In this document: positions 1 through 64,000 of the stretch, in pieces
Layout: each line of letters opens with the position of its first letter
Numbering within the stretch: position 1 is the first letter of the stretch
Assembly: GCF_014062315.1 (NCBI RefSeq)
Contig: NZ_JACGLT010000015.1
Location: 1 to 64,000, forward strand
Origin: Gelidibacter maritimus
GTDB lineage: Bacteria > Bacteroidota > Bacteroidia > Flavobacteriales > Flavobacteriaceae
Reading direction: 5' to 3'
DNA length: 64,000 nucleotides
Position numbers and translations under genes: made by a program
Notes under the pieces: generated by a model
Seen by the model: only the letters and a program-made list of their open reading frames with translations
What the model was told of the DNA's origin: nothing
Database searches by the model: none

Positions 1-38
1 TAGAGTTGGAACCGGTGCGAAGTACCAAGTGCGAACAT
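1..38 (-). CDS. tnpB: IS66 family transposition protein TnpB, 5' fragment cut by window edge
   Basis: The ATG at 36-38 directly follows the TAG of the upstream gene on the minus strand. The first residues read MFALGTSHRFQL, which matches the start of IS66 TnpB proteins (family pattern MF.L..S.R..L). Only about 12 codons are inside the window. In IS66 elements tnpB follows tnpA and precedes the large DDE transposase tnpC, so both would lie left of this window. The identification rests on the short N-terminus plus the gene order. Confidence 0.6.
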   Translation of the reverse strand, partial: MFALGTSHRFQL

Positions 39-305
39 CTATACTGGGATTTCGATCTCGATCCCGTTTTTGCAACGGATCAAAATGGTTCTGCCTTCCT
101 GGACAGGGACGACTTCGATAGGAACGAAATGCGAAGGACCTTTATCGGCCGTTACATCTACAGGCCTCGATAATTTTGATCGCCAATAATGGAATTTGCT
201 CTCCTTGATCCCATGGGCAGAGGCAAACTCTTTTTGGCTCCGACCAGAGTCCCGAAACTCCTTTACCAATTTACGCATCCACAAAGCATTCTCCTTTTTT
301 GTCAT
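39..305 (-). CDS. tnpA: IS66 family accessory protein TnpA-like
   Basis: This 88-residue protein has the form of the small first ORF of IS66 elements. A basic helix-turn-helix region covers roughly residues 9-45 and contains EFRDSGRSQKEFA and KFHYWRSKL. A short linker and a C-terminal beta segment ending in IEIEIPV follow. The family role is DNA binding that assists the downstream transposase. The ATG start is supported by the helix beginning nine residues later. It abuts tnpB with no spacer, the usual IS66 layout. The outer end of the element must lie between 306 and about 375, but I cannot place the terminal inverted repeat because the other end is outside the window. Confidence 0.8.
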   Translation of the reverse strand: MTKKENALWMRKLVKEFRDSGRSQKEFASAHGIKESKFHYWRSKLSRPVDVTADKGPSHFVPIEVVPVQEGRTILIRCKNGIEIEIPV

Positions 306-335
306 AATACATATAGTTTATGCCACCAAAGGTAA

Positions 336-2099
336 AAAGACAGGTCATGTCATAAAAGACGTAGTTGCCCGGATGGATACACTTGGGAAGGTGAGTTTAT
401 TAACGATTTAAAAGATAGAATTAATAATGAAATTGATCAAAGTAATGTAGTTGTATGTCTTTTAGATACTGGTGTCAATAGAACTAATCCTCTTTTAGAA
501 GATTTAATTCCTGCAAGGAATTTGGATTCCATAAATCCAGATTGGACAACAGCTGATTCATACAGGCATGGACATGGAACACCAATGGCGGGTATCATTT
601 TATATGGTGATTTAAATGAACCATTAAGTAATACTGGAATCATTAACATAACAAATAATGTCGAAAGTATAAAAATTATAGACGCTAGTATAGCAAATGA
701 TCCTGATTTATATGGGAAAATTACATTGGAAGCCATTGCAAGCGCAGAAGTAATAAATCCATTTTCAAAAAGAATAGTATGTTTAGCTGTAACAGCACCA
801 GATAATGAATATTTAGGTAGACCTTCTTCTTGGTCTGCTGCTATAGATCAAAAATTATTTGGTACTATAAATGAGAGAAACGATAACACTTTAGTCTTAA
901 TATCTGGTGGTAATTTACCATTAAATGATAGATTAAATTATCCAATATCTAATGAAGAATTTTCCGTTGAAGATCCTGCTCAATCATTTAATGCAATTAC
1001 AGTTGGTTCATTTACAGAGAAAGACAGGTTAGATGTTCAAGAATTCCCTGGAGGAGAGTTACTAGCTCAAAGAGGTCAAATGTCACCGTGTAATTCTACT
1101 TCTTTAAAATGGAATAAAAGATGGCCTCGAAAGCCAGATGTTGTATTTGAAGGTGGAAATGACGGAATATTTAATTCAGGCATTCTAGATCATGATTCAT
1201 TAAAACTTTTGTCAACAGGTGTAGGAGGGGTAGGTAGATCATGGTTAACAACATTTTCCGATACAAGCGCATCAGTTGCTTTGGCTTCAAAATTTGCTTC
1301 TGAATTATATCAAATGTATCCAAATTATAAGCCAGAGACAATAAGGGCTTTAATGATACATTCAGCTGAATGGAGTAGTGTGTTACTAAATAATTCAAAT
1401 ATTAGTGGCTTAAGTTCAGATGAAAAATGGAATCTTATGTCTAAAATTGGCTATGGAATTCCAAATTTGAGCAAAGCCAAGTATAGTGCTGAAAATTCTT
1501 TGACTATGATAGCAGAGAGGTCTTTAAGGCCTTATAAATATGAGCAAAGTAGGGCTAAAACAAATGAGTTTCATCTATTTGATTTGCCTTGGCCTAGTGA
1601 CATATTAACTGATTTAGCAGAAACGAATGTTAAATTAAAAATAACATTGTCATATTTTATTGAACCAAATCCTGGAAATAGAAGATACGCAAGTGATCAA
1701 TCATATAAATCACATGGTTTGAGATTTAAAATGATAGATAGAAATGAAAGTTTAAAAATGTTTAAAGCTAGAGTAAGTAGAACTCTCAGAGAAGAACAAG
1801 ATGAATATGTGCAAGAAGGTAGTGAAAATTGGTTATTAGGTAGTCAAGTTAGAGATAAAGGAAGTATTCATAAGGACTTATGGGAAGGTTCAGCTGCAGA
1901 TTTAGCATTAAGAAATAAGATTGCTATCTATCCTGTAGGGGGTTGGTGGAAAAGCCGAAAAAAGCTTATGAGATATAACTCCGATGTTAACTATAGCTTA
2001 ATAGTTTCTATTGAAACGGAGTCTACTGAAGTTGATATTTACAATAACGTTTTAGCTCAAATTCCTGTTCCGGCTAGTGTTCTAATATCAAATGAATAG
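336..2099 (+). pseudogene. Subtilisin-like (S8) serine protease, 5' end removed by IS66 element
   Basis: The frame is open from 336 to the TAG at 2097-2099 (587 codons). The catalytic triad is complete. Asp is at 465 in LLDTG, His at 573 in HGHGTPMAG, Ser at 1266 in DTSAS, and the oxyanion Asn at 912 in SGGN. The frame has no ATG before the Asp motif, and the TTG at 522 would cut the Asp away. The protein therefore lost its N-terminal part when the IS66 end arrived at about 306-375. The C-terminal 250 residues after the Ser look like the non-catalytic domain of large intracellular subtilases. From memory, such subtilases are often encoded next to an AAA ATPase in two-gene anti-phage modules. 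That partner is not visible here. It is either non-functional or expressed as a fusion from the IS side. Confidence 0.75.
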
Positions 2100-2186
2100 A
2101 TAGTTCTTAAATATAATATGCAGTCTTGATTTTTTTGTTTATTTTTTTATTAAGAAAAAAAGAAGTGAATATTCAATTCGTAATCA

Positions 2187-2642
2187 CTATTTTTTATCTA
2201 AAAGATAACAATCAAAAAAAACATCATTATTGAAAACTCCCATTTCAAATGCTTGTTCACAAATCGCCAATTTAGTTTCTGAGTCAAAATCTGTTTGGTT
2301 CATTCTTTCTGCTTCCGAAATGTAATCTACCCACATTCGTAAATCAATTATATCTTGATTTTCGTATAGAATTTTTGCTATTTTCAAATCAGTCTCAGAA
2401 GTTTTAATCAAAACTGTCCACTTTTCAAATCCAGCCATTTTGGATATGACATGTTGAGCCTTCATTAGAGTAAAATCTTCTTCATCAAGATTGTAATCGT
2501 AAATAACTAATTCGATATCGAAATTCTTTGGCTCATATTCATATGACAATTCACCAAATTCATTGTTAAAGACAAGTTTTCCAGTTTTAAAATCTCTGTG
2601 TAAGTTTTTAGATTGAAGTTTAAAGAAATCAATAGTATTCAT
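2187..2642 (-). CDS. Hypothetical acidic protein, 151 aa
   Basis: I do not recognise this protein. It is soluble, acidic and rich in Asp, Glu and aromatic residues, with no signal peptide, transmembrane segment or cysteine-rich motif except a C-terminal FFDCYLLDKK. The start is an ATG at 2640-2642. Just upstream (2644-2668) an imperfect inverted repeat pairs CTTTG with CAAAG around a TTC loop and could affect initiation. The gene stands alone between the IS-disrupted protease and a 500-bp gap, in AT-rich accessory DNA. The coding frame is clean and codon use looks normal, so it is probably real. Confidence 0.6.
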   Translation of the reverse strand: MNTIDFFKLQSKNLHRDFKTGKLVFNNEFGELSYEYEPKNFDIELVIYDYNLDEEDFTLMKAQHVISKMAGFEKWTVLIKTSETDLKIAKILYENQDIIDLRMWVDYISEAERMNQTDFDSETKLAICEQAFEMGVFNNDVFFDCYLLDKK

Positions 2643-2875
2643 AATATAATCCTTTGTTCCAAAGATTATTATCCAAGAGGTTGTGCATTCGTATACTTTT
2701 TTTGGGATAATAAGCCTTGAGGGTTTATATTATCAATTATGGTGGATGAAATCTTTGCACGAATGAGCAGGCATACCATAAACACCTTTTCAAATTTAAA
2801 CATTTTGTTTTAATTATTACCAGACAGAATATTTTTTTATTTACAAAATAGAACAAGTGTATAGAAATTTGCTAA

Positions 2876-2911
2876 CAAAGAAATTTTATACTCTCGTGGC
2901 GAATTTCTTTG
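2876..2911. repeat. Perfect 10-bp inverted repeat
   Basis: CAAAGAAATT (2876-2885) and AATTTCTTTG (2902-2911) are exact reverse complements around a 16-nt loop. No T-run follows, so it is not an obvious terminator. It could be an operator or a remnant of a mobile-element end. Confidence 0.5.
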
Positions 2912-3052
2912 AATGAAACACTAATGTAATACAGTTGTAAAATGGCCTATGATATTCAAATTATGAACAAGGCGTAGGAACCCACAATTTACTTGAACAT
3001 AATCATTAACGATATAAAACACACAGATGTTATTATATCTATGATTATGTCA

Positions 3053-3075
3053 AATAGCGCCGAAATGGCGCTATT
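3053..3075 (-). terminator. Hairpin downstream of the DUF4251 gene, possible terminator
   Basis: AATAGCGCC (3053-3061) pairs perfectly with GGCGCTATT (3067-3075) around GAAAT. It is GC-rich in an AT-rich gap and lies about 75 bp past the stop of the minus-strand DUF4251 gene. The T-run after the stem is short, so terminator function is plausible but not certain. Confidence 0.45.
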
Positions 3076-3097
3076 GCGTAAATTGTTGTTTAATGTC

Positions 3098-3128
<31 letters not shown>

Positions 3129-3149
3129 CCGAAGTATAGAAATCACCAA

Positions 3150-3719
3150 CTATTCCATAGCCTCTTCCAATCTAGTCACTTTTCCGTTATATTGAATAGA
3201 GCTACGATTTGTAGACTGTACTCTGATGGTACTTCTGTTATTTGGATATAAGGTAATCATCATATCGTAATTTTCGTTACCTCTGTACTTGTCCGATATT
3301 TTAAAACGTATCTCTGCGGTGTGTTTCTGGTCATTATACTTTACTTTATAATCTTCCGGGATGTCATCGAATTCAATTCCCGTGTGATTTCCTCCGTAGC
3401 CGCCACCAAAATTCTGTTCACCAAAAAATGGCAAATTGCCACGAATACTGTCGCCCTTAACAACCAATCTATTGCTATTTGAAGTGATATCGATATGGCT
3501 CGCGTTACTTCCTGGACCTAAAATATTCGAATTCGCGACCTTGCTAAATGCCGCTGAAGCTCTTGGCATCGCACTTGTAGAAATAATCTCAAAGGATTTT
3601 GAAGCTACTAATTCCTGAAGTTGTTGATAATCTTGACTATCCTGTTCTGTAAACTCCTTACTGGAACTGCAACCCATAACACATATAAAAATAATGCTAG
3701 ATACAAGTAAGTTTTTCAT
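3150..3719 (-). CDS. DUF4251 domain lipoprotein
   Basis: This 189-residue protein starts with a lipoprotein signal peptide. A hydrophobic core follows a Lys near the N-terminus and ends at VMGCSSS, so Cys16 would be lipidated. The rest fits the DUF4251 family common in Bacteroidota. It has a segment around residues 35-60 with SFEIISTSAMPRAS, a glycine-rich part with FGGGYGGNHTGIEF, and a C-terminal beta-rich region ending near YNGKVTRL. The function of the family is unknown. Location is probably the periplasmic face of a membrane. It appears monocistronic, with a candidate terminator hairpin at 3053-3075. Confidence 0.85.
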   Translation of the reverse strand: MKNLLVSSIIFICVMGCSSSKEFTEQDSQDYQQLQELVASKSFEIISTSAMPRASAAFSKVANSNILGPGSNASHIDITSNSNRLVVKGDSIRGNLPFFGEQNFGGGYGGNHTGIEFDDIPEDYKVKYNDQKHTAEIRFKISDKYRGNENYDMMITLYPNNRSTIRVQSTNRSSIQYNGKVTRLEEAME

Positions 3720-3804
3720 AGTTATGAAGTTACAAAAAATTCAAATGCGAATTAACTATAATTGAATAAAATCAGAGATATTCATCCTAAATTAACGTTT
3801 CCTA

Positions 3805-4842
3805 TGCTCCATATTCTCCATGCATCTCAGTAAAAACACCGCGGATCTCTGTGGAATAAATCAATGTTATTCGGCTGATAAGATAGTTAGACTTCAATAC
3901 AATAATCGGTGAGAATCGGCGCAATCTGTGTAAAAAAATCAGCGCCACTCACCATAATCGGTCAGGTCTGAGTTCTAAAATTCCCTTTATATCTCCGTGA
4001 AACCTCCGCGTATCTCTGTGGAATATTTCTCGCAGAGACGCAAAGTATTTGAGAAGGTCTGTGGTAATCCGTGCAATCTGTGTGAAGAAATCAAAGTCAT
4101 CCGGCTGATAAGATAGTTATACTTCAATACAATAATCGGTGAGAATCGGTGAAATCTGTGTAAAAAAAATCAGCGTCACCCACCAGAACCGGTCAGGTCT
4201 GTGTTCTAAAATTCTCTGTGTATCTCCGTGAAACCTCCGCGAATCTCTGTGGAAAATTTCTCGCAGAGACGCAAAGTATTTGAGAAGGTCTGTGATAATC
4301 CGTGCAATCTGTGTGAAGAATTCAAAGACATCCGGATGATAAGATAATTATACTTCATTACAGTAATCGGTGAGATTCGGTGAAATCTGTGTAAAAAAAA
4401 TCAGCGTCACCCACCAGAATCGGTCAGGTCCATGTTTTATAATTCTCTGTGTATCTCCGTGAAACCTCCTCTAATCTCTGTGGAATATCTCACGCAAAGT
4501 CGCTGAGTCGCAGAGACGCAAAGTATTCATGAAAATGTGTCGTCTACATTTTATAATTCTCTGTGCATCTCCGTGAAACCTCCGCGAATCTCTGTGGAAT
4601 ATCTCACGCAGAGACGCAAAGTATTTGAGAAGTTCTGTGGTAATCCGTGCAATCTGTGTGAAGAAATCAAAGTCATCCGGCTGATAAGATAGTTATACTT
4701 CAATACAATAATCCGTGAGAATCGGTGAAATCTGTGTAAAAAAAATCAGCGTCACCCAACCAGTACCGGTCAGATCTGTGTTCTAAAATTCTCTGTGTAT
4801 CTCCGTGAAACCTCCGCGAATCTCTGTGGAATAACGCCCTTT
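3805..4842. repeat. Array of about 230-bp degenerate intergenic repeats
   Basis: The gap between the DUF4251 gene and the metalloprotease is filled by a tandem repeat. The marker CCGGCTGATA (or close variants) occurs at 3871, 4101, 4332 and 4677, giving spacings of 230, 231 and 345 bp. The last interval carries an extra half unit. Each unit contains the phrases AATCTGTGTGAAGAAATC, GGTGAAATCTGTG, ATCTCCGTGAAACCTCCGCG and CGCAGAGACGCAAAGTATTTG. These are intergenic repeat motifs common in this phylum. No reading frame runs through the array. It stops just before the stop codon of the metalloprotease. Confidence 0.85.
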
Positions 4843-7314
4843 TTATTTAGGATCCAAAATCAAGTCAATTCGCTTCACCGCATCTTGGTAATGATATTTC
4901 GTTTCGGTGTTGGCAGCCGTGTTCTTGCGACTGTTCAATTGGGTTTTTAGTGTATTTAATTCGCCTCTTACCAAAGCCCTCACGTCAGATTGATTCACAT
5001 TATAAGCTTTAACCCCACGTCCTGGTTTCAATTCGTCAGTCATTAAATACGCCATCCGGTCAATATAGGCACGTTGTAAATTTCTTCGATACACATCTAC
5101 CGCTTGGTTGCTGTTGAGTTCTTTCCAAATGCCTTTGCGCAAATCCTGGAGCATTTCCAATGCCGAATAATTGTCTTTGCTGATGGCTGTGCCGTCAATT
5201 AATCTGCCCAAGACTTCAAAATCAAGAATGCTGTTCAAATGTCTTGCTTGAGCATTTCTAAAGGTTTCGGTATAGCCAGCGTGGTCAATATTTCGCAGAA
5301 TTTTAAAATTGACCATCCAAGTTGGCGTTGAAAAAGTGTTTTCCTGTAGCCATGCCATTGCGGCTTTCTGATCGGCTTTTGACGCTGGCGTATATATCAC
5401 ACCGCCTTGGTTAGGTTTTTTTGTGTCTTCATAGACGCCACCAATATGCGTGGTCACATGACCCATATAACGGTTCCAAACACTTAGCAACTCCCCTTGC
5501 AATTCCCTTAAATCATCATAATCGTTGGTTATGTCGCTGGTCCATTCTGGTAAATGTTCTGCCACATACTTTAGGTTTTTAAGTCCGTAGGTACTGGCTT
5601 TTATTGAGTTGTTTCCAATATCTTCAGTTTGAGAGGACGGATCAAAACGACTGCTCTGCTTCCCGTATTTATACCGTGGATCATCGGCTTTATCCATTAC
5701 CCACTGGTCCAAAGTTGGGGTCTCCCCTTCTGTGGTTGCCCCCGGAATCCATCGGTAGCCCCAATTGGTGACATAATGGTCGTAAGGCCCAATCTGACGG
5801 ACAAATCGGATGTTTTCATCTCCGGGTTGTGCAATATAATTGTATCGGGCATAATCCATGATACTTGCGGCAATCCCATGTTCCTGAGTAAACGCGCCGT
5901 TTCGATAGCTTTCCACATCATAGGCATGACTGGCGGCCATATTGTGTGGGAATCCTAAGGCGTGACCCACTTCATGGGCAATCACCATACGCATCATCTC
6001 TCCTATTTCTTCATCGCTAGTCTCCAAAGTTCGTGCTGAAGGATTGGCGGCGCCAGTTTCAAGCATGTATCGGTTTCTATAAGAACGCAAATGGTTGTGG
6101 TACCAGATGATGTCACTTTCAATAATTTCTCCCGTACGCGGATCTGAGACACTTGGTCCCACGGCATTTCGTGTGGTGCTCGCCACGTAACGCACTACGG
6201 AATACCGAATATCCTCCGGACTGAAATCAGGGTCTTCGGCGTAGGTTGGTGGGTCTTTCGCGATAATAGCATTTTTAAATCCGGCAGTCTCAAATGGTTT
6301 CTGCCATTCTTCAATACCCTGCTTGATGTATTTGCGAAGTTTCTCAGGCGTAGCAGGATCTAAGTAATACACGATCGGTTTGATTGGTTCTACCAATTCT
6401 CCCCTCCTATAGGCTTCAGGATCTTTAGGCTCCAAACGCCAGCGACGGATGTATGTTTTTTCATCTGATTTTAATGCTTCACTACTATAATCATATTGGC
6501 TGACCGTAAAAAATCCAACGCGCGGATCAGCAAGACGTGGCTGCATGGGTGTGGTTGGCAACAAAACCATGGATTGGTTCATCTGTAAACTGATGGTTTC
6601 CGTAGCTGGAAGCATAGGCGGTTTTGATGCGTTATAGGTAAAATCCTGAATGATTTCGATATTTAATGGGAAGCTTTTTGCCGAGGTGATAAAACTACGG
6701 GAATTGTCTAAATTACGGACTTTGTAAGTGTCACGAAGTCTGCTGGATAAGCCACTAATGGCCTTGACATCACTGGTGTAGAATTTGGTGACATCAATAA
6801 CCACAGCCGATGAATCTTTACTAATCGTTTCAATATCAAAAGCATATAAAACCGGCTCATAATTGTTGGCCTTTACAGAAATGTTAATTGGTAAACTGTC
6901 ATTGGCAACAGCATTATAAGATTTGACCTTGATCAATATTTTGTCCTGAAAACGTTCCCAAGTAATTAATTGCTCATTGGCTTTTGACCCCGCATTCATG
7001 TAACCTCCACCCAAATTGGACGGTAATTTTGACATACGGCTCACCAAAAGCATATCTTTATTTAATAAGCTATCTTGAATCTCAAAAAAGTATTTGTCTT
7101 TTATTTTATGAATCTTGAAGAGCCCTTCATCAGTAACGGCGTCCTTGGTAATTACCTTGTCGTAAGGCTTGATGGCCTCTTCCTTCTTCTTTTCTGGAGC
7201 AGGGGCTTCTACCTTATTCTTTCCTTTTTTAGTGTTTCTTTTAGAATGTGCATTTACATTCAGCGGATTGAGAAGTCCCCCAATTAGCAGTGCTATAAGA
7301 CCTAAGTTCTTCAT
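4843..7314 (-). CDS. Secreted zinc-dependent metalloprotease (DUF5117/DUF5118/DUF4953 type)
   Basis: This 823-residue protein has a signal peptide (residues 1-23, ending VNAHS) followed by a Lys/Glu/Pro linker to about residue 45. The middle part resembles the DUF5118 and DUF5117 domains that precede the peptidase in this family. The catalytic site is a metzincin motif HEVGHALGFPH: His447, Glu448, His451 and His457. A Met-turn sits at Met486 in SIMDYA. The C-terminal third corresponds to DUF4953. It should be an exported zinc endopeptidase. Substrates are unknown. Length is usual for the family. It stands alone, with repeat arrays on both sides. Confidence 0.9.
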   Translation of the reverse strand: MKNLGLIALLIGGLLNPLNVNAHSKRNTKKGKNKVEAPAPEKKKEEAIKPYDKVITKDAVTDEGLFKIHKIKDKYFFEIQDSLLNKDMLLVSRMSKLPSNLGGGYMNAGSKANEQLITWERFQDKILIKVKSYNAVANDSLPINISVKANNYEPVLYAFDIETISKDSSAVVIDVTKFYTSDVKAISGLSSRLRDTYKVRNLDNSRSFITSAKSFPLNIEIIQDFTYNASKPPMLPATETISLQMNQSMVLLPTTPMQPRLADPRVGFFTVSQYDYSSEALKSDEKTYIRRWRLEPKDPEAYRRGELVEPIKPIVYYLDPATPEKLRKYIKQGIEEWQKPFETAGFKNAIIAKDPPTYAEDPDFSPEDIRYSVVRYVASTTRNAVGPSVSDPRTGEIIESDIIWYHNHLRSYRNRYMLETGAANPSARTLETSDEEIGEMMRMVIAHEVGHALGFPHNMAASHAYDVESYRNGAFTQEHGIAASIMDYARYNYIAQPGDENIRFVRQIGPYDHYVTNWGYRWIPGATTEGETPTLDQWVMDKADDPRYKYGKQSSRFDPSSQTEDIGNNSIKASTYGLKNLKYVAEHLPEWTSDITNDYDDLRELQGELLSVWNRYMGHVTTHIGGVYEDTKKPNQGGVIYTPASKADQKAAMAWLQENTFSTPTWMVNFKILRNIDHAGYTETFRNAQARHLNSILDFEVLGRLIDGTAISKDNYSALEMLQDLRKGIWKELNSNQAVDVYRRNLQRAYIDRMAYLMTDELKPGRGVKAYNVNQSDVRALVRGELNTLKTQLNSRKNTAANTETKYHYQDAVKRIDLILDPK

Positions 7315-7419
7315 TGAGTTGATTCGTTTAGTTAAGATTTATAAAGATAGAAATAAGTTTTTAATTCTGGTGGGTTTTTCTCACAGAGACAAGGAGTCGT
7401 GGAAATGAATACAATCAAA

Positions 7420-7805
7420 ACAAAAGCACCAATTAAGAAATTTTCTGTCAGCCAACAAGCAGGCAAATTCCAGTAAATTGTCTGTGTAATCTGTGTAAAA
7501 AAACAGCGTCAACCGCCTGATAAGATAGATAAACTCTATACGATAATCTGTGAGAATCAGTGAAATCCGTGTCTAAAACATCAGGGTTTCCAACTTCTAT
7601 CTACATCGCAGATACGGAAAGTATTTGAGACGAATTATTACATTTAAAAAGCACCAAATAAGAAGTTTCCTGTCAGCCGACAAGCAGGCAAATTCCAATA
7701 AAATGATCTATGGAAATCTGTGTGAAAAACTCAGTATCATCCGCCTGATAAAATAGATAAACTCTATACGATAATCGGTGAGAATCTGTGTAATCCGTGT
7801 CTAAA
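7420..7805. repeat. Second array of the about 230-bp intergenic repeat
   Basis: Two units of the same repeat family as at 3805-4842 lie upstream of the metalloprotease. The marker CCGCCTGATA occurs at 7513 and 7741 (spacing 228), and GCACCAA begins at 7426 and 7651 (spacing 225). The units share GTCAGCC.ACAAGCAGGC and ATAATC.GTGAGAATC. They fill most of the 512-bp gap at 7315-7826, and no coding frame is present. Confidence 0.8.
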
Positions 7806-7826
7806 AATCAGCGAAGAACTGCTAAA

Positions 7827-9383
7827 TTAATCCTCAGGCGGATGCCCATGAATTTCTTCATAAATGGTATCGAAGTTTTCTCTGATATGCGCACGGAGTT
7901 TCATGCGGTAATCATCATGCAACCATTTGACAAAGTTGAAGGTACTTCTACTGATGCATTGTGTGTAGCGCTCCAAACGGTGGTTGATATCATCCTCCAA
8001 CAACTTCATTAAAGCCAAGGCATCATAAACATCTTCACTGTTTTCAACACATATTTTTGTGTGATGTGCAATGGACTGCTCCAAAAGCACTTTAGAAGAA
8101 TCGCCTCTATTTACCGAATCGGTATAAGCTTGTTTCATATCAAAATACACCTCTTCCGAATTGGCAAATTCCTGGCGTAAATCTTCAGGCATCTCATATC
8201 TGAAATTGGCTTCAATATCATCATCGTTGACAATACTGTCCAGATAATAATTTGGTGATCCGAAGATCTTCTGCCAATTAATATCAGCGCCCCACGGACC
8301 AAAACGGTGCATGTTGTTACCCAAGTCGATAATCTTGAAAACCTCTTTTCCAGGGTAAATTCGCGATCCACGACCAACCATTTGATAATATAGCGCCAAG
8401 GATTTTGTGGCACGGTTAAGAATAATGGTTTCTACAGAAGGCTCATCAAAACCGGTCGTCAAGATACTCACCGAAGTTAAAATAGCATTTGGTGTTTCCT
8501 TGAACCATTTCAGAATCATTTTCCGCTCTTTTTTCGTTGCGGTATTATCTAAGTGTGCAATGGTGTAACCAGCGCGCTTAAAGGTGTCGTAGACGTGTAA
8601 GGAGGTGTTGATCCCGTTATTAAAGATCAGGGTTTTCTTGTTCAGTGAGTGTTGCTCATAGGCATACACCACTTTTTTCAACATGTCTGTATTCGTGTAT
8701 AGATCTTCTGAGGACTTAACGGTATAATCGCCGTTTGAGCCAACTTCCAAGGAGGTCAATCCCACGTTGTATTGATAGGTTTCCGCTCTTGAGAGGAAAT
8801 TGTTTTCAATCAGCTGTTCAATGGTCTCACCCGTGATCAGCTCATTATAATTATCCTTCATTGGTAAATCCTTATTGGAGCTCAATGGTGTTGCCGTTAC
8901 ACCAAGAATAAAGGAGTTTTCAAAATACTTAAACAGCTTGGTGAACGAATTGTAATGCGCCTCATCAATAATGACCAATCCTACATCTGATATGTCCAAC
9001 ATATCCTCTTGCAATCGATTGTTCAAGGTTTCCACCATCGCCACAAAACAGCTGTAATTTGCCTGATCATCTAAGTTGGCTTTACTATCCACCACTTTAT
9101 TGGTCACGTTGAATTCCGTCAGCATCTTGGACGTCTGTTTCAGCAATTCAATCCTGTGGGTTAAAATCACTACTTTCTTATCGTGATTTTTCAAATATTG
9201 CCTCACAAATTCTGAAAAAATCACCGTTTTACCACCACCAGTCGGTAATTGATAGAGCAAGTGGTAATCGGAAGGCGCCTCATCAAAAGCTTTAAACACC
9301 TTGTCAATGGCATTCTTTTGATAATTATATAAATCTTTCTCGGTTTGGCGTTCTAAATTTTGTGAAACTGTTTTTACAGACAT
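7827..9383 (-). CDS. DEAD/DEAH-box superfamily 2 helicase (copy 1)
   Basis: This is an ATP-dependent nucleic-acid helicase of the SSL2/type III restriction-subunit kind, without a visible nuclease domain. Numbered from the ATG at 9383 it has 518 residues. Walker A is QLPTGGGKT (45-53), motif II is DEAH (140-143), motif III is GVTATPLSS, motif V is ILTTGFDEPSVE, and motif VI is QMVGRGSR. The C-terminal 130 residues are helical with no known fold. A longer frame opens at 9455, but the paralogue at 15741-17255 begins with MSETLERL at the matching place, which supports 9383. It is divergent from the DUF1853 gene. The substrate is unknown. Confidence 0.85.
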   Translation of the reverse strand: MSVKTVSQNLERQTEKDLYNYQKNAIDKVFKAFDEAPSDYHLLYQLPTGGGKTVIFSEFVRQYLKNHDKKVVILTHRIELLKQTSKMLTEFNVTNKVVDSKANLDDQANYSCFVAMVETLNNRLQEDMLDISDVGLVIIDEAHYNSFTKLFKYFENSFILGVTATPLSSNKDLPMKDNYNELITGETIEQLIENNFLSRAETYQYNVGLTSLEVGSNGDYTVKSSEDLYTNTDMLKKVVYAYEQHSLNKKTLIFNNGINTSLHVYDTFKRAGYTIAHLDNTATKKERKMILKWFKETPNAILTSVSILTTGFDEPSVETIILNRATKSLALYYQMVGRGSRIYPGKEVFKIIDLGNNMHRFGPWGADINWQKIFGSPNYYLDSIVNDDDIEANFRYEMPEDLRQEFANSEEVYFDMKQAYTDSVNRGDSSKVLLEQSIAHHTKICVENSEDVYDALALMKLLEDDINHRLERYTQCISRSTFNFVKWLHDDYRMKLRAHIRENFDTIYEEIHGHPPED

Positions 9384-9496
9384 TTCGTATGTTGAGCTTA
9401 GTGTTAGGATGTTATAAGAAGCTGCAAAGATATGAGTATTAGCACGGTCTTCCAATTATATGTAGAAAAGAAATTTGTAATTTGGCCTTTAAAGCT

Positions 9497-10303
9497 ATGG
9501 AAAAAGACATCTTACAACAAAATTTTGCGGGTTTTTTAAGTACACCTTTCTTATGGAAGGATTCGAAAATTTACGGGTTGGAGCAATTTGTGATTAAAGA
9601 CTGTAACTTTGGAAACTTCACCAAAAAGGACACTATAAATCTTCGTTTAGGTAAATTAGTGGAACAATTCGTCTTCCATCAATTGAGACATGCACCCGCT
9701 ACCCAAATTTTAGCGGAGAACCTTCAAATACAGGATGGGAAACGAACTATAGGCGAATTGGATGCGCTTTTAATGACGGACATCGGGCCTGTACATTTAG
9801 AAATCATCTATAAGTTTTACCTCTATGATCCAGATACAGGTGTAAGCGAATTAGAACGTTGGATAGGACCAAATAGAAAGGATAATTTGCTTCAGAAATT
9901 GGATAAACTGAAGACAAAACAGCTCCCTCTCCTCCATCATTCCAAGACGCAACCACATCTTGCCGATTTAAATCTTAATAGTACTGCTATAAAACAACAA
10001 GTGCTTTTTAAAGCCCAGCTGTTTTTGCCAGTTGATCACCAAAAAAACATATTTCCACCCCTAAATGTTGAATGTGTAAAAGGCTTTTATATAAGAATGA
10101 ATGATGTTCAGCGGTTTAACGAAGGACAGTTTTATATTCCTGCAAAGAAGGATTGGCTTATGGACATTCAAGCAGACGTGCATTGGGTGGATTATGATGA
10201 CTTTCTTATTGAAGTAAGACGTTGGACAGATAAGCAACTCTCACCAATGTGCTGGTTGAAGCTGCGTGGCGTGTATTCGAAGTTTTTTGTGGTCTGGTGG
10301 TGA
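9497..10303 (+). CDS. DUF1853 family protein, PD-(D/E)xK nuclease-like
   Basis: This 268-residue protein fits DUF1853. Its core looks like a PD-(D/E)xK nuclease fold. Glu56 lies in a helix (KLVEQFVFHQL), Asp89 in GELDALL, and Glu102 and Lys106 in HLEIIYKF, the ExxxK pattern. The family is uncharacterised, so nuclease activity is an inference from these residues. A TTG at 9482 opens the frame slightly earlier, but the ATG at 9497 (MEKDILQQ) is the more natural start. It is divergent from helicase copy 1 across about 110 bp, which suggests shared regulation or function in DNA metabolism. Confidence 0.75.
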   Translation: MEKDILQQNFAGFLSTPFLWKDSKIYGLEQFVIKDCNFGNFTKKDTINLRLGKLVEQFVFHQLRHAPATQILAENLQIQDGKRTIGELDALLMTDIGPVHLEIIYKFYLYDPDTGVSELERWIGPNRKDNLLQKLDKLKTKQLPLLHHSKTQPHLADLNLNSTAIKQQVLFKAQLFLPVDHQKNIFPPLNVECVKGFYIRMNDVQRFNEGQFYIPAKKDWLMDIQADVHWVDYDDFLIEVRRWTDKQLSPMCWLKLRGVYSKFFVVWW

Positions 10304-10353
10304 TTTTTGTAAATAGCTCATCTTCAGCCTCCATTTTGGTTTCCTTTTTATCC

Positions 10354-10384
10354 TTGCGATATGTCTTCAAATAGTTTTACTTTG
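10354..10384 (+). promoter_or_regulatory. Candidate Bacteroidota promoter for topB
   Basis: TTG at 10354-10356 and TACTTTG at 10378-10384 are separated by 21 nt, close to the TTG-N17-23-TAnnTTTG pattern of the phylum. Transcription would begin near 10391, giving a leader of about 130 nt before the TTG start of topB. Confidence 0.4.
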
Positions 10385-10518
10385 CACAGGTTAAATTTGG
10401 AGTGGAAATAAGGCTTATTGTGATGTTAAAATCACCAATATATAACGCTTCTTCAATGTTTAAAAACCATTCCTGACTATATAATCAATAACTATTAACG
10501 AAAAATAAACCTCTTATC

Positions 10519-12813
10519 TTGAAAGTCTGTATTGCCGAAAAACCCAGTGTTGCCAGAGAAATCGCAGCTATTTTAGGAGCTAATAGCAAGCATGACGGCT
10601 ACTATGAGGGCAATGGCTATGCAGTAACCTATACGTTTGGGCACCTCTGCACTTTAATGGAGCCCAACGATTATAAACCCCATTGGAAAAGTTGGGATCT
10701 GAACAATTTACCCATGCTGCCTGAAAAGTTCAAAACTAAGGTTACCAGCAATTCTGGAGTCCAGAAGCAATTTAATATTGTGAAAAAGCTATTTGACCAG
10801 GCAGATGTCGTCATCAATTGCGGGGATGCCGGTCAAGAGGGTGAATTGATCCAACGTTGGGTTTTAGATCAGGCTAATTATAAGGGGAAAGTAGAGCGGC
10901 TATGGATTTCTTCATTGACTGCTGAAGCTATAAAAGAGGGGTTTGAAAACCTCAAGCCATCAGAACAGTATGACAACCTTTTTTACGCCGGATTTTCACG
11001 TGCTATAGGCGATTGGCTTTTAGGTATGAATGCCACGCGCTTATATACTTTAAAACACGGTGGGTACAAACAAGTATTGTCTGTAGGTCGGGTACAAACC
11101 CCTACATTGGCAATGGTGGTCAACAGATTTAAGGAGATTGAGAATTTTGTGCCCCAACCCTATTGGGAATTGCAGACACTCTATCGAGATACCCTGTTTA
11201 GCTATGAAGAAGGCCGTTTCACCAAAATGGAAGATGGCGAAAAATTGGCTAACAAAGTTAAGGAGCACGACTTTGAGATTGTTTCGGTGACCAAGAAAAA
11301 AGGTAAGGATTACGCGCCAAAACTATTCGACTTAACGGGGCTACAAGTGTATTGTAACAATAAATTTGGGTTTTCGGCTGACGAAACGCTAAAGATTGTG
11401 CAGAAGCTTTATGAACAAAAGGTAGTCACCTATCCAAGAGTCGACACCACATTTTTACCCACTGATGTTTATCCGAAAGTATCTGGAATTTTACAAAATC
11501 TGAGGAAATACGCACAATTGACCGCTCCACTATTAGGTAAGAAAATTAAAAAGTCAACACGAGTATTTAATGATAAAAAGGTGACAGATCACCACGCTAT
11601 TATCCCCACAGGTGTAGAAAGTCAATTACAATACAACCAACAGCAAGTTTATGACATCATAACCAAACGCTTTATAGCTGTGTTTTATGATGATTGTGCG
11701 GTTTCCAATACAACGGTTATCGGGAAAGCATCTGATGTAAATTTCAAGGCTACAGGAAAAGAAATTTTGAGCAGAGGATGGCGCGTGGTCATTGAATCTG
11801 CGGAAAAGGAACAAAAAGCTTCAGATTTGCTTCCGTCGTTTGTAAAGGGTGAAAAGGGGCCGCATGAACCCTCTTTTTTGGAAAAACAAACTAAGCCGCC
11901 CAATCAGTTTACGGAGGCTTCCCTCCTACGCGCCATGGAAACTGCTGGAAAACGGGTAGATGATGAGGAGATGCGCGAACTTATGAAAGAAAATGGCATC
12001 GGTCGTCCATCAACCCGTGCCAATATTATTGAAACTTTATTCAAGCGGAAATATATTGAACGCAACAAGAAACAAGTTTTGCCTACGCAAATTGGTATAC
12101 AACTGATCGATACAATTCAAAACGAATTATTGAAATCTGCAGAATTGACCGGGATGTGGGAAAAGCAATTGAAAGATATTGAAAAGGGCACTTATAGTGC
12201 GGCGCAGTTTATCGCCAATATGAAAAAAATGGTGGATGCCTTGGTTTATGAAGTAAGAAGTGAAGCACAACGGGCCAATATCTCACATGTTAAAACTGCC
12301 CAAAAATCTGAAATCAAAAAAGAAGCGAAAAAGAAAGCAGGGCTTAGCTCAGAAATCTGCCCGAAATGTAAAACTGGGCAAATGATCAAGGGAAAATCGG
12401 CCTATGGATGCAGCAATTATAAAGATGGATGTGGTTTTATACTGCCTTTTAAATTTAAGAATAAAAAGATTTCAGTAAAACAATATCTGCGTTTGCTTCA
12501 AAAGGGTTCGACTATTAACCTTAAGGGCTTTAAGACTGAGACTGGTGAATTGGAAGGATTAATAAGGTTCAACGATGAATTCCACTTGGTACTGGAACCG
12601 AAGAAAGCGGTTAAAAAGGCGACAGCTTCAGAACGTCTAAGTTGTCCTAAATGTAAAAAAGGGACTGTCATAAAGGGAAAAACGGCATACGGTTGCAGCC
12701 ACTATAGAGATGGTTGTTCGTTCCGATTCACCTTTGATGAAGTGCGTCAAAAAGCTAGTGGAAAAACAATGACCAAAGAATTGGTTTACAGTATTTTAAA
12801 TGGAGATATCTAA
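10519..12813 (+). CDS. topB: DNA topoisomerase III
   Basis: This type IA topoisomerase relaxes or decatenates DNA through a transient 5'-phosphotyrosine. The 764 residues begin with the TOPRIM segment KVCIAEKPSVAREIA (2-16). The acidic motif GDAGQEGEL (102-110) follows. The catalytic Tyr is Tyr305 in VTYPRVDT, and a conserved GIGRPSTRA lies near residue 495. The C-terminus carries two C4 zinc ribbons starting at Cys614 and Cys709. The start is a TTG at 10519: no ATG or GTG exists between it and the preceding in-frame stops, and MKVCIAEKPS is the normal family start. The last 14 bp overlap the pseudouridine synthase gene, so the two are translationally coupled. Confidence 0.95.
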   Translation: MKVCIAEKPSVAREIAAILGANSKHDGYYEGNGYAVTYTFGHLCTLMEPNDYKPHWKSWDLNNLPMLPEKFKTKVTSNSGVQKQFNIVKKLFDQADVVINCGDAGQEGELIQRWVLDQANYKGKVERLWISSLTAEAIKEGFENLKPSEQYDNLFYAGFSRAIGDWLLGMNATRLYTLKHGGYKQVLSVGRVQTPTLAMVVNRFKEIENFVPQPYWELQTLYRDTLFSYEEGRFTKMEDGEKLANKVKEHDFEIVSVTKKKGKDYAPKLFDLTGLQVYCNNKFGFSADETLKIVQKLYEQKVVTYPRVDTTFLPTDVYPKVSGILQNLRKYAQLTAPLLGKKIKKSTRVFNDKKVTDHHAIIPTGVESQLQYNQQQVYDIITKRFIAVFYDDCAVSNTTVIGKASDVNFKATGKEILSRGWRVVIESAEKEQKASDLLPSFVKGEKGPHEPSFLEKQTKPPNQFTEASLLRAMETAGKRVDDEEMRELMKENGIGRPSTRANIIETLFKRKYIERNKKQVLPTQIGIQLIDTIQNELLKSAELTGMWEKQLKDIEKGTYSAAQFIANMKKMVDALVYEVRSEAQRANISHVKTAQKSEIKKEAKKKAGLSSEICPKCKTGQMIKGKSAYGCSNYKDGCGFILPFKFKNKKISVKQYLRLLQKGSTINLKGFKTETGELEGLIRFNDEFHLVLEPKKAVKKATASERLSCPKCKKGTVIKGKTAYGCSHYRDGCSFRFTFDEVRQKASGKTMTKELVYSILNGDI

Positions 12814-13396
12814 ACAAAAACAACACATTCATTTTTTGCTGCATAAACCATTGGGTTACTTGAGTCAGTTTATAAGCAATGCAAAGCATCAGCGCAATAA
12901 AAAATTTTTGGGTGCGCTTTACGATTTTCCAGAAGGTGTCATGGCCATTGGGCGATTGGATAAAAACTCTGAAGGCCTGTTGTTGTTGACTACAGATGGT
13001 GATCTGAGCCATACTATTTGTAGCAGTCTTATTGAAAAAGAATATTACGTTCAAGTGGATGGCGAGATTACCGAATTGGCCATTCGCCAACTTCAACAAG
13101 GTGTTACCATTGGTTTTAAAGGCATTAGCTACCTCACAAAAGCTTGCCGAGCGTTTAAGCTGGAGCAATCGCCAGATTTTGCCGAGCGTACTAAAAAAAT
13201 ACGGGACTCACGACATGGACCAACCTCTTGGGTTTCCATCACTATAAATGAAGGAAAATTTAGGCAGGTTCGCAAAATGACTTCTGCGGTTGGGTTTCCT
13301 ACCTTGAGATTGGTTCGCGTACGTATAGGGAACATTTATTTAAACAAAATGCAACCCGGTGAAGTTATTAAAGTTGATGTCTTAAATGTAGATTAA
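12800..13396 (+). CDS. rRNA pseudouridine synthase, RsuA/RluE type
   Basis: This 198-residue enzyme isomerises a specific uridine in ribosomal RNA. Catalytic Asp54 lies in GRLDKNSEGLLLLT, the RsuA/RluB/E/F signature. A family motif GKFRQVRKM lies near residue 152, and the C-terminal RLVRVRIG also fits. There is no N-terminal S4 domain. Short, S4-less members are most like E. coli RluE (23S rRNA), but the exact target cannot be told from sequence alone. The ATG lies inside the end of topB. Its 3' end overlaps by 4 bp the stop region of the convergent cold-shock gene. Confidence 0.85.
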   Translation: MEISKQKQHIHFLLHKPLGYLSQFISNAKHQRNKKFLGALYDFPEGVMAIGRLDKNSEGLLLLTTDGDLSHTICSSLIEKEYYVQVDGEITELAIRQLQQGVTIGFKGISYLTKACRAFKLEQSPDFAERTKKIRDSRHGPTSWVSITINEGKFRQVRKMTSAVGFPTLRLVRVRIGNIYLNKMQPGEVIKVDVLNVD

Positions 13397-13836
13397 ACGC
13401 GCTTTACTTTTACAGCGTTCATGCCTTTCATCCCACGTTCCAATTCAAAAGTCACTTTGTCATTTTCAGCGATATCATCCAAGAGTCCACTCACGTGACA
13501 AAAGTACTTTTCATTATTTTCTGTATCGATAATAAATCCGAAGCCTTTAGAACTGTCATAGAAAGAAACTTTACCTTGTCTTACTGGATCTTCTTCTTCG
13601 CCTTCTTCTTTTTTAGGAACACCTAAAACAATGTCTTCAGCATCTACCTTGATTTTATCTGCAGGATCTGGTGGGGTATCTGATAAGTTTCCATAAGCGT
13701 CTACATAAGCAAACTGGATTCCATCACTTCCGCCTTCTGCACGGCGGGCTTCTTTTTTCTTCTTTTTTTCTTCGCGCTTTTTAGCACGTGCTTTTTCTTT
13801 TTCAATTTTGTTAAAGGTCTGTTGCGACTTAGCCAT
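13393..13836 (-). CDS. Cold-shock-domain nucleic-acid-binding protein with basic N-terminal tail
   Basis: A cold-shock domain occupies residues 84-147, with RNP1 KGFGFI (98-102 region) and RNP2 YFCHVS (111-116). Before it lies a highly charged Lys/Arg/Glu segment (residues 11-36) and an acidic linker. This layout, about 150 residues with a basic tail, is a recurrent Flavobacteriia form of CspA-like RNA chaperone. It should bind single-stranded RNA or DNA. The gene converges on the pseudouridine synthase with a 4-bp overlap of coding ends and is preceded by an 880-bp gene-free region. Confidence 0.9.
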   Translation of the reverse strand: MAKSQQTFNKIEKEKARAKKREEKKKKKEARRAEGGSDGIQFAYVDAYGNLSDTPPDPADKIKVDAEDIVLGVPKKEEGEEEDPVRQGKVSFYDSSKGFGFIIDTENNEKYFCHVSGLLDDIAENDKVTFELERGMKGMNAVKVKRV

Positions 13837-14716
13837 TCTTTTTTTTAAATATGTTTTAAAGGTTAAATTTGAATTACCAAACTATACTTAAGATAGGCAA
13901 TTCATGGAATTGTTGATTCGAAAGATTAATTCGGTGATTACAATGTATATAACAAGTTAATAAAAATTTCCAATAAATGTCCATATACCTTACAAATATA
14001 AGCGATAGAATTGAGAAATTGGGTTTCAACCTATGAATCTTTCCGCTGGTAAGGGCTAATAATTAGTTCTAAAGCTTATCACTGATCAAATAATTGGCCA
14101 TCCAATCCTAAAAAGCCAAGATCTTGCATCTAAACTGTCCAGATAAAAGTACTTTGGAATCCTCATTTAGTTGAATTTACAACAATCCCTGGGCGTCCGA
14201 TGGTGGTCGTTGCACTTTTATTTTACACTCAAAAGAATTCATCCTTAGGTGCCCGCTTAACTAGGTTTTCTAAAGGTTTTGATCTTGAAGCCAATTTATG
14301 AGTGTATGGTTAACTAAATAGAATTGATTTACCAAAATTCGGTTACCTATCAAAGAGTGCCTGATGAGCCCATCAATTGGCGCTAATTTTACGCCAGCCG
14401 AGCCGTGCATAAAGCTCTATTAAATTTAAATGCGCTGCTGACATGATCAGCACCCACTTTTAGCTTGAGATGCATCGAATCTGTAATTAGAAACTTGAAG
14501 CCTTAATAAAAACTCTAAAAATCTTCAAATTAATCAGTTAGCCGTCGACGTTATAAAATCCTTGTATTTAGACTATTTGAATTAGGTGAAGTGCGATAAA
14601 TTATCTAAATTTAGGTTTAGAATTAATAAAATCCGAAGCAAGCACTTCTTCAGTAAATACAGAAATTGTATTCATGATTGGTGCGAAGCTCTCACTACTA
14701 AAACCGCAGTACAGAA
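13837..14716. other. Gene-free stretch of 880 bp
   Basis: No reading frame of note is present on either strand. I see only a short hairpin at 14436-14452 (TGCTGA, CATGA loop, TCAGCA) and patchy G+C changes around 14190-14460. A long leader of the cold-shock gene, a small RNA or a decayed gene are all possible. I cannot support any of them. Confidence 0.4.
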
Positions 14717-14980
14717 ATGACTTATATAAATGACAATGTCATCCCGGGAAATCACGGCAAGACATTTAGAACAGATGTTAGAAGTCCGGAGGAGAAATCA
14801 CAACTGAAAGCTGCCATCATGAAAATTGATGGTGTTACAGACGTTATTTTTGCCGACGCTTATCCTTCTGAACTAACCGTTCACACAGAAAAAGTTGTAG
14901 AAGTTAACGACATTCAGGATATAGCTTCTGATTTAGACTTTCATGTGATTGCAAAAGGACCTTTCTTTCCTTTATTTTAG
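14717..14980 (+). CDS. Heavy-metal-associated (HMA) fold-like protein lacking cysteines
   Basis: This 87-residue protein has the beta-alpha-beta-beta-alpha-beta pattern of HMA domains. A first strand contains KTFRTDVRS, then helix PEEKSQLKAAIMKIDGV, strands VTDVIFADAY and ELTVHTEKV, and a second helix VNDIQDIASDL. The metal-binding CxxC is absent and the protein has no cysteine at all, so a metallochaperone role is unlikely. Function is unknown. It is convergent with the secreted protein gene that ends 3 bp later. Confidence 0.65.
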   Translation: MTYINDNVIPGNHGKTFRTDVRSPEEKSQLKAAIMKIDGVTDVIFADAYPSELTVHTEKVVEVNDIQDIASDLDFHVIAKGPFFPLF

Positions 14981-14983
14981 AAA

Positions 14984-15649
14984 CTAATCTTCTTTTTCCT
15001 TAACAAGAATAATACTTGCGGTAACGCCAGTGAGAAGGTTCCATTTTTTTGACGATACCTGAACTCCGTTGTCATCGTACACATGGAATTCTGCAGTATT
15101 TGGGCCTGATTCACCTTGATTGAGCGCCACAAAGTCAATTTTGTTGATGCCCTCTACCAAAGGTACGTCAAAGCTCTTAAAGTTGCCCGTCAATAATAAG
15201 TCGGCTATAAAAACATTGCCATTCACAAACACACGCACCCGGTCGCCATCAGGATATTCATGATCTCTACATCTGATATTGGCTTTTTTTCCGGTGATGT
15301 TGAAATTTCCCAAAAACTGATCTTCCATAGATTCCATTCGGAAGCCTTGCTCTACAGCTTTCTTATTCCATTTCTTATCGTATATTTCACCAGGATCGCG
15401 TAAGTTGCTATTATCGAACATTGAAAATTCGGTTTCCCGTTTCTTAATGGTAATCGGACTTTCAGCTTTCGGCTGCTCTTCTTTTATAATAGGGTCAATT
15501 TTGACTGGCTCAGGTTCAGGTGTTTTCTTTTCTTCCTTTTTCTCTACCGCAGGGATAGGAATGCTCTTGATTGGAGATTCCTGAGCATAGGTCTGAAAAA
15601 TAGCCACGAGAAAAAAAATGCCTAAAAGTTTATATTTGTAAAATGTCAT
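14984..15649 (-). CDS. Secreted hypothetical protein with Pro/Glu/Lys linker
   Basis: From the ATG at 15649 the 221-residue product has a signal peptide (KYKLLGIFFLVAIFQTYAQ, cleavage after AYAQ-like TYAQ). A low-complexity stretch rich in Pro, Glu and Lys follows to about residue 65. The C-terminal beta-rich domain has FLGNFNITGKKANIRCRDH and VNGNVFIADLLLTGNF. The frame opens at 15682, but that start would place 11 odd residues before the signal peptide. I do not recognise a named domain. The likely location is the periplasm or cell surface. Confidence 0.65.
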   Translation of the reverse strand: MTFYKYKLLGIFFLVAIFQTYAQESPIKSIPIPAVEKKEEKKTPEPEPVKIDPIIKEEQPKAESPITIKKRETEFSMFDNSNLRDPGEIYDKKWNKKAVEQGFRMESMEDQFLGNFNITGKKANIRCRDHEYPDGDRVRVFVNGNVFIADLLLTGNFKSFDVPLVEGINKIDFVALNQGESGPNTAEFHVYDDNGVQVSSKKWNLLTGVTASIILVKEKED

Positions 15650-15740
15650 AAGCTTAAAAACTATTTCGGATATAAGAATCAAAAACCATACCTATCAGCG
15701 AAACTAACGATTAATTCCGACTCTAATTTTAAAGGAAACG

Positions 15741-17255
15741 TTAAAACTTACCGTTAAAACTCAGACGAAGTTTTCTAACATACTCATCCATAAGCCATTC
15801 TTTGTAATTCTTGGTGCTATTCATCATGCAGTACGAATATTGTTTGATACGGTAAGAAATATCATCCATTAAGTATTTTGTAAGATCTCTAGCTTCAAAA
15901 ATGGTATCGGCATTGGCGATGCACATTTCGGAATGTTGCTGTATGGACCGCTCAATAGTGACCATTGACTTATGGCCTTCTGTGATGGCTTTTTCATATT
16001 CTGCTTTAATATCAAAGTCGATATTTTCAGAATTCTTAAATCGTTCTCTAATAGAATCTGGCATGACATACACAAAATCGCGCTCAATATCTTCGTCATT
16101 TCTGAGGTTTTCGAGATACATATCTGGGTACTTAAAGATATGCTGCCAATCGACCGGTTGGTCCCAAGGTCCAAAACGAACAATATTATTTCCTAAGTCT
16201 AAAACCAAAAACGATTTTTTATTCTTCAAAACCCGTGAGCCACGACCTATCATCTGAAAATATAGAGTGAGTGAACGTGTAGCGCGGTTTAAAATAACCG
16301 ACTCTACAGAAGGCTCATCAAAACCAGTGGTCAAAATACTAACTGAGGTCAAAATGGCATCAGGTGTGTTCTTAAACCATTTCAATATGTCCTTACGTTC
16401 TTGCTTACTGCATGTATTGTCCAAATGCCTGACGTTGTATCCAGCCCGTTTAAAAGAATAGTAGACCTCTTTGGAAGTGTTGATTCCGTTATTGAAAATC
16501 AAGGTTTTTTTACCTTTGGACATCTCTTCGTAGGCAAAGATAAGTTTGCTCAACATATAGGAATTGGTATAGAGTGTTTCTGACGACTTCACAGTATAAT
16601 CGCCATTGATTCCTATTTTCAAGGTATTTAATTCCACATCAAAGTTGTACAGATCGGCACTTGCCAAGAACCCATTTTTGATTAATGTTGAAATATCATC
16701 ACCAACGATTAATTTTTGGTAATTGTCTTTCATTGGCAATTTGATGTTGGAACTGAGTGGTGTTGCCGTGACGCCAAGGATAAAACAGTTCTCAAAAAAC
16801 TTAAACAGTTTTCTGAACGAATTGTAATGGGCTTCATCAATGATGACCAACCCAATATCTTCCAAGCGCAATTTTTTATCGTTGAGACGATTGTTCAAGG
16901 TCTCCACCATGGCCACGAAACATTTATATTGGTCCTGATCAGGGAGTTCTTTAACGTGACTATTGATGACCTTATTCTCAACATCAAAATTAGTCAGCAT
17001 TTTTGAGGTCTGTTTACAAAGCTCAATGCGATGTGTAAGAATAACTACTTTCTTATTATGATTTTTGATATAACGTCTTACAATCTCAGAAAAAATAACA
17101 GTCTTCCCTCCTCCCGTTGGAAGTTGGTACAACAAATTAAAATTATCTGGAGCCGTTTCCATAACCTCAAATATCTTATTCAGATCAGCAAGCTGATAAT
17201 CATAAAGATCTTTTTTGGTTTCCGTTTGGTTAAGACGCTCTAAAGTTTCTGACAT
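15741..17255 (-). CDS. DEAD/DEAH-box superfamily 2 helicase (copy 2)
   Basis: This 504-residue protein is a paralogue of the helicase at 7827-9383, matching it end to end. Walker A QLPTGGGKT is at 44-52, DEAH at 140-143, and GVTATPLSS, ILTTGFDEPSVE and QMIGRGSR follow in the same order. Differences are spread through the protein, heaviest in the C-terminal helical part, so the duplication is old or the copies have diverged in role. No nuclease or methylase gene stands beside it, so there is no sign of a restriction system. It appears monocistronic. Confidence 0.85.
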   Translation of the reverse strand: MSETLERLNQTETKKDLYDYQLADLNKIFEVMETAPDNFNLLYQLPTGGGKTVIFSEIVRRYIKNHNKKVVILTHRIELCKQTSKMLTNFDVENKVINSHVKELPDQDQYKCFVAMVETLNNRLNDKKLRLEDIGLVIIDEAHYNSFRKLFKFFENCFILGVTATPLSSNIKLPMKDNYQKLIVGDDISTLIKNGFLASADLYNFDVELNTLKIGINGDYTVKSSETLYTNSYMLSKLIFAYEEMSKGKKTLIFNNGINTSKEVYYSFKRAGYNVRHLDNTCSKQERKDILKWFKNTPDAILTSVSILTTGFDEPSVESVILNRATRSLTLYFQMIGRGSRVLKNKKSFLVLDLGNNIVRFGPWDQPVDWQHIFKYPDMYLENLRNDEDIERDFVYVMPDSIRERFKNSENIDFDIKAEYEKAITEGHKSMVTIERSIQQHSEMCIANADTIFEARDLTKYLMDDISYRIKQYSYCMMNSTKNYKEWLMDEYVRKLRLSFNGKF

Positions 17256-17435
17256 AATAGTTTGGGTTCAAAAAAATTTCCACAAATTTAGGGCTTTATA
17301 AGAGTTATTCGAAGTTAATGTTGAAAAGAATTAACAACTGCTCAGATTTTAATTTTTGATTATCTGATAGTTATATGCAGGTTTGAACCAATCACAATTC
17401 AAGAATATATAAGGTGAAAATTTTGGTAAAAACTA

Positions 17436-17463
17436 AAAAGAGAAACCTTTTGGTTCCTCTTTT
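17436..17463 (-). terminator. Rho-independent terminator after the hsp20 gene
   Basis: AAAAGAG-A-AACC (17436-17447) pairs with GGTT-C-CTCTTTT (17452-17463) around TTTT, with one internal mismatch. On the minus strand the stem is followed by a T-run, and it lies about 25 bp past the hsp20 stop. Confidence 0.7.
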
Positions 17464-17486
17464 CAATCATTTTTGATTTCCAGTTT

Positions 17487-17966
17487 TTAGGAAATGGTAA
17501 TGCGCTTAGCTGGCTTATCTTTAGCTTCCTCTTTTTTCGGTAATTGTACCGTCAAGATGCCTTCTTTATATTGTGCACTGATTTTATCAGACTCAATTGT
17601 ATCCGGCAAGGTAAACGTTCGTTTAAAAGATGAATAGCCAAACTCACGTCTCGTGTAATTTTCTTCTTTGTGTTCTTGTTCTTCTTTAGTTTCTGAAGAA
17701 ATGGATAGGATTTTATTATCGACATCAATATTAAAGTCTGATTTTTTCATTCCTGGAACCGCGATTTCTAATAAGAACTCATCGGCATTTTCTTTAATAT
17801 TCACTGCTGGAAGCGTCATTCCTGTATTAAAATTGGACAGAAAACCTGTACCCATTTCACCATCAAATAAATTGTCAACCCAAGATGAAAAACTTGGTAA
17901 AGAAGAAGTTTCTCTCCGTCTAGAAACCTGATTGCCATTTTTTGGCATTGTTGCTAATGTACTCAT
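17487..17966 (-). CDS. Small heat-shock protein, Hsp20/alpha-crystallin family
   Basis: This 159-residue ATP-independent chaperone binds unfolding proteins. The alpha-crystallin domain spans about residues 48-150. It starts at LPAVNIKENADEF, includes VPGMKKSDFNIDV and GYSSFKRTFTLP, and carries the hallmark KEGILTVQLPK near residue 135. The tail AKRITIS has the I-x-I type motif that mediates oligomer assembly. The N-terminus includes WVDNLF, typical for the family. A terminator follows at 17436-17463. About 550 bp upstream lies free of large genes and may hold stress-response control elements. Confidence 0.95.
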   Translation of the reverse strand: MSTLATMPKNGNQVSRRRETSSLPSFSSWVDNLFDGEMGTGFLSNFNTGMTLPAVNIKENADEFLLEIAVPGMKKSDFNIDVDNKILSISSETKEEQEHKEENYTRREFGYSSFKRTFTLPDTIESDKISAQYKEGILTVQLPKKEEAKDKPAKRITIS

Positions 17967-18108
17967 TGTTAATCAAATTTTATAGTTAAACATTTTTTCT
18001 GATTACTATACTTCAAATTCAATACCAGCTGTAGTTTTAGGTTAAACTACTGACATTTATAGATAAAAACCGACATTTTGACACCTATAATCTGCTGATA
18101 ACTAATAT

Positions 18109-18141
18109 TTTGACAGGTTTGCAATGTCATTAGCTACTTTG
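18109..18141 (+). promoter_or_regulatory. Candidate Bacteroidota promoter reading rightward
   Basis: TTTG (18109-18112) and TACTTTG (18135-18141) are 22 nt apart, near the phylum consensus. Transcription would start near 18148, about 65 nt before the 29-aa ORF at 18214. Confidence 0.35.
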
Positions 18142-18213
18142 CATGGCATAGTACTGTAACAAAATATATATTAAGTCGTCGTTTTAATATAACATCAATA
18201 AATTGTAGAAATC

Positions 18214-18303
18214 ATGAGAACATTAAACAGTAATCAAACCACAGGAACATTTCAAAATTCAAAAACAGCTACTTGGAATACCAAGAGACGTTTTAAAAAC
18301 TAA
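18214..18303 (+). CDS. Possible 29-aa peptide, Thr/Asn-rich with basic tail
   Basis: The ATG at 18214 opens a 29-codon frame beginning MRTLNSNQTT and ending TKRRFKN, then TAA. It lies behind a plausible promoter (18109-18141). It has no homologue that I recognise. Its shortness means it could be chance. Confidence 0.3.
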   Translation: MRTLNSNQTTGTFQNSKTATWNTKRRFKN

Positions 18304-18358
18304 TTGTTTACAAGATTCAGCAATCGTTCAAGGATCTTGATACCAAATCAAATTTATA

Positions 18359-18487
18359 ATGAAGAATTTATCTAAAATAATCGATGCTTCAAATACTCAA
18401 GATGATGATTTGGAAACGACTAAAGCCCAATCTTCAGTCCCATTATCCCTGACGCCTTGCCCGAGCGTCAGGTTAATGTGGTATTAA
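18359..18487 (+). CDS. Possible 42-aa peptide, leader-like
   Basis: The ATG at 18359 opens a 42-codon frame: MKNLSKIIDAS, an acidic middle with QDDDLE, then SVPLSLTPCPS. An acidic leader followed by a Ser/Thr/Cys/Pro-rich tail is reminiscent of modified-peptide precursors, but no modifying enzyme is nearby. An 8-bp inverted repeat (CCTGACGC / GCGTCAGG, within 18449-18473) lies inside the frame and may mean the region is non-coding. Confidence 0.25.
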   Translation: MKNLSKIIDASNTQDDDLETTKAQSSVPLSLTPCPSVRLMWY

Positions 18488-18527
18488 TTTTTTTGATTTC
18501 GTTACCATATCCACAAGACATCAGATT

Positions 18528-18900
18528 ATGAGACATTCTCAAAAACCCGCCCCATTGATCAACGCTGGATTCGCGGCTGAGACCGCCTTTTTTTTTATGA
18601 TTTTCTTTTTGGTAGCTACTACAGTTTCTGATGACAAGGATATCCATAGAAAACTGTCTACCGAATATCCGTTGGGAACAGACTGCGCAGCAGAAATCAA
18701 CGAACACAATTTTGAGAATAGTAGACAAGCTCCCCAAACCCTATTATGAGTTAAGGAAAGTTTATGGTTACGCAGTTTTCGGAAAGTCTCCAGACAAACT
18801 CAAGGCTGCCGAAATTATTGAAACCAAAAAAAACCATCCCTTTATACTTTCAGAGGCCGATACAAAAAATGGAGAATCTCAAAGTCCTTTTGACCAATAT
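18528..18900 (+). pseudogene. exbD: Decayed ExbD (biopolymer transport) gene
   Basis: Two frames together reproduce a Flavobacteriia-type ExbD. The first (18528-18749) has PAPLINAG then FFFMIFFLVATTVSDDK, the single transmembrane helix, and HRKLSTEYP. Near 18710 the match moves to the +1 frame, with NTILRIV. The middle of the periplasmic domain is then missing, and the C-terminal part resumes with YYELRKVYG and PFILSEADTK. A frameshift plus an internal deletion make it non-functional. No exbB or tonB is adjacent, so this is a stray remnant. Working copies should exist elsewhere in the genome, since TonB-dependent transport is central in this phylum. Confidence 0.7.
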
Positions 18901-18944
18901 AAGCGGACAAATCTTCTAAATCGAGAACCTCGAGGTGACCAAAC

Positions 18945-19355
18945 TCACTGGTGGGAAAACTCTTCTTTTGGCAAACCAAAATCGATACACACTTTTCTTC
19001 TGCCCCAAGCTTTTGCTGCTTCAATATCTTCCCCCATATAAATATCAATATGATTGCGCCATCTACGGTGCATCTTATCCTTTACCAAATAGATGCCTTC
19101 AAAACCTTCTATAATTACAGGCGTGTTATGTTTGAGTCCTTTCCGCAGTAAGTCTCGGGACACGGCAATATATTTCCTTCCTGGTTTTAGGCTATCCCCA
19201 AAGGCGGTGATGTTTGGATTGCCGCTGGTTTGCCTAACTGTAGAATTATAAGCTGATGCCGTCACAACAACAGAATCCCAAATATATTCAGAGTCTTCAT
19301 TTTGTTCTTCAGCACAACTAAATACCATTAATAAAAGCAGAAAACGGATTCGCAT
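18945..19355 (-). CDS. 3D-domain lipoprotein, putative cell-wall-active protein
   Basis: From the ATG at 19355 this 136-residue product has a short lipoprotein signal ending LLMVFSCAEE. A 3D domain (named for its three aspartates), residues about 30-125, follows. Motifs visible are TASAYNS, ITAFGDSLKPGRKYIAVSRDLL, IEGFEGIYLVKDKMH and NHIDIYMG. The fold is related to MltA-type lytic transglycosylases. These small forms are of unknown activity in peptidoglycan metabolism. An upstream in-frame start at 19418 would add a non-signal tail and is rejected. It is divergent from the dipeptidase gene with about 65 bp between starts. Confidence 0.8.
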   Translation of the reverse strand: MRIRFLLLLMVFSCAEEQNEDSEYIWDSVVVTASAYNSTVRQTSGNPNITAFGDSLKPGRKYIAVSRDLLRKGLKHNTPVIIEGFEGIYLVKDKMHRRWRNHIDIYMGEDIEAAKAWGRRKVCIDFGLPKEEFSHQ

Positions 19356-19420
19356 AAAATAAATATACAACATAAATACAATTTTGTAACTTGTCGCTTT
19401 AAAAATTAACACAACCAAAC

Positions 19421-20734
19421 ATGAAAAACACTATTCTTTCCCTAAGTCTCATAACTCTTTTTATGAGCTGTAAAAACGAGAAAAAACAAATGTCAGAAAC
19501 AAATGCAACACAAGATTCCATTGCACTTATTGAACGTGCAAAGGCCATTCATGATCGGGTCATCACCCTTGATACGCACTGTGACATCAACGTCAATAAT
19601 TTTACGGATTCTATCAATTACACTCAAAATTTAAGTTCACAAATTACCTTACCAAAAATGGATGAAGGTGGATTGGATGTGGCTTGGTTTATTGTCTATA
19701 CAGGTCAAGACGATTTAACCGATGAAGGCTTTAAAAAAGCGTATGATAATGCAATGGGCAAGTATAATGCCATCCATAAATTGGTAGATGACATCGCGCC
19801 AGAACAAATTGAATTGGCATTGACTTCAGATGATGTACGTCGGATTGTAAAATCTGGCAAAAAAGTAGCTATGATCGGCATTGAAAATGGCTATCCAGTC
19901 GGAAAAGACATTTCCAATGTTGAGAAGTTCTATGATTTAGGCGGACGTTATATGTCTTTGGCCCATAATGGTCACAGTCAACTGAGTGACAGTAATACGG
20001 GAGAAGCAGATTCGATTTGGCTGCATAATGGCTTGAGCGATTTAGGTAAAAAAGTAATCAAGGAAATGAATCGTTTAGGAATGATGATAGATGTATCACA
20101 CCCAAGCAAAGAAGCGATGCGGGATATGATTGAATTGTCAGAAGCTCCAATAATCGCGTCCCATTCTTCCGCGAGAGCCTTGTGTGATCACAGTAGAAAT
20201 TTAGATGACGAACAATTGGAGTGGTTAAAAGAAAACGGTGGCGTAGCCCACGCAGTGGCATTTGCAGCTTACTTAAATACTGAAAAGGCTGAAAAACATG
20301 CAGCCTTCAAAAAAGAGGTGGCCCTAACGGTTATGGATTCTATGAATGTTGCTTACTTGGATTGGGATGCTCGTAGGGCTTTATCAGAAGAAGAACGTGA
20401 AGCTTATTATGAGGTGCTACAAAAAGTAAACCCTATAGTAGATGCGAAATTAAAAACCATGAAAAATGTTCCAGACGCAGTCGATGTCTCTGATTTTGTA
20501 GATCATATTGATTATATGGTGAATAAAATCGGGATTGAACATGTTGGTATCAGTAGCGATTTTGATGGCGGTGGCGGTATTGAAGGTTGGAATGATGCAT
20601 CAGAAACCTTTAATGTTACTTTGGAGCTTGTAAAACGTGGTTACACTGAAGAGGAGATTGGCTTGTTATGGAGCGGAAATTTATTACGCGTGTTGGACGA
20701 AGTTCAGGCAGTGGCAAAAAAGATACAGAGTTAA
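19421..20734 (+). CDS. Membrane dipeptidase (M19) lipoprotein
   Basis: This 437-residue zinc dipeptidase carries a lipoprotein signal with Cys17 in LFMSC. Zinc-ligand motifs are His53 and Asp55 in DTHCDIN, Glu155 in GIENG, and the His of MIDVSHPS and ASHSSARAL. The C-terminal ISSDFDGGGG carries a further conserved Asp. The family cleaves dipeptides, including some with D-residues. An exported lipid-anchored form fits scavenging of cell-wall or dietary peptides. A strong hairpin terminator follows 20 bp after the stop. Confidence 0.95.
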   Translation: MKNTILSLSLITLFMSCKNEKKQMSETNATQDSIALIERAKAIHDRVITLDTHCDINVNNFTDSINYTQNLSSQITLPKMDEGGLDVAWFIVYTGQDDLTDEGFKKAYDNAMGKYNAIHKLVDDIAPEQIELALTSDDVRRIVKSGKKVAMIGIENGYPVGKDISNVEKFYDLGGRYMSLAHNGHSQLSDSNTGEADSIWLHNGLSDLGKKVIKEMNRLGMMIDVSHPSKEAMRDMIELSEAPIIASHSSARALCDHSRNLDDEQLEWLKENGGVAHAVAFAAYLNTEKAEKHAAFKKEVALTVMDSMNVAYLDWDARRALSEEEREAYYEVLQKVNPIVDAKLKTMKNVPDAVDVSDFVDHIDYMVNKIGIEHVGISSDFDGGGGIEGWNDASETFNVTLELVKRGYTEEEIGLLWSGNLLRVLDEVQAVAKKIQS

Positions 20735-20753
20735 AAACATAGCATTTCAATAG

Positions 20754-20780
20754 AAAAAGTCCGCTTCTGACGGACTTTTT
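20754..20780. terminator. Bidirectional rho-independent terminator
   Basis: AAAAAGTCCG (20754-20763) and CGGACTTTTT (20771-20780) pair perfectly around a 7-nt loop, with A/T tracts on both sides. It separates the converging dipeptidase and DUF2007 genes. Confidence 0.9.
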
Positions 20781-20795
20781 GCTTTATAAATAATA

Positions 20796-20999
20796 TTACT
20801 TCTTTGTTCTTTCTATTAGCAGAAGCGCCTTCTCAGAGTCTGCTTCGGAAACAAACAGTTGGATTTCGCCAAAAATTCCCGCATAAGATGAATCCATTTT
20901 ATTCACCTCCTGATACGCTATATTTTCGTTTTCCAATATGTTTTTAATTTCCATGGCCCTTACTTGAGAGGTGCCTGAATATATTTTGATGTCGCTCAT
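20796..20999 (-). CDS. DUF2007 domain protein
   Basis: This 67-residue protein fits the DUF2007 'putative signal transducing protein' family. It has a ferredoxin-like pattern with YSGTSQVRAMEIKNILENENI, then QLFVSEADSEKALLLI. It has no signal peptide or metal site. Function is unknown. Its stop is 16 bp from the shared terminator, and it appears monocistronic. Confidence 0.85.
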   Translation of the reverse strand: MSDIKIYSGTSQVRAMEIKNILENENIAYQEVNKMDSSYAGIFGEIQLFVSEADSEKALLLIERTKK

Positions 21000-21070
21000 A
21001 ATCTCTTGTTTTTAAAATTGACGTTATCTATGTAAGTTAATCAAAAAAAATAATATTAAGCAGATAAAAC

Positions 21071-21113
21071 GCTCTCAAACCAATGTTTATTTAATCCATA
21101 ACCATTTGAGAGC
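21071..21113 (-). terminator. Candidate terminator after the E1 fusion gene
   Basis: GCTCTCAAA (21071-21079) and TTTGAGAGC (21105-21113) pair perfectly around a 25-nt loop. On the minus strand the stem is followed by GTTTTATC. It is about 100 bp past the E1 stop. Confidence 0.45.
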
Positions 21114-21211
21114 AAAACTGATGCTGGGAATCAATAATTGCATGCCTTTTAGGCAATTCTTACCAAAAATAGTTTGTGGCTGAACTGATAATCCTATAAA
21201 CAGATAAAAAG

Positions 21212-23212
21212 TTAATAGGCCAACAGCTTTTTTAAAGCGCTTTCAAACTTCCCTTTTGCCAGATATTGATCTTCCAATTGATTGATAAACGGAATAGGTG
21301 TTTCCATACTTGCTACGCGTTTAACGGGTGCATCCAAATATTCAAAGCAATTTTCCATAATTAAAGCACTCAGGTCACTTGCAATTCCGCCAAACATAGA
21401 ATCTTCCTGCAGAATGATGGCGCGTCCGGTTTTCTTAACTGATTTGTATATGGCATCGGTATCTAAAGGTTGTAAGGTCCTCAAATCGATGAGATCAGCA
21501 GAAACATCTACATTGTTTGCTAAAGTGTTTAAAGCCCAATGCACACCAGCACCGTAAGAAATGATTGTAATGTCATCCCCTTCTTTTAAGAGCGATGCTT
21601 TTCCGAAAGGAATTGTAAAGTAATCTGTTGGAACATCCTGTCTTATACTTCTGTACAGCGCTTTATGTTCAAAATACATCACCGGGTTCGGATCGTTGAT
21701 GGCGGTTGCCAGGAGCCCTTTGGCGTCATAAGGAAATGCGGGATACACCACTTTCAATCCTGGTGTTTTAGTAAACCAAGCTTCGTTGGTCTGCGAATGA
21801 AAAGGTCCAGCAGCAACACCAGCACCACATGGCATCCTGATCACTACATCTGCATTTTCATTCCAACGGTAATGCGATTTAGCCAAATAATTAACAATCG
21901 GGTTGAATCCAGAACTGACAAAATCAGCAAATTGCATCTCCATTACAGCTTTCATGCCAGCAATAGAGAGGCCCATAGCGGTTTCAACAATGGCCGATTC
22001 GCATATTGGCGTATTGCGCACACGTTCGCGACCAAACGCTTCCACAAAACCTTCGGTGATTTTAAAAACGCCACCGTATTCAGCAATATCCTGGCCCATA
22101 ATCACAAGATCAGCATGGCGCTGCATACTCTGTTTTAAACCTTGAGACACGGCATCTATAAAGCGTATGTTTTCTGAACCTGACTTAGGGTCAATTTGCT
22201 CATAATTAAATGGTTTGTATACGTCATTTAATTCAACACTTTCATTAGGAGTTATGTTGTCCTCAGCGCCTGCCACTTGTAATGCCTCGTCGATTTCAGC
22301 TTTAATTGTCTGATGCAATTCTTCATCTTGGGCGGTTGTAAGAATTCCTAAGTTGAGCAGATAATTTCGGTAGTTATTGATAGGATCTTTAATTTCCCAT
22401 TCGGCCAAGAGTTCATTAGGCACATATTTCGTTCCACTGGCTTCCTCGTGACCACGCATTCTAAATGTCTTAAACTCAATGAGTATAGGACGTGGTCGTT
22501 TGCGTATGCTTTCAGCAAGCTTCAATACCTTACTGTACACTTCAAGAATGTTATTGCCATCAAACACAAAGGAATCAATGCCGTACCCCTTGCCTCTATC
22601 GGCTAAATCCTTGCAATGGTATTGCTCTGAAGTTGGTGTTGATAGGCCATAGCCGTTATTTTCAATACAAAAAATAACCGGCAATTGCCAAACGGCTGCT
22701 ACATTTAAGGCTTCATGGAAATCGCCTTCGCTCGTTCCTCCTTCTCCTGTAAAAACAGCCGTAACCTGTCCTTTGTTTTGCAATTTGCTGGCTAATGCAA
22801 TGCCGTCAGCAACGCCCAATTGAGGCCCCAAATGTGAAATCATTCCAACAATATGATAATCTTGTGTTCCAAAATGGAACGATCTATCACGCCCTTTGGT
22901 AAAACCGTTGGCTTTGCCTTGCCATTGACTGAACAGGCGGTGTAATGGGATATTACGCGTAGTAAACACCCCTAAATTGCGATGCATTGGCAGGATGTAT
23001 TCATTGGTTTGCAACGCCATGGTCACGCCTACAGCAATAGCCTCTTGTCCAATGCCGGAAAACCATTTGGAAACTTTGCCTTGGCGTATCAGAATGAGCA
23101 TCTTTTCTTCAATTAATCTTGGCTTCAACATGTTCTTATAGAGCTGAATAAGAATTCTATCATCAAGATTTTTCTTGTCAAAATTTATATGGCTCTTGGC
23201 AGATGTCAACAT
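21212..23212 (-). CDS. Branched-chain-type 2-oxoacid dehydrogenase E1, fused alpha and beta subunits
   Basis: This 666-residue thiamine-diphosphate enzyme decarboxylates 2-oxo acids and passes the acyl group to a lipoylated E2. Residues about 15-320 are the alpha subunit, with the ThDP/Mg motif GEGGTSEGDFHEALN and ENNGYG. Residues about 350-666 are the beta subunit, starting near NIRFIDAVSQGL and including AEYGGVFKIT and the conserved CGAGVAAGPFHSQ. Fusion of the subunits is common in Bacteroidota. The type is most like branched-chain oxoacid E1, so it would feed branched-chain acyl-CoA for iso-fatty acids. E2 and E3 are not in the window. Confidence 0.9.
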   Translation of the reverse strand: MLTSAKSHINFDKKNLDDRILIQLYKNMLKPRLIEEKMLILIRQGKVSKWFSGIGQEAIAVGVTMALQTNEYILPMHRNLGVFTTRNIPLHRLFSQWQGKANGFTKGRDRSFHFGTQDYHIVGMISHLGPQLGVADGIALASKLQNKGQVTAVFTGEGGTSEGDFHEALNVAAVWQLPVIFCIENNGYGLSTPTSEQYHCKDLADRGKGYGIDSFVFDGNNILEVYSKVLKLAESIRKRPRPILIEFKTFRMRGHEEASGTKYVPNELLAEWEIKDPINNYRNYLLNLGILTTAQDEELHQTIKAEIDEALQVAGAEDNITPNESVELNDVYKPFNYEQIDPKSGSENIRFIDAVSQGLKQSMQRHADLVIMGQDIAEYGGVFKITEGFVEAFGRERVRNTPICESAIVETAMGLSIAGMKAVMEMQFADFVSSGFNPIVNYLAKSHYRWNENADVVIRMPCGAGVAAGPFHSQTNEAWFTKTPGLKVVYPAFPYDAKGLLATAINDPNPVMYFEHKALYRSIRQDVPTDYFTIPFGKASLLKEGDDITIISYGAGVHWALNTLANNVDVSADLIDLRTLQPLDTDAIYKSVKKTGRAIILQEDSMFGGIASDLSALIMENCFEYLDAPVKRVASMETPIPFINQLEDQYLAKGKFESALKKLLAY

Positions 23213-23232
23213 AAGGTTAAGGATTTAAAGAT

Positions 23233-23240
23233 CAAATGTA
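23233..23240 (-). promoter_or_regulatory. -7 box of the E1 gene promoter
   Basis: The minus strand reads TACATTTG here, an exact TAnnTTTG match about 20 bp upstream of the E1 start. No good -33 TTG is seen at the right distance. Confidence 0.35.
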
Positions 23241-23317
23241 AATAAAAATCGAGAGATTGGCTCTAAACCTATATTCTTTTAGCGTAATAAAGCAGCTACA
23301 TTTCACAGTATTTTCGT

Positions 23318-23325
23318 TACTTTTG
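23318..23325 (+). promoter_or_regulatory. -7 box of the dioxygenase gene promoter
   Basis: TACTTTTG matches TAnnTTTG and lies 36 bp before the ATG at 23362. A -33 element is not evident. Confidence 0.4.
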
Positions 23326-23361
23326 TAATAAGGACAGTTTAATCTAATACCCTATATAGAT

Positions 23362-24312
23362 ATGAATGTGATACCAAGTGTGAATCTTCAGGATTTTGTT
23401 TCTGGCGATCCGGTTAGAAAGCAGAAATTTATTGATGACCTAGGCAAGGCTTATGAAGACATAGGCTTCGTTGCACTTAAAGGCCATTTTTTAGATGACC
23501 AATTAGTTGATGATCTTTATGGCGAAGTAAAAAATTTCTTTTCGTTGCCTTTGGAAACCAAGCAGAAATATGAAATCCCTGGAATTGCAGGTCAACGGGG
23601 CTATGTTTCTTTCGGGAAAGAGAGTGCCAAGGGTCAAAAACAGGCCGATTTAAAGGAGTTTTGGCATTTTGGACAATATGTAGAAGACGATCCTGTCCGT
23701 GCCAAGGAATATCCTCAAAACGTAACGGTTACAGAATTACCAAGATTTAATGAGGTAGGCAAAGAGGCCTATGCAATGCTGGAAAGAACAGCAAAATACG
23801 TGCTTCGCGCTTTGGCACTTCATTTAGGGTTGGAAGAAACCTATTTTGATAATTACATTCATAATGGCAATTCTATTTTACGGCCTATCCATTATCCGCC
23901 CATCCTTGAGGCACCTAAAGACGCGGTGCGAGCGGCAGCGCATGGCGACATTAATTTAATTACGTTATTAATGGGGGCTCAGGGTCGTGGTCTGCAGGTA
24001 CAAAATCATAAAGGCGAATGGATTGATGCCATTGCCCAACCTGATGAATTGATGATCAATGTTGGCGACATGCTCTCACGTCACACCAATAACAAATTAA
24101 AATCAACCATTCATCGTGTCGTTAATCCGCCAAAAGAACTATGGGGAACCTCACGATATTCCATTCCATTTTTTATGCATCCCATCAGTGAAATGAAATT
24201 GGATGTTTTGGAAAGCTGTATTGATGAAAACCACCCTAAGCAATTTGAAGATATTACAGCTGGCGAATTTCTAAACGAGCGTTTAGTAGAATTAGGATTG
24301 ATAAAAAAATAG
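23362..24312 (+). CDS. Fe(II)/2-oxoglutarate-dependent dioxygenase, isopenicillin-N-synthase family
   Basis: This 316-residue protein has the DIOX_N region at about 5-120 and the double-stranded beta-helix after 170. The iron ligands are His194 and Asp196 in HGD and His251 in TIHRV. Arg265 and Ser267 in SRYS are placed to bind the co-substrate carboxylate. The family oxidises small molecules (plant gibberellins, flavonoids, ethylene precursor, beta-lactams). The bacterial members of this type have no known substrate. It has its own promoter box and is followed by a repeat-derived spacer and a three-gene overlapping run. Confidence 0.9.
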   Translation: MNVIPSVNLQDFVSGDPVRKQKFIDDLGKAYEDIGFVALKGHFLDDQLVDDLYGEVKNFFSLPLETKQKYEIPGIAGQRGYVSFGKESAKGQKQADLKEFWHFGQYVEDDPVRAKEYPQNVTVTELPRFNEVGKEAYAMLERTAKYVLRALALHLGLEETYFDNYIHNGNSILRPIHYPPILEAPKDAVRAAAHGDINLITLLMGAQGRGLQVQNHKGEWIDAIAQPDELMINVGDMLSRHTNNKLKSTIHRVVNPPKELWGTSRYSIPFFMHPISEMKLDVLESCIDENHPKQFEDITAGEFLNERLVELGLIKK

Positions 24313-24383
24313 TTGGCAGTTGGCAGTTTTCAATGGGCAGTGATGCAACTGAAAACTGAGACTGATAACTGAAGACTAAAAAC
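24310..24383. repeat. Dispersed CAGTT/AACTG repeat with inverted arms
   Basis: The spacer contains AGTTGGCAGTTGGCAGTTTTC followed by AACTGAAAACTGAGACTGATAACTG-like repeats. CAGTTTTCA (24324-24332) pairs with TGAAAACTG (24350-24358). Short copies of this kind are scattered through many Flavobacteriaceae genomes. It fills the whole space between the dioxygenase stop and the eIF1-like start. Confidence 0.65.
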
Positions 24384-24707
24384 ATGGATTTACAAGACCA
24401 ACTTAAAAAGTTGTTCCCGGAACACACCCCAGAAGAAACTCCTAAAGTTGAACCCTCAAATGTTTGGTTGCAGGATGATCCTATAATTTGTAAATACGAA
24501 AAACGAAAAGGTAAGCCTACGACTATAATAGAAGGTTATAATGGAGCTACCGAAGACTTTAAGATATTGGCAAAAGAACTCAAGACAAAGTTGAGTGTAG
24601 GCGGAAGTTTTAAAGACGATAAAATCATTATTCAGGGTGATTATAGAGATAAAATTATGGAAATCTTAAAAGAAAAAGGATTTACTGTAAAACGTGTAGG
24701 AGGCTAA
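24384..24707 (+). CDS. eIF1/SUI1-like translation factor (YciH type)
   Basis: The 107-residue protein has an unstructured N-terminal part to about residue 35 and a SUI1 domain after it. Family features are the basic KRKGKPTTIIEGY strand, LAKELKTKLSVGGSFKD, and IIIQGDYRDKIMEIL. Bacterial members are thought to influence start-codon fidelity and are not essential. The stop overlaps the start of the next gene by one base (TAATG), indicating translational coupling. Confidence 0.9.
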   Translation: MDLQDQLKKLFPEHTPEETPKVEPSNVWLQDDPIICKYEKRKGKPTTIIEGYNGATEDFKILAKELKTKLSVGGSFKDDKIIIQGDYRDKIMEILKEKGFTVKRVGG

Positions 24708-25636
24708 TGGGATTCGGAGTTTTACATATAACCAACGGCAATGCGCTGACCGATTATTTAAACGAGCTGAAAATTGAAGGTGACTTTCTAACCTGGCAGG
24801 AAATGCTCTGTGAAGGTCCAACTACAGAAGAGATTGAAACTGACGCATTTTTCAATCTCCGAAAGGATTTTCTATTGGAGTTCTACGATATTGAAATTGC
24901 CGAGGCTGAACTATTTAGTGAACTCGACGTTTTAAACCATACCGATCAGTTTGCGGAAATCGTGTTATGGTTTGAGTACGATTTATTCTGTCATATCAAT
25001 TTAATGGCCATTATCAACCTCCTGAAGCAAAAAAAGATTGAGGTTCCACTTTACTTGGTATGCAGCGGACGCATAAAAGGTGAAAAAGACCTTAAGGCAT
25101 TGGTAGAATTAAAACCTGAACAACTTCAAAGGGAATATAAAAACAAAATTAAACTATCTGGTGAAGATATTGAATTGATGAGTTCTTTATGGCGTATTTA
25201 TTGCGGTCATGATCATAATCTATTTAAACCCTTTATTGTTCAAAAATCGTCGTTTCCGTATTTAAGCAGTTGTTTAAAAGCGCATTTAGAGCGGTTTCCA
25301 GATTCCAAAACAGGGCTATCTACCTTAGAAATGCATACACTCCATATGATATCTGATCATACCATAACCTCAAAACGCCATCTATTGGGCTATATTTTGA
25401 ATTTTCAAGGGTATTATGGTTTTGGGGACATCCAGATTGAAAGAATGATCAACAGACTGAGTATTTTTTACACTGAAGAAGAAAACCGAGTTGTTCTCAA
25501 TCGGAAAGGACATGACGCATTGTTGGAAAATCGTGATTTTTCTAAGGACATGGCTTCCAAGATGATTTACGGAGGTGTCAAAAAAATGGATTTTCAGTTC
25601 AGTAAAATTGAAAATAAACTTGTAAAATCGACCTAA
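24707..25636 (+). CDS. DUF1835 domain protein
   Basis: This 309-residue protein begins with the DUF1835 signature LHITNGNALTDYL (6-18), followed by WQEMLCEGP near residue 30. A C-terminal helical part holds the LWRIYCGHDH region and resembles DUF3658. It has no signal peptide, so it is probably cytosolic. Function is unknown. It overlaps its neighbours by one base at both ends, so it belongs to a tightly coupled operon with the eIF1-like factor and the nucleoside phosphorylase. Confidence 0.8.
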   Translation: MGFGVLHITNGNALTDYLNELKIEGDFLTWQEMLCEGPTTEEIETDAFFNLRKDFLLEFYDIEIAEAELFSELDVLNHTDQFAEIVLWFEYDLFCHINLMAIINLLKQKKIEVPLYLVCSGRIKGEKDLKALVELKPEQLQREYKNKIKLSGEDIELMSSLWRIYCGHDHNLFKPFIVQKSSFPYLSSCLKAHLERFPDSKTGLSTLEMHTLHMISDHTITSKRHLLGYILNFQGYYGFGDIQIERMINRLSIFYTEEENRVVLNRKGHDALLENRDFSKDMASKMIYGGVKKMDFQFSKIENKLVKST

Positions 25637-26505
25637 TGGCCATAAAAGCATCAGAACTTATACTCAATCCGGATGGCAGTGTCTATCATCTTAATCTAAG
25701 ACCAGAACATCTGGCCACGACAATCATTACTGTTGGCGACCCAGATCGCGTTGATCGGGTTACAAAATACTTTGATACTATTGAATTTGAAACAAGAAAA
25801 AGAGAGTTTCATACACAAACCGGAACCTACAAAGGCAAACGGATTACAGTGATTTCAACAGGCATTGGTACGGACAATATTGATATTGTCATCAATGAGC
25901 TGGACGCCTTGGTCAACATCGACTTAGAAAAACGTGACGTCAAAGACCAACTCACCGCATTGGAAATTATTAGAATAGGAACTTCGGGTTCCATCCAAAA
26001 GGATATCCCTTTAAACTCTTTTTTAATAAGTGATTACGCCGCTGGTTTTGATAGTTTGTTGCATTTTTATGACAGTGAACACGTCCAACATCATAAAATT
26101 TCAGATGCCTTAGTCAATCATACCAATTGGAGTACTCTAAAATCAAGACCCTATATTGTAAGATGCAACGAAGCTTTGTTGAGTAAATTCAGTTCCGAAA
26201 AAACGGTACGCGGTTTTACAGCTACCAATGTTGGGTTTTATGGCCCTCAGGGTCGGGTTTTGAGACTTTCTTTGCAGGATGGCCAACTGAATGATAAATT
26301 GTCAAGTTTTAATTATAACGATATGGCCATAACCAATTTAGAAATGGAAACTGCCGGGATTTATGGTTTGTCCGCACTATTAGGTCACAAAGCTTTGTCG
26401 ATGAATGCCATCATTGCCAATAGAGCAACTGGCGAATTTAGTAAAGATCCAAAAAATCTCGTTGATGATTTAATAAGATATACATTGGGCAAAATTGTGG
26501 AATAG
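25636..26505 (+). CDS. Nucleoside phosphorylase (uridine phosphorylase-like)
   Basis: This 289-residue enzyme cleaves a nucleoside with phosphate to base and ribose-1-phosphate. The phosphate-binding segment is TVGDPDRVDRV (near residue 32). The family motif VISTGIGTDNIDIVINEL is near 70, with IIRIGTSGSIQ near 113 and the ribose-binding NLEMETAGIYGLS near 234. A longer gap than in classic Udp lies between these parts. Base specificity cannot be read reliably. It is the last gene of the overlapping trio. Confidence 0.9.
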   Translation: MAIKASELILNPDGSVYHLNLRPEHLATTIITVGDPDRVDRVTKYFDTIEFETRKREFHTQTGTYKGKRITVISTGIGTDNIDIVINELDALVNIDLEKRDVKDQLTALEIIRIGTSGSIQKDIPLNSFLISDYAAGFDSLLHFYDSEHVQHHKISDALVNHTNWSTLKSRPYIVRCNEALLSKFSSEKTVRGFTATNVGFYGPQGRVLRLSLQDGQLNDKLSSFNYNDMAITNLEMETAGIYGLSALLGHKALSMNAIIANRATGEFSKDPKNLVDDLIRYTLGKIVE

Positions 26506-26599
26506 CTTAAAGACCCGAATACTCTAATTATAAATTTACATTAAATAACTTCCGTTAAGGAAGACATTCACATTGCTGGATAAATTAATACACTTTTAA

Positions 26600-27454
26600 A
26601 TGACAACAGTAAAAATTGGTGGGGTACCTGAACATTTTAACCTTGCGTGGTATTTAACACTGAAAGATGGCGAGTATAAGCAGGAAAATATCAATCTCCG
26701 GTGGGAAGATTATCCCGGTGGCACAGGTGCTATGAGTGAAGCGCTTCGGACAGGCGAAATTGATATGGCCGTTATTTTAACTGAAGGCATCATAAAGGAT
26801 ATTGCGGAAGGAAACCCGAGTAAAGTTGTTCAAATATTTGTCGAAACACCACTTATTTGGGGAGTTCATGTTGCGGCTGGTTCCGAATTTAAATCTATCG
26901 AGGATTTAAAAGGCAAACGTTGTGCGATTAGTAGATTTGGCTCAGGATCTCACTTAATGGCCTATATCAATGCTGAAAATCATGGTTGGGATTTAGATAC
27001 TGATCTAAATTTTGAGGTCATACAGGATTTAGAAGGCGCGGTAAAAGCACTGAGCAATGGCGATGCCGATTATTTTATGTGGGAAAAATTTATGACCAAA
27101 CCTATCGTAGACTCCGGTGTTTTTAGACGCATAGATAATTGTCCTACGCCGTGGCCATGTTTTGTTATTGCAGTTAGGGATGAGTTTTTAAAGGCCAATG
27201 AAAATGTAGTTAAGATTGTATTAGAGATTATCAATAATACCACTATCGATTTTAAAGAGATTCCAAGCATAGACCGAATGATCGCCAATAGATATGAGCT
27301 CCAATTGGAAGACGTTCAAGAATGGCTTTCTTTAACAGAATGGTCGCAAAGCCATTTGAAGGCGGCTACGGTAAAAGAAGTTCAAGAGAAATTAATGAAA
27401 TTGGACATCCTTACCGAGCAAAAGCCTTACAGTGAAATCGTTAAAAATATCTAG
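26600..27454 (+). CDS. Type 2 periplasmic-binding-fold protein without signal peptide
   Basis: This 284-residue protein has the two-lobe fold of ABC transporter solute-binding proteins of the NMT1/THI5 or SsuA kind. Visible segments are VKIGGVPEHFNLAWY, ALRTGEIDMAVILTEG, LKGKRCAISRFGSGSH and ALSNGDADYFMWEKF. There is no signal peptide or lipobox, and no permease or ATPase gene is nearby. It resembles the 'Ca3427-like' cytosolic group also found in fungi, which I recall only from family names. It may be an enzyme or a cytosolic sensor. The ligand is unknown. Confidence 0.8.
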   Translation: MTTVKIGGVPEHFNLAWYLTLKDGEYKQENINLRWEDYPGGTGAMSEALRTGEIDMAVILTEGIIKDIAEGNPSKVVQIFVETPLIWGVHVAAGSEFKSIEDLKGKRCAISRFGSGSHLMAYINAENHGWDLDTDLNFEVIQDLEGAVKALSNGDADYFMWEKFMTKPIVDSGVFRRIDNCPTPWPCFVIAVRDEFLKANENVVKIVLEIINNTTIDFKEIPSIDRMIANRYELQLEDVQEWLSLTEWSQSHLKAATVKEVQEKLMKLDILTEQKPYSEIVKNI

Positions 27455-27495
27455 CTTATGCGTAGAGATTTAACATTTTATTAAGTTTTTGCTGG

Positions 27496-27532
27496 TTTTG
27501 AGCTACTATGGTTCTAAAATTAGCTACATTTG
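27496..27532 (+). promoter_or_regulatory. Candidate promoter for the 58-aa membrane peptide
   Basis: TTTTG (27496-27500) and TACATTTG (27525-27532) are 24 nt apart, close to the phylum consensus. The start codon at 27575 lies about 36 nt after the expected transcription start. Confidence 0.45.
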
Positions 27533-27574
27533 TAGTCCAAATCGTCCTAATTTTTTTGGCATATACAAATTGAT

Positions 27575-27751
27575 ATGATCATGACCATTATTTTAATTGT
27601 TGTTTCTTTAGTTGCTTTAAATTTCCTACTACTTATATTCAGCTGTAATAAATCTACTAAAAAGAACATTACAGAAGTAAAATCGATGCAACGCTCTGCA
27701 CCTATTACCAAACAATTGGATCAACGCCAACTTGCTCCAACTGGAAGTTAG
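27575..27751 (+). CDS. 58-aa single-pass membrane peptide
   Basis: A clean frame begins MIMTIILIVVSLVALN, a strong hydrophobic helix, and continues LLLIFSCNKSTKKN, then a polar tail ending QLAPTGS. Cys24 after a hydrophobic stretch could be a lipid-attachment site, or the helix may simply anchor the peptide. It has its own promoter-like sequence. Its last 47 bp overlap the 3' end of the convergent ung gene. I know of no function. Confidence 0.55.
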   Translation: MIMTIILIVVSLVALNFLLLIFSCNKSTKKNITEVKSMQRSAPITKQLDQRQLAPTGS

Positions 27752-28370
27752 CCTTACTAAAATTTTTGTTCCCAAACCAATACCCTCTATTCGCACTTAA
27801 TGGCGAAGGATGCCCTGAAGTGATAATGGTGTGCTTGGAGGCATTTATTAACTTAGCTTTATTTTTGGCAAAACCACCCCAAAGTAAAAAAACGACGTTA
27901 TTTTTTTGATCACTAATTGTTTTAATAACCTGATCCGTAAAAGTTTCCCAACCTTGTTTTTGATGACTGCCGGCAATTCCCGCTCTCACCGTTAGCGTTG
28001 CATTGAGCAATAAAACGCCTTGTTTCGCCCACTGATCTAAATTCCCTGAGGTTGGATATGGCTTATTTAAATCAGACTCTAACTCTTTAAAAATATTTCT
28101 TAGGGATGGCGGATGCGCCATGCCATCATTTACCGAAAAGCACAAGCCGTTGGCCTGCCCAGCACCGTGGTATGGGTCTTGACCAATAATCACCAATTTA
28201 ACTTGATCAAATGGCGTCCAATTAAAAGCATTGAAAATGGCTTCTTTTTTCGGATAACAGGTATGATTGGCATATTCATGATCTACAAATGCCATTAGCG
28301 ATTTAAAATAAGGTTTCTCAAACTCTGATTGAAGCATTTTCTGCCAACTGGAATGGATATTAATCTGCAT
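27705..28370 (-). CDS. ung: Uracil-DNA glycosylase
   Basis: This 221-residue family 1 enzyme excises uracil from DNA to start base-excision repair. The water-activating Asp65 lies in GQDPYHG (63-69). The uracil pocket segment GLCFSV follows at 75-80, and the DNA-intercalation motif with His187 is GHPSPLSANRG. Length and motif order are usual for Ung. It is convergent with, and overlaps, the small membrane peptide gene. Confidence 0.97.
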   Translation of the reverse strand: MQINIHSSWQKMLQSEFEKPYFKSLMAFVDHEYANHTCYPKKEAIFNAFNWTPFDQVKLVIIGQDPYHGAGQANGLCFSVNDGMAHPPSLRNIFKELESDLNKPYPTSGNLDQWAKQGVLLLNATLTVRAGIAGSHQKQGWETFTDQVIKTISDQKNNVVFLLWGGFAKNKAKLINASKHTIITSGHPSPLSANRGYWFGNKNFSKANFQLEQVGVDPIVW

Positions 28371-28450
28371 GGTTAGTTTTAGGTTTTGGATAAAAATAAG
28401 ATGATTTTTTGTATGTCAACAAATAGACGTGCCAAAACTTTAAATTTCCG

Positions 28451-28458
28451 TAAATTTG
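28451..28458 (+). promoter_or_regulatory. -7 box of the mutS2 promoter
   Basis: TAAATTTG is an exact TAnnTTTG match 28 bp before the ATG of mutS2. No -33 TTG sits at normal spacing. Confidence 0.35.
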
Positions 28459-28486
28459 CTCCAAATTAAAGTTCCCCTAAAAGAGA

Positions 28487-30652
28487 ATGCACATTCAAGA
28501 TAAAACCTTAAAAGATATTGAATTTTATACCGTCTTAAACCAAATGGCGGATTATTGCGTTACGCACTTGGGAACTGAAAAAGCCTTACAGATTAGGCCA
28601 TTCAGAAGAAAAGATGAAATTCTGACAGCTTTAGAGCTGACCAATGATTATTTGGCGTCTTTTGAAAATGAAAACCGCATTCCAAATCATGGGTTTGAGC
28701 CTATCACCAAGGAAATCCAACTTTTAAAAATAGAAAACTCATTTCTGGAACCCAGTAGTTTCAAAAAGATCAAGGCTATTTCAATTTCAAATAATGAAAT
28801 AATCGGTTTTTTAAAGAAATTTAAGGAGTATTACCCCAACTTATTTGAGTTCTCTACCCCTATTCCCGTTACCACTGAATTGATTCATGAAATAGATAGC
28901 GTCATTGATCGGTTTGGAGATGTTAAGGACGGTGCATCGCAGGAACTATTAAGATTAAGACAAGAGATCAATGCTATTAGAGGCAAAATCAACCAAAGTT
29001 TTATGTCAGCCCTCAACGCTTATAGCGGCATGGATTATTTAGATGATATTAGGGAATCCGTGGTTGAAAATAAGCGGGTATTGGCAGTCAAAGCAATGTA
29101 TAGGCGTAAAGTGAAGGGCGCCATTTTGGGAGGTAGTAAAACAGGCAGCATTGTTTATATTGAACCTGAAGCAACGTTTAGATATACACGCGAACTCAAT
29201 AATTTAGAATTCGAAGAAACAGAAGAAGTCAACAGGATATTAAAACAGCTGACTGATTTTATGAGACCATTTCGAGATTTGTTAATGGACTATCAAAGTT
29301 TTTTGACGGATATCGACGTTATTTTTGCCAAAGCGAAATATGCACAATCCATCAATGCGCTGCTGCCGGAAATTACTGAAAACAAAGACTATATTCTCAG
29401 AGATGCCATCCATCCGTTGCTTTATATTTCAAACCAAAAAAAGAATATCAAAACCTTTCCACAATCCATAGAATTACATCCTGAAAATAGGATTATTGTT
29501 ATTTCAGGACCTAATGCAGGTGGGAAAAGTATTACTTTGAAAACGGTGGGGTTGTTGCAGGTCATGTTACAGAGCGGACTGTTGATTCCAGTACATGAAC
29601 GTAGTAAAATCTGCTTATTCAATCGAATATTAACTGATATTGGTGATAATCAATCGATTGAAAACCATTTAAGCACGTATAGTTACCGATTGAAACGAAT
29701 GCATTACTTCCTTAAGAAGTGTAATAACAACACGCTTTTCTTAATTGATGAATTTGGAACCGGTAGTGATCCGGAACTGGGCGGCGCTTTGGCCGAAACA
29801 TTTTTGGAAGAGTTTTATCACAGGGAAGCCTACGGAATTATCACCACCCACTACTCCAATCTTAAAGTTTTGGCCAACGAATTGCCATTTATGCAAAATG
29901 CCAATATGATGTTTGATGAGAAAAGTTTGGAGCCTATGTTTAAACTTGCACTAGGTCAAGCGGGAAGTTCCTTTACCTTTGAAGTGGCCCAGAAAAATGG
30001 AATTCCATATAGTTTGATCAACCGCGCAAAAAAGAAAATTGAACGCGGAAAAGTACGGTTCGATGCCACGATCGCAAAGCTCCAGAAAGAACGTTCTAAA
30101 TTGGAAAAAACAGAACGTTCTCTTAAAGTTAACGAACAGAAAAAATTGAACGAAGCTGAAAAGCTTGAGGAGATCAATCAGAAGATCCAGAGAAAGCTTG
30201 AGAGCTATCAAGAGTTGTACGACAGCAATCAACGGCTGATTTATTTGGGACAAAAGATGGATGATTTGGCAGAGCGCTATTTTAACAACAAGCAAAAGCG
30301 TGAACTGATGTCTGAGTTGTTTAAAATTGTCCAAATTGAAAATTCCAAGCGAAAGAAAGTTCCGGCCAAAGTGCAGAAGGTACAAAAAGCAAAGGCGAAA
30401 AAAGTTATTAAGGAAGCTGAGAAAACGGTTGACGTCATTCGTCAGAAAAAGAAAGCTGCCAAGAAGAAAGTTGAGGCTGCTCCAAAACCAAAGCCGAATT
30501 TTAAGATTGGTGACCGCGTCAGATTACAGGATGGTAGAGCTGTTGGCAGTATTGATAAAATCGAAAAAAATAAAGCGATTATCAATTACGGTATATTCAC
30601 CACCAATGTAAGTGTGGACCAACTTGAACTCGTAGAGGCGGCAAAAAAGTAA
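28487..30652 (+). CDS. mutS2: MutS2-type DNA-binding ATPase lacking the Smr domain
   Basis: This 721-residue MutS-family ATPase has the core and clamp regions in the first 320 residues. The ATPase starts with Walker A GPNAGGKS (341-348) and continues with TDIGDNQSIENHLSTYSY and FLIDEFGTGSDP. A long coiled coil covers about 510-610, and a Lys/Ala-rich linker leads to a KOW-like beta segment (KIGDRVRLQDGRAVG) at the end. The canonical C-terminal Smr nuclease domain is absent. MutS2 proteins act on branched DNA or collided ribosomes. Without Smr this one would depend on a separate nuclease, if any. Its own -7 box lies at 28451. Confidence 0.9.
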   Translation: MHIQDKTLKDIEFYTVLNQMADYCVTHLGTEKALQIRPFRRKDEILTALELTNDYLASFENENRIPNHGFEPITKEIQLLKIENSFLEPSSFKKIKAISISNNEIIGFLKKFKEYYPNLFEFSTPIPVTTELIHEIDSVIDRFGDVKDGASQELLRLRQEINAIRGKINQSFMSALNAYSGMDYLDDIRESVVENKRVLAVKAMYRRKVKGAILGGSKTGSIVYIEPEATFRYTRELNNLEFEETEEVNRILKQLTDFMRPFRDLLMDYQSFLTDIDVIFAKAKYAQSINALLPEITENKDYILRDAIHPLLYISNQKKNIKTFPQSIELHPENRIIVISGPNAGGKSITLKTVGLLQVMLQSGLLIPVHERSKICLFNRILTDIGDNQSIENHLSTYSYRLKRMHYFLKKCNNNTLFLIDEFGTGSDPELGGALAETFLEEFYHREAYGIITTHYSNLKVLANELPFMQNANMMFDEKSLEPMFKLALGQAGSSFTFEVAQKNGIPYSLINRAKKKIERGKVRFDATIAKLQKERSKLEKTERSLKVNEQKKLNEAEKLEEINQKIQRKLESYQELYDSNQRLIYLGQKMDDLAERYFNNKQKRELMSELFKIVQIENSKRKKVPAKVQKVQKAKAKKVIKEAEKTVDVIRQKKKAAKKKVEAAPKPKPNFKIGDRVRLQDGRAVGSIDKIEKNKAIINYGIFTTNVSVDQLELVEAAKK

Positions 30653-30777
30653 AACAACAAGTGTATTATACATTTGATTTATAGGTATTTATAGTGTATT
30701 ATTTAAAGCTATGGATTACCTAATTTTAATACCACTCACTGGTCATCAATATAATAAATCGTAAAAAATAAAGCATC

Positions 30778-31194
30778 ATGTCCATAGATTTGGAGAAAAA
30801 TAAAAAGCTAATTCTTTTTGACGGGGTCTGTAACCTTTGTGATGCCTCGGTACAGTATGTGATCAAACATGATAAAGACGATGTATTTCGTTATACGACT
30901 TTACAGGGGGAAGTTGGTCAAGCTGTTATAAAAAAGTTTAATGTGGATACTAATAAAATGGACTCTATATTACTCTATTCTTCAGAGGATGGTATTTCAT
31001 ATAAATCGTCTGCAGCTTTAAAAATTGCGTCAAAACTTGGGTTCCCAAGAAATTTAATGACTGTATTTTTAATTGTGCCCGCATTCATCAGAAATTGGGT
31101 ATACGATTTTATTGCGAAAAACAGATATAAATGGTATGGCAAAAAGGAGGCGTGTATGATTCCAACTAAAGAGCTAAGGTCTAAGTTTTTATAA
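30778..31194 (+). CDS. DCC-family thiol-disulfide oxidoreductase-like protein (DUF393)
   Basis: This 138-residue protein carries the family motif FDGVCNLC (residues 14-21), with Cys18 and Cys21 forming a CxxC pair in a thioredoxin-like setting. DSILLYS and SSAALKIASKLGFP follow. The end has the conserved RYKWYGKKEACMIP. It has no signal peptide, so it acts in the cytosol or at the inner membrane face. Substrate is unknown. A strong terminator follows at 31211-31238. Confidence 0.9.
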   Translation: MSIDLEKNKKLILFDGVCNLCDASVQYVIKHDKDDVFRYTTLQGEVGQAVIKKFNVDTNKMDSILLYSSEDGISYKSSAALKIASKLGFPRNLMTVFLIVPAFIRNWVYDFIAKNRYKWYGKKEACMIPTKELRSKFL

Positions 31195-31210
31195 TTGAAA
31201 TCCTATATAA

Positions 31211-31238
31211 AAAAAAGTCCTCGGCAAAGGACTTTTTT
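31211..31238. terminator. Rho-independent terminator after the DCC gene
   Basis: AAAAAAGTCC (31211-31220) pairs with GGACTTTTTT (31229-31238) around TCGGCAAA. It lies 17 bp past the stop, and the T-run suits transcription from the left. Confidence 0.9.
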
Positions 31239-31547
31239 TATTTAACAACTACTTAAAAACTAAATTAATTTCAAACTTAACGATCAATAAACAAACAATA
31301 AGTTGATTAATAGCACATTATTTTGATAACGTAAATCTATACAATAGACTTGTGACCAAATAAAATATTCGTTGAAGGGATTAAAATAGTTGATTAAAAT
31401 GTAGTTGATGCCAATATTATCTATAAATGGCATTAATACCTCCAAATGGAAGATTTTAATATCCAAAGTTCATGATGGCATTAAATTTTATATGACTAAC
31501 TTAGAAATTAGCCTAATTAGATATTCGTTAAATAGTTGCGATTATCA
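31239..31547. other. Gene-free AT-rich stretch of about 310 bp
   Basis: I see no convincing gene, hairpin or promoter here. A 60-codon minus-strand frame at 31284-31466 has no recognisable features and is treated as chance. Confidence 0.4.
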
Positions 31548-32588
31548 TTACAATGTTGCCAACCTGCTATTATACAGATAGTCGCCGTACATGCTTCTAT
31601 AATAAACCTTCCGTTCAATAGACTCAATAACCGGTGTGGCAAAATCGACATCATACATTTGTCCCATCACATTTAAACCTCCTGGACTAAAGACGTTAAT
31701 CTCCATCAACTTAGAGCCTACAATATCGATGCCTACTAAAAACATGCCGTCTTGGACCAATTTTGGTCTGACAATTTCGGCGAGCTCCATAATCTGATCG
31801 GTCATCTTTACCTTTTCAGGTTTGCCACCGGCATGTATATTGCTTCTAATATCACCAGAGGCATTGACGCGCTGCATTAGGGCATATTGGCCATCGACCT
31901 TTAAAGGCTCGCCATTCATTAAGAAGAGACGCGTATCGCCTCCTTTGGCCTCGGTAAGATACTCTTGGGCAATCACAAATCCGTCACGACAAATAGCATC
32001 AATAGTTTGTGAAAGATTGTGTTCATTCTTCTTATCCATCATAAATACATTGGTTCCGCCCGATCCTTGTAAAGGCTTGAGAATCATTTTCTGTTTTTGC
32101 TCTTTAAAGAACTCCTTTATCTCATTATGGTCTCGCGTAATTATTGTTTTAGGACGTAGAATTTCGGGGAAGTGCTGAAAGTACATTTTATTAACTGCTC
32201 CCGCCAAACTGCTTGGGTGGTTGAGCACCAACACGCCATTGGTCATAGCTATTTCGCCGAAAATAAAAGCCGCGTTATAAGCCCAATCGCGTTCATTGAT
32301 CTCATCTGCAGGATTATTTCGTAAAAATAGAACATCCAAGTCTTTAGAAGATAAGTTTACAAATTCTTCTTTCTGAATAGCCTTGAAATAGGTTTCTTCA
32401 CTTTTAAAAGTACGCTCACTTATCGTTTTACATCGCACAGATAGATGCCCTTTTGAAGCATACGACAACTCGCCAACACCAATAAAAAACACTTCATGCC
32501 CTCTTTTATAGGCAGCGTAACCTAAAGCTGGCGTGGTATAATTCCACTTTTCTGTAGCGTGGTCATTTATTATAAATCCTATTTTCAT
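31548..32588 (-). CDS. ATP-grasp ligase, glutathione-synthetase-like
   Basis: This 346-residue protein resembles prokaryotic glutathione synthetase GshB. An N-terminal domain (1-130) has MKIGFIIND and FLRNNPADE. The ATP-grasp glycine loop is ILKPLQGSGGTNVF, then RLFLMNGEPL, and the Mg-binding end is LMEINVFSPGGLNVMG. It forms an amide bond between a carboxylate and an amine with ATP. No gamma-glutamylcysteine synthetase is nearby, and this lineage also carries a bacillithiol gene (bshA). The true substrate may therefore not be gamma-glutamylcysteine. It is last in a three-gene operon, 11 bp after the DUF1704 gene. Confidence 0.85.
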   Translation of the reverse strand: MKIGFIINDHATEKWNYTTPALGYAAYKRGHEVFFIGVGELSYASKGHLSVRCKTISERTFKSEETYFKAIQKEEFVNLSSKDLDVLFLRNNPADEINERDWAYNAAFIFGEIAMTNGVLVLNHPSSLAGAVNKMYFQHFPEILRPKTIITRDHNEIKEFFKEQKQKMILKPLQGSGGTNVFMMDKKNEHNLSQTIDAICRDGFVIAQEYLTEAKGGDTRLFLMNGEPLKVDGQYALMQRVNASGDIRSNIHAGGKPEKVKMTDQIMELAEIVRPKLVQDGMFLVGIDIVGSKLMEINVFSPGGLNVMGQMYDVDFATPVIESIERKVYYRSMYGDYLYNSRLATL

Positions 32589-32599
32589 TTTGTCTGATT

Positions 32600-34438
32600 T
32601 TATTTCACAAGATCAACAATATCCATCCCCTTTCTTAACTTTTTCAAACGTTCCTTTACCTCATTACGTTCTAAAAAACTTGGAAGTATAGGTTGTTTCA
32701 AAACATCTCTGTAAAGCAGTTCTTCAACTAAAGCAATATGAGTGGTGTTGAACTTACCAGTGTATAGCGGTTCAAGCTTCCCACCATTTTTAAGGTAGCC
32801 CATCAAATCTATTAGTCCGGCAAGATAAACCGCATCTTTAGTAAGTCCGCCGCCCCGATAAACACGCATGCTAATATAATAGGCCACACGATCAGGAAAA
32901 GCATACGACTTTCTTAGTAAATTAAATGTTTCGATAAAGCTGGCATTCCCAACCATGGCGTTTACAGCAATAACGCGTCCTGCCAATAATCTTAAACGGT
33001 TAACGGTCAGGCCTCCAACCAGATATTCAGCAATAACGGCCAAGCCTTCCTGTAATTGGTCGTAACCTTCAAATCCGCTGTACATCTGTCTTAAGGGTTG
33101 GCTTTTGCCATTGCAATAAGTCAATATATGGGTGCCTACTTCGTGTTGGATCAAAGCATCACAGCGTTTAGCATCCAAATTCATTTCATTATTAATAAGC
33201 AACTTGGACTTGGAGACCATGATGCCAGCAACATCATCCCTTACTTCAATACCAAGATCCATTTCCGGAAATCTTTGAGCGTAATAATCAATCTCCTTTT
33301 GTGCATGTTCTGCAAATTCGGCACTATTAAAACGTTTGGAGCCTTGAATGACCTCTCCTGCTGGATAAGTTTTTAGGATGTGTTGTGCCGCAACCAAGAC
33401 ATCTTTCCGGATGACTCCGTAAAGACTTTCACCAATAAATCTGAAATTATCAGTGCCACGCTCTTCGAGCATAATCAATTGTTTTTCAATTTCTAAACGT
33501 TTTCCTCTTAGAATAAAAGCAATTGTTGGATCTTCAACTAAATCAATTGGAATATTAAAAAGCTTACGCTTCTCCAACTCGGGGTCTATCGCAATCAATC
33601 TGTATTTAAAAGATGGTGTGACCGTATATTCATTCTGCTCAAACTTGTCCCATTCTTCGTTACTGTTTACCGGTGTCACTCGTAAAAGAAAAGACATCCG
33701 TTCACTAATTTCTGAAATTTTAGTATCTGAGGAAATGGTGACAGCATCAATATGGGTCTTGCCAAGCATTAAATAATTTTCAAATGCATCGGTGGTTTGC
33801 ACTCGTATAAACTCGTAAACGGCCCTTTTAATAGTTTCAGAAAAAATAGTGTAGAACTTTCTGAAAAATAACGAATACAATTCATCAGTTTCAGAGTTTT
33901 GATAAACCACAGGTACTGAAATACCAATAATTAAAATTCCTGATTTCTTAGTCGTAGAGATGTCTGATAACGGAGATAAATGCTTAGGGTGTCTAAATTG
34001 CGTAGGAATTATTTTAGTGGTTACAATAGGAAGTGTCTTTTTTATTTCGCTGAATCCCTCCTTAAGCGCATTTAAGGTTTCTGTAGATTTGTCCTTTGGT
34101 CCGTAAATTTGAAATTGATTTTTAAGCGCCTCCTTATCGGGCCATAACTCTAAAATCAGAAAAGTTTCAAACTTTTCAGAAACGATCAATCGTATGGCTT
34201 CCAATAGATGCGAAATATCTATCGATTCTTCAACAATAAGATAAGATGCTTGCGTTTTAAGAAGTCTTGAAAAATAAACATCTAAATCCTTGTACCTGTA
34301 GACACAAATAAATGGTAGCAATTTGTCAATATGCAACAATCCGTTTTTTGGCAATTCGGTATTTACAGGAACATTGTCAGCGATATTTTTGCAAATGTTT
34401 TGAACAAGTTCAGCATCTATATGGTAATCTTCCGTCAT
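32600..34438 (-). CDS. DUF1704 'QEGLA-motif' zinc carboxypeptidase-like protein
   Basis: This 612-residue protein is of the family named after 'flavohemoglobin expression-modulating QEGLA motif'. The candidate metal site is H432-E433-V-G-T-H437 (HExxxH), and the QEGLA motif itself is at 463-467. The N-terminal half (1-330) is poorly conserved and may bind the substrate. From memory, eukaryotic relatives (MATCAP/TMCP) are metallo-carboxypeptidases that remove the C-terminal tyrosine of tubulin with the same HExxxH motif. A bacterial role in trimming a C-terminal residue is an inference. It abuts the amidohydrolase gene with no spacer. Confidence 0.85.
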   Translation of the reverse strand: MTEDYHIDAELVQNICKNIADNVPVNTELPKNGLLHIDKLLPFICVYRYKDLDVYFSRLLKTQASYLIVEESIDISHLLEAIRLIVSEKFETFLILELWPDKEALKNQFQIYGPKDKSTETLNALKEGFSEIKKTLPIVTTKIIPTQFRHPKHLSPLSDISTTKKSGILIIGISVPVVYQNSETDELYSLFFRKFYTIFSETIKRAVYEFIRVQTTDAFENYLMLGKTHIDAVTISSDTKISEISERMSFLLRVTPVNSNEEWDKFEQNEYTVTPSFKYRLIAIDPELEKRKLFNIPIDLVEDPTIAFILRGKRLEIEKQLIMLEERGTDNFRFIGESLYGVIRKDVLVAAQHILKTYPAGEVIQGSKRFNSAEFAEHAQKEIDYYAQRFPEMDLGIEVRDDVAGIMVSKSKLLINNEMNLDAKRCDALIQHEVGTHILTYCNGKSQPLRQMYSGFEGYDQLQEGLAVIAEYLVGGLTVNRLRLLAGRVIAVNAMVGNASFIETFNLLRKSYAFPDRVAYYISMRVYRGGGLTKDAVYLAGLIDLMGYLKNGGKLEPLYTGKFNTTHIALVEELLYRDVLKQPILPSFLERNEVKERLKKLRKGMDIVDLVK

Positions 34439-35269
34439 TTAATTAGAATATATATTGTAAAAGTTTGAAGCATGCTCTGGCAATTGCTTTTTTAAACCTT
34501 TCCTGATGGCAGAAACAACTTCTGGATAGATTATTTGTCCAAGTTCATCACAATAAATCTTGGCTACTTCTGTTGCCAAAACCAAAGTGTTGTTAAAGTT
34601 GCTGGTAATAAATTTCAAAAAATAGCCATTTCCCTGAAAGGTATCATTTATTTTGGCCGTTGGCGGAATCTCATTTGGTAACTTAATTTGTGATAACTGC
34701 TCTCGCCATTCTTCTACGGCATTTTCAAATCGTTTATTGTCTATATTTGAGGTGCCTAAGTTCCACGTTGGTACTTCTCTGTCCCAGCGCTTCCAATTAT
34801 AACTATGCAGATCATAAACTACACAGCATCCGAATTTGAGTTCCAGTTTTCTAATTAAGCTATGGACCACCTTATAAAAATTCTGATGCTTTTCAAGGCT
34901 TTTTGACCTTTCGTCTTCAGTCAAAGGTTCTTTCCAGAGCTGTTTGCCCCAAGCGTCATCATAAATAGCCTCATCAGGCGCCCTGTTTAGGTCGTATTCA
35001 AATCTTGAATCCATTCCGGAAATCACGATAGGATGTGGTTTCAACATGGTTTTGGTTTTCGGATCCTCCTCGTACCAGCGCTCGTATTCTGAATGTAAGC
35101 ATTTAGACCATAATTCTTTCCTGAACTGGTGTCCATTATGCACTGCAGCACATGCATAAGGTACATAATTGTCTATTTTTATAGTAAACGAATAGTCAGA
35201 AGCAACTGCGTGAAACAGTTCTTCGTCTTCTATTTTTGAAATAATTTCTTGAATTGAGAGTTTTTGCAT
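34439..35269 (-). CDS. N-formylglutamate amidohydrolase-like protein
   Basis: This 276-residue member of the FGase family has CAAVHNGHQFRKEL near residue 36, SGMDSRFEYDLNRAPDEAIY near 83, CCVVYDLHSYNWKRWD near 145 and the C-terminal LVLATEVAKIYCDE. The metal-binding His and Glu of the family seem present. Classic HutG acts in histidine breakdown, but no hut genes are near. Here it leads an operon with the DUF1704 peptidase and an ATP-grasp ligase, so hydrolysis of another N-acyl or amide bond is more likely. Confidence 0.85.
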   Translation of the reverse strand: MQKLSIQEIISKIEDEELFHAVASDYSFTIKIDNYVPYACAAVHNGHQFRKELWSKCLHSEYERWYEEDPKTKTMLKPHPIVISGMDSRFEYDLNRAPDEAIYDDAWGKQLWKEPLTEDERSKSLEKHQNFYKVVHSLIRKLELKFGCCVVYDLHSYNWKRWDREVPTWNLGTSNIDNKRFENAVEEWREQLSQIKLPNEIPPTAKINDTFQGNGYFLKFITSNFNNTLVLATEVAKIYCDELGQIIYPEVVSAIRKGLKKQLPEHASNFYNIYSN

Positions 35270-35471
35270 GAGTTGAATTTTATAAGATGTTATGAGCTTT
35301 TAAAAGACATAAAATTCTCACATCTACACAAATTTATCGAATAAAGTGTTGTTAACCCCCACTCGAAATGATAAATAATAGTTAATATCTATTTTTAATG
35401 AGCAAGAATATAAGGTCAACGCCACCTCATTTTTAAAACAACAATAATAGGATGTGCTCAGGTTTTTAGAA

Positions 35472-35479
35472 TACCTTTG
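35472..35479 (+). promoter_or_regulatory. -7 box of the EamA transporter gene
   Basis: TACCTTTG matches TAnnTTTG. Transcription would begin near 35486, which rules out the upstream TTG at 35485 as a start codon and supports the ATG at 35503. Confidence 0.45.
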
Positions 35480-35502
35480 CGGACTTGCTAAAGAATTCAG
35501 AG

Positions 35503-36408
35503 ATGCAGACAAAGTATTATATTGCCGTAATTTCAGCCTTTACTATTTGGGGCTTTTTTAGTATTGCGCTAAAGTCTCTTGACTCTTTTACGGCTTTTGA
35601 CATTCTGAGTTATCGGACTTTGGGCTCAGTAGTCATCATGCTGTTCGTTTCTTTAGCGCTTCGACCAAAGGCATTAAAAACAAATATTAAATTATTCAAT
35701 TCATTTACTGCCAAAGACAAACGGCGAATCATTATTATTAATATTTTAAGTGGACTATTTCTGGCGCTCAACTGGTATATTTTTATTTATGTAATGAATA
35801 ATGTCAGTGTAAGTGCTACGTCTTTGGCATATCTTATTTGTCCAATTTTAACCATGGTTTTGGCTTTTCTGCTCCTAAAAGAAAAGCTTTTTAAATTGCA
35901 ATGGGTCTCCGTAATATTGAGTTTAATCGGGTGTTTGTTACTCTCATTGGGTAATTTTACCGATTTGTTTTACAGTCTGGTCATAGCACTGACCTATGCA
36001 CTGTATTTGGTTTTACAACGAAAAAACCAAGAGATGGATCGTTTTTTGATTTTAACCTGCCAAGTGTTTTTTGCAGTCGTCTTTTTGTTGCCATTCATCA
36101 TTACCTACGATTCACCTAACATAAAAACACCATTTTTTTACGGAATGTTGGCATTGATTGCGGTGGTATTTACAATCATCCCGATGTTTCTTAATATTTA
36201 TGCCCTAAGAGGTTTGAACTCTTCTGTAGTAGGCGTATTTATTTATTTGAATCCGCTTATTAATTTTATGCTTGCCATTTTCTATTTCAATGAAAAGGTC
36301 AGTTTAATTGAAGCCATTTGTTACCTCTTGATTATTATTTCTATTGTCATCTTTAATTTTGCTGCAATAAAAAACAGAATCAACCGAAGGCGTGCCGCGC
36401 ATATTTGA
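35503..36408 (+). CDS. EamA/RarD-type drug and metabolite transporter
   Basis: This 301-residue protein has about ten hydrophobic helices in two repeats, beginning YYIAVISAFTIWGFFSIALK. The first repeat ends with a typical LAYLICPILTMVLAFLLLKEKL, and the second with YLNPLINFMLAIFYFNEKV. It resembles RarD. Family members export amino acids or other metabolites across the inner membrane. The substrate is not evident. The stop is only 2 bp from that of the convergent symporter gene. Confidence 0.9.
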   Translation: MQTKYYIAVISAFTIWGFFSIALKSLDSFTAFDILSYRTLGSVVIMLFVSLALRPKALKTNIKLFNSFTAKDKRRIIIINILSGLFLALNWYIFIYVMNNVSVSATSLAYLICPILTMVLAFLLLKEKLFKLQWVSVILSLIGCLLLSLGNFTDLFYSLVIALTYALYLVLQRKNQEMDRFLILTCQVFFAVVFLLPFIITYDSPNIKTPFFYGMLALIAVVFTIIPMFLNIYALRGLNSSVVGVFIYLNPLINFMLAIFYFNEKVSLIEAICYLLIIISIVIFNFAAIKNRINRRRAAHI

Positions 36409-36410
36409 TT

Positions 36411-37856
36411 TTAAGATTTCAAATCGAAAGTTTCTGTTGGGTCTTTGTCATCTTCATATTCCAACATATTTTCACCATCGGCTATTATGGAACAAACGGT
36501 AGCATCTCCCGTAACGTTAACCACAGTTCTAAACATATCTAGAATACGATCAACTGGAAAAATAATGGCAATCCAAGCAGGATTGAGTCCTACGGAATCC
36601 AACACGATAATTAGCATCACCAAACCTGCGCTAGGCACTGCTGCAGAACCTATTGAGGCCAATGTAGTGGTCATGACCACGGTAAGTTGCTGACCTATGG
36701 TTAGATCAATCATATGCAACTGAGCTAAAAATATCACTGCTACGGCTTGGTATAAGCTTGTTCCGTCCATATTGACGGTGGCACCAATAGGCAGGACAAA
36801 GCTGCTAATTTTTTTATTGACACCAAGGTTTTGTTCAACACATTCCATAGTGACAGGAAGAGTTGCTGCACTGCTCGATGTTGAAAATGCCAAGGTCTGA
36901 GCTGGACTCATGGCTTTAAAAAAGCCAACATAAGGTATCTTTTTAACAAAGGACTTCAAAATGGCAGGATAGGTTATAAATATCATAATTAACAGGCCGC
37001 TAAGCACAGTTAAGGAGTACCAGCTTAGACCTTTAAATATCTCGACAACCTTTCCAATGTCATCCCCAGCCATTTTACTGACAACACCAGCCAATAAGGC
37101 AAAAACAAAAAAGGGCGCTGCTTGCATTACCAAATCCACCATTTTGAGAAACACCTCGTTGATACCATCGACTAATTTTAAAACGGGTGCCGATTTTTCA
37201 TCCGGAATAAACAAGAGGCATACACCAAAGAAAATCGCGAAAAATATGATTTGCAACATCAACCCGTTATTGGAAAGTGAGTAAAAGAAATTGTCGGGAA
37301 CAATATCAATTAACGGCTGCAGAGGTGTTGTTTCCTTGCGTTGATCGGCGGTGGCAATCTTATCTGAAACGGATACTTCTTTTAAATCTTGCTTAGTTAA
37401 TTCCGAAATCTCTTGTGCTCTTTCAAAATATTCGGGGTCTTCTAAATAATTGATATCATCTTTTATTTCATGGCCCTCAGAACTGGCCCATATTTCATAA
37501 TTGATACGATTGTCTATGCGGCTTTGTTCGTCTATGAGCTTGCCAGGTTTTATGGTATTTACTAAAACAAGCCCTAAAGAAATGGCTAAAACTGTAGTCA
37601 GAAGATAAATAAGTAAAGTTTTACCACCCATTCGTCCCAAGCTTGAAGGATCCCCAATATTTGCAACACCACCAATTATGGAAAACAATACCAAAGGCAC
37701 CGCAATTAGTTTCAGTAAATTAATAAAAATAGTCCCGAAAGGATCAATCCAGTTGATGGTAAATGCGCTCCAACCCATGTAACTGGACAGTAACGCCCAT
37801 AGGATACCAAGGACCATTCCAATGACAATTTTCCAATGTAGTGCTAATTTTTTCAT
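36411..37856 (-). CDS. Dicarboxylate/amino acid:cation symporter (DAACS)
   Basis: This 481-residue transporter is of the glutamate/aspartate symporter family. The re-entrant hairpin motif FSTSSSAATLPVT and the NMDGTSLYQ motif in helix 7 are both intact. The C-terminal substrate site region has PVDRILDMFRTVVNVTGDA. An unusual hydrophilic loop of about 90 residues (around 105-195) lies between helices 3 and 4, rich in Asp and Glu. It should import acidic amino acids or dicarboxylates with Na+ or H+. Repeat-bearing DNA lies upstream. Confidence 0.92.
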   Translation of the reverse strand: MKKLALHWKIVIGMVLGILWALLSSYMGWSAFTINWIDPFGTIFINLLKLIAVPLVLFSIIGGVANIGDPSSLGRMGGKTLLIYLLTTVLAISLGLVLVNTIKPGKLIDEQSRIDNRINYEIWASSEGHEIKDDINYLEDPEYFERAQEISELTKQDLKEVSVSDKIATADQRKETTPLQPLIDIVPDNFFYSLSNNGLMLQIIFFAIFFGVCLLFIPDEKSAPVLKLVDGINEVFLKMVDLVMQAAPFFVFALLAGVVSKMAGDDIGKVVEIFKGLSWYSLTVLSGLLIMIFITYPAILKSFVKKIPYVGFFKAMSPAQTLAFSTSSSAATLPVTMECVEQNLGVNKKISSFVLPIGATVNMDGTSLYQAVAVIFLAQLHMIDLTIGQQLTVVMTTTLASIGSAAVPSAGLVMLIIVLDSVGLNPAWIAIIFPVDRILDMFRTVVNVTGDATVCSIIADGENMLEYEDDKDPTETFDLKS

Positions 37857-38085
37857 AAGCCTTTCTTCCTGCGAAGGCAGGAATCCTTTTTAATTATTTT
37901 TTAAAACTCCTGTCATACTTACCTATGAGGCTCCTTGCCTGCGCAAATATTGTTATAGGTTTTTATTTAAAGTGACACACCAATACAATGTGCATGATGT
38001 TGTTATAGTTTTGAATATTTAGGGAAAAAAGCCTGAAATATTCAAGTCATATCTATTTATTCATGAGACTCCTGCCTGCGCAGGA
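37857..38085. repeat. Dispersed CCTGCGCAGGCAGGA-type repeats
   Basis: Three related palindromic fragments lie in this spacer. They are TTCCTGCGAAGGCAGGAATCC near 37865-37889, GAGGCTCCTTGCCTGCGCA near 37927-37945, and GAGACTCCTGCCTGCGCAGGAGTGA near 38064-38087. The last one runs into the end of aroC. They look like one family of short mobile or REP-like repeats, common in Flavobacteriaceae intergenic DNA. Confidence 0.7.
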
Positions 38086-39124
38086 GTGAATAGTCTGCTA
38101 AGACTAAAGCTGCCATGGCCTCAACAATAGGAATGGCTCTAGGTACAACGCACGGATCATGCCGCCCCTTACCCTGCATTTCTACAATATCACCTTTATT
38201 ATCAAGAGTGTTCTGTTTTTGGATAATTGTGGCTACCGGTTTGAAAGCCACTCTAAAATAAATGTCCATTCCGTTGCTTATGCCGCCTTGAATACCACCA
38301 GATAAATTGGTTTTGGTACTTCCATCTTCATTAAATTGATCGTTGTGCTCACTACCCTTCATCTTGGCGCCACAAAATCCACTACCATATTCAAAACCTT
38401 TTACAGCATTAATGGATAGCATGGCCTTACCAAGTTCAGCATGTAACTTATCAAATACAGGCTCTCCAAGCCCCACAGGTAAATTCTGAATCACACAAGT
38501 GACTGTTCCACCAATGGTATCGCCTTGTTTTCTAATCTCCCTGATCCGTTCAATCATTTGATTTGCAATGGCTTCATCCGGGCAACGTACAGTATTGCTT
38601 TCAATCTTTGAAAAGTCAAGATCTTGATAGGGTTTGTCTAAAAATATATCGCCTACTGAGGAAGTAAAAGCATGAATCTTAACGTCTTTGAGCATTTGTT
38701 TTGCAATGGCACCAGCAACAACTCGACAAGCAGTTTCGCGTGCAGAACTTCGTCCGCCACCCCGGTAATCACGTACACCATACTTTTTATCGTAGGTATA
38801 ATCAGCGTGACTAGGACGGTAAACGTCTTTTATATGTGAATAGTCTTTTGATTTCTGATCAGTATTTTTGATGATGAAGCCAATGGGAGTCCCAGTAGTT
38901 TGACCTTCAAAAATCCCTGAGAGGAATTCGACCTTATCTGATTCTTTGCGTTGGGTGACAATATCTGATTGACCTGGTTTGCGACGGTCCATTTCTGCCT
39001 GAATGGCTTCAAAATCTAACTTTATTCCTGATGGACAACCATCAATAATGCCACCAATGGCTGCGCCGTGAGACTCCCCAAAAGTGGTGAGTTTAAACAA
39101 TTTTCCAAAGGAATTTCCTGCCAT
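38057..39124 (-). CDS. aroC: Chorismate synthase
   Basis: This 355-residue enzyme makes chorismate from EPSP with reduced FMN. Family motifs are [18 protein letters not shown] (near 13), [11 protein letters not shown]-like [17 protein letters not shown] (near 125), and [11 protein letters not shown] near 320. The last eight residues (LRRQESHE) are encoded by a dispersed repeat and replace the usual tail. The catalytic part is complete, so the enzyme should work. Confidence 0.97.
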
Positions 39125-39345
39125 AAATATTATTTTGTGCTAATGTAATTGTATTCTGAGAGAAACAAAAATAGAATTTTTAAGCGTTTTCTAAATTTTT
39201 AATTGTGGAAAGATAACAATTCCTTCATAAAACCAAGTGATAATTTGACGGAACACCGATTCTAATTCCGAAACCAAAGTCTCTAAGAAAATACAAACGT
39301 GATCTTCACAATGCAAGGTGTTTTGAATCATTCTAAAACTTAAGA

Positions 39346-42273
39346 TTATAACAGAGCGCGTCTTAAGATTGTAATGGGATGAAGCGCTTCCCTTTGCGTG
39401 CCATCGAGAATTTGATGTCTGCAACTGGTGCCGTTTGCTGAGATCAGTGCCGTCTCAGGAGCTTTTCTTACCGCAGGAAATAAGGTCTGCTCACCAATTT
39501 GCATGCTGACTTCATAATGTTCCTTTTCATATCCAAAACTCCCAGCCATTCCGCAACAGCCACTTGGAATAATGGTAACCTTATAGTTTTCTGGAAGATT
39601 AAGCACTGTGAAACTGGAGAGTTGATTGCGCAAGGCCTTTTGATGGCAATGGCCATGAAATTTAATGGTTCTCTCCTCTTGTGTGAATTGTGAAGATTTT
39701 ATATGTCCTAAGTTGATTTCCTGTTGAATAAACTCCTCAATCAGGAAAGTATGTTTCGCGATATTTTGAGCGGCCAATTTATCATCTGCCAATTTTGGGT
39801 ACTCATCCGTAAAGGTCAAAATTGCTGAAGGTTCAATGCCTATTAATGGTGTCTCTGCTGAAATCAAATCTTTAAAAATAGTCACATTTTTATTGGCCAT
39901 TTTTTTAGCCTGCTCTATGAGCCCTTTTGACATGAAGGAGCGCCCAGATTCAGCATGCTTAACAAACTTGATATTATAATTCAGACCTGTTAAAAGCGCT
40001 ATGGCATCCTGTCCGATAGCAGTATCTAAATGGTTGGTAAACTCGTCGTTAAAAAAGTAAACAGTTTTAATATGCTTAGAGACAAAGGATTGATTGCTAA
40101 CGCCTTCAATATGCTTACTTAAACTCTTTTTTGAAATTAATGGAATCGATCTCTCCTTTGCAATTCCGAAGCCTTTTTTAATGATTGAAGAGCTTATTTT
40201 GTTTTTGAAAAAGAAATTTGTCATCTGCGGTAGCGCACTTGAAAACCCATTCAATGCATTGTTATAGGCAAACAATTTGGTTCGTAATGAGACCCCATTG
40301 GCCTTCTGATATTGATATTGAAACTCTGCCTTTAAACTTGCCACGTCCACGCTGCTTGGACATTCGCTGGCGCATGCTTTACAACTCAAACAAAGGTCAA
40401 AAACCTCCTTTAATTCATGATGGTCAAACTTATTGGCTTTGTCGGAATTGGTTAAAAACTCACGTAATGCATTTGCCCTGCCACGTGTGGTATCTTTTTC
40501 ATTACGGGTTGCTCTATAGCTCGGACACATAGTCCCACCAAATTCGGGCAGTTTCCTACAATCGCCTGAACCATTACATTTTTCTGCTTCTCTTAAAATA
40601 CCTAACGATGCTGAAAAGTCCATTAGGGTTGGAATTTCAGGTTCGGTTCTATCGGGTTGATAGCGCAGATTTTCATCCATTGGGTAAGCATTAACTATCT
40701 TTCCTGGATTAAAGATATTCTCAGGATCGAAGGCAGCTTTTATACGTTTTAACAAATGGTAATTCTCTTCGCCAATCATTAAAGGAATAAATTCAGCTCT
40801 TACAATCCCATCGCCATGCTCGCCGCTCATAGAACCCTGATATTTTTTTACCAAATGCGCTACGTCCGTTGTTATTTGTCTGAACATGGCAACATCTTCA
40901 CTTTTTTTAAGATTGAGGATCGGTCTTAAATGTAGTTCTCCTGCACCAGCGTGGGCGTAATAAATGGCTTCTTGGTCGTGACTTTTCATTAATGCTGTAA
41001 ACTCAGAAATGTAATTTGCCAAGTCAGGGAGTGCCACAGCAGTATCTTCAATACAGGCCGCTGATTTCCTATCGCCAATCATATTCCCTAAGAGTCCCAA
41101 GCCTGCTTTTCTAAGCTCCACGGCTTTTTCGATATCCGGACCAACAAGAACTGGCCAGGCGTAGCTCAATCCGGAATTTTGGATGGCTTTTACAAGCTGT
41201 TCCGCTTGTTTTTCGACGGACTCAAAAGTGTCTGCCCTGACCTCACACATTAAGATTGCTTTAGGGTCGTCAACAATAAATGTCCTGTTTTCTGCTTGGG
41301 TTTTATTTTGTTTGGTACAATCCAAAATGGTTTTATCCATCATTTCACAAGTAAAAAGATCATGTTGCATGGTCAGCTCAACACTTTGCAAACAATTTTC
41401 AATACTATCAAAATGAGCTGCCACCATCATTGTTTCCTTCGGTGGCAAGGCATCCAATTGCAAGGTTATTTCAGTCGTAAACGCTAGCGTACCTTCACTT
41501 CCAGACAATAGCTTGCACATATTAAAAGCTTCAGAGGCATCAGAAAAAACATCATTCTGAAGCAGCTCGTCAATGGCATATCCGGTATTTCTTCTATGGA
41601 TTTCGGGTTTTGGGAAATGGTCTGAAATTCGTTTTTTGACGTTTTCTGAATTCAGTTCGTTATATATGGACTGGTAAATTTGTCCTTCCAAGGTGGTTGG
41701 TTTTGTTTTTTCGAAAAACTCCGTTTTGGTGATATTCTCGAAGAGGGCTTCACTCCCATCGCTCAACAGGGTTTTCATTGCAAGGACTTTGTCTCTCGTA
41801 ACACCATATTGAATAGATGTAGTTCCGGAGGAGTTGTTTCCTACCATGCCCCCAATCATGCAACGATTGGAAGTGGATGTGTTGGGCCCAAAAAAAAGTC
41901 CATAAGGCTTTAGATGGTTATTGAGTTCATCTCTCACAACACCTGGCTGTACCGTAACCGTTTTTGCCTGTTCGTCAATAGCTATGATTTTAGTGAAATA
42001 TTTGGAGACATCTACAACAATACCTTCGCCAACACATTGACCTGCCAAAGATGTCCCTGCTGTTCTTGGAATTAGTGAGGTGGAGTGTTTACGTGCAAAA
42101 TCTATCAATAGTTTTAAATCCAATATAGTTTTAGGATAGGCTACCGCTAAAGGCAATTTTCTATATACCGAAGCATCTGTCGCATAAAGCGCTTTCATTA
42201 AATCGTCCGTAAACAGCTCTCCGTTCAATTGTGCTTTGAGCTCTTTTAACACTTTACTTAACTCTATTACCAT
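39346..42273 (-). CDS. Fused FAD-linked oxidase and Fe-S dehydrogenase (D-2-hydroxyglutarate/D-lactate dehydrogenase type)
   Basis: This 975-residue protein joins a GlcD-like flavin domain to a GlcF-like Fe-S domain, as in YdiJ. The FAD_binding_4 part (about 30-250) has PRTAGTSLAGQCVG and NNSSGTTSIQYGVTRD. The FAD-oxidase C-terminal part has HAGAGELHLRP and SGEHGDGIVRAEF. Two ferredoxin clusters follow: CNGSGDCRKL with a later Cys, and CLSCKACASECPS. The CCG-like end has HGHCHQKAL and SGCCGMAGSFGYEKEHYE. It should oxidise a D-2-hydroxy acid and pass electrons to the quinone pool. The exact substrate is uncertain. Confidence 0.9.
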   Translation of the reverse strand: MVIELSKVLKELKAQLNGELFTDDLMKALYATDASVYRKLPLAVAYPKTILDLKLLIDFARKHSTSLIPRTAGTSLAGQCVGEGIVVDVSKYFTKIIAIDEQAKTVTVQPGVVRDELNNHLKPYGLFFGPNTSTSNRCMIGGMVGNNSSGTTSIQYGVTRDKVLAMKTLLSDGSEALFENITKTEFFEKTKPTTLEGQIYQSIYNELNSENVKKRISDHFPKPEIHRRNTGYAIDELLQNDVFSDASEAFNMCKLLSGSEGTLAFTTEITLQLDALPPKETMMVAAHFDSIENCLQSVELTMQHDLFTCEMMDKTILDCTKQNKTQAENRTFIVDDPKAILMCEVRADTFESVEKQAEQLVKAIQNSGLSYAWPVLVGPDIEKAVELRKAGLGLLGNMIGDRKSAACIEDTAVALPDLANYISEFTALMKSHDQEAIYYAHAGAGELHLRPILNLKKSEDVAMFRQITTDVAHLVKKYQGSMSGEHGDGIVRAEFIPLMIGEENYHLLKRIKAAFDPENIFNPGKIVNAYPMDENLRYQPDRTEPEIPTLMDFSASLGILREAEKCNGSGDCRKLPEFGGTMCPSYRATRNEKDTTRGRANALREFLTNSDKANKFDHHELKEVFDLCLSCKACASECPSSVDVASLKAEFQYQYQKANGVSLRTKLFAYNNALNGFSSALPQMTNFFFKNKISSSIIKKGFGIAKERSIPLISKKSLSKHIEGVSNQSFVSKHIKTVYFFNDEFTNHLDTAIGQDAIALLTGLNYNIKFVKHAESGRSFMSKGLIEQAKKMANKNVTIFKDLISAETPLIGIEPSAILTFTDEYPKLADDKLAAQNIAKHTFLIEEFIQQEINLGHIKSSQFTQEERTIKFHGHCHQKALRNQLSSFTVLNLPENYKVTIIPSGCCGMAGSFGYEKEHYEVSMQIGEQTLFPAVRKAPETALISANGTSCRHQILDGTQREALHPITILRRALL

Positions 42274-42386
42274 AACTATTATTGAAACTCGGATTATGTT
42301 AAAAATAAGTCCTAAATTTAGGGGTAATTACCCAATTTTAACATAAAGTTGGCGTTATAATTTCACACGATCATCAATTCAAGATG

Positions 42387-42394
42387 TATTTTTG
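42387..42394 (+). promoter_or_regulatory. -7 box of the small outer-membrane protein gene
   Basis: TATTTTTG matches TAnnTTTG 22 bp before the ATG at 42417. No matching -33 element is seen. Confidence 0.35.
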
Positions 42395-42416
42395 TTAAAA
42401 CTTTAAAACTTAAATT

Positions 42417-42911
42417 ATGAAAAGAATATTTTTAATCGCTATTGCCTTTATTGGAGGTACTATGTTTATGAATGCGCAGGATATTGCTGACAACGCCATT
42501 GGTTTACGTATTGGCGACAGTGATGGTTTTGGAGCGGAAGTCTCTTACCAACGCGCATTGGGTTCTAACAATCGTTTAGAATTGGATTTGGGGCTTAGAA
42601 ATGGAAGCAACTACGACGGGTTTAAACTTGCCGGTATTTACCAGTGGGTCTGGAATATTGACGGTGGCTTTAATTGGTATGCAGGTCCTGGTGCAGGTCT
42701 TGCAAGTTATGGTTATAAGTACAAGGATGAAGGTAGACATTATAAAGACAATCAAACCTTTATCTTTATTGCTGGCGATATAGGAATAGAATACGTTTTT
42801 GATATCCCATTAATGTTATCATTAGACTTTAGACCAGAAATTGCTTTTGGAAATGATTATAATGACGACTTGGATTTCGATATTGCCTTAGGGATCAGAT
42901 ATAGATTTTAG
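42417..42911 (+). CDS. Small beta-barrel outer-membrane protein
   Basis: This 164-residue protein has a signal peptide ending MNAQ (residue 20). It then has alternating strands rich in Gly, Tyr and Asp, and ends in IRYRF, the terminal Phe recognised by the barrel-assembly machinery. About eight strands can be drawn, so it is probably an eight-stranded barrel like OmpX or OmpW. Function is unknown. A shared terminator follows. Confidence 0.75.
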   Translation: MKRIFLIAIAFIGGTMFMNAQDIADNAIGLRIGDSDGFGAEVSYQRALGSNNRLELDLGLRNGSNYDGFKLAGIYQWVWNIDGGFNWYAGPGAGLASYGYKYKDEGRHYKDNQTFIFIAGDIGIEYVFDIPLMLSLDFRPEIAFGNDYNDDLDFDIALGIRYRF

Positions 42912-42948
42912 AAGTTCATTTCTTTAGGAAGAGAAACTATATAAAAAC

Positions 42949-42982
42949 AAAAACCATCATTATTTAGATAGTGATGGTTTTT
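42949..42982. terminator. Bidirectional rho-independent terminator
   Basis: AAAAACCATCA (42949-42959) and TGATGGTTTTT (42972-42982) pair perfectly around a 12-nt loop. It separates the convergent outer-membrane protein and AraC genes and covers the stop codon of the latter. Confidence 0.85.
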
Positions 42983-43997
42983 TTGTTTGCATTTGGCGGT
43001 ATTCCGTTGGTGTCAATTGATATTCTTCTTTAAAGATTTTTGAAAAATAGCTTCTGCTGGTCAAACCTATTTTATAAACAATTTCTGAAATGTTTAAATT
43101 TGTACTCCTTAATAATTGCGATGCAAGATTAAGTCGCACGTCATTAATATAACTATTGATGGTAGAATTATAAAGAATTTTGAATCCCTCTTGAAGCTTG
43201 GTTTCCGTTAGGCCCACTTCTTTACAAAGATCATTAATGGTATTGGTTCGTTCAATATTCTGATGTATAAACTGCACAGCTTCTCTTACCTTACCCACTT
43301 CATATTGTCGCAAAACATGTCGGTTTTCTTCATTGTTCTGGTCGTCTTGGTATTGTGAAATCTGATTGCCAAGCAATTGATACCCACAGCTGATCATAAA
43401 AATAGTTCTTAAAAAATAAGTGTCATCGAAGTTTTTTATTTTTTCAAACACTTCAGCAAGGGCCAAGCTATAATAGCCTTCATGATAAAAACTGTTTTTT
43501 GCGAAAACATCTCCAAAAATATCGTTGAGATCTGATTTGATAAGTTCCGAGGAGCATTCATCATAAAGCATAAAACCTTCGCGGTCCATTTCCAAACTGT
43601 AAAGATTGACCTCTTGATTTTTTTCAAAGCTAATAACGTGGCCGTTATGGTCTTGACTTGCTACAATGGCTTGTTGGTACTCTTGCAGTTCATGGAGTGT
43701 ATCTTCTTCATTAGAAAAACGATGAACAAAGTTACCTTTAGTGCAGTATAAAAACTTTAAAGGATGAGTCAAATCTTTCACAAATTGAATTTCCACATCC
43801 TTTCTAAATTTACAATGGTATTCAATAATGCCAAGTCCAGACTCCAACATCATCGCTTTAATATAACCCTCTCCTATTGGCTCTGATAGTTCAACAAGAT
43901 ACTCCCTGCAATTAAGCTGAAAAGGTAATTGAAATGCTGCCGCTAAGTCTTTTATAACTAAATCTACTGGGAGCGAGTTGACTTTAATATTTATCAT
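42960..43997 (-). CDS. AraC-family transcriptional regulator
   Basis: This 345-residue regulator has a C-terminal AraC DNA-binding domain of two helix-turn-helix units (residues about 240-340). It includes TINDLCKEVGLTETKLQEGF and ISEIVYKIGLTSRSYFSKIFKEEY-type motifs and ends with the typical LTPTEYR. The N-terminal 230 residues have no clear cupin motif and likely bind a ligand. It lies 57 bp after bshA in the same direction, so the two may be co-transcribed. Targets are unknown. Confidence 0.9.
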   Translation of the reverse strand: MINIKVNSLPVDLVIKDLAAAFQLPFQLNCREYLVELSEPIGEGYIKAMMLESGLGIIEYHCKFRKDVEIQFVKDLTHPLKFLYCTKGNFVHRFSNEEDTLHELQEYQQAIVASQDHNGHVISFEKNQEVNLYSLEMDREGFMLYDECSSELIKSDLNDIFGDVFAKNSFYHEGYYSLALAEVFEKIKNFDDTYFLRTIFMISCGYQLLGNQISQYQDDQNNEENRHVLRQYEVGKVREAVQFIHQNIERTNTINDLCKEVGLTETKLQEGFKILYNSTINSYINDVRLNLASQLLRSTNLNISEIVYKIGLTSRSYFSKIFKEEYQLTPTEYRQMQTKKPSLSK

Positions 43998-44054
43998 CCA
44001 ATCCGATATTTAGACACCAACATGAGGTTGCAGGTAGAATATTTAAAGATAAGA

Positions 44055-45194
44055 TTATTTTATAAGCTCACAATTTTTTAAAGTCTTGACATAAACAGCT
44101 TCATACTGTGGTACAACATTCTCAATTGCAAATTTAGCAGATTCTTTTGTGGCATTGAGTTTAAAGGATTCGAGTCTTTGTGCGTCACTCAGAATATAAA
44201 TAGCATTTTTTGACATGTCTTCCACATCATTTACATTGCTCAAGAAACCAGTAACCCCTTGGATATTAACTTCAGGAATACCACCCGTATTACTTGAAAT
44301 GACCGGAACTCCTGAAGCCATTGCTTCTAAGGCAGCCAAACCAAAACTTTCGGTTTGTGATGGCAGTAAAAATAAATCACTAAAACACAGAATTCTATCT
44401 ATTTCATGGCTATTGCCAAAAAAGACCACTTTATCCAAAATACCGAGTTTTTTACATAACTTTTCTGCACCAGCTTTTTCTGGCCCTTCACCAACCATCA
44501 TCAATTTTGCTGGTATTTTCTTTTGAATGTTATTGAAGATCTTGACTACATCCGGAATTTGCTTCACCTTTCGGAAATTACTGATATGGGTTACAATCAT
44601 TTCATCTTCAGTGGCCATCACATCTCGTTGACAATCTGTAAAGTCTAATTTATGCCGACTGAAATCAATGAAGTTCGGAACCACATCTATCTCATTTTTA
44701 ATATCAAATAAGCGTAATGTGTCTTCCTTTAGACTTTGAGATACTGACGTCACGGCATCTGAATTATTGATGCTAAATGTAACTGCGGGTTTATAAAAAG
44801 GATGGCTTCCAACAAGGGTGATATCTGTACCGTGAAGTGTAGTAACTATGGGAACATAAATACCTTCTTCCTGTAACATTTGTTTTGCCATATAGGCAGC
44901 GTAAGCATGAGGAATAGCATAATGTACATGAAGCAACTCAATGCCGTACAACTTAACCATGTCTACCAGTTTGCTTGATAAAGCAAGCTCATAAGGTTGG
45001 TACAAAAACAATGGGTATTCTGGCACATTTACCTCATGATAATGAATATTACTGCCCAACAAATCCAATCTTACCGGCTGACTATAGGTGATGAAATGAA
45101 TTTCATGACCTCGTTTGGACAAAGCCAAACCTAATTCTGTTGCAACAACACCACTACCTCCAAAGGTTGGGTAACAAACGATTCCTATTTTCAT
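44055..45194 (-). CDS. bshA: N-acetyl-alpha-D-glucosaminyl L-malate synthase (bacillithiol synthesis)
   Basis: This 379-residue GT4 glycosyltransferase joins GlcNAc from UDP-GlcNAc to L-malate, the first step of bacillithiol synthesis. The glycine-rich N-terminal motif is CYPTFGGSGVVATELG (7-22). THLHGTDITLVG-like TTLHGTDITLVG is near 120, and the nucleotide-sugar site ESFGLAALEAMASGVPVISSNTGGIPEV is near 285. BshA in this phylum has exactly this start and length. BshB and BshC must be elsewhere. The low-molecular-weight thiol of this cell is thus likely bacillithiol. Confidence 0.93.
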   Translation of the reverse strand: MKIGIVCYPTFGGSGVVATELGLALSKRGHEIHFITYSQPVRLDLLGSNIHYHEVNVPEYPLFLYQPYELALSSKLVDMVKLYGIELLHVHYAIPHAYAAYMAKQMLQEEGIYVPIVTTLHGTDITLVGSHPFYKPAVTFSINNSDAVTSVSQSLKEDTLRLFDIKNEIDVVPNFIDFSRHKLDFTDCQRDVMATEDEMIVTHISNFRKVKQIPDVVKIFNNIQKKIPAKLMMVGEGPEKAGAEKLCKKLGILDKVVFFGNSHEIDRILCFSDLFLLPSQTESFGLAALEAMASGVPVISSNTGGIPEVNIQGVTGFLSNVNDVEDMSKNAIYILSDAQRLESFKLNATKESAKFAIENVVPQYEAVYVKTLKNCELIK

Positions 45195-45361
45195 TTTAAT
45201 TTCTTTTAGTTTTATTCCTCATTGGGCTTAATGCTCCGAGGTTTGCCTAGATTACGAAGACAATTTTTCAGTCATGCCTCGTGTACTTATTAGCACATGC
45301 GTTCGGCACCCTATGGATTAATGGTTCAACATGATCATGCTACAGACACCTAAAGCGTTTA

Positions 45362-48280
45362 TTATTCTATAATCGCTTCATAAATCAAACGTTGGATTTC
45401 TGTTCTGATCCCTTCCTTTAATAGTATATTATTGCTGGCGTTTGGATAGGTGCGGTTTGATAAAAATACGTAAACAATTTCTTCTTCCGGATCGGCCCAA
45501 GCATAAGTTCCCGTAAAGCCCGAATGTCCAAAACTTGATAAGGATACACAGCCACAAGTGGGGCCTTTTGTACCCAACTGTGGTTTATCAAAACCAATCC
45601 CTCTTCTCACCCCACTCCCGCAGTAATAGCAATAATTGAATTTATCAATAGTTTCTGTCTTTAAATAGCGTTTCCCACCATAGTAGCCTTTTTGAAGATA
45701 CATTTGCATTATTTTCGCAACATCGTTAGAATTGCTAAAGATACCTGCATGTCCGCCCACTCCATTTTGCATTGCTGCTCCCATATCATGAACATAGCCA
45801 TGAACGGTTTGATACCTGTAGTAATTATCAATTTCGGTCGGAACCAATTGCGAATTACTAAAAATAGTTGCGGGATTGTAGGTGGTGTGATTAGCACCCA
45901 ACGATTGATAAAAATGTTCTTGAACCAATTCATCCAAACCCTTATCGTAGTGTTTTTCTATATATTTTTTCAAGATAAAATACGGAAAATCACTATACCG
46001 ATAATTCAAACTTGACAATAAGTTACTGTCTTTGATTAATTTTTGAATCGTATCTGGATAATCATGTCTCAAATAAAGCTCATCAGCCACCTTGACATTG
46101 AACTTTGGGCTCGACACTCTTCTATAGTATTTTGGATCTGGTTTTTTTGCGTCATCTAAAGTGGCGGTATAAAATGGAATCCAAGGTTTTAGACGGGCAT
46201 AATGTGATAGCATCTGCTTTAATGTAACATTTCTCTTGTTAGAATCTTTATATTCTGGCAAAATTTGGGACAGCTTTGTATCGGTAGACACAATCCCTTT
46301 TTCCTCAAGTTCCATTAAGAGTGGTAATGTTGCCAATATTTTTGTAAGCGAAGCCACATCATACATGTCATCCAAATCTACTTTTTCCTTTCCGTCATAG
46401 GTGTGCTTACCAAACGCTTTGTTATAAACAACTTTTCCTTTACGAGCCACTAAGATCTGCATTCCCGGAGCAGCTTTGTGGTTAATGGCGATTTTTGCCA
46501 TGGAATCCAGTCTATTGAGTCTTTCCGAGCTCATGCCCACAGATTCGGGCAAGCCATAACTCAACGATTTTATTGAGTTGTAGATAAATCCGTCACCAAC
46601 CTTAAAATGTTCACCGGTAGAAACTGGCAAAGTCCCTTTGGCAGCAATAGCGCCAAAGATAAGTTGTGCTGATTTACACATTGAAATCTCACTATTCTGA
46701 TAACTTACAACAATGCCTTCAATATTTTCAATTGAATGCAAATCGATAAGCGTATAAGGTCTTGCAAAAACATTCAATATCACGGTATTGGTCCGTGCTA
46801 TTTCATAAAGCCAAACCATTTCTTTATTCGAAAATTGATAAGGTTTCCACGGATTGGCATTCGATTTATGAAATCCGACAATAACCGTATTGTAGTTTTG
46901 AAGTTTAGTGATCAACTCGTCCAATTTTGAAGCTTTGATATGATGCACTTTGGTGTATTTCCTTAATTCATCTAAATATGCCGAATTGTCTATGGGATCG
47001 CCCATTTCTACATAGGCTATCTTTTTGGTGTCCAGATGTCGTAAGGGTAATATTTCTTTTTCATTGCGCACTACAGTTATTGCATTTTCCATAACTTCTT
47101 CGTAGAGCAGGTCATCTTTCAAACGGTTAAGATCCTTCACAAGATCCGTTATGCCTATAGGACTGAAGTTATGGAGACCAACTTTGTACTTTGCCATTAA
47201 AATCTTTTTAACCGAATGAGCCAAGCGTTCTTCGCTAATTTCTTTAGCTTCATAGGCAGTGACAATTTTATCAATTGCAACGGGAATGTTTTCAGAGATT
47301 AAAAGCACATCATTGCCTGCCATAAATGCAGCAAGATCAATATCTCCCGGTTTGCTATAGTTAGAAACGCCCTTCATTTCTAAAGCATCAGTAAATATCA
47401 AACCTTCAAATTGCAAGCGTTCCTTTAAAATATTGGTAATAATATGTTTTGACAATGATGATGGTGTACCGTCTTTTGGCTCCAAACTTGGAACGTTTAA
47501 ATGTGCCACCATAACACTGGACAAGCCTTCCCGAATAAGCTTTTTATAGGGATATAACTCTATAGAATCAATCCGTCTGGCATTGAAGTTTATTGTAGGC
47601 AATGTTTTATGACTATCGGTATCTGTATCGCCATGTCCGGGAAAATGTTTCGCATTGGCTAACACTCCGGCATCTTGCATCCCTTTCATAAATGCCAAAC
47701 CTTTGGCCGTCACATTGTCCCGATCTTCGCCAAATGAGCGGTTTCCTATTATGGGGTTTTTAGGGTTGGTGTTGATATCAACCGTTGGTGCAAAATTGAA
47801 ATGAACTCCAATTCGCCTGCTATGCTCACCAATATGCCTTCCTACCTGCTCCACCAATTTATTGTCTGTAATAGCACCAAGAGTCATGTTATATGGAAAC
47901 GCGTAGGTAGAATCCAAGCGCATGCTCAATCCCCATTCTGCGTCCATACCAATCAATAATGGCACGTTGGAAATGGCTTGATAGGTATTGTTTAGTTTGG
48001 CTTGTTTAACTGGTCCACCCGATGAATAAATAATACCTCCAATTTGCTGGTTGTTTATTAATCTTGCTATTTGGGCTTCATTGGATTTGTTGTTATTGGA
48101 CAACGCTCTCGCCATGAACAATTGCCCTACACGTTGACGTGTATCCAAACTGTTATACACGCTATCTACCCATTTTTGCTGAGCAATCGGATCTTCTGCC
48201 AATAATGGGTTTACTGATATTTGTGCTAAACTATGGAGTGATATAAAAAAAATTATAACGAGGGAAACTACTAAGCGCAT
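45362..48280 (-). CDS. GH3 beta-N-acetylglucosaminidase fused to serine beta-lactamase-like domain
   Basis: This 972-residue exported protein has a signal peptide ending SLAQ. The first 370 residues form a GH3 catalytic domain of NagZ type, with KHFPGHGDTDTDSHKTLP, IIGNRSFGED and the nucleophile region IFTDALEMKG. A linker sub-domain (about 380-580) follows. The C-terminal class C beta-lactamase or esterase-like domain has SxxK as SLTK (in DVASLTK), Tyr in YRYSDF, and a HSG motif in FGHSGFTG. It probably trims peptidoglycan fragments in the periplasm. The two-domain form is common in Bacteroidota, frequently beside bshA. The role of the second domain is unproven. Confidence 0.9.
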   Translation of the reverse strand: MRLVVSLVIIFFISLHSLAQISVNPLLAEDPIAQQKWVDSVYNSLDTRQRVGQLFMARALSNNNKSNEAQIARLINNQQIGGIIYSSGGPVKQAKLNNTYQAISNVPLLIGMDAEWGLSMRLDSTYAFPYNMTLGAITDNKLVEQVGRHIGEHSRRIGVHFNFAPTVDINTNPKNPIIGNRSFGEDRDNVTAKGLAFMKGMQDAGVLANAKHFPGHGDTDTDSHKTLPTINFNARRIDSIELYPYKKLIREGLSSVMVAHLNVPSLEPKDGTPSSLSKHIITNILKERLQFEGLIFTDALEMKGVSNYSKPGDIDLAAFMAGNDVLLISENIPVAIDKIVTAYEAKEISEERLAHSVKKILMAKYKVGLHNFSPIGITDLVKDLNRLKDDLLYEEVMENAITVVRNEKEILPLRHLDTKKIAYVEMGDPIDNSAYLDELRKYTKVHHIKASKLDELITKLQNYNTVIVGFHKSNANPWKPYQFSNKEMVWLYEIARTNTVILNVFARPYTLIDLHSIENIEGIVVSYQNSEISMCKSAQLIFGAIAAKGTLPVSTGEHFKVGDGFIYNSIKSLSYGLPESVGMSSERLNRLDSMAKIAINHKAAPGMQILVARKGKVVYNKAFGKHTYDGKEKVDLDDMYDVASLTKILATLPLLMELEEKGIVSTDTKLSQILPEYKDSNKRNVTLKQMLSHYARLKPWIPFYTATLDDAKKPDPKYYRRVSSPKFNVKVADELYLRHDYPDTIQKLIKDSNLLSSLNYRYSDFPYFILKKYIEKHYDKGLDELVQEHFYQSLGANHTTYNPATIFSNSQLVPTEIDNYYRYQTVHGYVHDMGAAMQNGVGGHAGIFSNSNDVAKIMQMYLQKGYYGGKRYLKTETIDKFNYCYYCGSGVRRGIGFDKPQLGTKGPTCGCVSLSSFGHSGFTGTYAWADPEEEIVYVFLSNRTYPNASNNILLKEGIRTEIQRLIYEAIIE

Positions 48281-48430
48281 ATAAATTCGGGTCTTTCGGG
48301 TCTTTTAAAAAGTCTAACTTGTCAACTACAAAACGGGTCAGCAAATTACCATTTTTACAGTGAAGGGAACAGAACTTTAAGATAGTTTTATAAAGAAGAC
48401 AGCAATAAATTCTGATTGGGTGTATACAAT

Positions 48431-48916
48431 TTATTTTATAAAGCGGCTGTGCCAGCTATCACTTGCAGGGACCTCCCAATTTTCATTGAATTCAGCAATA
48501 TTATTGACCAAATTATTAAAGACAATCGTGTTTTTGGAAACCGCTTTTTCTTTGGCCATTTTTTTGAAATCCAACAACGTCTTATAGGCAATATAATCTC
48601 CTTGCTTATAAGACACATTCATTTTGTCCAAAAGATCGACATTATAATCTTTTTCCAATTGCTGAATAAAATGAACCGAGGCATCTATACTGCATCCCGT
48701 TGCAGTACTTAAACTTTGATTGATTGCGATAATTATAAAACGTCTGTATTTAATGAGATAGCCCGATTGCAGATCTGTGCCATGGGCCGTCCAGTTGGAT
48801 ATAAAAGTGTCCAACTTAGATTCTATTTCTGAAATTTCCTCATCGGTGAATGAACGATTGGCTTGGTAAATCCAAACTCTTGACTCCTCTGGTAAGGTAT
48901 TAAAATCGACTAGCAT
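48431..48916 (-). CDS. Conserved hypothetical protein (often labelled 'ABC transporter ATPase')
   Basis: The 161-residue product is soluble and conserved in Bacteroidota. It starts LVDFNTLPEESRVWIYQANRSF and has a Cys-containing SLSTATGCSIDASVHFI in the middle. Public labels often call it an ABC transporter ATPase, but there is no Walker A, Walker B or ABC signature, so that name is not supported. The helical, cysteine-bearing fold suggests a small unknown enzyme or binding protein. It lies between the GH3 gene and the PH-domain pair. Confidence 0.7.
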   Translation of the reverse strand: MLVDFNTLPEESRVWIYQANRSFTDEEISEIESKLDTFISNWTAHGTDLQSGYLIKYRRFIIIAINQSLSTATGCSIDASVHFIQQLEKDYNVDLLDKMNVSYKQGDYIAYKTLLDFKKMAKEKAVSKNTIVFNNLVNNIAEFNENWEVPASDSWHSRFIK

Positions 48917-48969
48917 AATTTTATTTTTTTTCTAAGTACAAAAGTACACAATTACATCCAATCTCTATC

Positions 48970-50448
48970 TCAGGACTCTATCTTAAATAAGAGATAATCT
49001 ACGATTGATTTCGCGTTTTTCTCAGTGATGCATGGGATTTTTACTTTATCGGATGCAGTGGCAATATGAACTGAAGCTATATTATTTTGCTTTTGAAAAA
49101 TGCTTTGTTTTATCTGGACTGATTGAATTTTTTCTATTTCGCTGATATTTCGCACCCGATCGATAAACCCGCTATTAACGGTGAGATATTTATCGGTAAT
49201 TTGATAGCTCGACTTCTTATAGGTGTAATGGACAAATAATGCTAACCAAGGTACGATGATGCTATTGATGCTCCAAAAGAAATTCCCGAAGATGACCAAC
49301 GCCAAACCATTGACAAATAGACCCCAAATAATTGAGCGAAAAATCAATCGACGTTTGTAATAGACATCAGGCTTATCAAACGGACCCAACCCATTATACA
49401 GAGGGAAAACTTTCGTAACTAAATGAGCTACTTGATGTTGCTCTAAGGCTACAATCTTGAAGTTCTTTTGCTGCTTTTTATTGACCATAGCCTGTTTGAT
49501 GGACAATGTATGTAGACCCAATGCTTGCTTTAAACGATTGGTTTTAATGATGATGTTTTGGATCCTTACGGGCATTAAAATCAATGACAGCTTGTTGAAC
49601 AGGCCTTTATTAATTTCAATAGTAATGTTGTTCTCAATGACTTTTAAATTGAAATTAGAGATAAAGGTGCTAATAATTGAAAACAAGGTCGATATTAGAA
49701 TGGCAAGGACAACAATAAATGCATTGGCCAGTATTAGATTGAACAGGCTTCCTGTTTCAAAATTAACTGACGATTGTAATTGCTCGGAGATACCCAAGTC
49801 CTGAAGGTAATCTTTAAACTCATTGTACAGTCCAAATACAAAAGAAACAATAATCACAAAACTTTTGAGATGATTTTGCGAGATGCCTTCTAATAGTAAA
49901 CGCTTTGTTGAAACCATAAAATACACGCTGCTCTCAGAAATATCTTCAACTGAATCCGCTGCGGCTATTTGTTTTTTAACGAACAACTGCTTTTTAAGCT
50001 CAAGCGCATTGGCACGATTTAATGCATTAATCTCAATTTCAGCCTTATCGTCTCCGGCCGTTTCTATGGTTAGCGAAACAACGTTAATGAGCTGCTGTAT
50101 TAAATTTTGTTTGATATAAACATTTTGAATTTTGGATTTGGGAACGATAGTGAGATTCTTATTGACAATACCCGATGACAAATGAAATTGGTCTTTATCC
50201 AAATAAAATTTAAAATTCAGGTATTTGAGAATTGCAAATAATAGAATCAGTAAAACAACACCGGTTATAATTAGCGTAAGAATTGAAGGCGTTAAAAATG
50301 AAAACGATTCTTCTTTTATAACGGATAAACCTAAGGCCAAAAAAACAACAAAATAGCGTCTAATAAACTTCAAAGTATGAAGTGCAAATATGACGAGAAT
50401 GCCCTTGGATGATTGCCGTGAAGGTTGAGAAAAATCAATCGGCTCCAT
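48970..50448 (-). CDS. PH-domain membrane protein, YdbT-like
   Basis: This 492-residue protein has several bacterial PH (bPH2/DUF304) domains between paired membrane helices. The first lies at about 75-155 (FYLDKDQFHLSSGIVNKN), the second near 270-340 (NNITIEINKGLFNKLSL), and the third near 420-490 (YLTVNSGFIDRV). The helices are at about 20-70, 195-215, 245-270 and 370-405. It overlaps the smaller PH-domain gene by 14 bp, the ydbS-ydbT arrangement of Firmicutes. There the pair protects against antimicrobial compounds by an unknown mechanism. Confidence 0.85.
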   Translation of the reverse strand: MEPIDFSQPSRQSSKGILVIFALHTLKFIRRYFVVFLALGLSVIKEESFSFLTPSILTLIITGVVLLILLFAILKYLNFKFYLDKDQFHLSSGIVNKNLTIVPKSKIQNVYIKQNLIQQLINVVSLTIETAGDDKAEIEINALNRANALELKKQLFVKKQIAAADSVEDISESSVYFMVSTKRLLLEGISQNHLKSFVIIVSFVFGLYNEFKDYLQDLGISEQLQSSVNFETGSLFNLILANAFIVVLAILISTLFSIISTFISNFNLKVIENNITIEINKGLFNKLSLILMPVRIQNIIIKTNRLKQALGLHTLSIKQAMVNKKQQKNFKIVALEQHQVAHLVTKVFPLYNGLGPFDKPDVYYKRRLIFRSIIWGLFVNGLALVIFGNFFWSINSIIVPWLALFVHYTYKKSSYQITDKYLTVNSGFIDRVRNISEIEKIQSVQIKQSIFQKQNNIASVHIATASDKVKIPCITEKNAKSIVDYLLFKIES

Positions 50449-50950
50449 TAATCTTGCTGCTTAGAAAATCATTGATTTGTTTTGCCTCCACATATTTTAA
50501 ACCTGGAATCCTTAAATCAATCCCAGAATCTCCGGCAGTATAAATCTTTAAAGTTCCCAAGTTAAATCTTCTGGCCAACCAACTGCGGGAAATTTCTAAA
50601 TGCTGGATACGTGACACAGGAATCACAGAGATGGAATTGACCAACAGGCCTTTAGAATAGATAACATCATGCGTTCTTATAGCATATTTTCGTTTTTTGA
50701 ATGCGAAAATCGCACCCATAAGATTCAGAATGCAGAATAGTAGGACCGCCGAAAACAAATACCAAAATATCAGTTGGAAGTTAGGATGTGAGACTTTTAT
50801 TTTGGCAATGAATAATACAAATCCGATAATTCCATAAAAAACAAGTCTGTTAAATATTATAATCTTGAGATATTGTTTTGAAATAGGTTTTAGGTCGACA
50901 TCAGCAATTGAAGGCAAGGTATCCAGATTGATTTGCTGATTACTGAACAT
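50435..50950 (-). CDS. PH-domain membrane protein, YdbS-like
   Basis: This 171-residue protein has two membrane helices (about 32-50 and 57-80) and one bPH2 domain after them (YAIRTHDVIYSKGLLVNSISVIPVSRIQHLEI). The 3' end overlaps the YdbT-like gene by 14 bp, so the two are co-translated and probably form a complex in the inner membrane. The start is the ATG at 50950. Confidence 0.85.
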   Translation of the reverse strand: MFSNQQINLDTLPSIADVDLKPISKQYLKIIIFNRLVFYGIIGFVLFIAKIKVSHPNFQLIFWYLFSAVLLFCILNLMGAIFAFKKRKYAIRTHDVIYSKGLLVNSISVIPVSRIQHLEISRSWLARRFNLGTLKIYTAGDSGIDLRIPGLKYVEAKQINDFLSSKINGAD

Positions 50951-51053
50951 AATTCGTTTCTCTATGATTATAATGAAAATGGTTGCATTTATATCTTGAG
51001 TTCCAAGGATTTTTGCCTACCAATTAAACATTCAAATTTCACACAAAAATATT

Positions 51054-52277
51054 TTATTCGATTAAATCGATATGCTTATCATGATATCCCAATAAGTACA
51101 AAACAGCGTCTAATCCTAAACTTGATATTGCGCTTTGTACATTATTTTTAACTTTTGGTTTGGCGTGAAATGCGATGCCTAATCCCGCAAGATTGAGCAT
51201 TGGCAAATCATTGGCCCCGTCACCTACCGCGATGGTCTGCCCAATATCAATGCCTTCTCTAATGGCAATTTCTTTTAGGTATTCGGCTTTTTTATTACCG
51301 TCAACAATCTCTCCAAGATAATTTCCCGTCAACTTTCCATCTTTGATCTCCAGTTGGTTGGCGTAAACATAGTCTATACCTAATTCCTTTTGCAAATAAT
51401 GTCCAAAATAAGTAAACCCACCAGATAAGATAGCGGTTTTAAATCCGTACTTTTTCAACGTATTGATCAATCTTCTTGCCCCTTTGGTTATTGGTAAATT
51501 AACAGCGACATCATGGAGTACATCTTCGCTCAAACCTTTTAAGAGTTGCATTCTACTTTTAAAGCTTTCATTGAAATCGATATCGCCATTCATGGCAGAC
51601 TCTGTTATTGCTTTAACTTCGGCTCCAACCCCTGCCAATTCGGCCAATTCATCAATAACTTCAGTTTGTATAAGTGTTGAATCCATATCAAAACACACCA
51701 AGCGTCTGTTGCGCCTGTATATATTATCTTCCTGAAAGGCAATATCGACATCTAAATCGTGGGAGATTTGCATAAACTTCTCCGTAAATTCAGCTTTATT
51801 ATCAATTTTACCTCTTATTGATAATTGTATTGAGGCTCTTGGGTAGTCATCCTGTTTAATTAAAGAAATGCGACCCGTCAATCGTTTTATGGCATCAATA
51901 TTTAAGTTCTTTTCGGATATGACCTTGGTCACCGTTGAGATTTGCTCAGCCGTCAGTTTCTCACCTAAAATGGTAATGATATAACGATCCTTACCTTGAT
52001 TGCTTACCCATTTTTCGTAGTTTTCAGATGTAATTGGTGAAAACTTAGCTTTTACGCCGAGCTCATAGGCTTTAAACAACAAATCTTTTAAAACCGCAGC
52101 CGATTTGGCGCCTGATTCAATTTCAAACAAGAAACCCAATGATAAGGTATCGTGAATATTTGCTTGTCCAATATCCAATACTTTAGCGCCATATTGTGCT
52201 AAAACGTTGGTCAATCCGGAAGTCAGTCCAGGTTTATCTTGTCCTGAAATGTTTAATAGAAATATTTCTGTGGCCAT
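51054..52277 (-). CDS. serB: Phosphoserine phosphatase with ACT domains
   Basis: This 407-residue enzyme makes serine from phosphoserine. Residues 1-170 contain two ACT-like regulatory segments (LLNISGQDKPGLTSGLTNVL and YIITILGEKLTAEQI). The HAD phosphatase part has the nucleophile motif FDMDSTL near 195, ILSGGFTYFG near 285 and the acidic motif VGDGANDLPML near 350. All catalytic residues are visible. Its start overlaps the stop of the Fe-S gene by one base. Confidence 0.95.
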   Translation of the reverse strand: MATEIFLLNISGQDKPGLTSGLTNVLAQYGAKVLDIGQANIHDTLSLGFLFEIESGAKSAAVLKDLLFKAYELGVKAKFSPITSENYEKWVSNQGKDRYIITILGEKLTAEQISTVTKVISEKNLNIDAIKRLTGRISLIKQDDYPRASIQLSIRGKIDNKAEFTEKFMQISHDLDVDIAFQEDNIYRRNRRLVCFDMDSTLIQTEVIDELAELAGVGAEVKAITESAMNGDIDFNESFKSRMQLLKGLSEDVLHDVAVNLPITKGARRLINTLKKYGFKTAILSGGFTYFGHYLQKELGIDYVYANQLEIKDGKLTGNYLGEIVDGNKKAEYLKEIAIREGIDIGQTIAVGDGANDLPMLNLAGLGIAFHAKPKVKNNVQSAISSLGLDAVLYLLGYHDKHIDLIE

Positions 52278-53068
52278 TATAAATCTTGCGCATTAGCAAT
52301 TAATTCGGCTATATCCATCACAGCAATATCCGTTTCTTTATTTTTTGATTTTACGCCATCCGTCATCATCGTATTACAAAATGGACAACCGGCAGCAATA
52401 ATTTCAGGTTTCACCTCAATGGCTTCTTCTGTACGTTTAACGTTTATTTCTTTATTTCCTGGTTCTGCTTCTTTAAACATTTGGGCGCCTCCTGCTCCGC
52501 AACAGAGTCCGCGAGATTTGCAACTTTTCATTTCTACCAATTCGGCATCCAATTTTCTGATCAAATCTCTTGGTGCTTCATAGATGTCATTGCCTCGACC
52601 TAAGTAACAAGGGTCATGGAACGTAATGCGCTTGCCTTTAAATTGGCCACCTTCAACTGTCAACCGCCCTTCATCTAAAAGTGATTTAAGAAATTGGGTA
52701 TGGTGCATTACTTGATAATTGCCTCCAAGACCTGGGTATTCATTTTTGATGGTATTGAAGCAATGCGGACAGGCCGTAACTATTTTCTTGATTTCGTAGG
52801 CGTTTAATACCTCAATATTGGTAACTGCCTGCATCTGAAATAGAAATTCATTGCCTGCGCGTTTTGCAGGATCACCTGTACAACTCTCTTCAGTTCCTAA
52901 AACAGCAAAATCTACATTGGATTTATGAAGCAACTTCACAAAAGCTTTGGTTACCTTCTTGGCTCTATCATCAAAACTTCCCATGCAACCTACCCAAAAA
53001 AGTACTTCAGGGTGTTTGCCTTGGGCCATGAATTCTGCCATAGTTGGCACTATTATTTGTTCGCTCAT
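52277..53068 (-). CDS. Fe-S protein with CCG domains (HdrB/GlcF-like)
   Basis: This 263-residue protein has two cysteine-rich CCG-type modules: CPHCFNTIKNEYP-like with HHTQFL, and CCGAGGAQMFKEAEPG followed by GCPFCNTMM. It resembles heterodisulfide reductase subunit B and the C-terminal part of lactate or glycolate oxidases. It is likely an electron-transfer partner of the membrane Fe-S protein encoded 120 bp upstream. It is the last electron-transfer gene before serB, which it overlaps by one base. The electron donor is unknown. Confidence 0.88.
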   Translation of the reverse strand: MSEQIIVPTMAEFMAQGKHPEVLFWVGCMGSFDDRAKKVTKAFVKLLHKSNVDFAVLGTEESCTGDPAKRAGNEFLFQMQAVTNIEVLNAYEIKKIVTACPHCFNTIKNEYPGLGGNYQVMHHTQFLKSLLDEGRLTVEGGQFKGKRITFHDPCYLGRGNDIYEAPRDLIRKLDAELVEMKSCKSRGLCCGAGGAQMFKEAEPGNKEINVKRTEEAIEVKPEIIAAGCPFCNTMMTDGVKSKNKETDIAVMDIAELIANAQDL

Positions 53069-53191
53069 TTTTTTATGAGTTTATATATTTTAATAATTTT
53101 TTAAAAATCTTAGATAGTATTTCGATAAGATTTGAATTGCCTTAATCTATAAACTACCAAATATGATACTGATACTATCAAATAAGTCAGA

Positions 53192-54499
53192 TTACTCGTT
53201 TTTCCAATTCAATCTGTCCATTTGATTATATGGCCAAGGGGCGCCATTATTTTCTATGTTGGTCATCATATTGTTGAGTTCCATTGGTGCTGCGGATTCT
53301 TCCATGACCAAATAATTTCGCATCTCCACAATAATTGACATAGGGTCAATACTAACCGGACAGGCTTCAACACAGGCGTTACATGTGGTACATGCCCATA
53401 ATTCTTCACGTGTAATATAATCGTCCAGTAATTGCTTACCATCTTCTTTAAAGACGCCATTGTTGGCATCAATATTTTTACCAACCTCCTCCAAACGGTC
53501 TCGTGTATCCATCATGATTTTACGAGGTGATAATTTTTTACCTGTTATATTGGCAGGGCATTCGCTCGTACAGCGTCCGCATTCTGTACAAGTATAGGCA
53601 TTGAGCAATTGTACCCAATTTAAATCCTGAACATCGCTGGCTCCAAATTTAACAGGAATATCGTCCCCTTCATCTTCGGGTGGCGCTGCAAATGGATCGG
53701 CATCCGGATCCATCATCATTTGCACCTCTTTTGTGACCACGTCATTATTTTTGAACTGTCCTTTCGGAACGATTTTTCCGAAGTAAGTATTCGGGAAGGC
53801 TAAAAGAATATGTAAGTGTTTAGAAAAATAGAGGTAATTTAAAAAGGCAAGTATTCCAAGGATATGTAACCACCAGGCACTACGTTCAATAATATGAATG
53901 GTACCTTCTGAAAGTCCGCTAAAGAGTGGCGTTAAATACTGACTGATGACATTCCCGTTTTCCATAGCTTGGAATTTCAGATCCGTGGCGTTCATGATTA
54001 GGAACAGTGCCATCAGCACCATTTCAATATAGAGAATATAATTGGCATCATTTTTAGGCCAACTGGTCATCTCATTAGCCCAAAAGCGTTTAATTTTAAT
54101 AATATTTCTTCGGATCCAAAAGATGATTACAGAAACAAAGACCAAAACGGCCAACACTTCAAAAACCCCAATAAGAACACCGTATAATGGTCCTATGGAT
54201 GAGAAAATACGATGTGTGCCAGCAAGACCATCTATGATAATCTCTAAAACTTCAATGTTTATAATAATAAAACCCAAATACACTATAATATGCAAAAATC
54301 CAGAAACGGGTCTTTTGACCATTTTACTCTGTCCTAATGCAATCATTGCCATATTTTTCCAACGCTGCGATGTGTTATCGCTTACATCGACATCTCGGCC
54401 CAATTTTATATTGCGAATTAGCTTTCTTACATTATTTGCAAAAAAACCAATACCTACAATAAGCGCTATGGCAAAAAGGATATTTGGTATGTAGTTCAT
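53192..54499 (-). CDS. Membrane-bound Fe-S oxidoreductase (HdrC/NarI-like)
   Basis: This 435-residue protein begins with one helix, then about five helices forming a nitrate-reductase-gamma-like (cytochrome b) membrane region to about residue 235. A cytosolic domain follows with two 4Fe-4S motifs, CTECGRCTSECP (near 302) and CTTCNACVEACP (near 368). Paired with the CCG protein it would pass electrons between the quinone pool and a cytosolic partner. It lies 11 bp downstream of the MCE gene in the same direction. Confidence 0.88.
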   Translation of the reverse strand: MNYIPNILFAIALIVGIGFFANNVRKLIRNIKLGRDVDVSDNTSQRWKNMAMIALGQSKMVKRPVSGFLHIIVYLGFIIINIEVLEIIIDGLAGTHRIFSSIGPLYGVLIGVFEVLAVLVFVSVIIFWIRRNIIKIKRFWANEMTSWPKNDANYILYIEMVLMALFLIMNATDLKFQAMENGNVISQYLTPLFSGLSEGTIHIIERSAWWLHILGILAFLNYLYFSKHLHILLAFPNTYFGKIVPKGQFKNNDVVTKEVQMMMDPDADPFAAPPEDEGDDIPVKFGASDVQDLNWVQLLNAYTCTECGRCTSECPANITGKKLSPRKIMMDTRDRLEEVGKNIDANNGVFKEDGKQLLDDYITREELWACTTCNACVEACPVSIDPMSIIVEMRNYLVMEESAAPMELNNMMTNIENNGAPWPYNQMDRLNWKNE

Positions 54500-54510
54500 T
54501 ATAAATGAGG

Positions 54511-55503
54511 TTAGTTATTCTCCAATTCTATACGGATTTCTTCTGGTTGTGTTTTTTGATCTTCAATAATATTGCCTTCAGCATCAAATCGGTCCGGCTT
54601 TTTGCCGAAAACTGAAAAATGCACATAACGTTTTGGGTTCAGCTTAAAGTCCTGCAACAATTGTTCTAACTGTAAAGAGGCACCTTCAAGGTTTGTATAC
54701 AATTTGTCGTCATTAAGCAGTTTGCCCATAGTGCCTTTACCGTCCTTAACACTTGCCAATAAGTTATTGACCTCTTGCAGGGTTTGATCAAGTTCAGCAA
54801 AGGTTTTGGATATTTCAACCTGTTTAAATTCGGTAGTAATCTCAGCAAGATTTCCTGCTAAGGTATCAAAATTACCAATTGCCGATGTCAATGCTTCATC
54901 GTTTTTGGACACTAAGGTGGTCATGGCATTTGACATCGATCTGAAAGAAACGATGGTTTGATTAAGTTCAGCGATAGCAGCTTTTATGCCGTCTTCGTCT
55001 TCATTGATGATCAATCGGTTAAAATTGTTCATTAATGAATCCGCTGCTTTTAGAGTTACTCCCAAATTGCTACTGATTCCCGAAAAGTTTTTGGTCAAGC
55101 TTGTAATGAGGCCTTCTTCCACCTCAGATTCCAAGAAATCACCATCCTCTGCAAGTTCAGGTCCTGGCATAGGAATAATGGCTAAGGCATTACCTCCCAT
55201 CAGGCCGGTTTCATACATTCGGATTTTACTATTAGTAGAGAACTTGACATCTTCCGTTACTGTAAGAGTCACAATTGTTTTTCCTGTAGCATCGTCGTAA
55301 GTGATCGTTTCAATTTTCCCTATTTTATTCCCTTTTATGGTCACTAAGGATGAAGAACTCAAGGCATTGTAATCGAATTGGGTTTTATAACGATTATGTT
55401 TTTTTAAAATATTGATGCCTTTTAAGTAATTAAATGTAAATACCATTAGGAGTATCCCTGATATTACAAGTATGGCGGTTTTAACTTCTCTTGATATTTT
55501 CAA
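54511..55503 (-). CDS. MCE-family (MlaD-like) lipid-transport protein
   Basis: This 330-residue protein has one N-terminal membrane helix (8-25) and an MCE domain at about 38-115 (FDYNALSSSSLVTIKGNKIGKIETI, GGNALAIIP). A long helical part follows, with low-complexity Asn and Leu heptads. Such proteins form hexameric periplasmic tubes that carry lipids between membranes. The MlaE permease and MlaF ATPase are not near. It follows the amidase gene, a common order in Flavobacteriia. Confidence 0.9.
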   Translation of the reverse strand: MKISREVKTAILVISGILLMVFTFNYLKGINILKKHNRYKTQFDYNALSSSSLVTIKGNKIGKIETITYDDATGKTIVTLTVTEDVKFSTNSKIRMYETGLMGGNALAIIPMPGPELAEDGDFLESEVEEGLITSLTKNFSGISSNLGVTLKAADSLMNNFNRLIINEDEDGIKAAIAELNQTIVSFRSMSNAMTTLVSKNDEALTSAIGNFDTLAGNLAEITTEFKQVEISKTFAELDQTLQEVNNLLASVKDGKGTMGKLLNDDKLYTNLEGASLQLEQLLQDFKLNPKRYVHFSVFGKKPDRFDAEGNIIEDQKTQPEEIRIELENN

Positions 55504-55558
55504 AGTTTTTTAGATTTAGTTGCTCACAAAATTAGGAATAAAAATATTAAGAATCTTT

Positions 55559-56701
55559 TTAATTAGCGGGAGAATTGATTACAGAAGATAAGTCTACCCG
55601 TTTTCCATTTTGGTAGGCAACAACAAAGCTGGTGGGATAGCCATTTGATTTTGCAAATTTTGCCATGTTCTGGATCTCATTATAATCGGATGTATAACCG
55701 TAATAATACTTATACAATTTTCCTTCTTTCTCTCTTGAAATATTCTTTAAACCTTTAAAATTATACGACTTAGGCTCAATTTTATTTGAACTTGCGGCCA
55801 ACTGCACCTTAAATGTTGTATTGGAATATACACGCTTAATAGTGTTGGAATCTACCTCGGCATCTACAGCTTCTGTGATGCTTTCAATGTTGGCCACGTC
55901 TTTATAAACATTTTGTCCGACATTTCTATCCAAGATCATTTTGTAGTCCATAAGCCCTTTATAAATAGATAAAGCAACTTCGTTTTGGCCTTTAGTGGAA
56001 TTGAGATAAGCGCCTTCAGGCTTATAGGTTAAAAAACCAGTTTCAACTAAAACACTTGGCATGTAGGTGTTATGTAACACCCAAAATCCAGCTTGTTTGA
56101 CACCTCTGTCATTTCGTTTTAGGGTTTTGGTGAAATTGTCTTGAACCAATCGTGCCAATTGGGTACTTTGATCAAGGTATTCCTCTTGCATCAAGGTCAA
56201 GCCGATAAAGGACTCTGGAGAGTTGGGATCAAACCCATCGTAGTGGGATTCGTAATTATCCTCCAAGAAAATAACCTCATTCTCTTTTTTGGCAATTTCA
56301 AAATTACGTTGGTTTTCGTGCAAACCCAATACAAAGGTTTCAGTACCATGGGCACTTGAATTGTGTGAGTTACAATGTACGGAAACAAACAAGTCAGCAT
56401 CAGCATTATTAGCTATTTTGGCACGTTCTCTCAAAGGAACAAAAACGTCTGTTTTACGGGTATAGATGACTTTTATATTAGGATGTTTTTCTAAAGATTT
56501 TCCAACCGTTAAAACAATATTAAGTGCTATTTCTTTCTCTTTATAACCATTTCCGACATTCCCAGGGTCATTACCACCATGACCGGCATCTAAGACAACC
56601 ACGAATTGACCCTTATTTTTCTGAAAGGCTTGGGCAGGTGTCAAAAAACCAGCAATTAAAATGATGTGTAATACGAAGATGTAATATAAATGCGTTCTCA
56701 T
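55559..56701 (-). CDS. N-acetylmuramoyl-L-alanine amidase (Amidase_3)
   Basis: This 380-residue periplasmic enzyme cleaves the bond between muramic acid and the stem peptide. A signal peptide ends near QAFQ. The Amidase_3 domain (about 32-255) has the zinc motif VLDAGHGGNDPG, the catalytic-region SVHCNSHN and PSVLVETGFL. The C-terminal 90 residues resemble a SPOR-like fold (FKVQLAASSNKIEPKSYNF) that would target septal glycan. It is divergent from lptD, with 87 bp to the upstream TTG of lptD. Confidence 0.93.
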   Translation of the reverse strand: MRTHLYYIFVLHIILIAGFLTPAQAFQKNKGQFVVVLDAGHGGNDPGNVGNGYKEKEIALNIVLTVGKSLEKHPNIKVIYTRKTDVFVPLRERAKIANNADADLFVSVHCNSHNSSAHGTETFVLGLHENQRNFEIAKKENEVIFLEDNYESHYDGFDPNSPESFIGLTLMQEEYLDQSTQLARLVQDNFTKTLKRNDRGVKQAGFWVLHNTYMPSVLVETGFLTYKPEGAYLNSTKGQNEVALSIYKGLMDYKMILDRNVGQNVYKDVANIESITEAVDAEVDSNTIKRVYSNTTFKVQLAASSNKIEPKSYNFKGLKNISREKEGKLYKYYYGYTSDYNEIQNMAKFAKSNGYPTSFVVAYQNGKRVDLSSVINSPAN

Positions 56702-56784
56702 AAAGGTATAAACGTATAATAAACTTGGTTTATTTTAATTTTTAAATTTTGGTTGAATAGTAATTAATCACAAAAAAATATATG

Positions 56785-56792
56785 TAATTTTG
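56785..56792 (+). promoter_or_regulatory. -7 box of the lptD promoter
   Basis: TAATTTTG matches TAnnTTTG. It overlaps the TTG at 56790, so translation should begin downstream of it, at 56841. Confidence 0.4.
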
Positions 56793-56840
56793 ACTTTTCA
56801 AAAACCGAGCCATACTTTTACAAAAATACACTTAAAAGCA

Positions 56841-59555
56841 TTGCGTACAAAAAGCTTTCATATACTTTTTTCCCTGAGTTTTACAGTGTTTATTAACACT
56901 TTGGGGTTGGCTCAAGACCTCCCAAAAACCCAAACCCCCATCCTACCAAAAACAGAAAATGATAGTATGAGAGTGTCCGTTAATATCGACTCTCTTCTCA
57001 CCCCTACTGCTCCAATTAAAGAGACTGATAGCATTTTGCAGGATACCATCCCTAAAAAGAAAGATTTCTTAGAGGCTGTTGTCAATTATAAGGCAAAAGA
57101 TTATGTGACTTTGAATCAACGTTTAAAGCAAACCACCTTATATAATGAAGCAGAGGTGTACTATCAGGACATGGAGATTAAGGCTGGGATTATTGTTATT
57201 GACCACAACAAAAACTTGGTGTACGCGGGGCGATTAAAAGATACGGCAGGGGTTTACTCTCAAGCGCCAACATTTAAACAAGGCGCCAATTTGGTAGAAC
57301 CTGATTCTATTATTTTCAATACTGAAACCAAAAAAGCGCTTATTTTCAATTCGAGAACCGAACAAAGCGGCGGTTATATTATTGCAGATGTGACCAAGAA
57401 GGAAAACGATTCGGTATATTTCATCAATCGTGGAAAATTCACAACCTCCGAGGACCAAGATGATCCGGAGTTTTATTTTTTAATGCGAAAAGCCAAAATT
57501 GTTCCCAACAAAAAGGTGGTTACTGGATTGACGAATATGTACATCTACAACGTACCTACCCCCATTGGTCTGCCTTTTGCTTTCTTTCCATTGACAAAAA
57601 AACAAACCTCAGGTATTCTATTCCCCACATTTGGGCAGGATAGCAGACGCGGATACAATCTTCAAAATGGTGGGTATTATTTTGCAATAAGCGATTATGT
57701 GGATTTGGCTTTGTATGGCGATTACTATACAAACGGAAGTTATGGTTTTAGAACCGAAACCAATTATGCCGTACGCTATAAATTTAGAGGAAATCTCGGC
57801 ATTAGATACGAGAATTTGATCAATAGTGAACGTGGGTTCCCTGATTACTCAAAATCTTCCATCTACAATATCAGATGGTCACATTCTCAAGATGCGAAAG
57901 CGAATCCGAGTTCCCGGTTTTCCGCTTCTGTCAACTTGGGGAGTAGCAAGTATTATCAAGAATCGGTCAACCAGATGAATGCGTCCAACTTTTTGAACAA
58001 CACTTTATCATCATCCGTATCTTACTCTAAATCTTTTATAGGAGAACCACAAGTCAATATCAGCTTAACGGCCACGCACTCACAAAACACAAGGACGCAA
58101 CAAATTGATATGACCTTACCCACATTTCAGGGGAGTGTGAGCAGAATTTTTCCTTTTGCCCCCAAAGTTGGTGCTAAAAAAGGAATTATTGATAATATCA
58201 ACTTTCAATATAATATCAATGCCCAGAACAGGATAAGAACTACAGATTCACTGTTTTTTAAACCAGAAATGTTTGAGGATGCACGGGTTGGTGTACAACA
58301 AAGCATCCCGCTTTCTACTAATTTCAAGGTCTTTAAGTATTTTAGCGTGAGTGCCAGTTCAAATTTTCAGGAAAATTGGACTTTAAACACCATCAGAAAA
58401 TTCTACGATCCCGACGAAAACAAAGTCCTGACCCAAGATCTAACGGGCTTTGACAGCTTTAGAACCTATAATTTCAGCACCAGTGTCGGTACTACCATTT
58501 ATGGAATGTTCAATTTTGAAAAACCCGGTGAGGACACCAAAATCAAAGCTATCAGGCATGTCATGAGACCCTCCATAAGCTACAACATCAACCCGGCCTT
58601 TGATGAATATTATGATACGTTTGATTATATTACTGCCAATGGCGATTTGACGCGAGCAGAATACAGTAGGTTTGAAGAGTCGCTGTATGGTGCACCAAAT
58701 AAGAACTTTTCAAGCGCTATGGGATTTTCATTGGGCAATAATTTTGAAGCCAAAGTAAGAGACAGAGATTCGACCAAGACAGATCCTAAAAAAGTTATTT
58801 TATTGAATAATCTGAACTTATCTACTTCCTATAATTTTGCTGGCGATTCGCTACAATGGAGTCCGTTGAGAGTTTCAGGTGGAACGCAATTGTTGGACAA
58901 TAAAATGAGTATTAATTTTGGTATGACTTTAGATCCCTATGCACTGGATAATAATAACCGACGTGTAGACAAATTCAATATCAATAACGGCGGAAGTCTT
59001 TTTAGAATGACCTCGGCAAGTATGAATTTAAGTTACAGTTTAAGTAGTGACAGTTTTTCTGGTCGGAAGGAGCCTGACCAAAGAGCAATTGATGAGTCTG
59101 TCCTTAGTGGAGGTCGCGCCGATGATCTCTTTGGAAAGTCTCAAAATTTTGCCGATCAGCGTTTAGGTGATGAAGACCGAGACCGAAGTCAGGAAGAGAA
59201 CTCTGAATTCTACAATTTTACTATACCCTGGAGTTTGCGTGTGGCCTGGGCGGTCAATTATTCCAATAGTGCACGGCAAAATGAGATTTCGTCAAATTCC
59301 TTGATGTTTTCGGGGGATATCGATTTAACGCCACGTTGGACTGTAGGCGTGTCTTCAGGATATGATTTTAAGAATCAAGGGTTCACCTATACCCAACTCC
59401 GGTTTGAGCGTGATCTGTTAAGTTGGCGCATGAATTTCAGCTGGATCCCATTCAGTGAGCGCAGCTCTTGGAACTTTTTTATCGGAATCAAATCGAGTTT
59501 ATTGAAAGATATTAAATACGACAAACAACGGTCGCCTGATAAAAGATTACAATAG
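56841..59555 (+). CDS. lptD: LPS-assembly outer-membrane protein LptD-like
   Basis: This 904-residue barrel protein would insert lipopolysaccharide into the outer leaflet. From the TTG at 56841 it starts LRTKSFHILFSLSFTV, a signal peptide ending LGLAQ. An N-terminal OstA-like region (about 80-230) precedes a long beta-barrel region with many aromatic-alternating strands and RGYNLQNGGYY-type motifs. No ATG exists in the frame before residue 80. An upstream TTG at 56790 gives a longer form, but a -7 box overlaps it and its n-region would be unusually long. It is divergent from the amidase and followed by ridA 57 bp later. Confidence 0.85.
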   Translation: MRTKSFHILFSLSFTVFINTLGLAQDLPKTQTPILPKTENDSMRVSVNIDSLLTPTAPIKETDSILQDTIPKKKDFLEAVVNYKAKDYVTLNQRLKQTTLYNEAEVYYQDMEIKAGIIVIDHNKNLVYAGRLKDTAGVYSQAPTFKQGANLVEPDSIIFNTETKKALIFNSRTEQSGGYIIADVTKKENDSVYFINRGKFTTSEDQDDPEFYFLMRKAKIVPNKKVVTGLTNMYIYNVPTPIGLPFAFFPLTKKQTSGILFPTFGQDSRRGYNLQNGGYYFAISDYVDLALYGDYYTNGSYGFRTETNYAVRYKFRGNLGIRYENLINSERGFPDYSKSSIYNIRWSHSQDAKANPSSRFSASVNLGSSKYYQESVNQMNASNFLNNTLSSSVSYSKSFIGEPQVNISLTATHSQNTRTQQIDMTLPTFQGSVSRIFPFAPKVGAKKGIIDNINFQYNINAQNRIRTTDSLFFKPEMFEDARVGVQQSIPLSTNFKVFKYFSVSASSNFQENWTLNTIRKFYDPDENKVLTQDLTGFDSFRTYNFSTSVGTTIYGMFNFEKPGEDTKIKAIRHVMRPSISYNINPAFDEYYDTFDYITANGDLTRAEYSRFEESLYGAPNKNFSSAMGFSLGNNFEAKVRDRDSTKTDPKKVILLNNLNLSTSYNFAGDSLQWSPLRVSGGTQLLDNKMSINFGMTLDPYALDNNNRRVDKFNINNGGSLFRMTSASMNLSYSLSSDSFSGRKEPDQRAIDESVLSGGRADDLFGKSQNFADQRLGDEDRDRSQEENSEFYNFTIPWSLRVAWAVNYSNSARQNEISSNSLMFSGDIDLTPRWTVGVSSGYDFKNQGFTYTQLRFERDLLSWRMNFSWIPFSERSSWNFFIGIKSSLLKDIKYDKQRSPDKRLQ

Positions 59556-59612
59556 GAAATTTTATATGTTGTGAAAGAATTTCCGACGAGAAAATTTAAA
59601 ATATAATGCCTT

Positions 59613-59993
59613 ATGAAAACAATTATCAATACACCAAATGCTCCTGCACCAATAGGACCTTACAATCAAGCTATTTTAACTGGTAACACCTTATATACTT
59701 CAGGACAAATAGCCTTTGACCCAAAGACCAATGAGCTTGTTCTTGACTCCATTGTTGCTGAAACCAAACAAGTGATGGAAAATTTAAAAGCGGTATTGGC
59801 TGCTGCTGATATGACCTTTGAAAATGTTATTAAATCGTCGATTTTTATTAGCAATATGAACAATTTTGGTCAAATTAATGAGGTTTATGGCAGTTATTTT
59901 GATGAAGCCACAGCACCAGCAAGAGAAACGGTTGAAGTGGCAAATCTGCCTAAATTTGTGAATGTAGAGATCAGTATGATTGCGGTAAAGTAA
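59613..59993 (+). CDS. RidA-family enamine/imine deaminase
   Basis: This 126-residue trimeric enzyme hydrolyses reactive enamines and imines that arise from PLP enzymes. The core has APAPIGPYNQAIL (9-21), LYTSGQIAFDP near 29-39, and the family motif ending APARETVEVANLPKFVNVEI with the active-site Arg. A strong terminator follows at 60023-60063. Confidence 0.95.
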   Translation: MKTIINTPNAPAPIGPYNQAILTGNTLYTSGQIAFDPKTNELVLDSIVAETKQVMENLKAVLAAADMTFENVIKSSIFISNMNNFGQINEVYGSYFDEATAPARETVEVANLPKFVNVEISMIAVK

Positions 59994-60022
59994 TCTGAAA
60001 CTACTATAAGATATAATATAAA

Positions 60023-60063
60023 AAAAGCAGTGTCGTTGTTTTTAAAACTGACACTGCTTTTTT
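60023..60063. terminator. Bidirectional rho-independent terminator
   Basis: AAAAAGCAGTGTC (60023-60035) and GACACTGCTTTTT (60051-60063) pair perfectly over 13 bp around a 15-nt loop, between converging ridA and the kinase gene. Confidence 0.92.
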
Positions 60064-60116
60064 ATATAATTATCACCTGGATTTAATATCCAGAGGGGTT
60101 TGAGTTTGATTCAAAC

Positions 60117-60983
60117 TTACTTTTGAAATTTTCGAGTATGATACCCTACTAAGCCTTCAATAGGTCGGCGCACAAAATTCCCTGCGGTAAAACCCATTTC
60201 TTCTGCCACCTCTATAATCTGATCTTTAGCAAAAAATGCTATAGACCCAGCAAAATGAACCGGAACGGTTTTGACTTCTTCTTTAAATTGGAATATCATA
60301 TTTTTTGCGAATAATCGCATCCCTTCTTTAATCATTTTTTGGATGTAGGTGGAATCTATATTCAAAAACATAAATTCAGCAAAATTTGCTAAATAAGCAT
60401 TCGGACTTGGCTGTTTATAAAGGTTATATTTAATATAATCAGCATCCATATTGTATTTATCCGCAAAAGATACTTTTATGGCTTCCGGCATGTGATTAAA
60501 GTAGTAATCACGAATTAATTGTTTGCCAAAATAGTTGCCCGAAGCGTCATCCATTAGGGTATAACCCAATGACTGTATGCGCTGATCCAAATTTGAACCG
60601 TCGTAATAACTGCAGTTGGAACCTGTACCTAGGATACAAACTATGGCTGCTTCATCATCATGACTCAACGTTGCCCTTACAGCGGCCATGGTATCTTCAG
60701 TAACTTCAACCTCTGCATTGACAAAAATGTCTTCCAGGACTCGTTTAAGAAGCAATCTCGGATTTTCCGTGCCGCAACCAGCACCATAAAAGAACACATG
60801 AGTTACGTCGCGCTTGATCTCCGCCAATTTTTCACTCTTTCTTATAATCTTGTAGAGTTTCTTCTCTTTAAGAATTTCTGGATTTAAGCCACCGGTCCTT
60901 ATTTTTTCCTGTATTTGTTTCCCGCTTTGATCTACTGAAATCCAGTCGGCTTTTGTAGAACCACTATCAACTATTAATATCAT
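60117..60983 (-). CDS. N-acetylglucosamine kinase-like BadF/BadG-family ATPase
   Basis: This 288-residue sugar-kinase-like protein has the phosphate-1 loop DSGSTKADW (6-14), TGGLNPE (31-37), CILGTGSNCSYY near 117 and a second ATP-binding segment VPVHFAGSIAFFAKD near 240. It resembles eukaryotic-type N-acetylglucosamine kinase and should phosphorylate GlcNAc or a related amino sugar. That fits recycling of cell-wall sugars in a cell with the GH3 enzyme. It follows gapA in the same direction, but a strong terminator separates them. Confidence 0.85.
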   Translation of the reverse strand: MILIVDSGSTKADWISVDQSGKQIQEKIRTGGLNPEILKEKKLYKIIRKSEKLAEIKRDVTHVFFYGAGCGTENPRLLLKRVLEDIFVNAEVEVTEDTMAAVRATLSHDDEAAIVCILGTGSNCSYYDGSNLDQRIQSLGYTLMDDASGNYFGKQLIRDYYFNHMPEAIKVSFADKYNMDADYIKYNLYKQPSPNAYLANFAEFMFLNIDSTYIQKMIKEGMRLFAKNMIFQFKEEVKTVPVHFAGSIAFFAKDQIIEVAEEMGFTAGNFVRRPIEGLVGYHTRKFQK

Positions 60984-61002
60984 GTGTTTATTGAGTAAAA
61001 AA

Positions 61003-61051
61003 AATCCGTATAAGTTTATATCTATATAAATATAGCAAACTTACACGGATT
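61003..61051 (-). terminator. Rho-independent terminator after gapA
   Basis: AATCCGTATAAGTTT (61003-61017) pairs with AAACTTACACGGATT (61037-61051) with a single mismatch in 15 bp. On the minus strand it is followed by eight T (from 61002 down). It lies 13 bp past the gapA stop. Confidence 0.92.
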
Positions 61052-61063
61052 GATATGGGTTAA

Positions 61064-62068
<1,005 letters not shown>

Positions 62069-62158
62069 TTATATAATTTATAATTATTACTGTTTTTAAT
62101 TTTTTGTGCTACGCATTCAACTTTTTATCAACTTGGACCTCGTCTGTCGTGGCATCTT

Positions 62159-63145
62159 TTATGTGGTCATAATCTCTGAAACGCGAAGCAATTCCCGATC
62201 TATTTTCGACTGTCCTTTGATAGCTTCTCTTAAGTGGGTCAACTCAATTTTCTCATTGAGTAATCCAACCATATAATTGGTTTTTCCTTCCAACAAAGTT
62301 TCCACAGCTTTTACGCCCATTCTACTCGCTAATACCCTATCAAAACAAGATGGAGATCCACCACGTTGCATGTGTCCCAAAACCGAAACCCTAACATCAT
62401 ATTCATCCATATTGGCTTCAACGTAATCTTTCAACTCAAAAACGTTTTTACCTATTTTATCGCCTTCTGCAACGACAACTATACTGGACGATTTTCCTGA
62501 ACGTTTACTTCTATGCAGCGATTCCAACAGACGATCAAGACCCAGGTTTTCTTCTGGAATCAAAATTTCTTCCGCACCTGCACCAACACCTGCATTCAAC
62601 GCTATATGACCGACGTCACGCCCCATTACTTCCACAAAAAACAAGCGGTTGTGCGAACTTGCCGTATCTCGAATTTTATCTATACAATCTACCACGGTAT
62701 TCAATGCCGTGTCAAAGCCTATGGTATGGGTTGTTCCAAAGATATCGTTATCTATGGTACAAGGAATTCCAATCACTGGAAAATCAAATTCTTTATTGAA
62801 TACCAATCCGCCATTGAAGGTTCCATCACCACCAATAACAACGAGTGCATCAACCTGTGCATTCTTGAGTTGGTCATGCGCTATTTTACGACCTTCCGGT
62901 GTTCTAAATTCTTTAGATCGCGCAGATTTAAGCACGGTCCCACCTTTATTGACAATACCCTTTACACTACGGGCGTCCATTGGTCTAAAATCTCCCTCCA
63001 TGATTCCTTCGAAACCACGATAAATACCTACACATTCTATATTATAATAGGCGCAGGTTCTGACTACGGAACGAATGGCTGCATTCATTCCTGGGGCGTC
63101 GCCTCCAGAAGTCATCACCCCAATTTTTTTGATGTTTTTTGACAT
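62159..63145 (-). CDS. pfkA: ATP-dependent 6-phosphofructokinase
   Basis: This 328-residue enzyme phosphorylates fructose-6-phosphate. The ATP loop is TSGGDAPGMNAAIRS (12-26), the Mg/ATP motif GGDGTFNGG is near 104, and the catalytic Asp is in PCTIDNDIFGTTHTIGFDT. FFVEVMGRDVGHIAL and LGHMQRGGSPSCFDR complete the family signature. Length is typical. The start ATG at 63145 is preceded by a perfect palindrome (63151-63179). Confidence 0.97.
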   Translation of the reverse strand: MSKNIKKIGVMTSGGDAPGMNAAIRSVVRTCAYYNIECVGIYRGFEGIMEGDFRPMDARSVKGIVNKGGTVLKSARSKEFRTPEGRKIAHDQLKNAQVDALVVIGGDGTFNGGLVFNKEFDFPVIGIPCTIDNDIFGTTHTIGFDTALNTVVDCIDKIRDTASSHNRLFFVEVMGRDVGHIALNAGVGAGAEEILIPEENLGLDRLLESLHRSKRSGKSSSIVVVAEGDKIGKNVFELKDYVEANMDEYDVRVSVLGHMQRGGSPSCFDRVLASRMGVKAVETLLEGKTNYMVGLLNEKIELTHLREAIKGQSKIDRELLRVSEIMTT

Positions 63146-63150
63146 TTATA

Positions 63151-63179
63151 TAGTTTAGTAAAGTAAAATTACTAAACTA
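63151..63179. promoter_or_regulatory. Perfect 11-bp inverted repeat in front of pfkA
   Basis: TAGTTTAGTAA (63151-63161) and TTACTAAACTA (63169-63179) are exact reverse complements around AGTAAAA. It lies 5 bp upstream of the pfkA start and has no T-run. It may be an operator for a dimeric regulator or an mRNA hairpin over the start. Confidence 0.6.
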
Positions 63180-63279
63180 ATACTATAATAAAGGTGGGAA
63201 TTATAATATTTTAACGCGTATCATGAAATTCAATCGATTTCGTTAATAACTAAATGGAAATTATGCAAAAATTGTTGAT

Positions 63280-64000
63280 TTAATCCTCGTTTTCTCCCTC
63301 TTTCTTCTTCATTTTGACATATTCTGGAAGAAGGTTTTCTTCTCTCGTTCCTACGTTTTCGTTTTTAATAGTTGTGTTATTGTCTTTTCTGTTTTTTCCT
63401 GAAAAGATGATTCTCAGCAATTCCCTAAAGGTATCAAACTCCACGTTATATGACAGTCCAACACCTTGTGTATAACCAATTTCTTCACCAAAATTTCTGA
63501 TGTTATTTTCTCTATTGAAGAATTTTGCAGATAATGTTCCGTCTTCGTTCAGTAACAATTCTATTTCAGCATCTCCAGCAATAACTGTTTCATTGACCCC
63601 ACCAATGGGTACTCCAACTTTTCCGTTGAAGAGCACCCGATCGCTAATTTTAGTACTTAAGGTCAAGCCTAATCGATCATCTGATCTGTAGTCAGGAGTT
63701 TGTTCGCCTGCTTGAAAATTTAAACCGAGTTTCAGTTTGTCATCATCACTGGACAGCAAATCGTTGAACAAGCTATTTACACGATCGGCAATAGTACCAT
63801 AAGCTTGCTGGCCTAAACTTATTTCACTGGCAAACGAACCGGTGGCCAATAAAAACAGGGCTTGGTTCTCTCTACTTTCTTTAGTTTCCAATCGATATTC
63901 CAGCTCCGATCTTACCGTGGAACTCGCATTTGGAAAAGCCAGGTTAAAATCTGGTGTAGGTTGCTCCAATTGCCCGGATAGATTGATCTCTACGTTTACC
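63280..64000 (-). CDS. Translocation/assembly module TamB-like protein, C-terminal part
   Basis: The frame runs open to the right edge, so only the last 239 residues are present. The text matches the conserved C-terminal domain of TamB (DUF490): NALFLLATGSF-like NQALFLLATGSF, DKLKLGLNFQAG, LGLTLSTKISDRVLFNGKVGVP, NEDGTLSAKFFNRENN and a final charged tail. TamB-like proteins bridge inner and outer membranes and take part in lipid or barrel-protein transport. The 3' end is 134 bp upstream of pfkA. Confidence 0.8.
   Translation of the reverse strand, partial: VNVEINLSGQLEQPTPDFNLAFPNASSTVRSELEYRLETKESRENQALFLLATGSFASEISLGQQAYGTIADRVNSLFNDLLSSDDDKLKLGLNFQAGEQTPDYRSDDRLGLTLSTKISDRVLFNGKVGVPIGGVNETVIAGDAEIELLLNEDGTLSAKFFNRENNIRNFGEEIGYTQGVGLSYNVEFDTFRELLRIIFSGKNRKDNNTTIKNENVGTREENLLPEYVKMKKKEGENED

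Follow-up and report, generated by a model that had tools for sequence, protein, structure and literature searches.

A conserved ligase and hydrolase gene trio in Gelidibacter maritimus, possibly encoding an amide-bond cycle on a short peptide

The N-acetylaspartylglutamate cycle relies on the ligase RIMKLA, on GCPII and on aspartoacylase. TTL/TTLL, the eukaryotic ligases of protein tails, are ATP-grasp enzymes too. The FGase and AstE families have a common fold, and small acyl amino acids are the substrates of the FGase and AstE/AspA families. Gene neighbourhoods combining ATP-grasp enzymes and peptidases were reportedly described by Iyer et al. in 2009, with peptide ligases predicted beside peptidases. 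According to the accessible part of a study of human MATCAP relatives, these enzymes cleave Tyr and Glu off C-termini and trim chains of glutamate (PMC10499314). In the literature searched, accessible in part, no substrate was found for any bacterial MATCAP member. The available portion of a transcriptome study of Photobacterium damselae reports that the adjacent genes 'GshB' (RS17020) and 'QEGLA' (RS17025) were up 38.4- and 27.5-fold, respectively, in 1% vs 3% NaCl and that RimK was up 52-fold in the same comparison; the authors interpreted the ligase copy as GshB (PMC10308900).

The window, i.e. the whole stretch of 64,000 nucleotides that was analysed in Gelidibacter maritimus, carries three genes related to these systems. 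As described in the first-pass annotation, they are intact and lie on the same strand (31548-35269), with gaps of 0 and 11 bp. The features are the following:

34439..35269, minus strand: first gene, FGase-family zinc hydrolase of 276 aa (PF05013, 51 bits, over the cut-off of 28.9; tree)
32600..34438, minus strand: second gene, MATCAP (DUF1704, 'QEGLA') predicted zinc carboxypeptidase of 612 aa, long form, lineage II (PF08014, 303 bits, over the cut-off of 27)
33719..34438, minus strand: degenerate FGase domain by sequence profile, first ~240 residues of MATCAP (hhalign; FGase motifs absent)
32630..33646, minus strand: MATCAP catalytic domain (HEVGTH at 33128-33145 and QEGLA at 33038-33052; positions derived from the residue numbering)
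31548..32588, minus strand: third gene, glutathione-synthetase-like ATP-grasp ligase of 346 aa, PRK12458 subfamily, lineage II
36411..37856, minus strand: Na+/dicarboxylate symporter (SDF, GltP-like; PF00375, 398 bits), flanking the trio module

The trio is found in identical gene order in 8/8 other Gelidibacter genomes and in Gelidibacter locus L045. A promoter and terminator scan of the trio gave 26 promoter-like sites vs 17.4 (sd 4.7) expected and no terminator-like site 3' of the ligase gene. An anti-phage defence role was rejected, as none of the three proteins matched a PADLOC defence family at E 0.001; a PHROGs search gave a single weak match (22 bits), for the ligase only.

A functional link between the three genes had been suspected, and a survey of their conservation proposed, in the first-pass annotation. 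In an even sample of 395 genomes of the phylum, the PRK12458 ligase was present in 18 (17 over the cut-off and one, G040, just under it with 396.5 bits). MATCAP was encoded in the same cluster in 18/18 of these genomes and in 19/395 overall (Fisher p 3e-30 for co-occurrence). When 39 Bacteroidota MATCAP loci were read, the ligase was present in 37 and all three functions in 36, the third function being provided by an FGase in 30 and by an AstE-like gene in 6; the trio is thus a conserved module. MATCAP and ligase occur without an adjoining FGase or AstE-like gene at four loci (L035 and L048-L050), and MATCAP stands solo in L055, L076 and L077. Genome G018 carries a lineage-I-like FGase with no MATCAP or strong ligase match, on a contig that ends ~0.7 kb further on. 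The contig scan for relatives reached 11 close loci only. Across 35 operons, the MATCAP and ligase distance matrices are correlated with r = 0.93 (0/2000 permutations as high), a value inflated by species descent and by the deep split into two lineages. The gene order is retained in another phylum, the Alphaproteobacterial operons read have no additional gene between members, and the trio of Sinorhizobium meliloti is located on pSymB. Combined, the co-occurrence, the fusions and degenerate domain described below, the congruent trees and the cross-phylum order strongly support the suspected linkage, and these sequence comparisons make it very probable that the three genes form one module.

The families found fit the earlier proposal of an amide-bond ligase accompanied by hydrolases able to reverse the bond. 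In the window FGase, residues H44, E68, R89, D93, N95, R96, D153, H155 and E234 are invariant in 37/37 aligned trio FGases and are probably catalytic. An NCBIfam search with this protein at E 0.001 returned no family, hence no HutG equivalog match. The AstE/AspA-like genes that take the place of the FGase in six loci were Pfam-tested in L032 only; hhalign comparison of the FGase and AstE profiles gave nothing (E 0.15). The HExxxH site noted earlier in the DUF1704 protein is present as HEVGTH (residues 432-437), with E464 in QEGLA as third ligand; H432 is kept in 48/48 aligned proteins and E464 in 47/48. With 300.7 bits, the window MATCAP is under the cut-off of the QEGLA equivalog TIGR02421 (338.65), which those members tested from S. 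meliloti and Photobacterium do reach. The window MATCAP model, weak overall (mean pLDDT 56) and better in its C-terminal part, matches human MATCAP (7z6s/7z5g) in Foldseek, with a best E of 2.4e-9 and a TM (target) of 0.61.

The window ligase carries the glutathione-synthetase domains PF02955 (179 bits) and PF02951 (44 bits), matches PDB 1gsa (E 6.5e-37) and is over the cut-off of the PRK12458 model NF009110 (427.6 bits, cut-off 408). It scores under the GshB equivalog TIGR01380 (209.9 < 299.05) and the glutathione synthase model NF003573 (221.3 < 272); two lineage-I ligases tested were over the latter (281.4 and 284.6) and under the former. The RimK family model TIGR00768 is not reached either (87.3 < 143.4), the RimK Pfam domain PF08443 is (70 bits, cut-off 21), and the TTL family is absent among the Pfam matches. 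Residues K134, K171, R220, R240 and R248 are invariant in 47/47 aligned ligases.

The N-terminal ~240 residues of MATCAP matched the FGase profile by hhalign (E 6.7e-8, probability 94.6, 165 columns), compared to E 0.03 for the best of 30 column shuffles, and the FGase motif residues are missing from them. Homology was seen with lineage-I FGases (E 3.1e-8) and not with lineage-II FGases (E 0.054). By sequence profiles, the head of the window MATCAP is a degenerate FGase domain, which is new here. Because pLDDT is low in both models (under 50 in 18 of the first 25 ten-residue blocks of MATCAP; mean 36.9 for the FGase), neither was used for this claim. At four loci (L040, L041, L060 and L078), FGase and MATCAP are fused in a single protein with no internal stop. 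Fusions in L030, L036 and L064 were rejected, as a stop codon separates the parts in each, and a MATCAP-ligase fusion suggested by ORF picking in L071 resolved, upon three-frame reading, into two genes in different frames. In the trees, the window FGase falls in lineage I, the one that other species have fused to MATCAP, and the window MATCAP and ligase fall in lineage II. The window operon is a hybrid, also new here, in which a second-lineage MATCAP and ligase pair displaced the native pair beside a native FGase; intermediates are present in two other genera.

The reading that we tentatively place first is that the trio may run an acyl-dipeptide cycle, making and breaking an amide bond on a short peptide. 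For the small-peptide target, the directions of the reactions and the identities of the acyl group, AA1 and AA2, we infer the following. The ligase would activate acyl-AA1, an acylated amino acid, at its carboxylate, the way GshB treats gamma-Glu-Cys, and join a second amino acid (AA2) to it. MATCAP would act as a carboxypeptidase and strip AA2 again, and the FGase, elsewhere the AstE/AspA-like enzyme, would hydrolyse acyl-AA1 to a free amino acid, probably acidic. The cycle would probably be located in the cytosol, and the inactive FGase-like head of MATCAP may serve as docking site for the window FGase, in place of the covalent fusion found elsewhere. Such a cycle offers by itself no reason for synthesis and breakdown being encoded in one operon. 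The ligase is closer to GshB than to RimK (221 bits with glutathione synthase vs 87 with RimK), which favours a small-peptide cycle. The cycle also draws support from the evidence for linkage given above, from the AstE/AspA-like replacements of the FGase, from the activities of the human MATCAP relatives (PMC10499314) and from the rise of the adjacent P. damselae genes (PMC10308900). Against the cycle, no enzyme making acyl-AA1 is encoded in the window operon; the four loci with MATCAP and ligase but no adjoining FGase or AstE-like gene, the solo MATCAP genes and the FGase of G018 likewise speak against it. The alternative raised in the first-pass annotation, a C-terminal modification or a peptide pathway, stands as far as the linked ligase and hydrolases are concerned; a protein tail as target is not supported, the ligase giving these two scores and no TTL family match.

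The main rival, which we consider unlikely, keeps that tail: the ligase would add an amino acid to a protein C-terminus, as in tubulin tyrosination or glutamylation, and MATCAP and FGase would remove it. The TTL/TTLL tail ligases are likewise ATP-grasp enzymes, and a ligase and an eraser sharing an operon would suit a switch. The solved MATCAP relatives (7z5g, 7z6s) have protein tails as substrates, from which they take off Tyr, Glu and polyglutamate, according to the part of PMC10499314 available. Nevertheless, the window ligase has a GshB N-terminal domain and no TTL match, besides its preference for glutathione synthase over RimK, and the window operon has no further gene as candidate target. 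The FGase and AstE/AspA families, moreover, act on small acyl amino acids.

It is improbable that the trio serves glutamate or peptide storage or osmotic adjustment, the ligase building short acidic peptides and the hydrolases freeing amino acids upon salinity change. The salinity-linked induction in P. damselae, including that of RimK, agrees with such a role (PMC10308900, available portion) but comes from a single organism and a single condition. At the aroC-mutS2 site of Flavobacteriaceae, the module has the GltP-like dicarboxylate symporter beside it, an association that is suggestive only; there the symporter forms a common flank together with aroC, and none was seen in the stretch listed around those loci where the FGase is distant or an AstE-like gene occurs.

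A sulfur- or persulfide-linked peptide pathway is highly improbable. It would account for the rhodanese genes within the operon in L030, L061 and L064 (Pfam-tested), for genes of rhodanese-like size in L039 and L065 (candidates by size) and for a gene like the thiol-oxidoreductase DCC1 at the aroC-mutS2 copies. However, the Gelidibacter and fusion-locus operons, like the Alphaproteobacterial ones read, have no additional gene between members, and the DCC1-like gene lies within the conserved flank and is encoded on the other strand.

The first-pass annotation stated that hut and glutathione-first-step genes are lacking, which holds for the window and not for the genome: a hutH on contig C34 passes its cut-off, and a single gene of glutamate-cysteine-ligase family 2 (GCS2) lies in a cluster separate from the trio. 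The genome also encodes BshC, of the bacillithiol route, and a second FGase-family gene outside the window (C7:82883-83527). PF04262, the E. coli-type first step, is absent from it and found in 0/47 genomes searched. GCS2 is present in 18/47 (9/9 Gelidibacter, 8/27 other MATCAP genomes and 1/11 genomes without MATCAP) and missing from 19/36 MATCAP genomes searched. An ordinary second step of glutathione synthesis, with protease and hydrolase as unrelated bystanders, is the least probable reading: it is favoured by the NCBI name of the PRK12458 subfamily ('glutathione synthetase'), the Lys and Arg positions kept with E. coli GshB, this GCS2 distribution, the lineage-I ligases over one of two glutathione synthase models and the GshB reading of the P. 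damselae copy (PMC10308900, in its available portion), but it was set aside, together with a hut role, on the scores under both equivalog cut-offs, the absence of PF04262, GCS2 and hutH lying elsewhere or missing, BshC and the linkage of the three genes, which are hence not bystanders.

In rhizobia, in flavobacteria and in at least one Photobacterium, the genes now called 'glutathione synthetase', 'flavohemoglobin expression-modulating' and 'N-formylglutamate amidohydrolase' seem to make up a single pathway that has gone unrecognised, so that current annotations mislead; the GshB interpretation in the P. damselae transcriptome study, judged from its available portion, is an example (PMC10308900). 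Solving the trio would reveal the bacterial role of the human family that trims tubulin tails, and the pSymB trio of S. meliloti makes the pathway open to experiment in a tractable organism. A bolder conjecture, which we regard as improbable, sees in the operon a bacterial precursor of the tubulin tail code, with an ATP-grasp writer and two zinc carboxypeptidase-type erasers that reversibly modify the C-terminal end of a protein or peptide signal in bacteria; MATCAP would have been born fused to an FGase-type eraser, the FGase part would have decayed to a docking domain and the catalytic part would then have passed to eukaryotes.

With respect to known systems, the acyl-dipeptide cycle that we tentatively favour is reminiscent of the N-acetylaspartylglutamate cycle: both combine an ATP-grasp ligase with a carboxypeptidase and an acyl-amino-acid hydrolase, and the hydrolase of the known cycle comes from the AstE/AspA family that replaces the FGase in six loci. 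The proposed cycle differs in that the carboxypeptidase of the trio is from another family and its ligase is GshB-like. The trio fits the general ligase-plus-peptidase prediction attributed to Iyer et al. 2009. It follows the logic of the tubulin tail cycle, in which ATP-grasp ligases (TTL/TTLL) write and zinc carboxypeptidases (CCP and TMCP) erase, whereas its ligase is GshB-like and not TTL. The window MATCAP resembles human MATCAP/TMCP (7z5g, 7z6s) in the HExxxH and EG metal site, the aligned R...RG...KD..YL.G pattern and the Foldseek fold, and differs as a bacterial protein with a degenerate FGase domain, a ligase in the operon and no tubulin. The window FGase is over the Pfam cut-off of the HutG family (N-formylglutamate amidohydrolase; PF05013, TIGR02017), but it has no NCBIfam match and hutH sits on a separate contig. 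Finally, the ligase has the same N-terminal and ATP-grasp domains as GshB (1gsa; TIGR01380) with the aligned Lys/Arg positions kept, whereas it is under both equivalog cut-offs and its PRK12458 subfamily is confined, in the 395-genome sample, to MATCAP clusters.

The first-pass annotation had placed at 31548-35269 three abutting genes that could attach and remove an amino acid or peptide. All three were confirmed at these positions, separated by gaps of 0 and 11 bp:

34439-35269, minus strand, FGase-family hydrolase: intact gene, solid domain assignment
32600-34438, minus strand, MATCAP (DUF1704, "QEGLA") carboxypeptidase-family protein: intact gene, solid domain assignment
31548-32588, minus strand, ATP-grasp ligase (PRK12458 subfamily): intact gene, solid domain assignment

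The window is Gelidibacter DNA: its MATCAP gene was found at full length, with 79-91% identity, in eight named Gelidibacter loci. Gene order across the trio and the flanking ung, mutS2, DCC1, EamA, gltP and aroC was constant in 8/8 other Gelidibacter genomes of the relatives survey and in the named locus L045; at L023 one additional ORF lies between EamA and gltP. Species-variable further genes occur between gltP and the module (L036, 3324-5742; L083, 2902-5256). At L083 (contig C49 of genome G018), a FGase gene resembling those of lineage I (defined below) follows a gltP-like gene (5471-6304) and the contig ends soon beyond; no MATCAP match was found in that genome.

Bacteroidota MATCAP genes were surveyed in relatives (21 loci in 18 of 39) and in 395 genomes sampled evenly from the phylum (19 loci in 19 genomes). 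As genome G000 is in both surveys, they yield 39 distinct loci in 36 genomes, and the surroundings of every locus were read. The grouping proved conserved: a ligase was present at 37/39 loci and all three functions at 36/39. The nine Gelidibacter loci carry FGase, long MATCAP (with ~240 residues ahead of the Pfam domain) and ligase; five others have this arrangement with a distant FGase (29-34% identity), and in six an AstE/AspA-like hydrolase accompanies long MATCAP and ligase (on the opposite strand at L070). Separate ligase, FGase and short MATCAP genes occur at eleven loci (the L039 ligase being truncated at the contig end), and at L040, L041 and L060 a single FGase::MATCAP fusion protein of 663-667 aa adjoins the ligase. 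Two loci, L061 and L062, show an intermediate configuration, L035 has only long MATCAP and ligase with a complete set elsewhere in the same genome, and L031 and L055 are partnerless MATCAP genes. In the phylum sample, the ligase subfamily scored above cut-off in 17/395 genomes and just below in G040 (396.5 vs 408); all 18 also carry MATCAP, clustered with the ligase, and in the nineteenth MATCAP genome, G222, no PRK12458 ligase was found. The next-best matches (215 bits in G230, 194 bits in G113) come from genomes without MATCAP. Fisher's exact test gave p 3e-30 for this co-occurrence, which overstates independence since the genomes share descent.

Some operons showed further peculiarities. 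The ligase gene of Marixanthomonas spongiae (L049, 8828-9870) is in two reading-frame pieces, possibly through a frameshift or sequencing error. A rhodanese gene with two matched domains lies within the operon at L030 (9567-10391), L061 (9316-10137) and L064 (4770-5609). Some ligase/FGase/MATCAP operons encode a small protein of ~109 aa (L033, 9107-9436; L034, 9357-9692; L064, 5612-5938), without a Pfam match in the two tested (L033, L064) and, to the eye, TerB-like in appearance.

Two lineages emerge from trees and identities, lineage I being the one whose FGase is fused to MATCAP in other species. Across 35 operons, MATCAP and ligase distances were correlated (0.93; 0/2000 permutations as high). 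This set excludes duplicate records and eight Gelidibacter that are nearly identical, L061 and L062 for having two ligases, L039 and L049 for cut or split ligases, L031, the solo genes, and L080. In Gelidibacter, the FGase belongs to lineage I, with 61-71% identity to same-site FGases of other Flavobacteriaceae, whereas MATCAP and ligase belong to lineage II, with just 25-31% and 30-34% identity, respectively, to the native proteins of that chromosomal site. L061 and L062 carry, in order, native ligase, native FGase, lineage-II MATCAP and lineage-II ligase, the latter two with 68-72% and 83% identity to those of the window. From this in-between state, it seems that the native MATCAP of this site gave way to a lineage-II pair, and that Gelidibacter lost the native ligase. 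Replacement beside a native FGase is most easily understood if the two pairs share one function and either can work with that FGase. The short MATCAP of L031 (6907-8058), adjoining neither partner, has lost its active site (HEIGVN and QAGLA replace the metal-site motifs) and is likely a dead enzyme; its genome retains a second, long-type cluster, L032.

The region preceding the Pfam domain in long MATCAP (32 sequences) matched the FGase family profile (37 sequences) over 165 columns with E 6.7e-8 and probability 94.6. As expected, MATCAP profiles matched each other (E 1.7e-59), and the best of 30 column shuffles reached E 0.03. Six other comparisons all gave E of at least 0.15: four of this N-domain, against AstE, short MATCAP, ligase and solo MATCAP, and two of FGase, against AstE and short MATCAP. 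The resemblance is to lineage-I FGases (E 3.1e-8) and was not significant for those of lineage II (E 0.054). Residues H44, E68, R89, D93, N95, R96, D153, H155 and E234 are invariant in 37/37 FGases. In the 11 of 32 long MATCAP proteins aligned to fusions, R89, D93, N95, R96 and H155 are missing from all 11 and D153 is Glu in all 11, with H44 still His in two, E68 Glu in one and E234 Glu in four. Combined, the profile match and the residue losses suggest that long MATCAP is an ancient FGase::MATCAP fusion in which the FGase half has died. As AlphaFold gave no usable model of the N-domain, this reading stands on sequence profiles. Most long-MATCAP loci encode a separate FGase or AstE-like enzyme alongside.

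The grouping recurs in another phylum. MATCAP relatives occur in 126 plasmid records, 79 of them from Sinorhizobium. Among ten plasmid regions inspected, six carry FGase, long MATCAP and ligase in the Gelidibacter order (two from S. meliloti, and one each from Aminobacter, Mesorhizobium, Rhizobium sp. 007 and a record labelled Roseateles sp. XES5 and marked unverified); Photobacterium sp. GJ3 has a ligase and a FGase::MATCAP fusion, Phyllobacterium zundukense a broken set, and two Pseudoalteromonas MATCAP alone.

All three trio enzymes retain the residues expected for activity, with presumed roles for those of the ligase and the FGase. The nearest solved relative of the ligase is E. coli GshB, an enzyme that couples the carboxylate of an acyl-amino acid with a further amino acid; acyl-amino acids are the substrates cut by FGase and AstE/AspA family members. 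Human MATCAP relatives are described as carboxypeptidases for C-terminal Tyr and Glu that shorten glutamate chains (PMC10499314). The simplest account of the trio would be an acyl-dipeptide chain, in which the ligase would convert acyl-AA1, AA2 and ATP to acyl-AA1-AA2, MATCAP would return this to acyl-AA1, and FGase or the AstE-like enzyme would release AA1. Such a chain would account for the fusion of FGase with MATCAP and for the replacement of FGase by an AstE/AspA-like gene. The acyl source and the loci without FGase are left unexplained by this chain, and tagging of protein tails by the trio remains as a rival.

Ordinary glutathione synthesis fits poorly, the window ligase scoring below the cut-offs of both equivalog models for glutathione synthase. 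PF04262, the classical family for the first step, was found in 0/47 genomes; GCS2 is present in 18/47 (9/9 Gelidibacter, 8/27 other MATCAP genomes, 1/11 without MATCAP), and 19/36 MATCAP genomes have neither. The GCS2 gene of Gelidibacter is located away from the trio, clustered with an amidotransferase-like gene and a weakly ATP-grasp-like gene. In the window's genome this second putative peptide-ligase cluster (contig C17, L082, 2376-7309) encodes, besides GCS2, a protein whose only match, to ATP-grasp R2K_2, stays under the threshold (22.4 < 26.2 bits), along with a class-I glutamine amidotransferase-like protein, an unassigned protein of 398 aa and an esterase-like one. In five genomes (G015 C14, G021 C1, G222 C3, G247 C5, G208 C42) weaker-scoring GCS2 genes (71-101 bits) lie ~0.4 kb from a FGase match and away from MATCAP. 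The window's genome contains BshC, an enzyme of the bacillithiol pathway, so bacillithiol is probably made by this organism. The absence of hut and glutathione-first-step genes, used earlier to set aside the textbook names, holds within the window and fails genome-wide: hutH, a second FGase and GCS2 lie elsewhere, which limits that argument to the window. No defence-system match was obtained for the trio.

In Photobacterium damselae RM-71, RS17020 ("GshB", treated by the study's authors as glutathione synthetase) is up 38.4-fold and RS17025 ("QEGLA") 27.5-fold at 1% relative to 3% NaCl (PMC10308900); judging from the tag numbers, the two genes probably adjoin.

The components of the trio belong to known families. 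In the literature searched, from which most subscription papers are missing, no functional account of the trio was found, nor any description of what the module does, of its degenerate FGase domain or of the hybrid operon. ATP-grasp/peptidase neighbourhoods were reportedly treated by Iyer et al. in 2009. The acyl-dipeptide chain proposed here resembles the NAAG cycle of animals.
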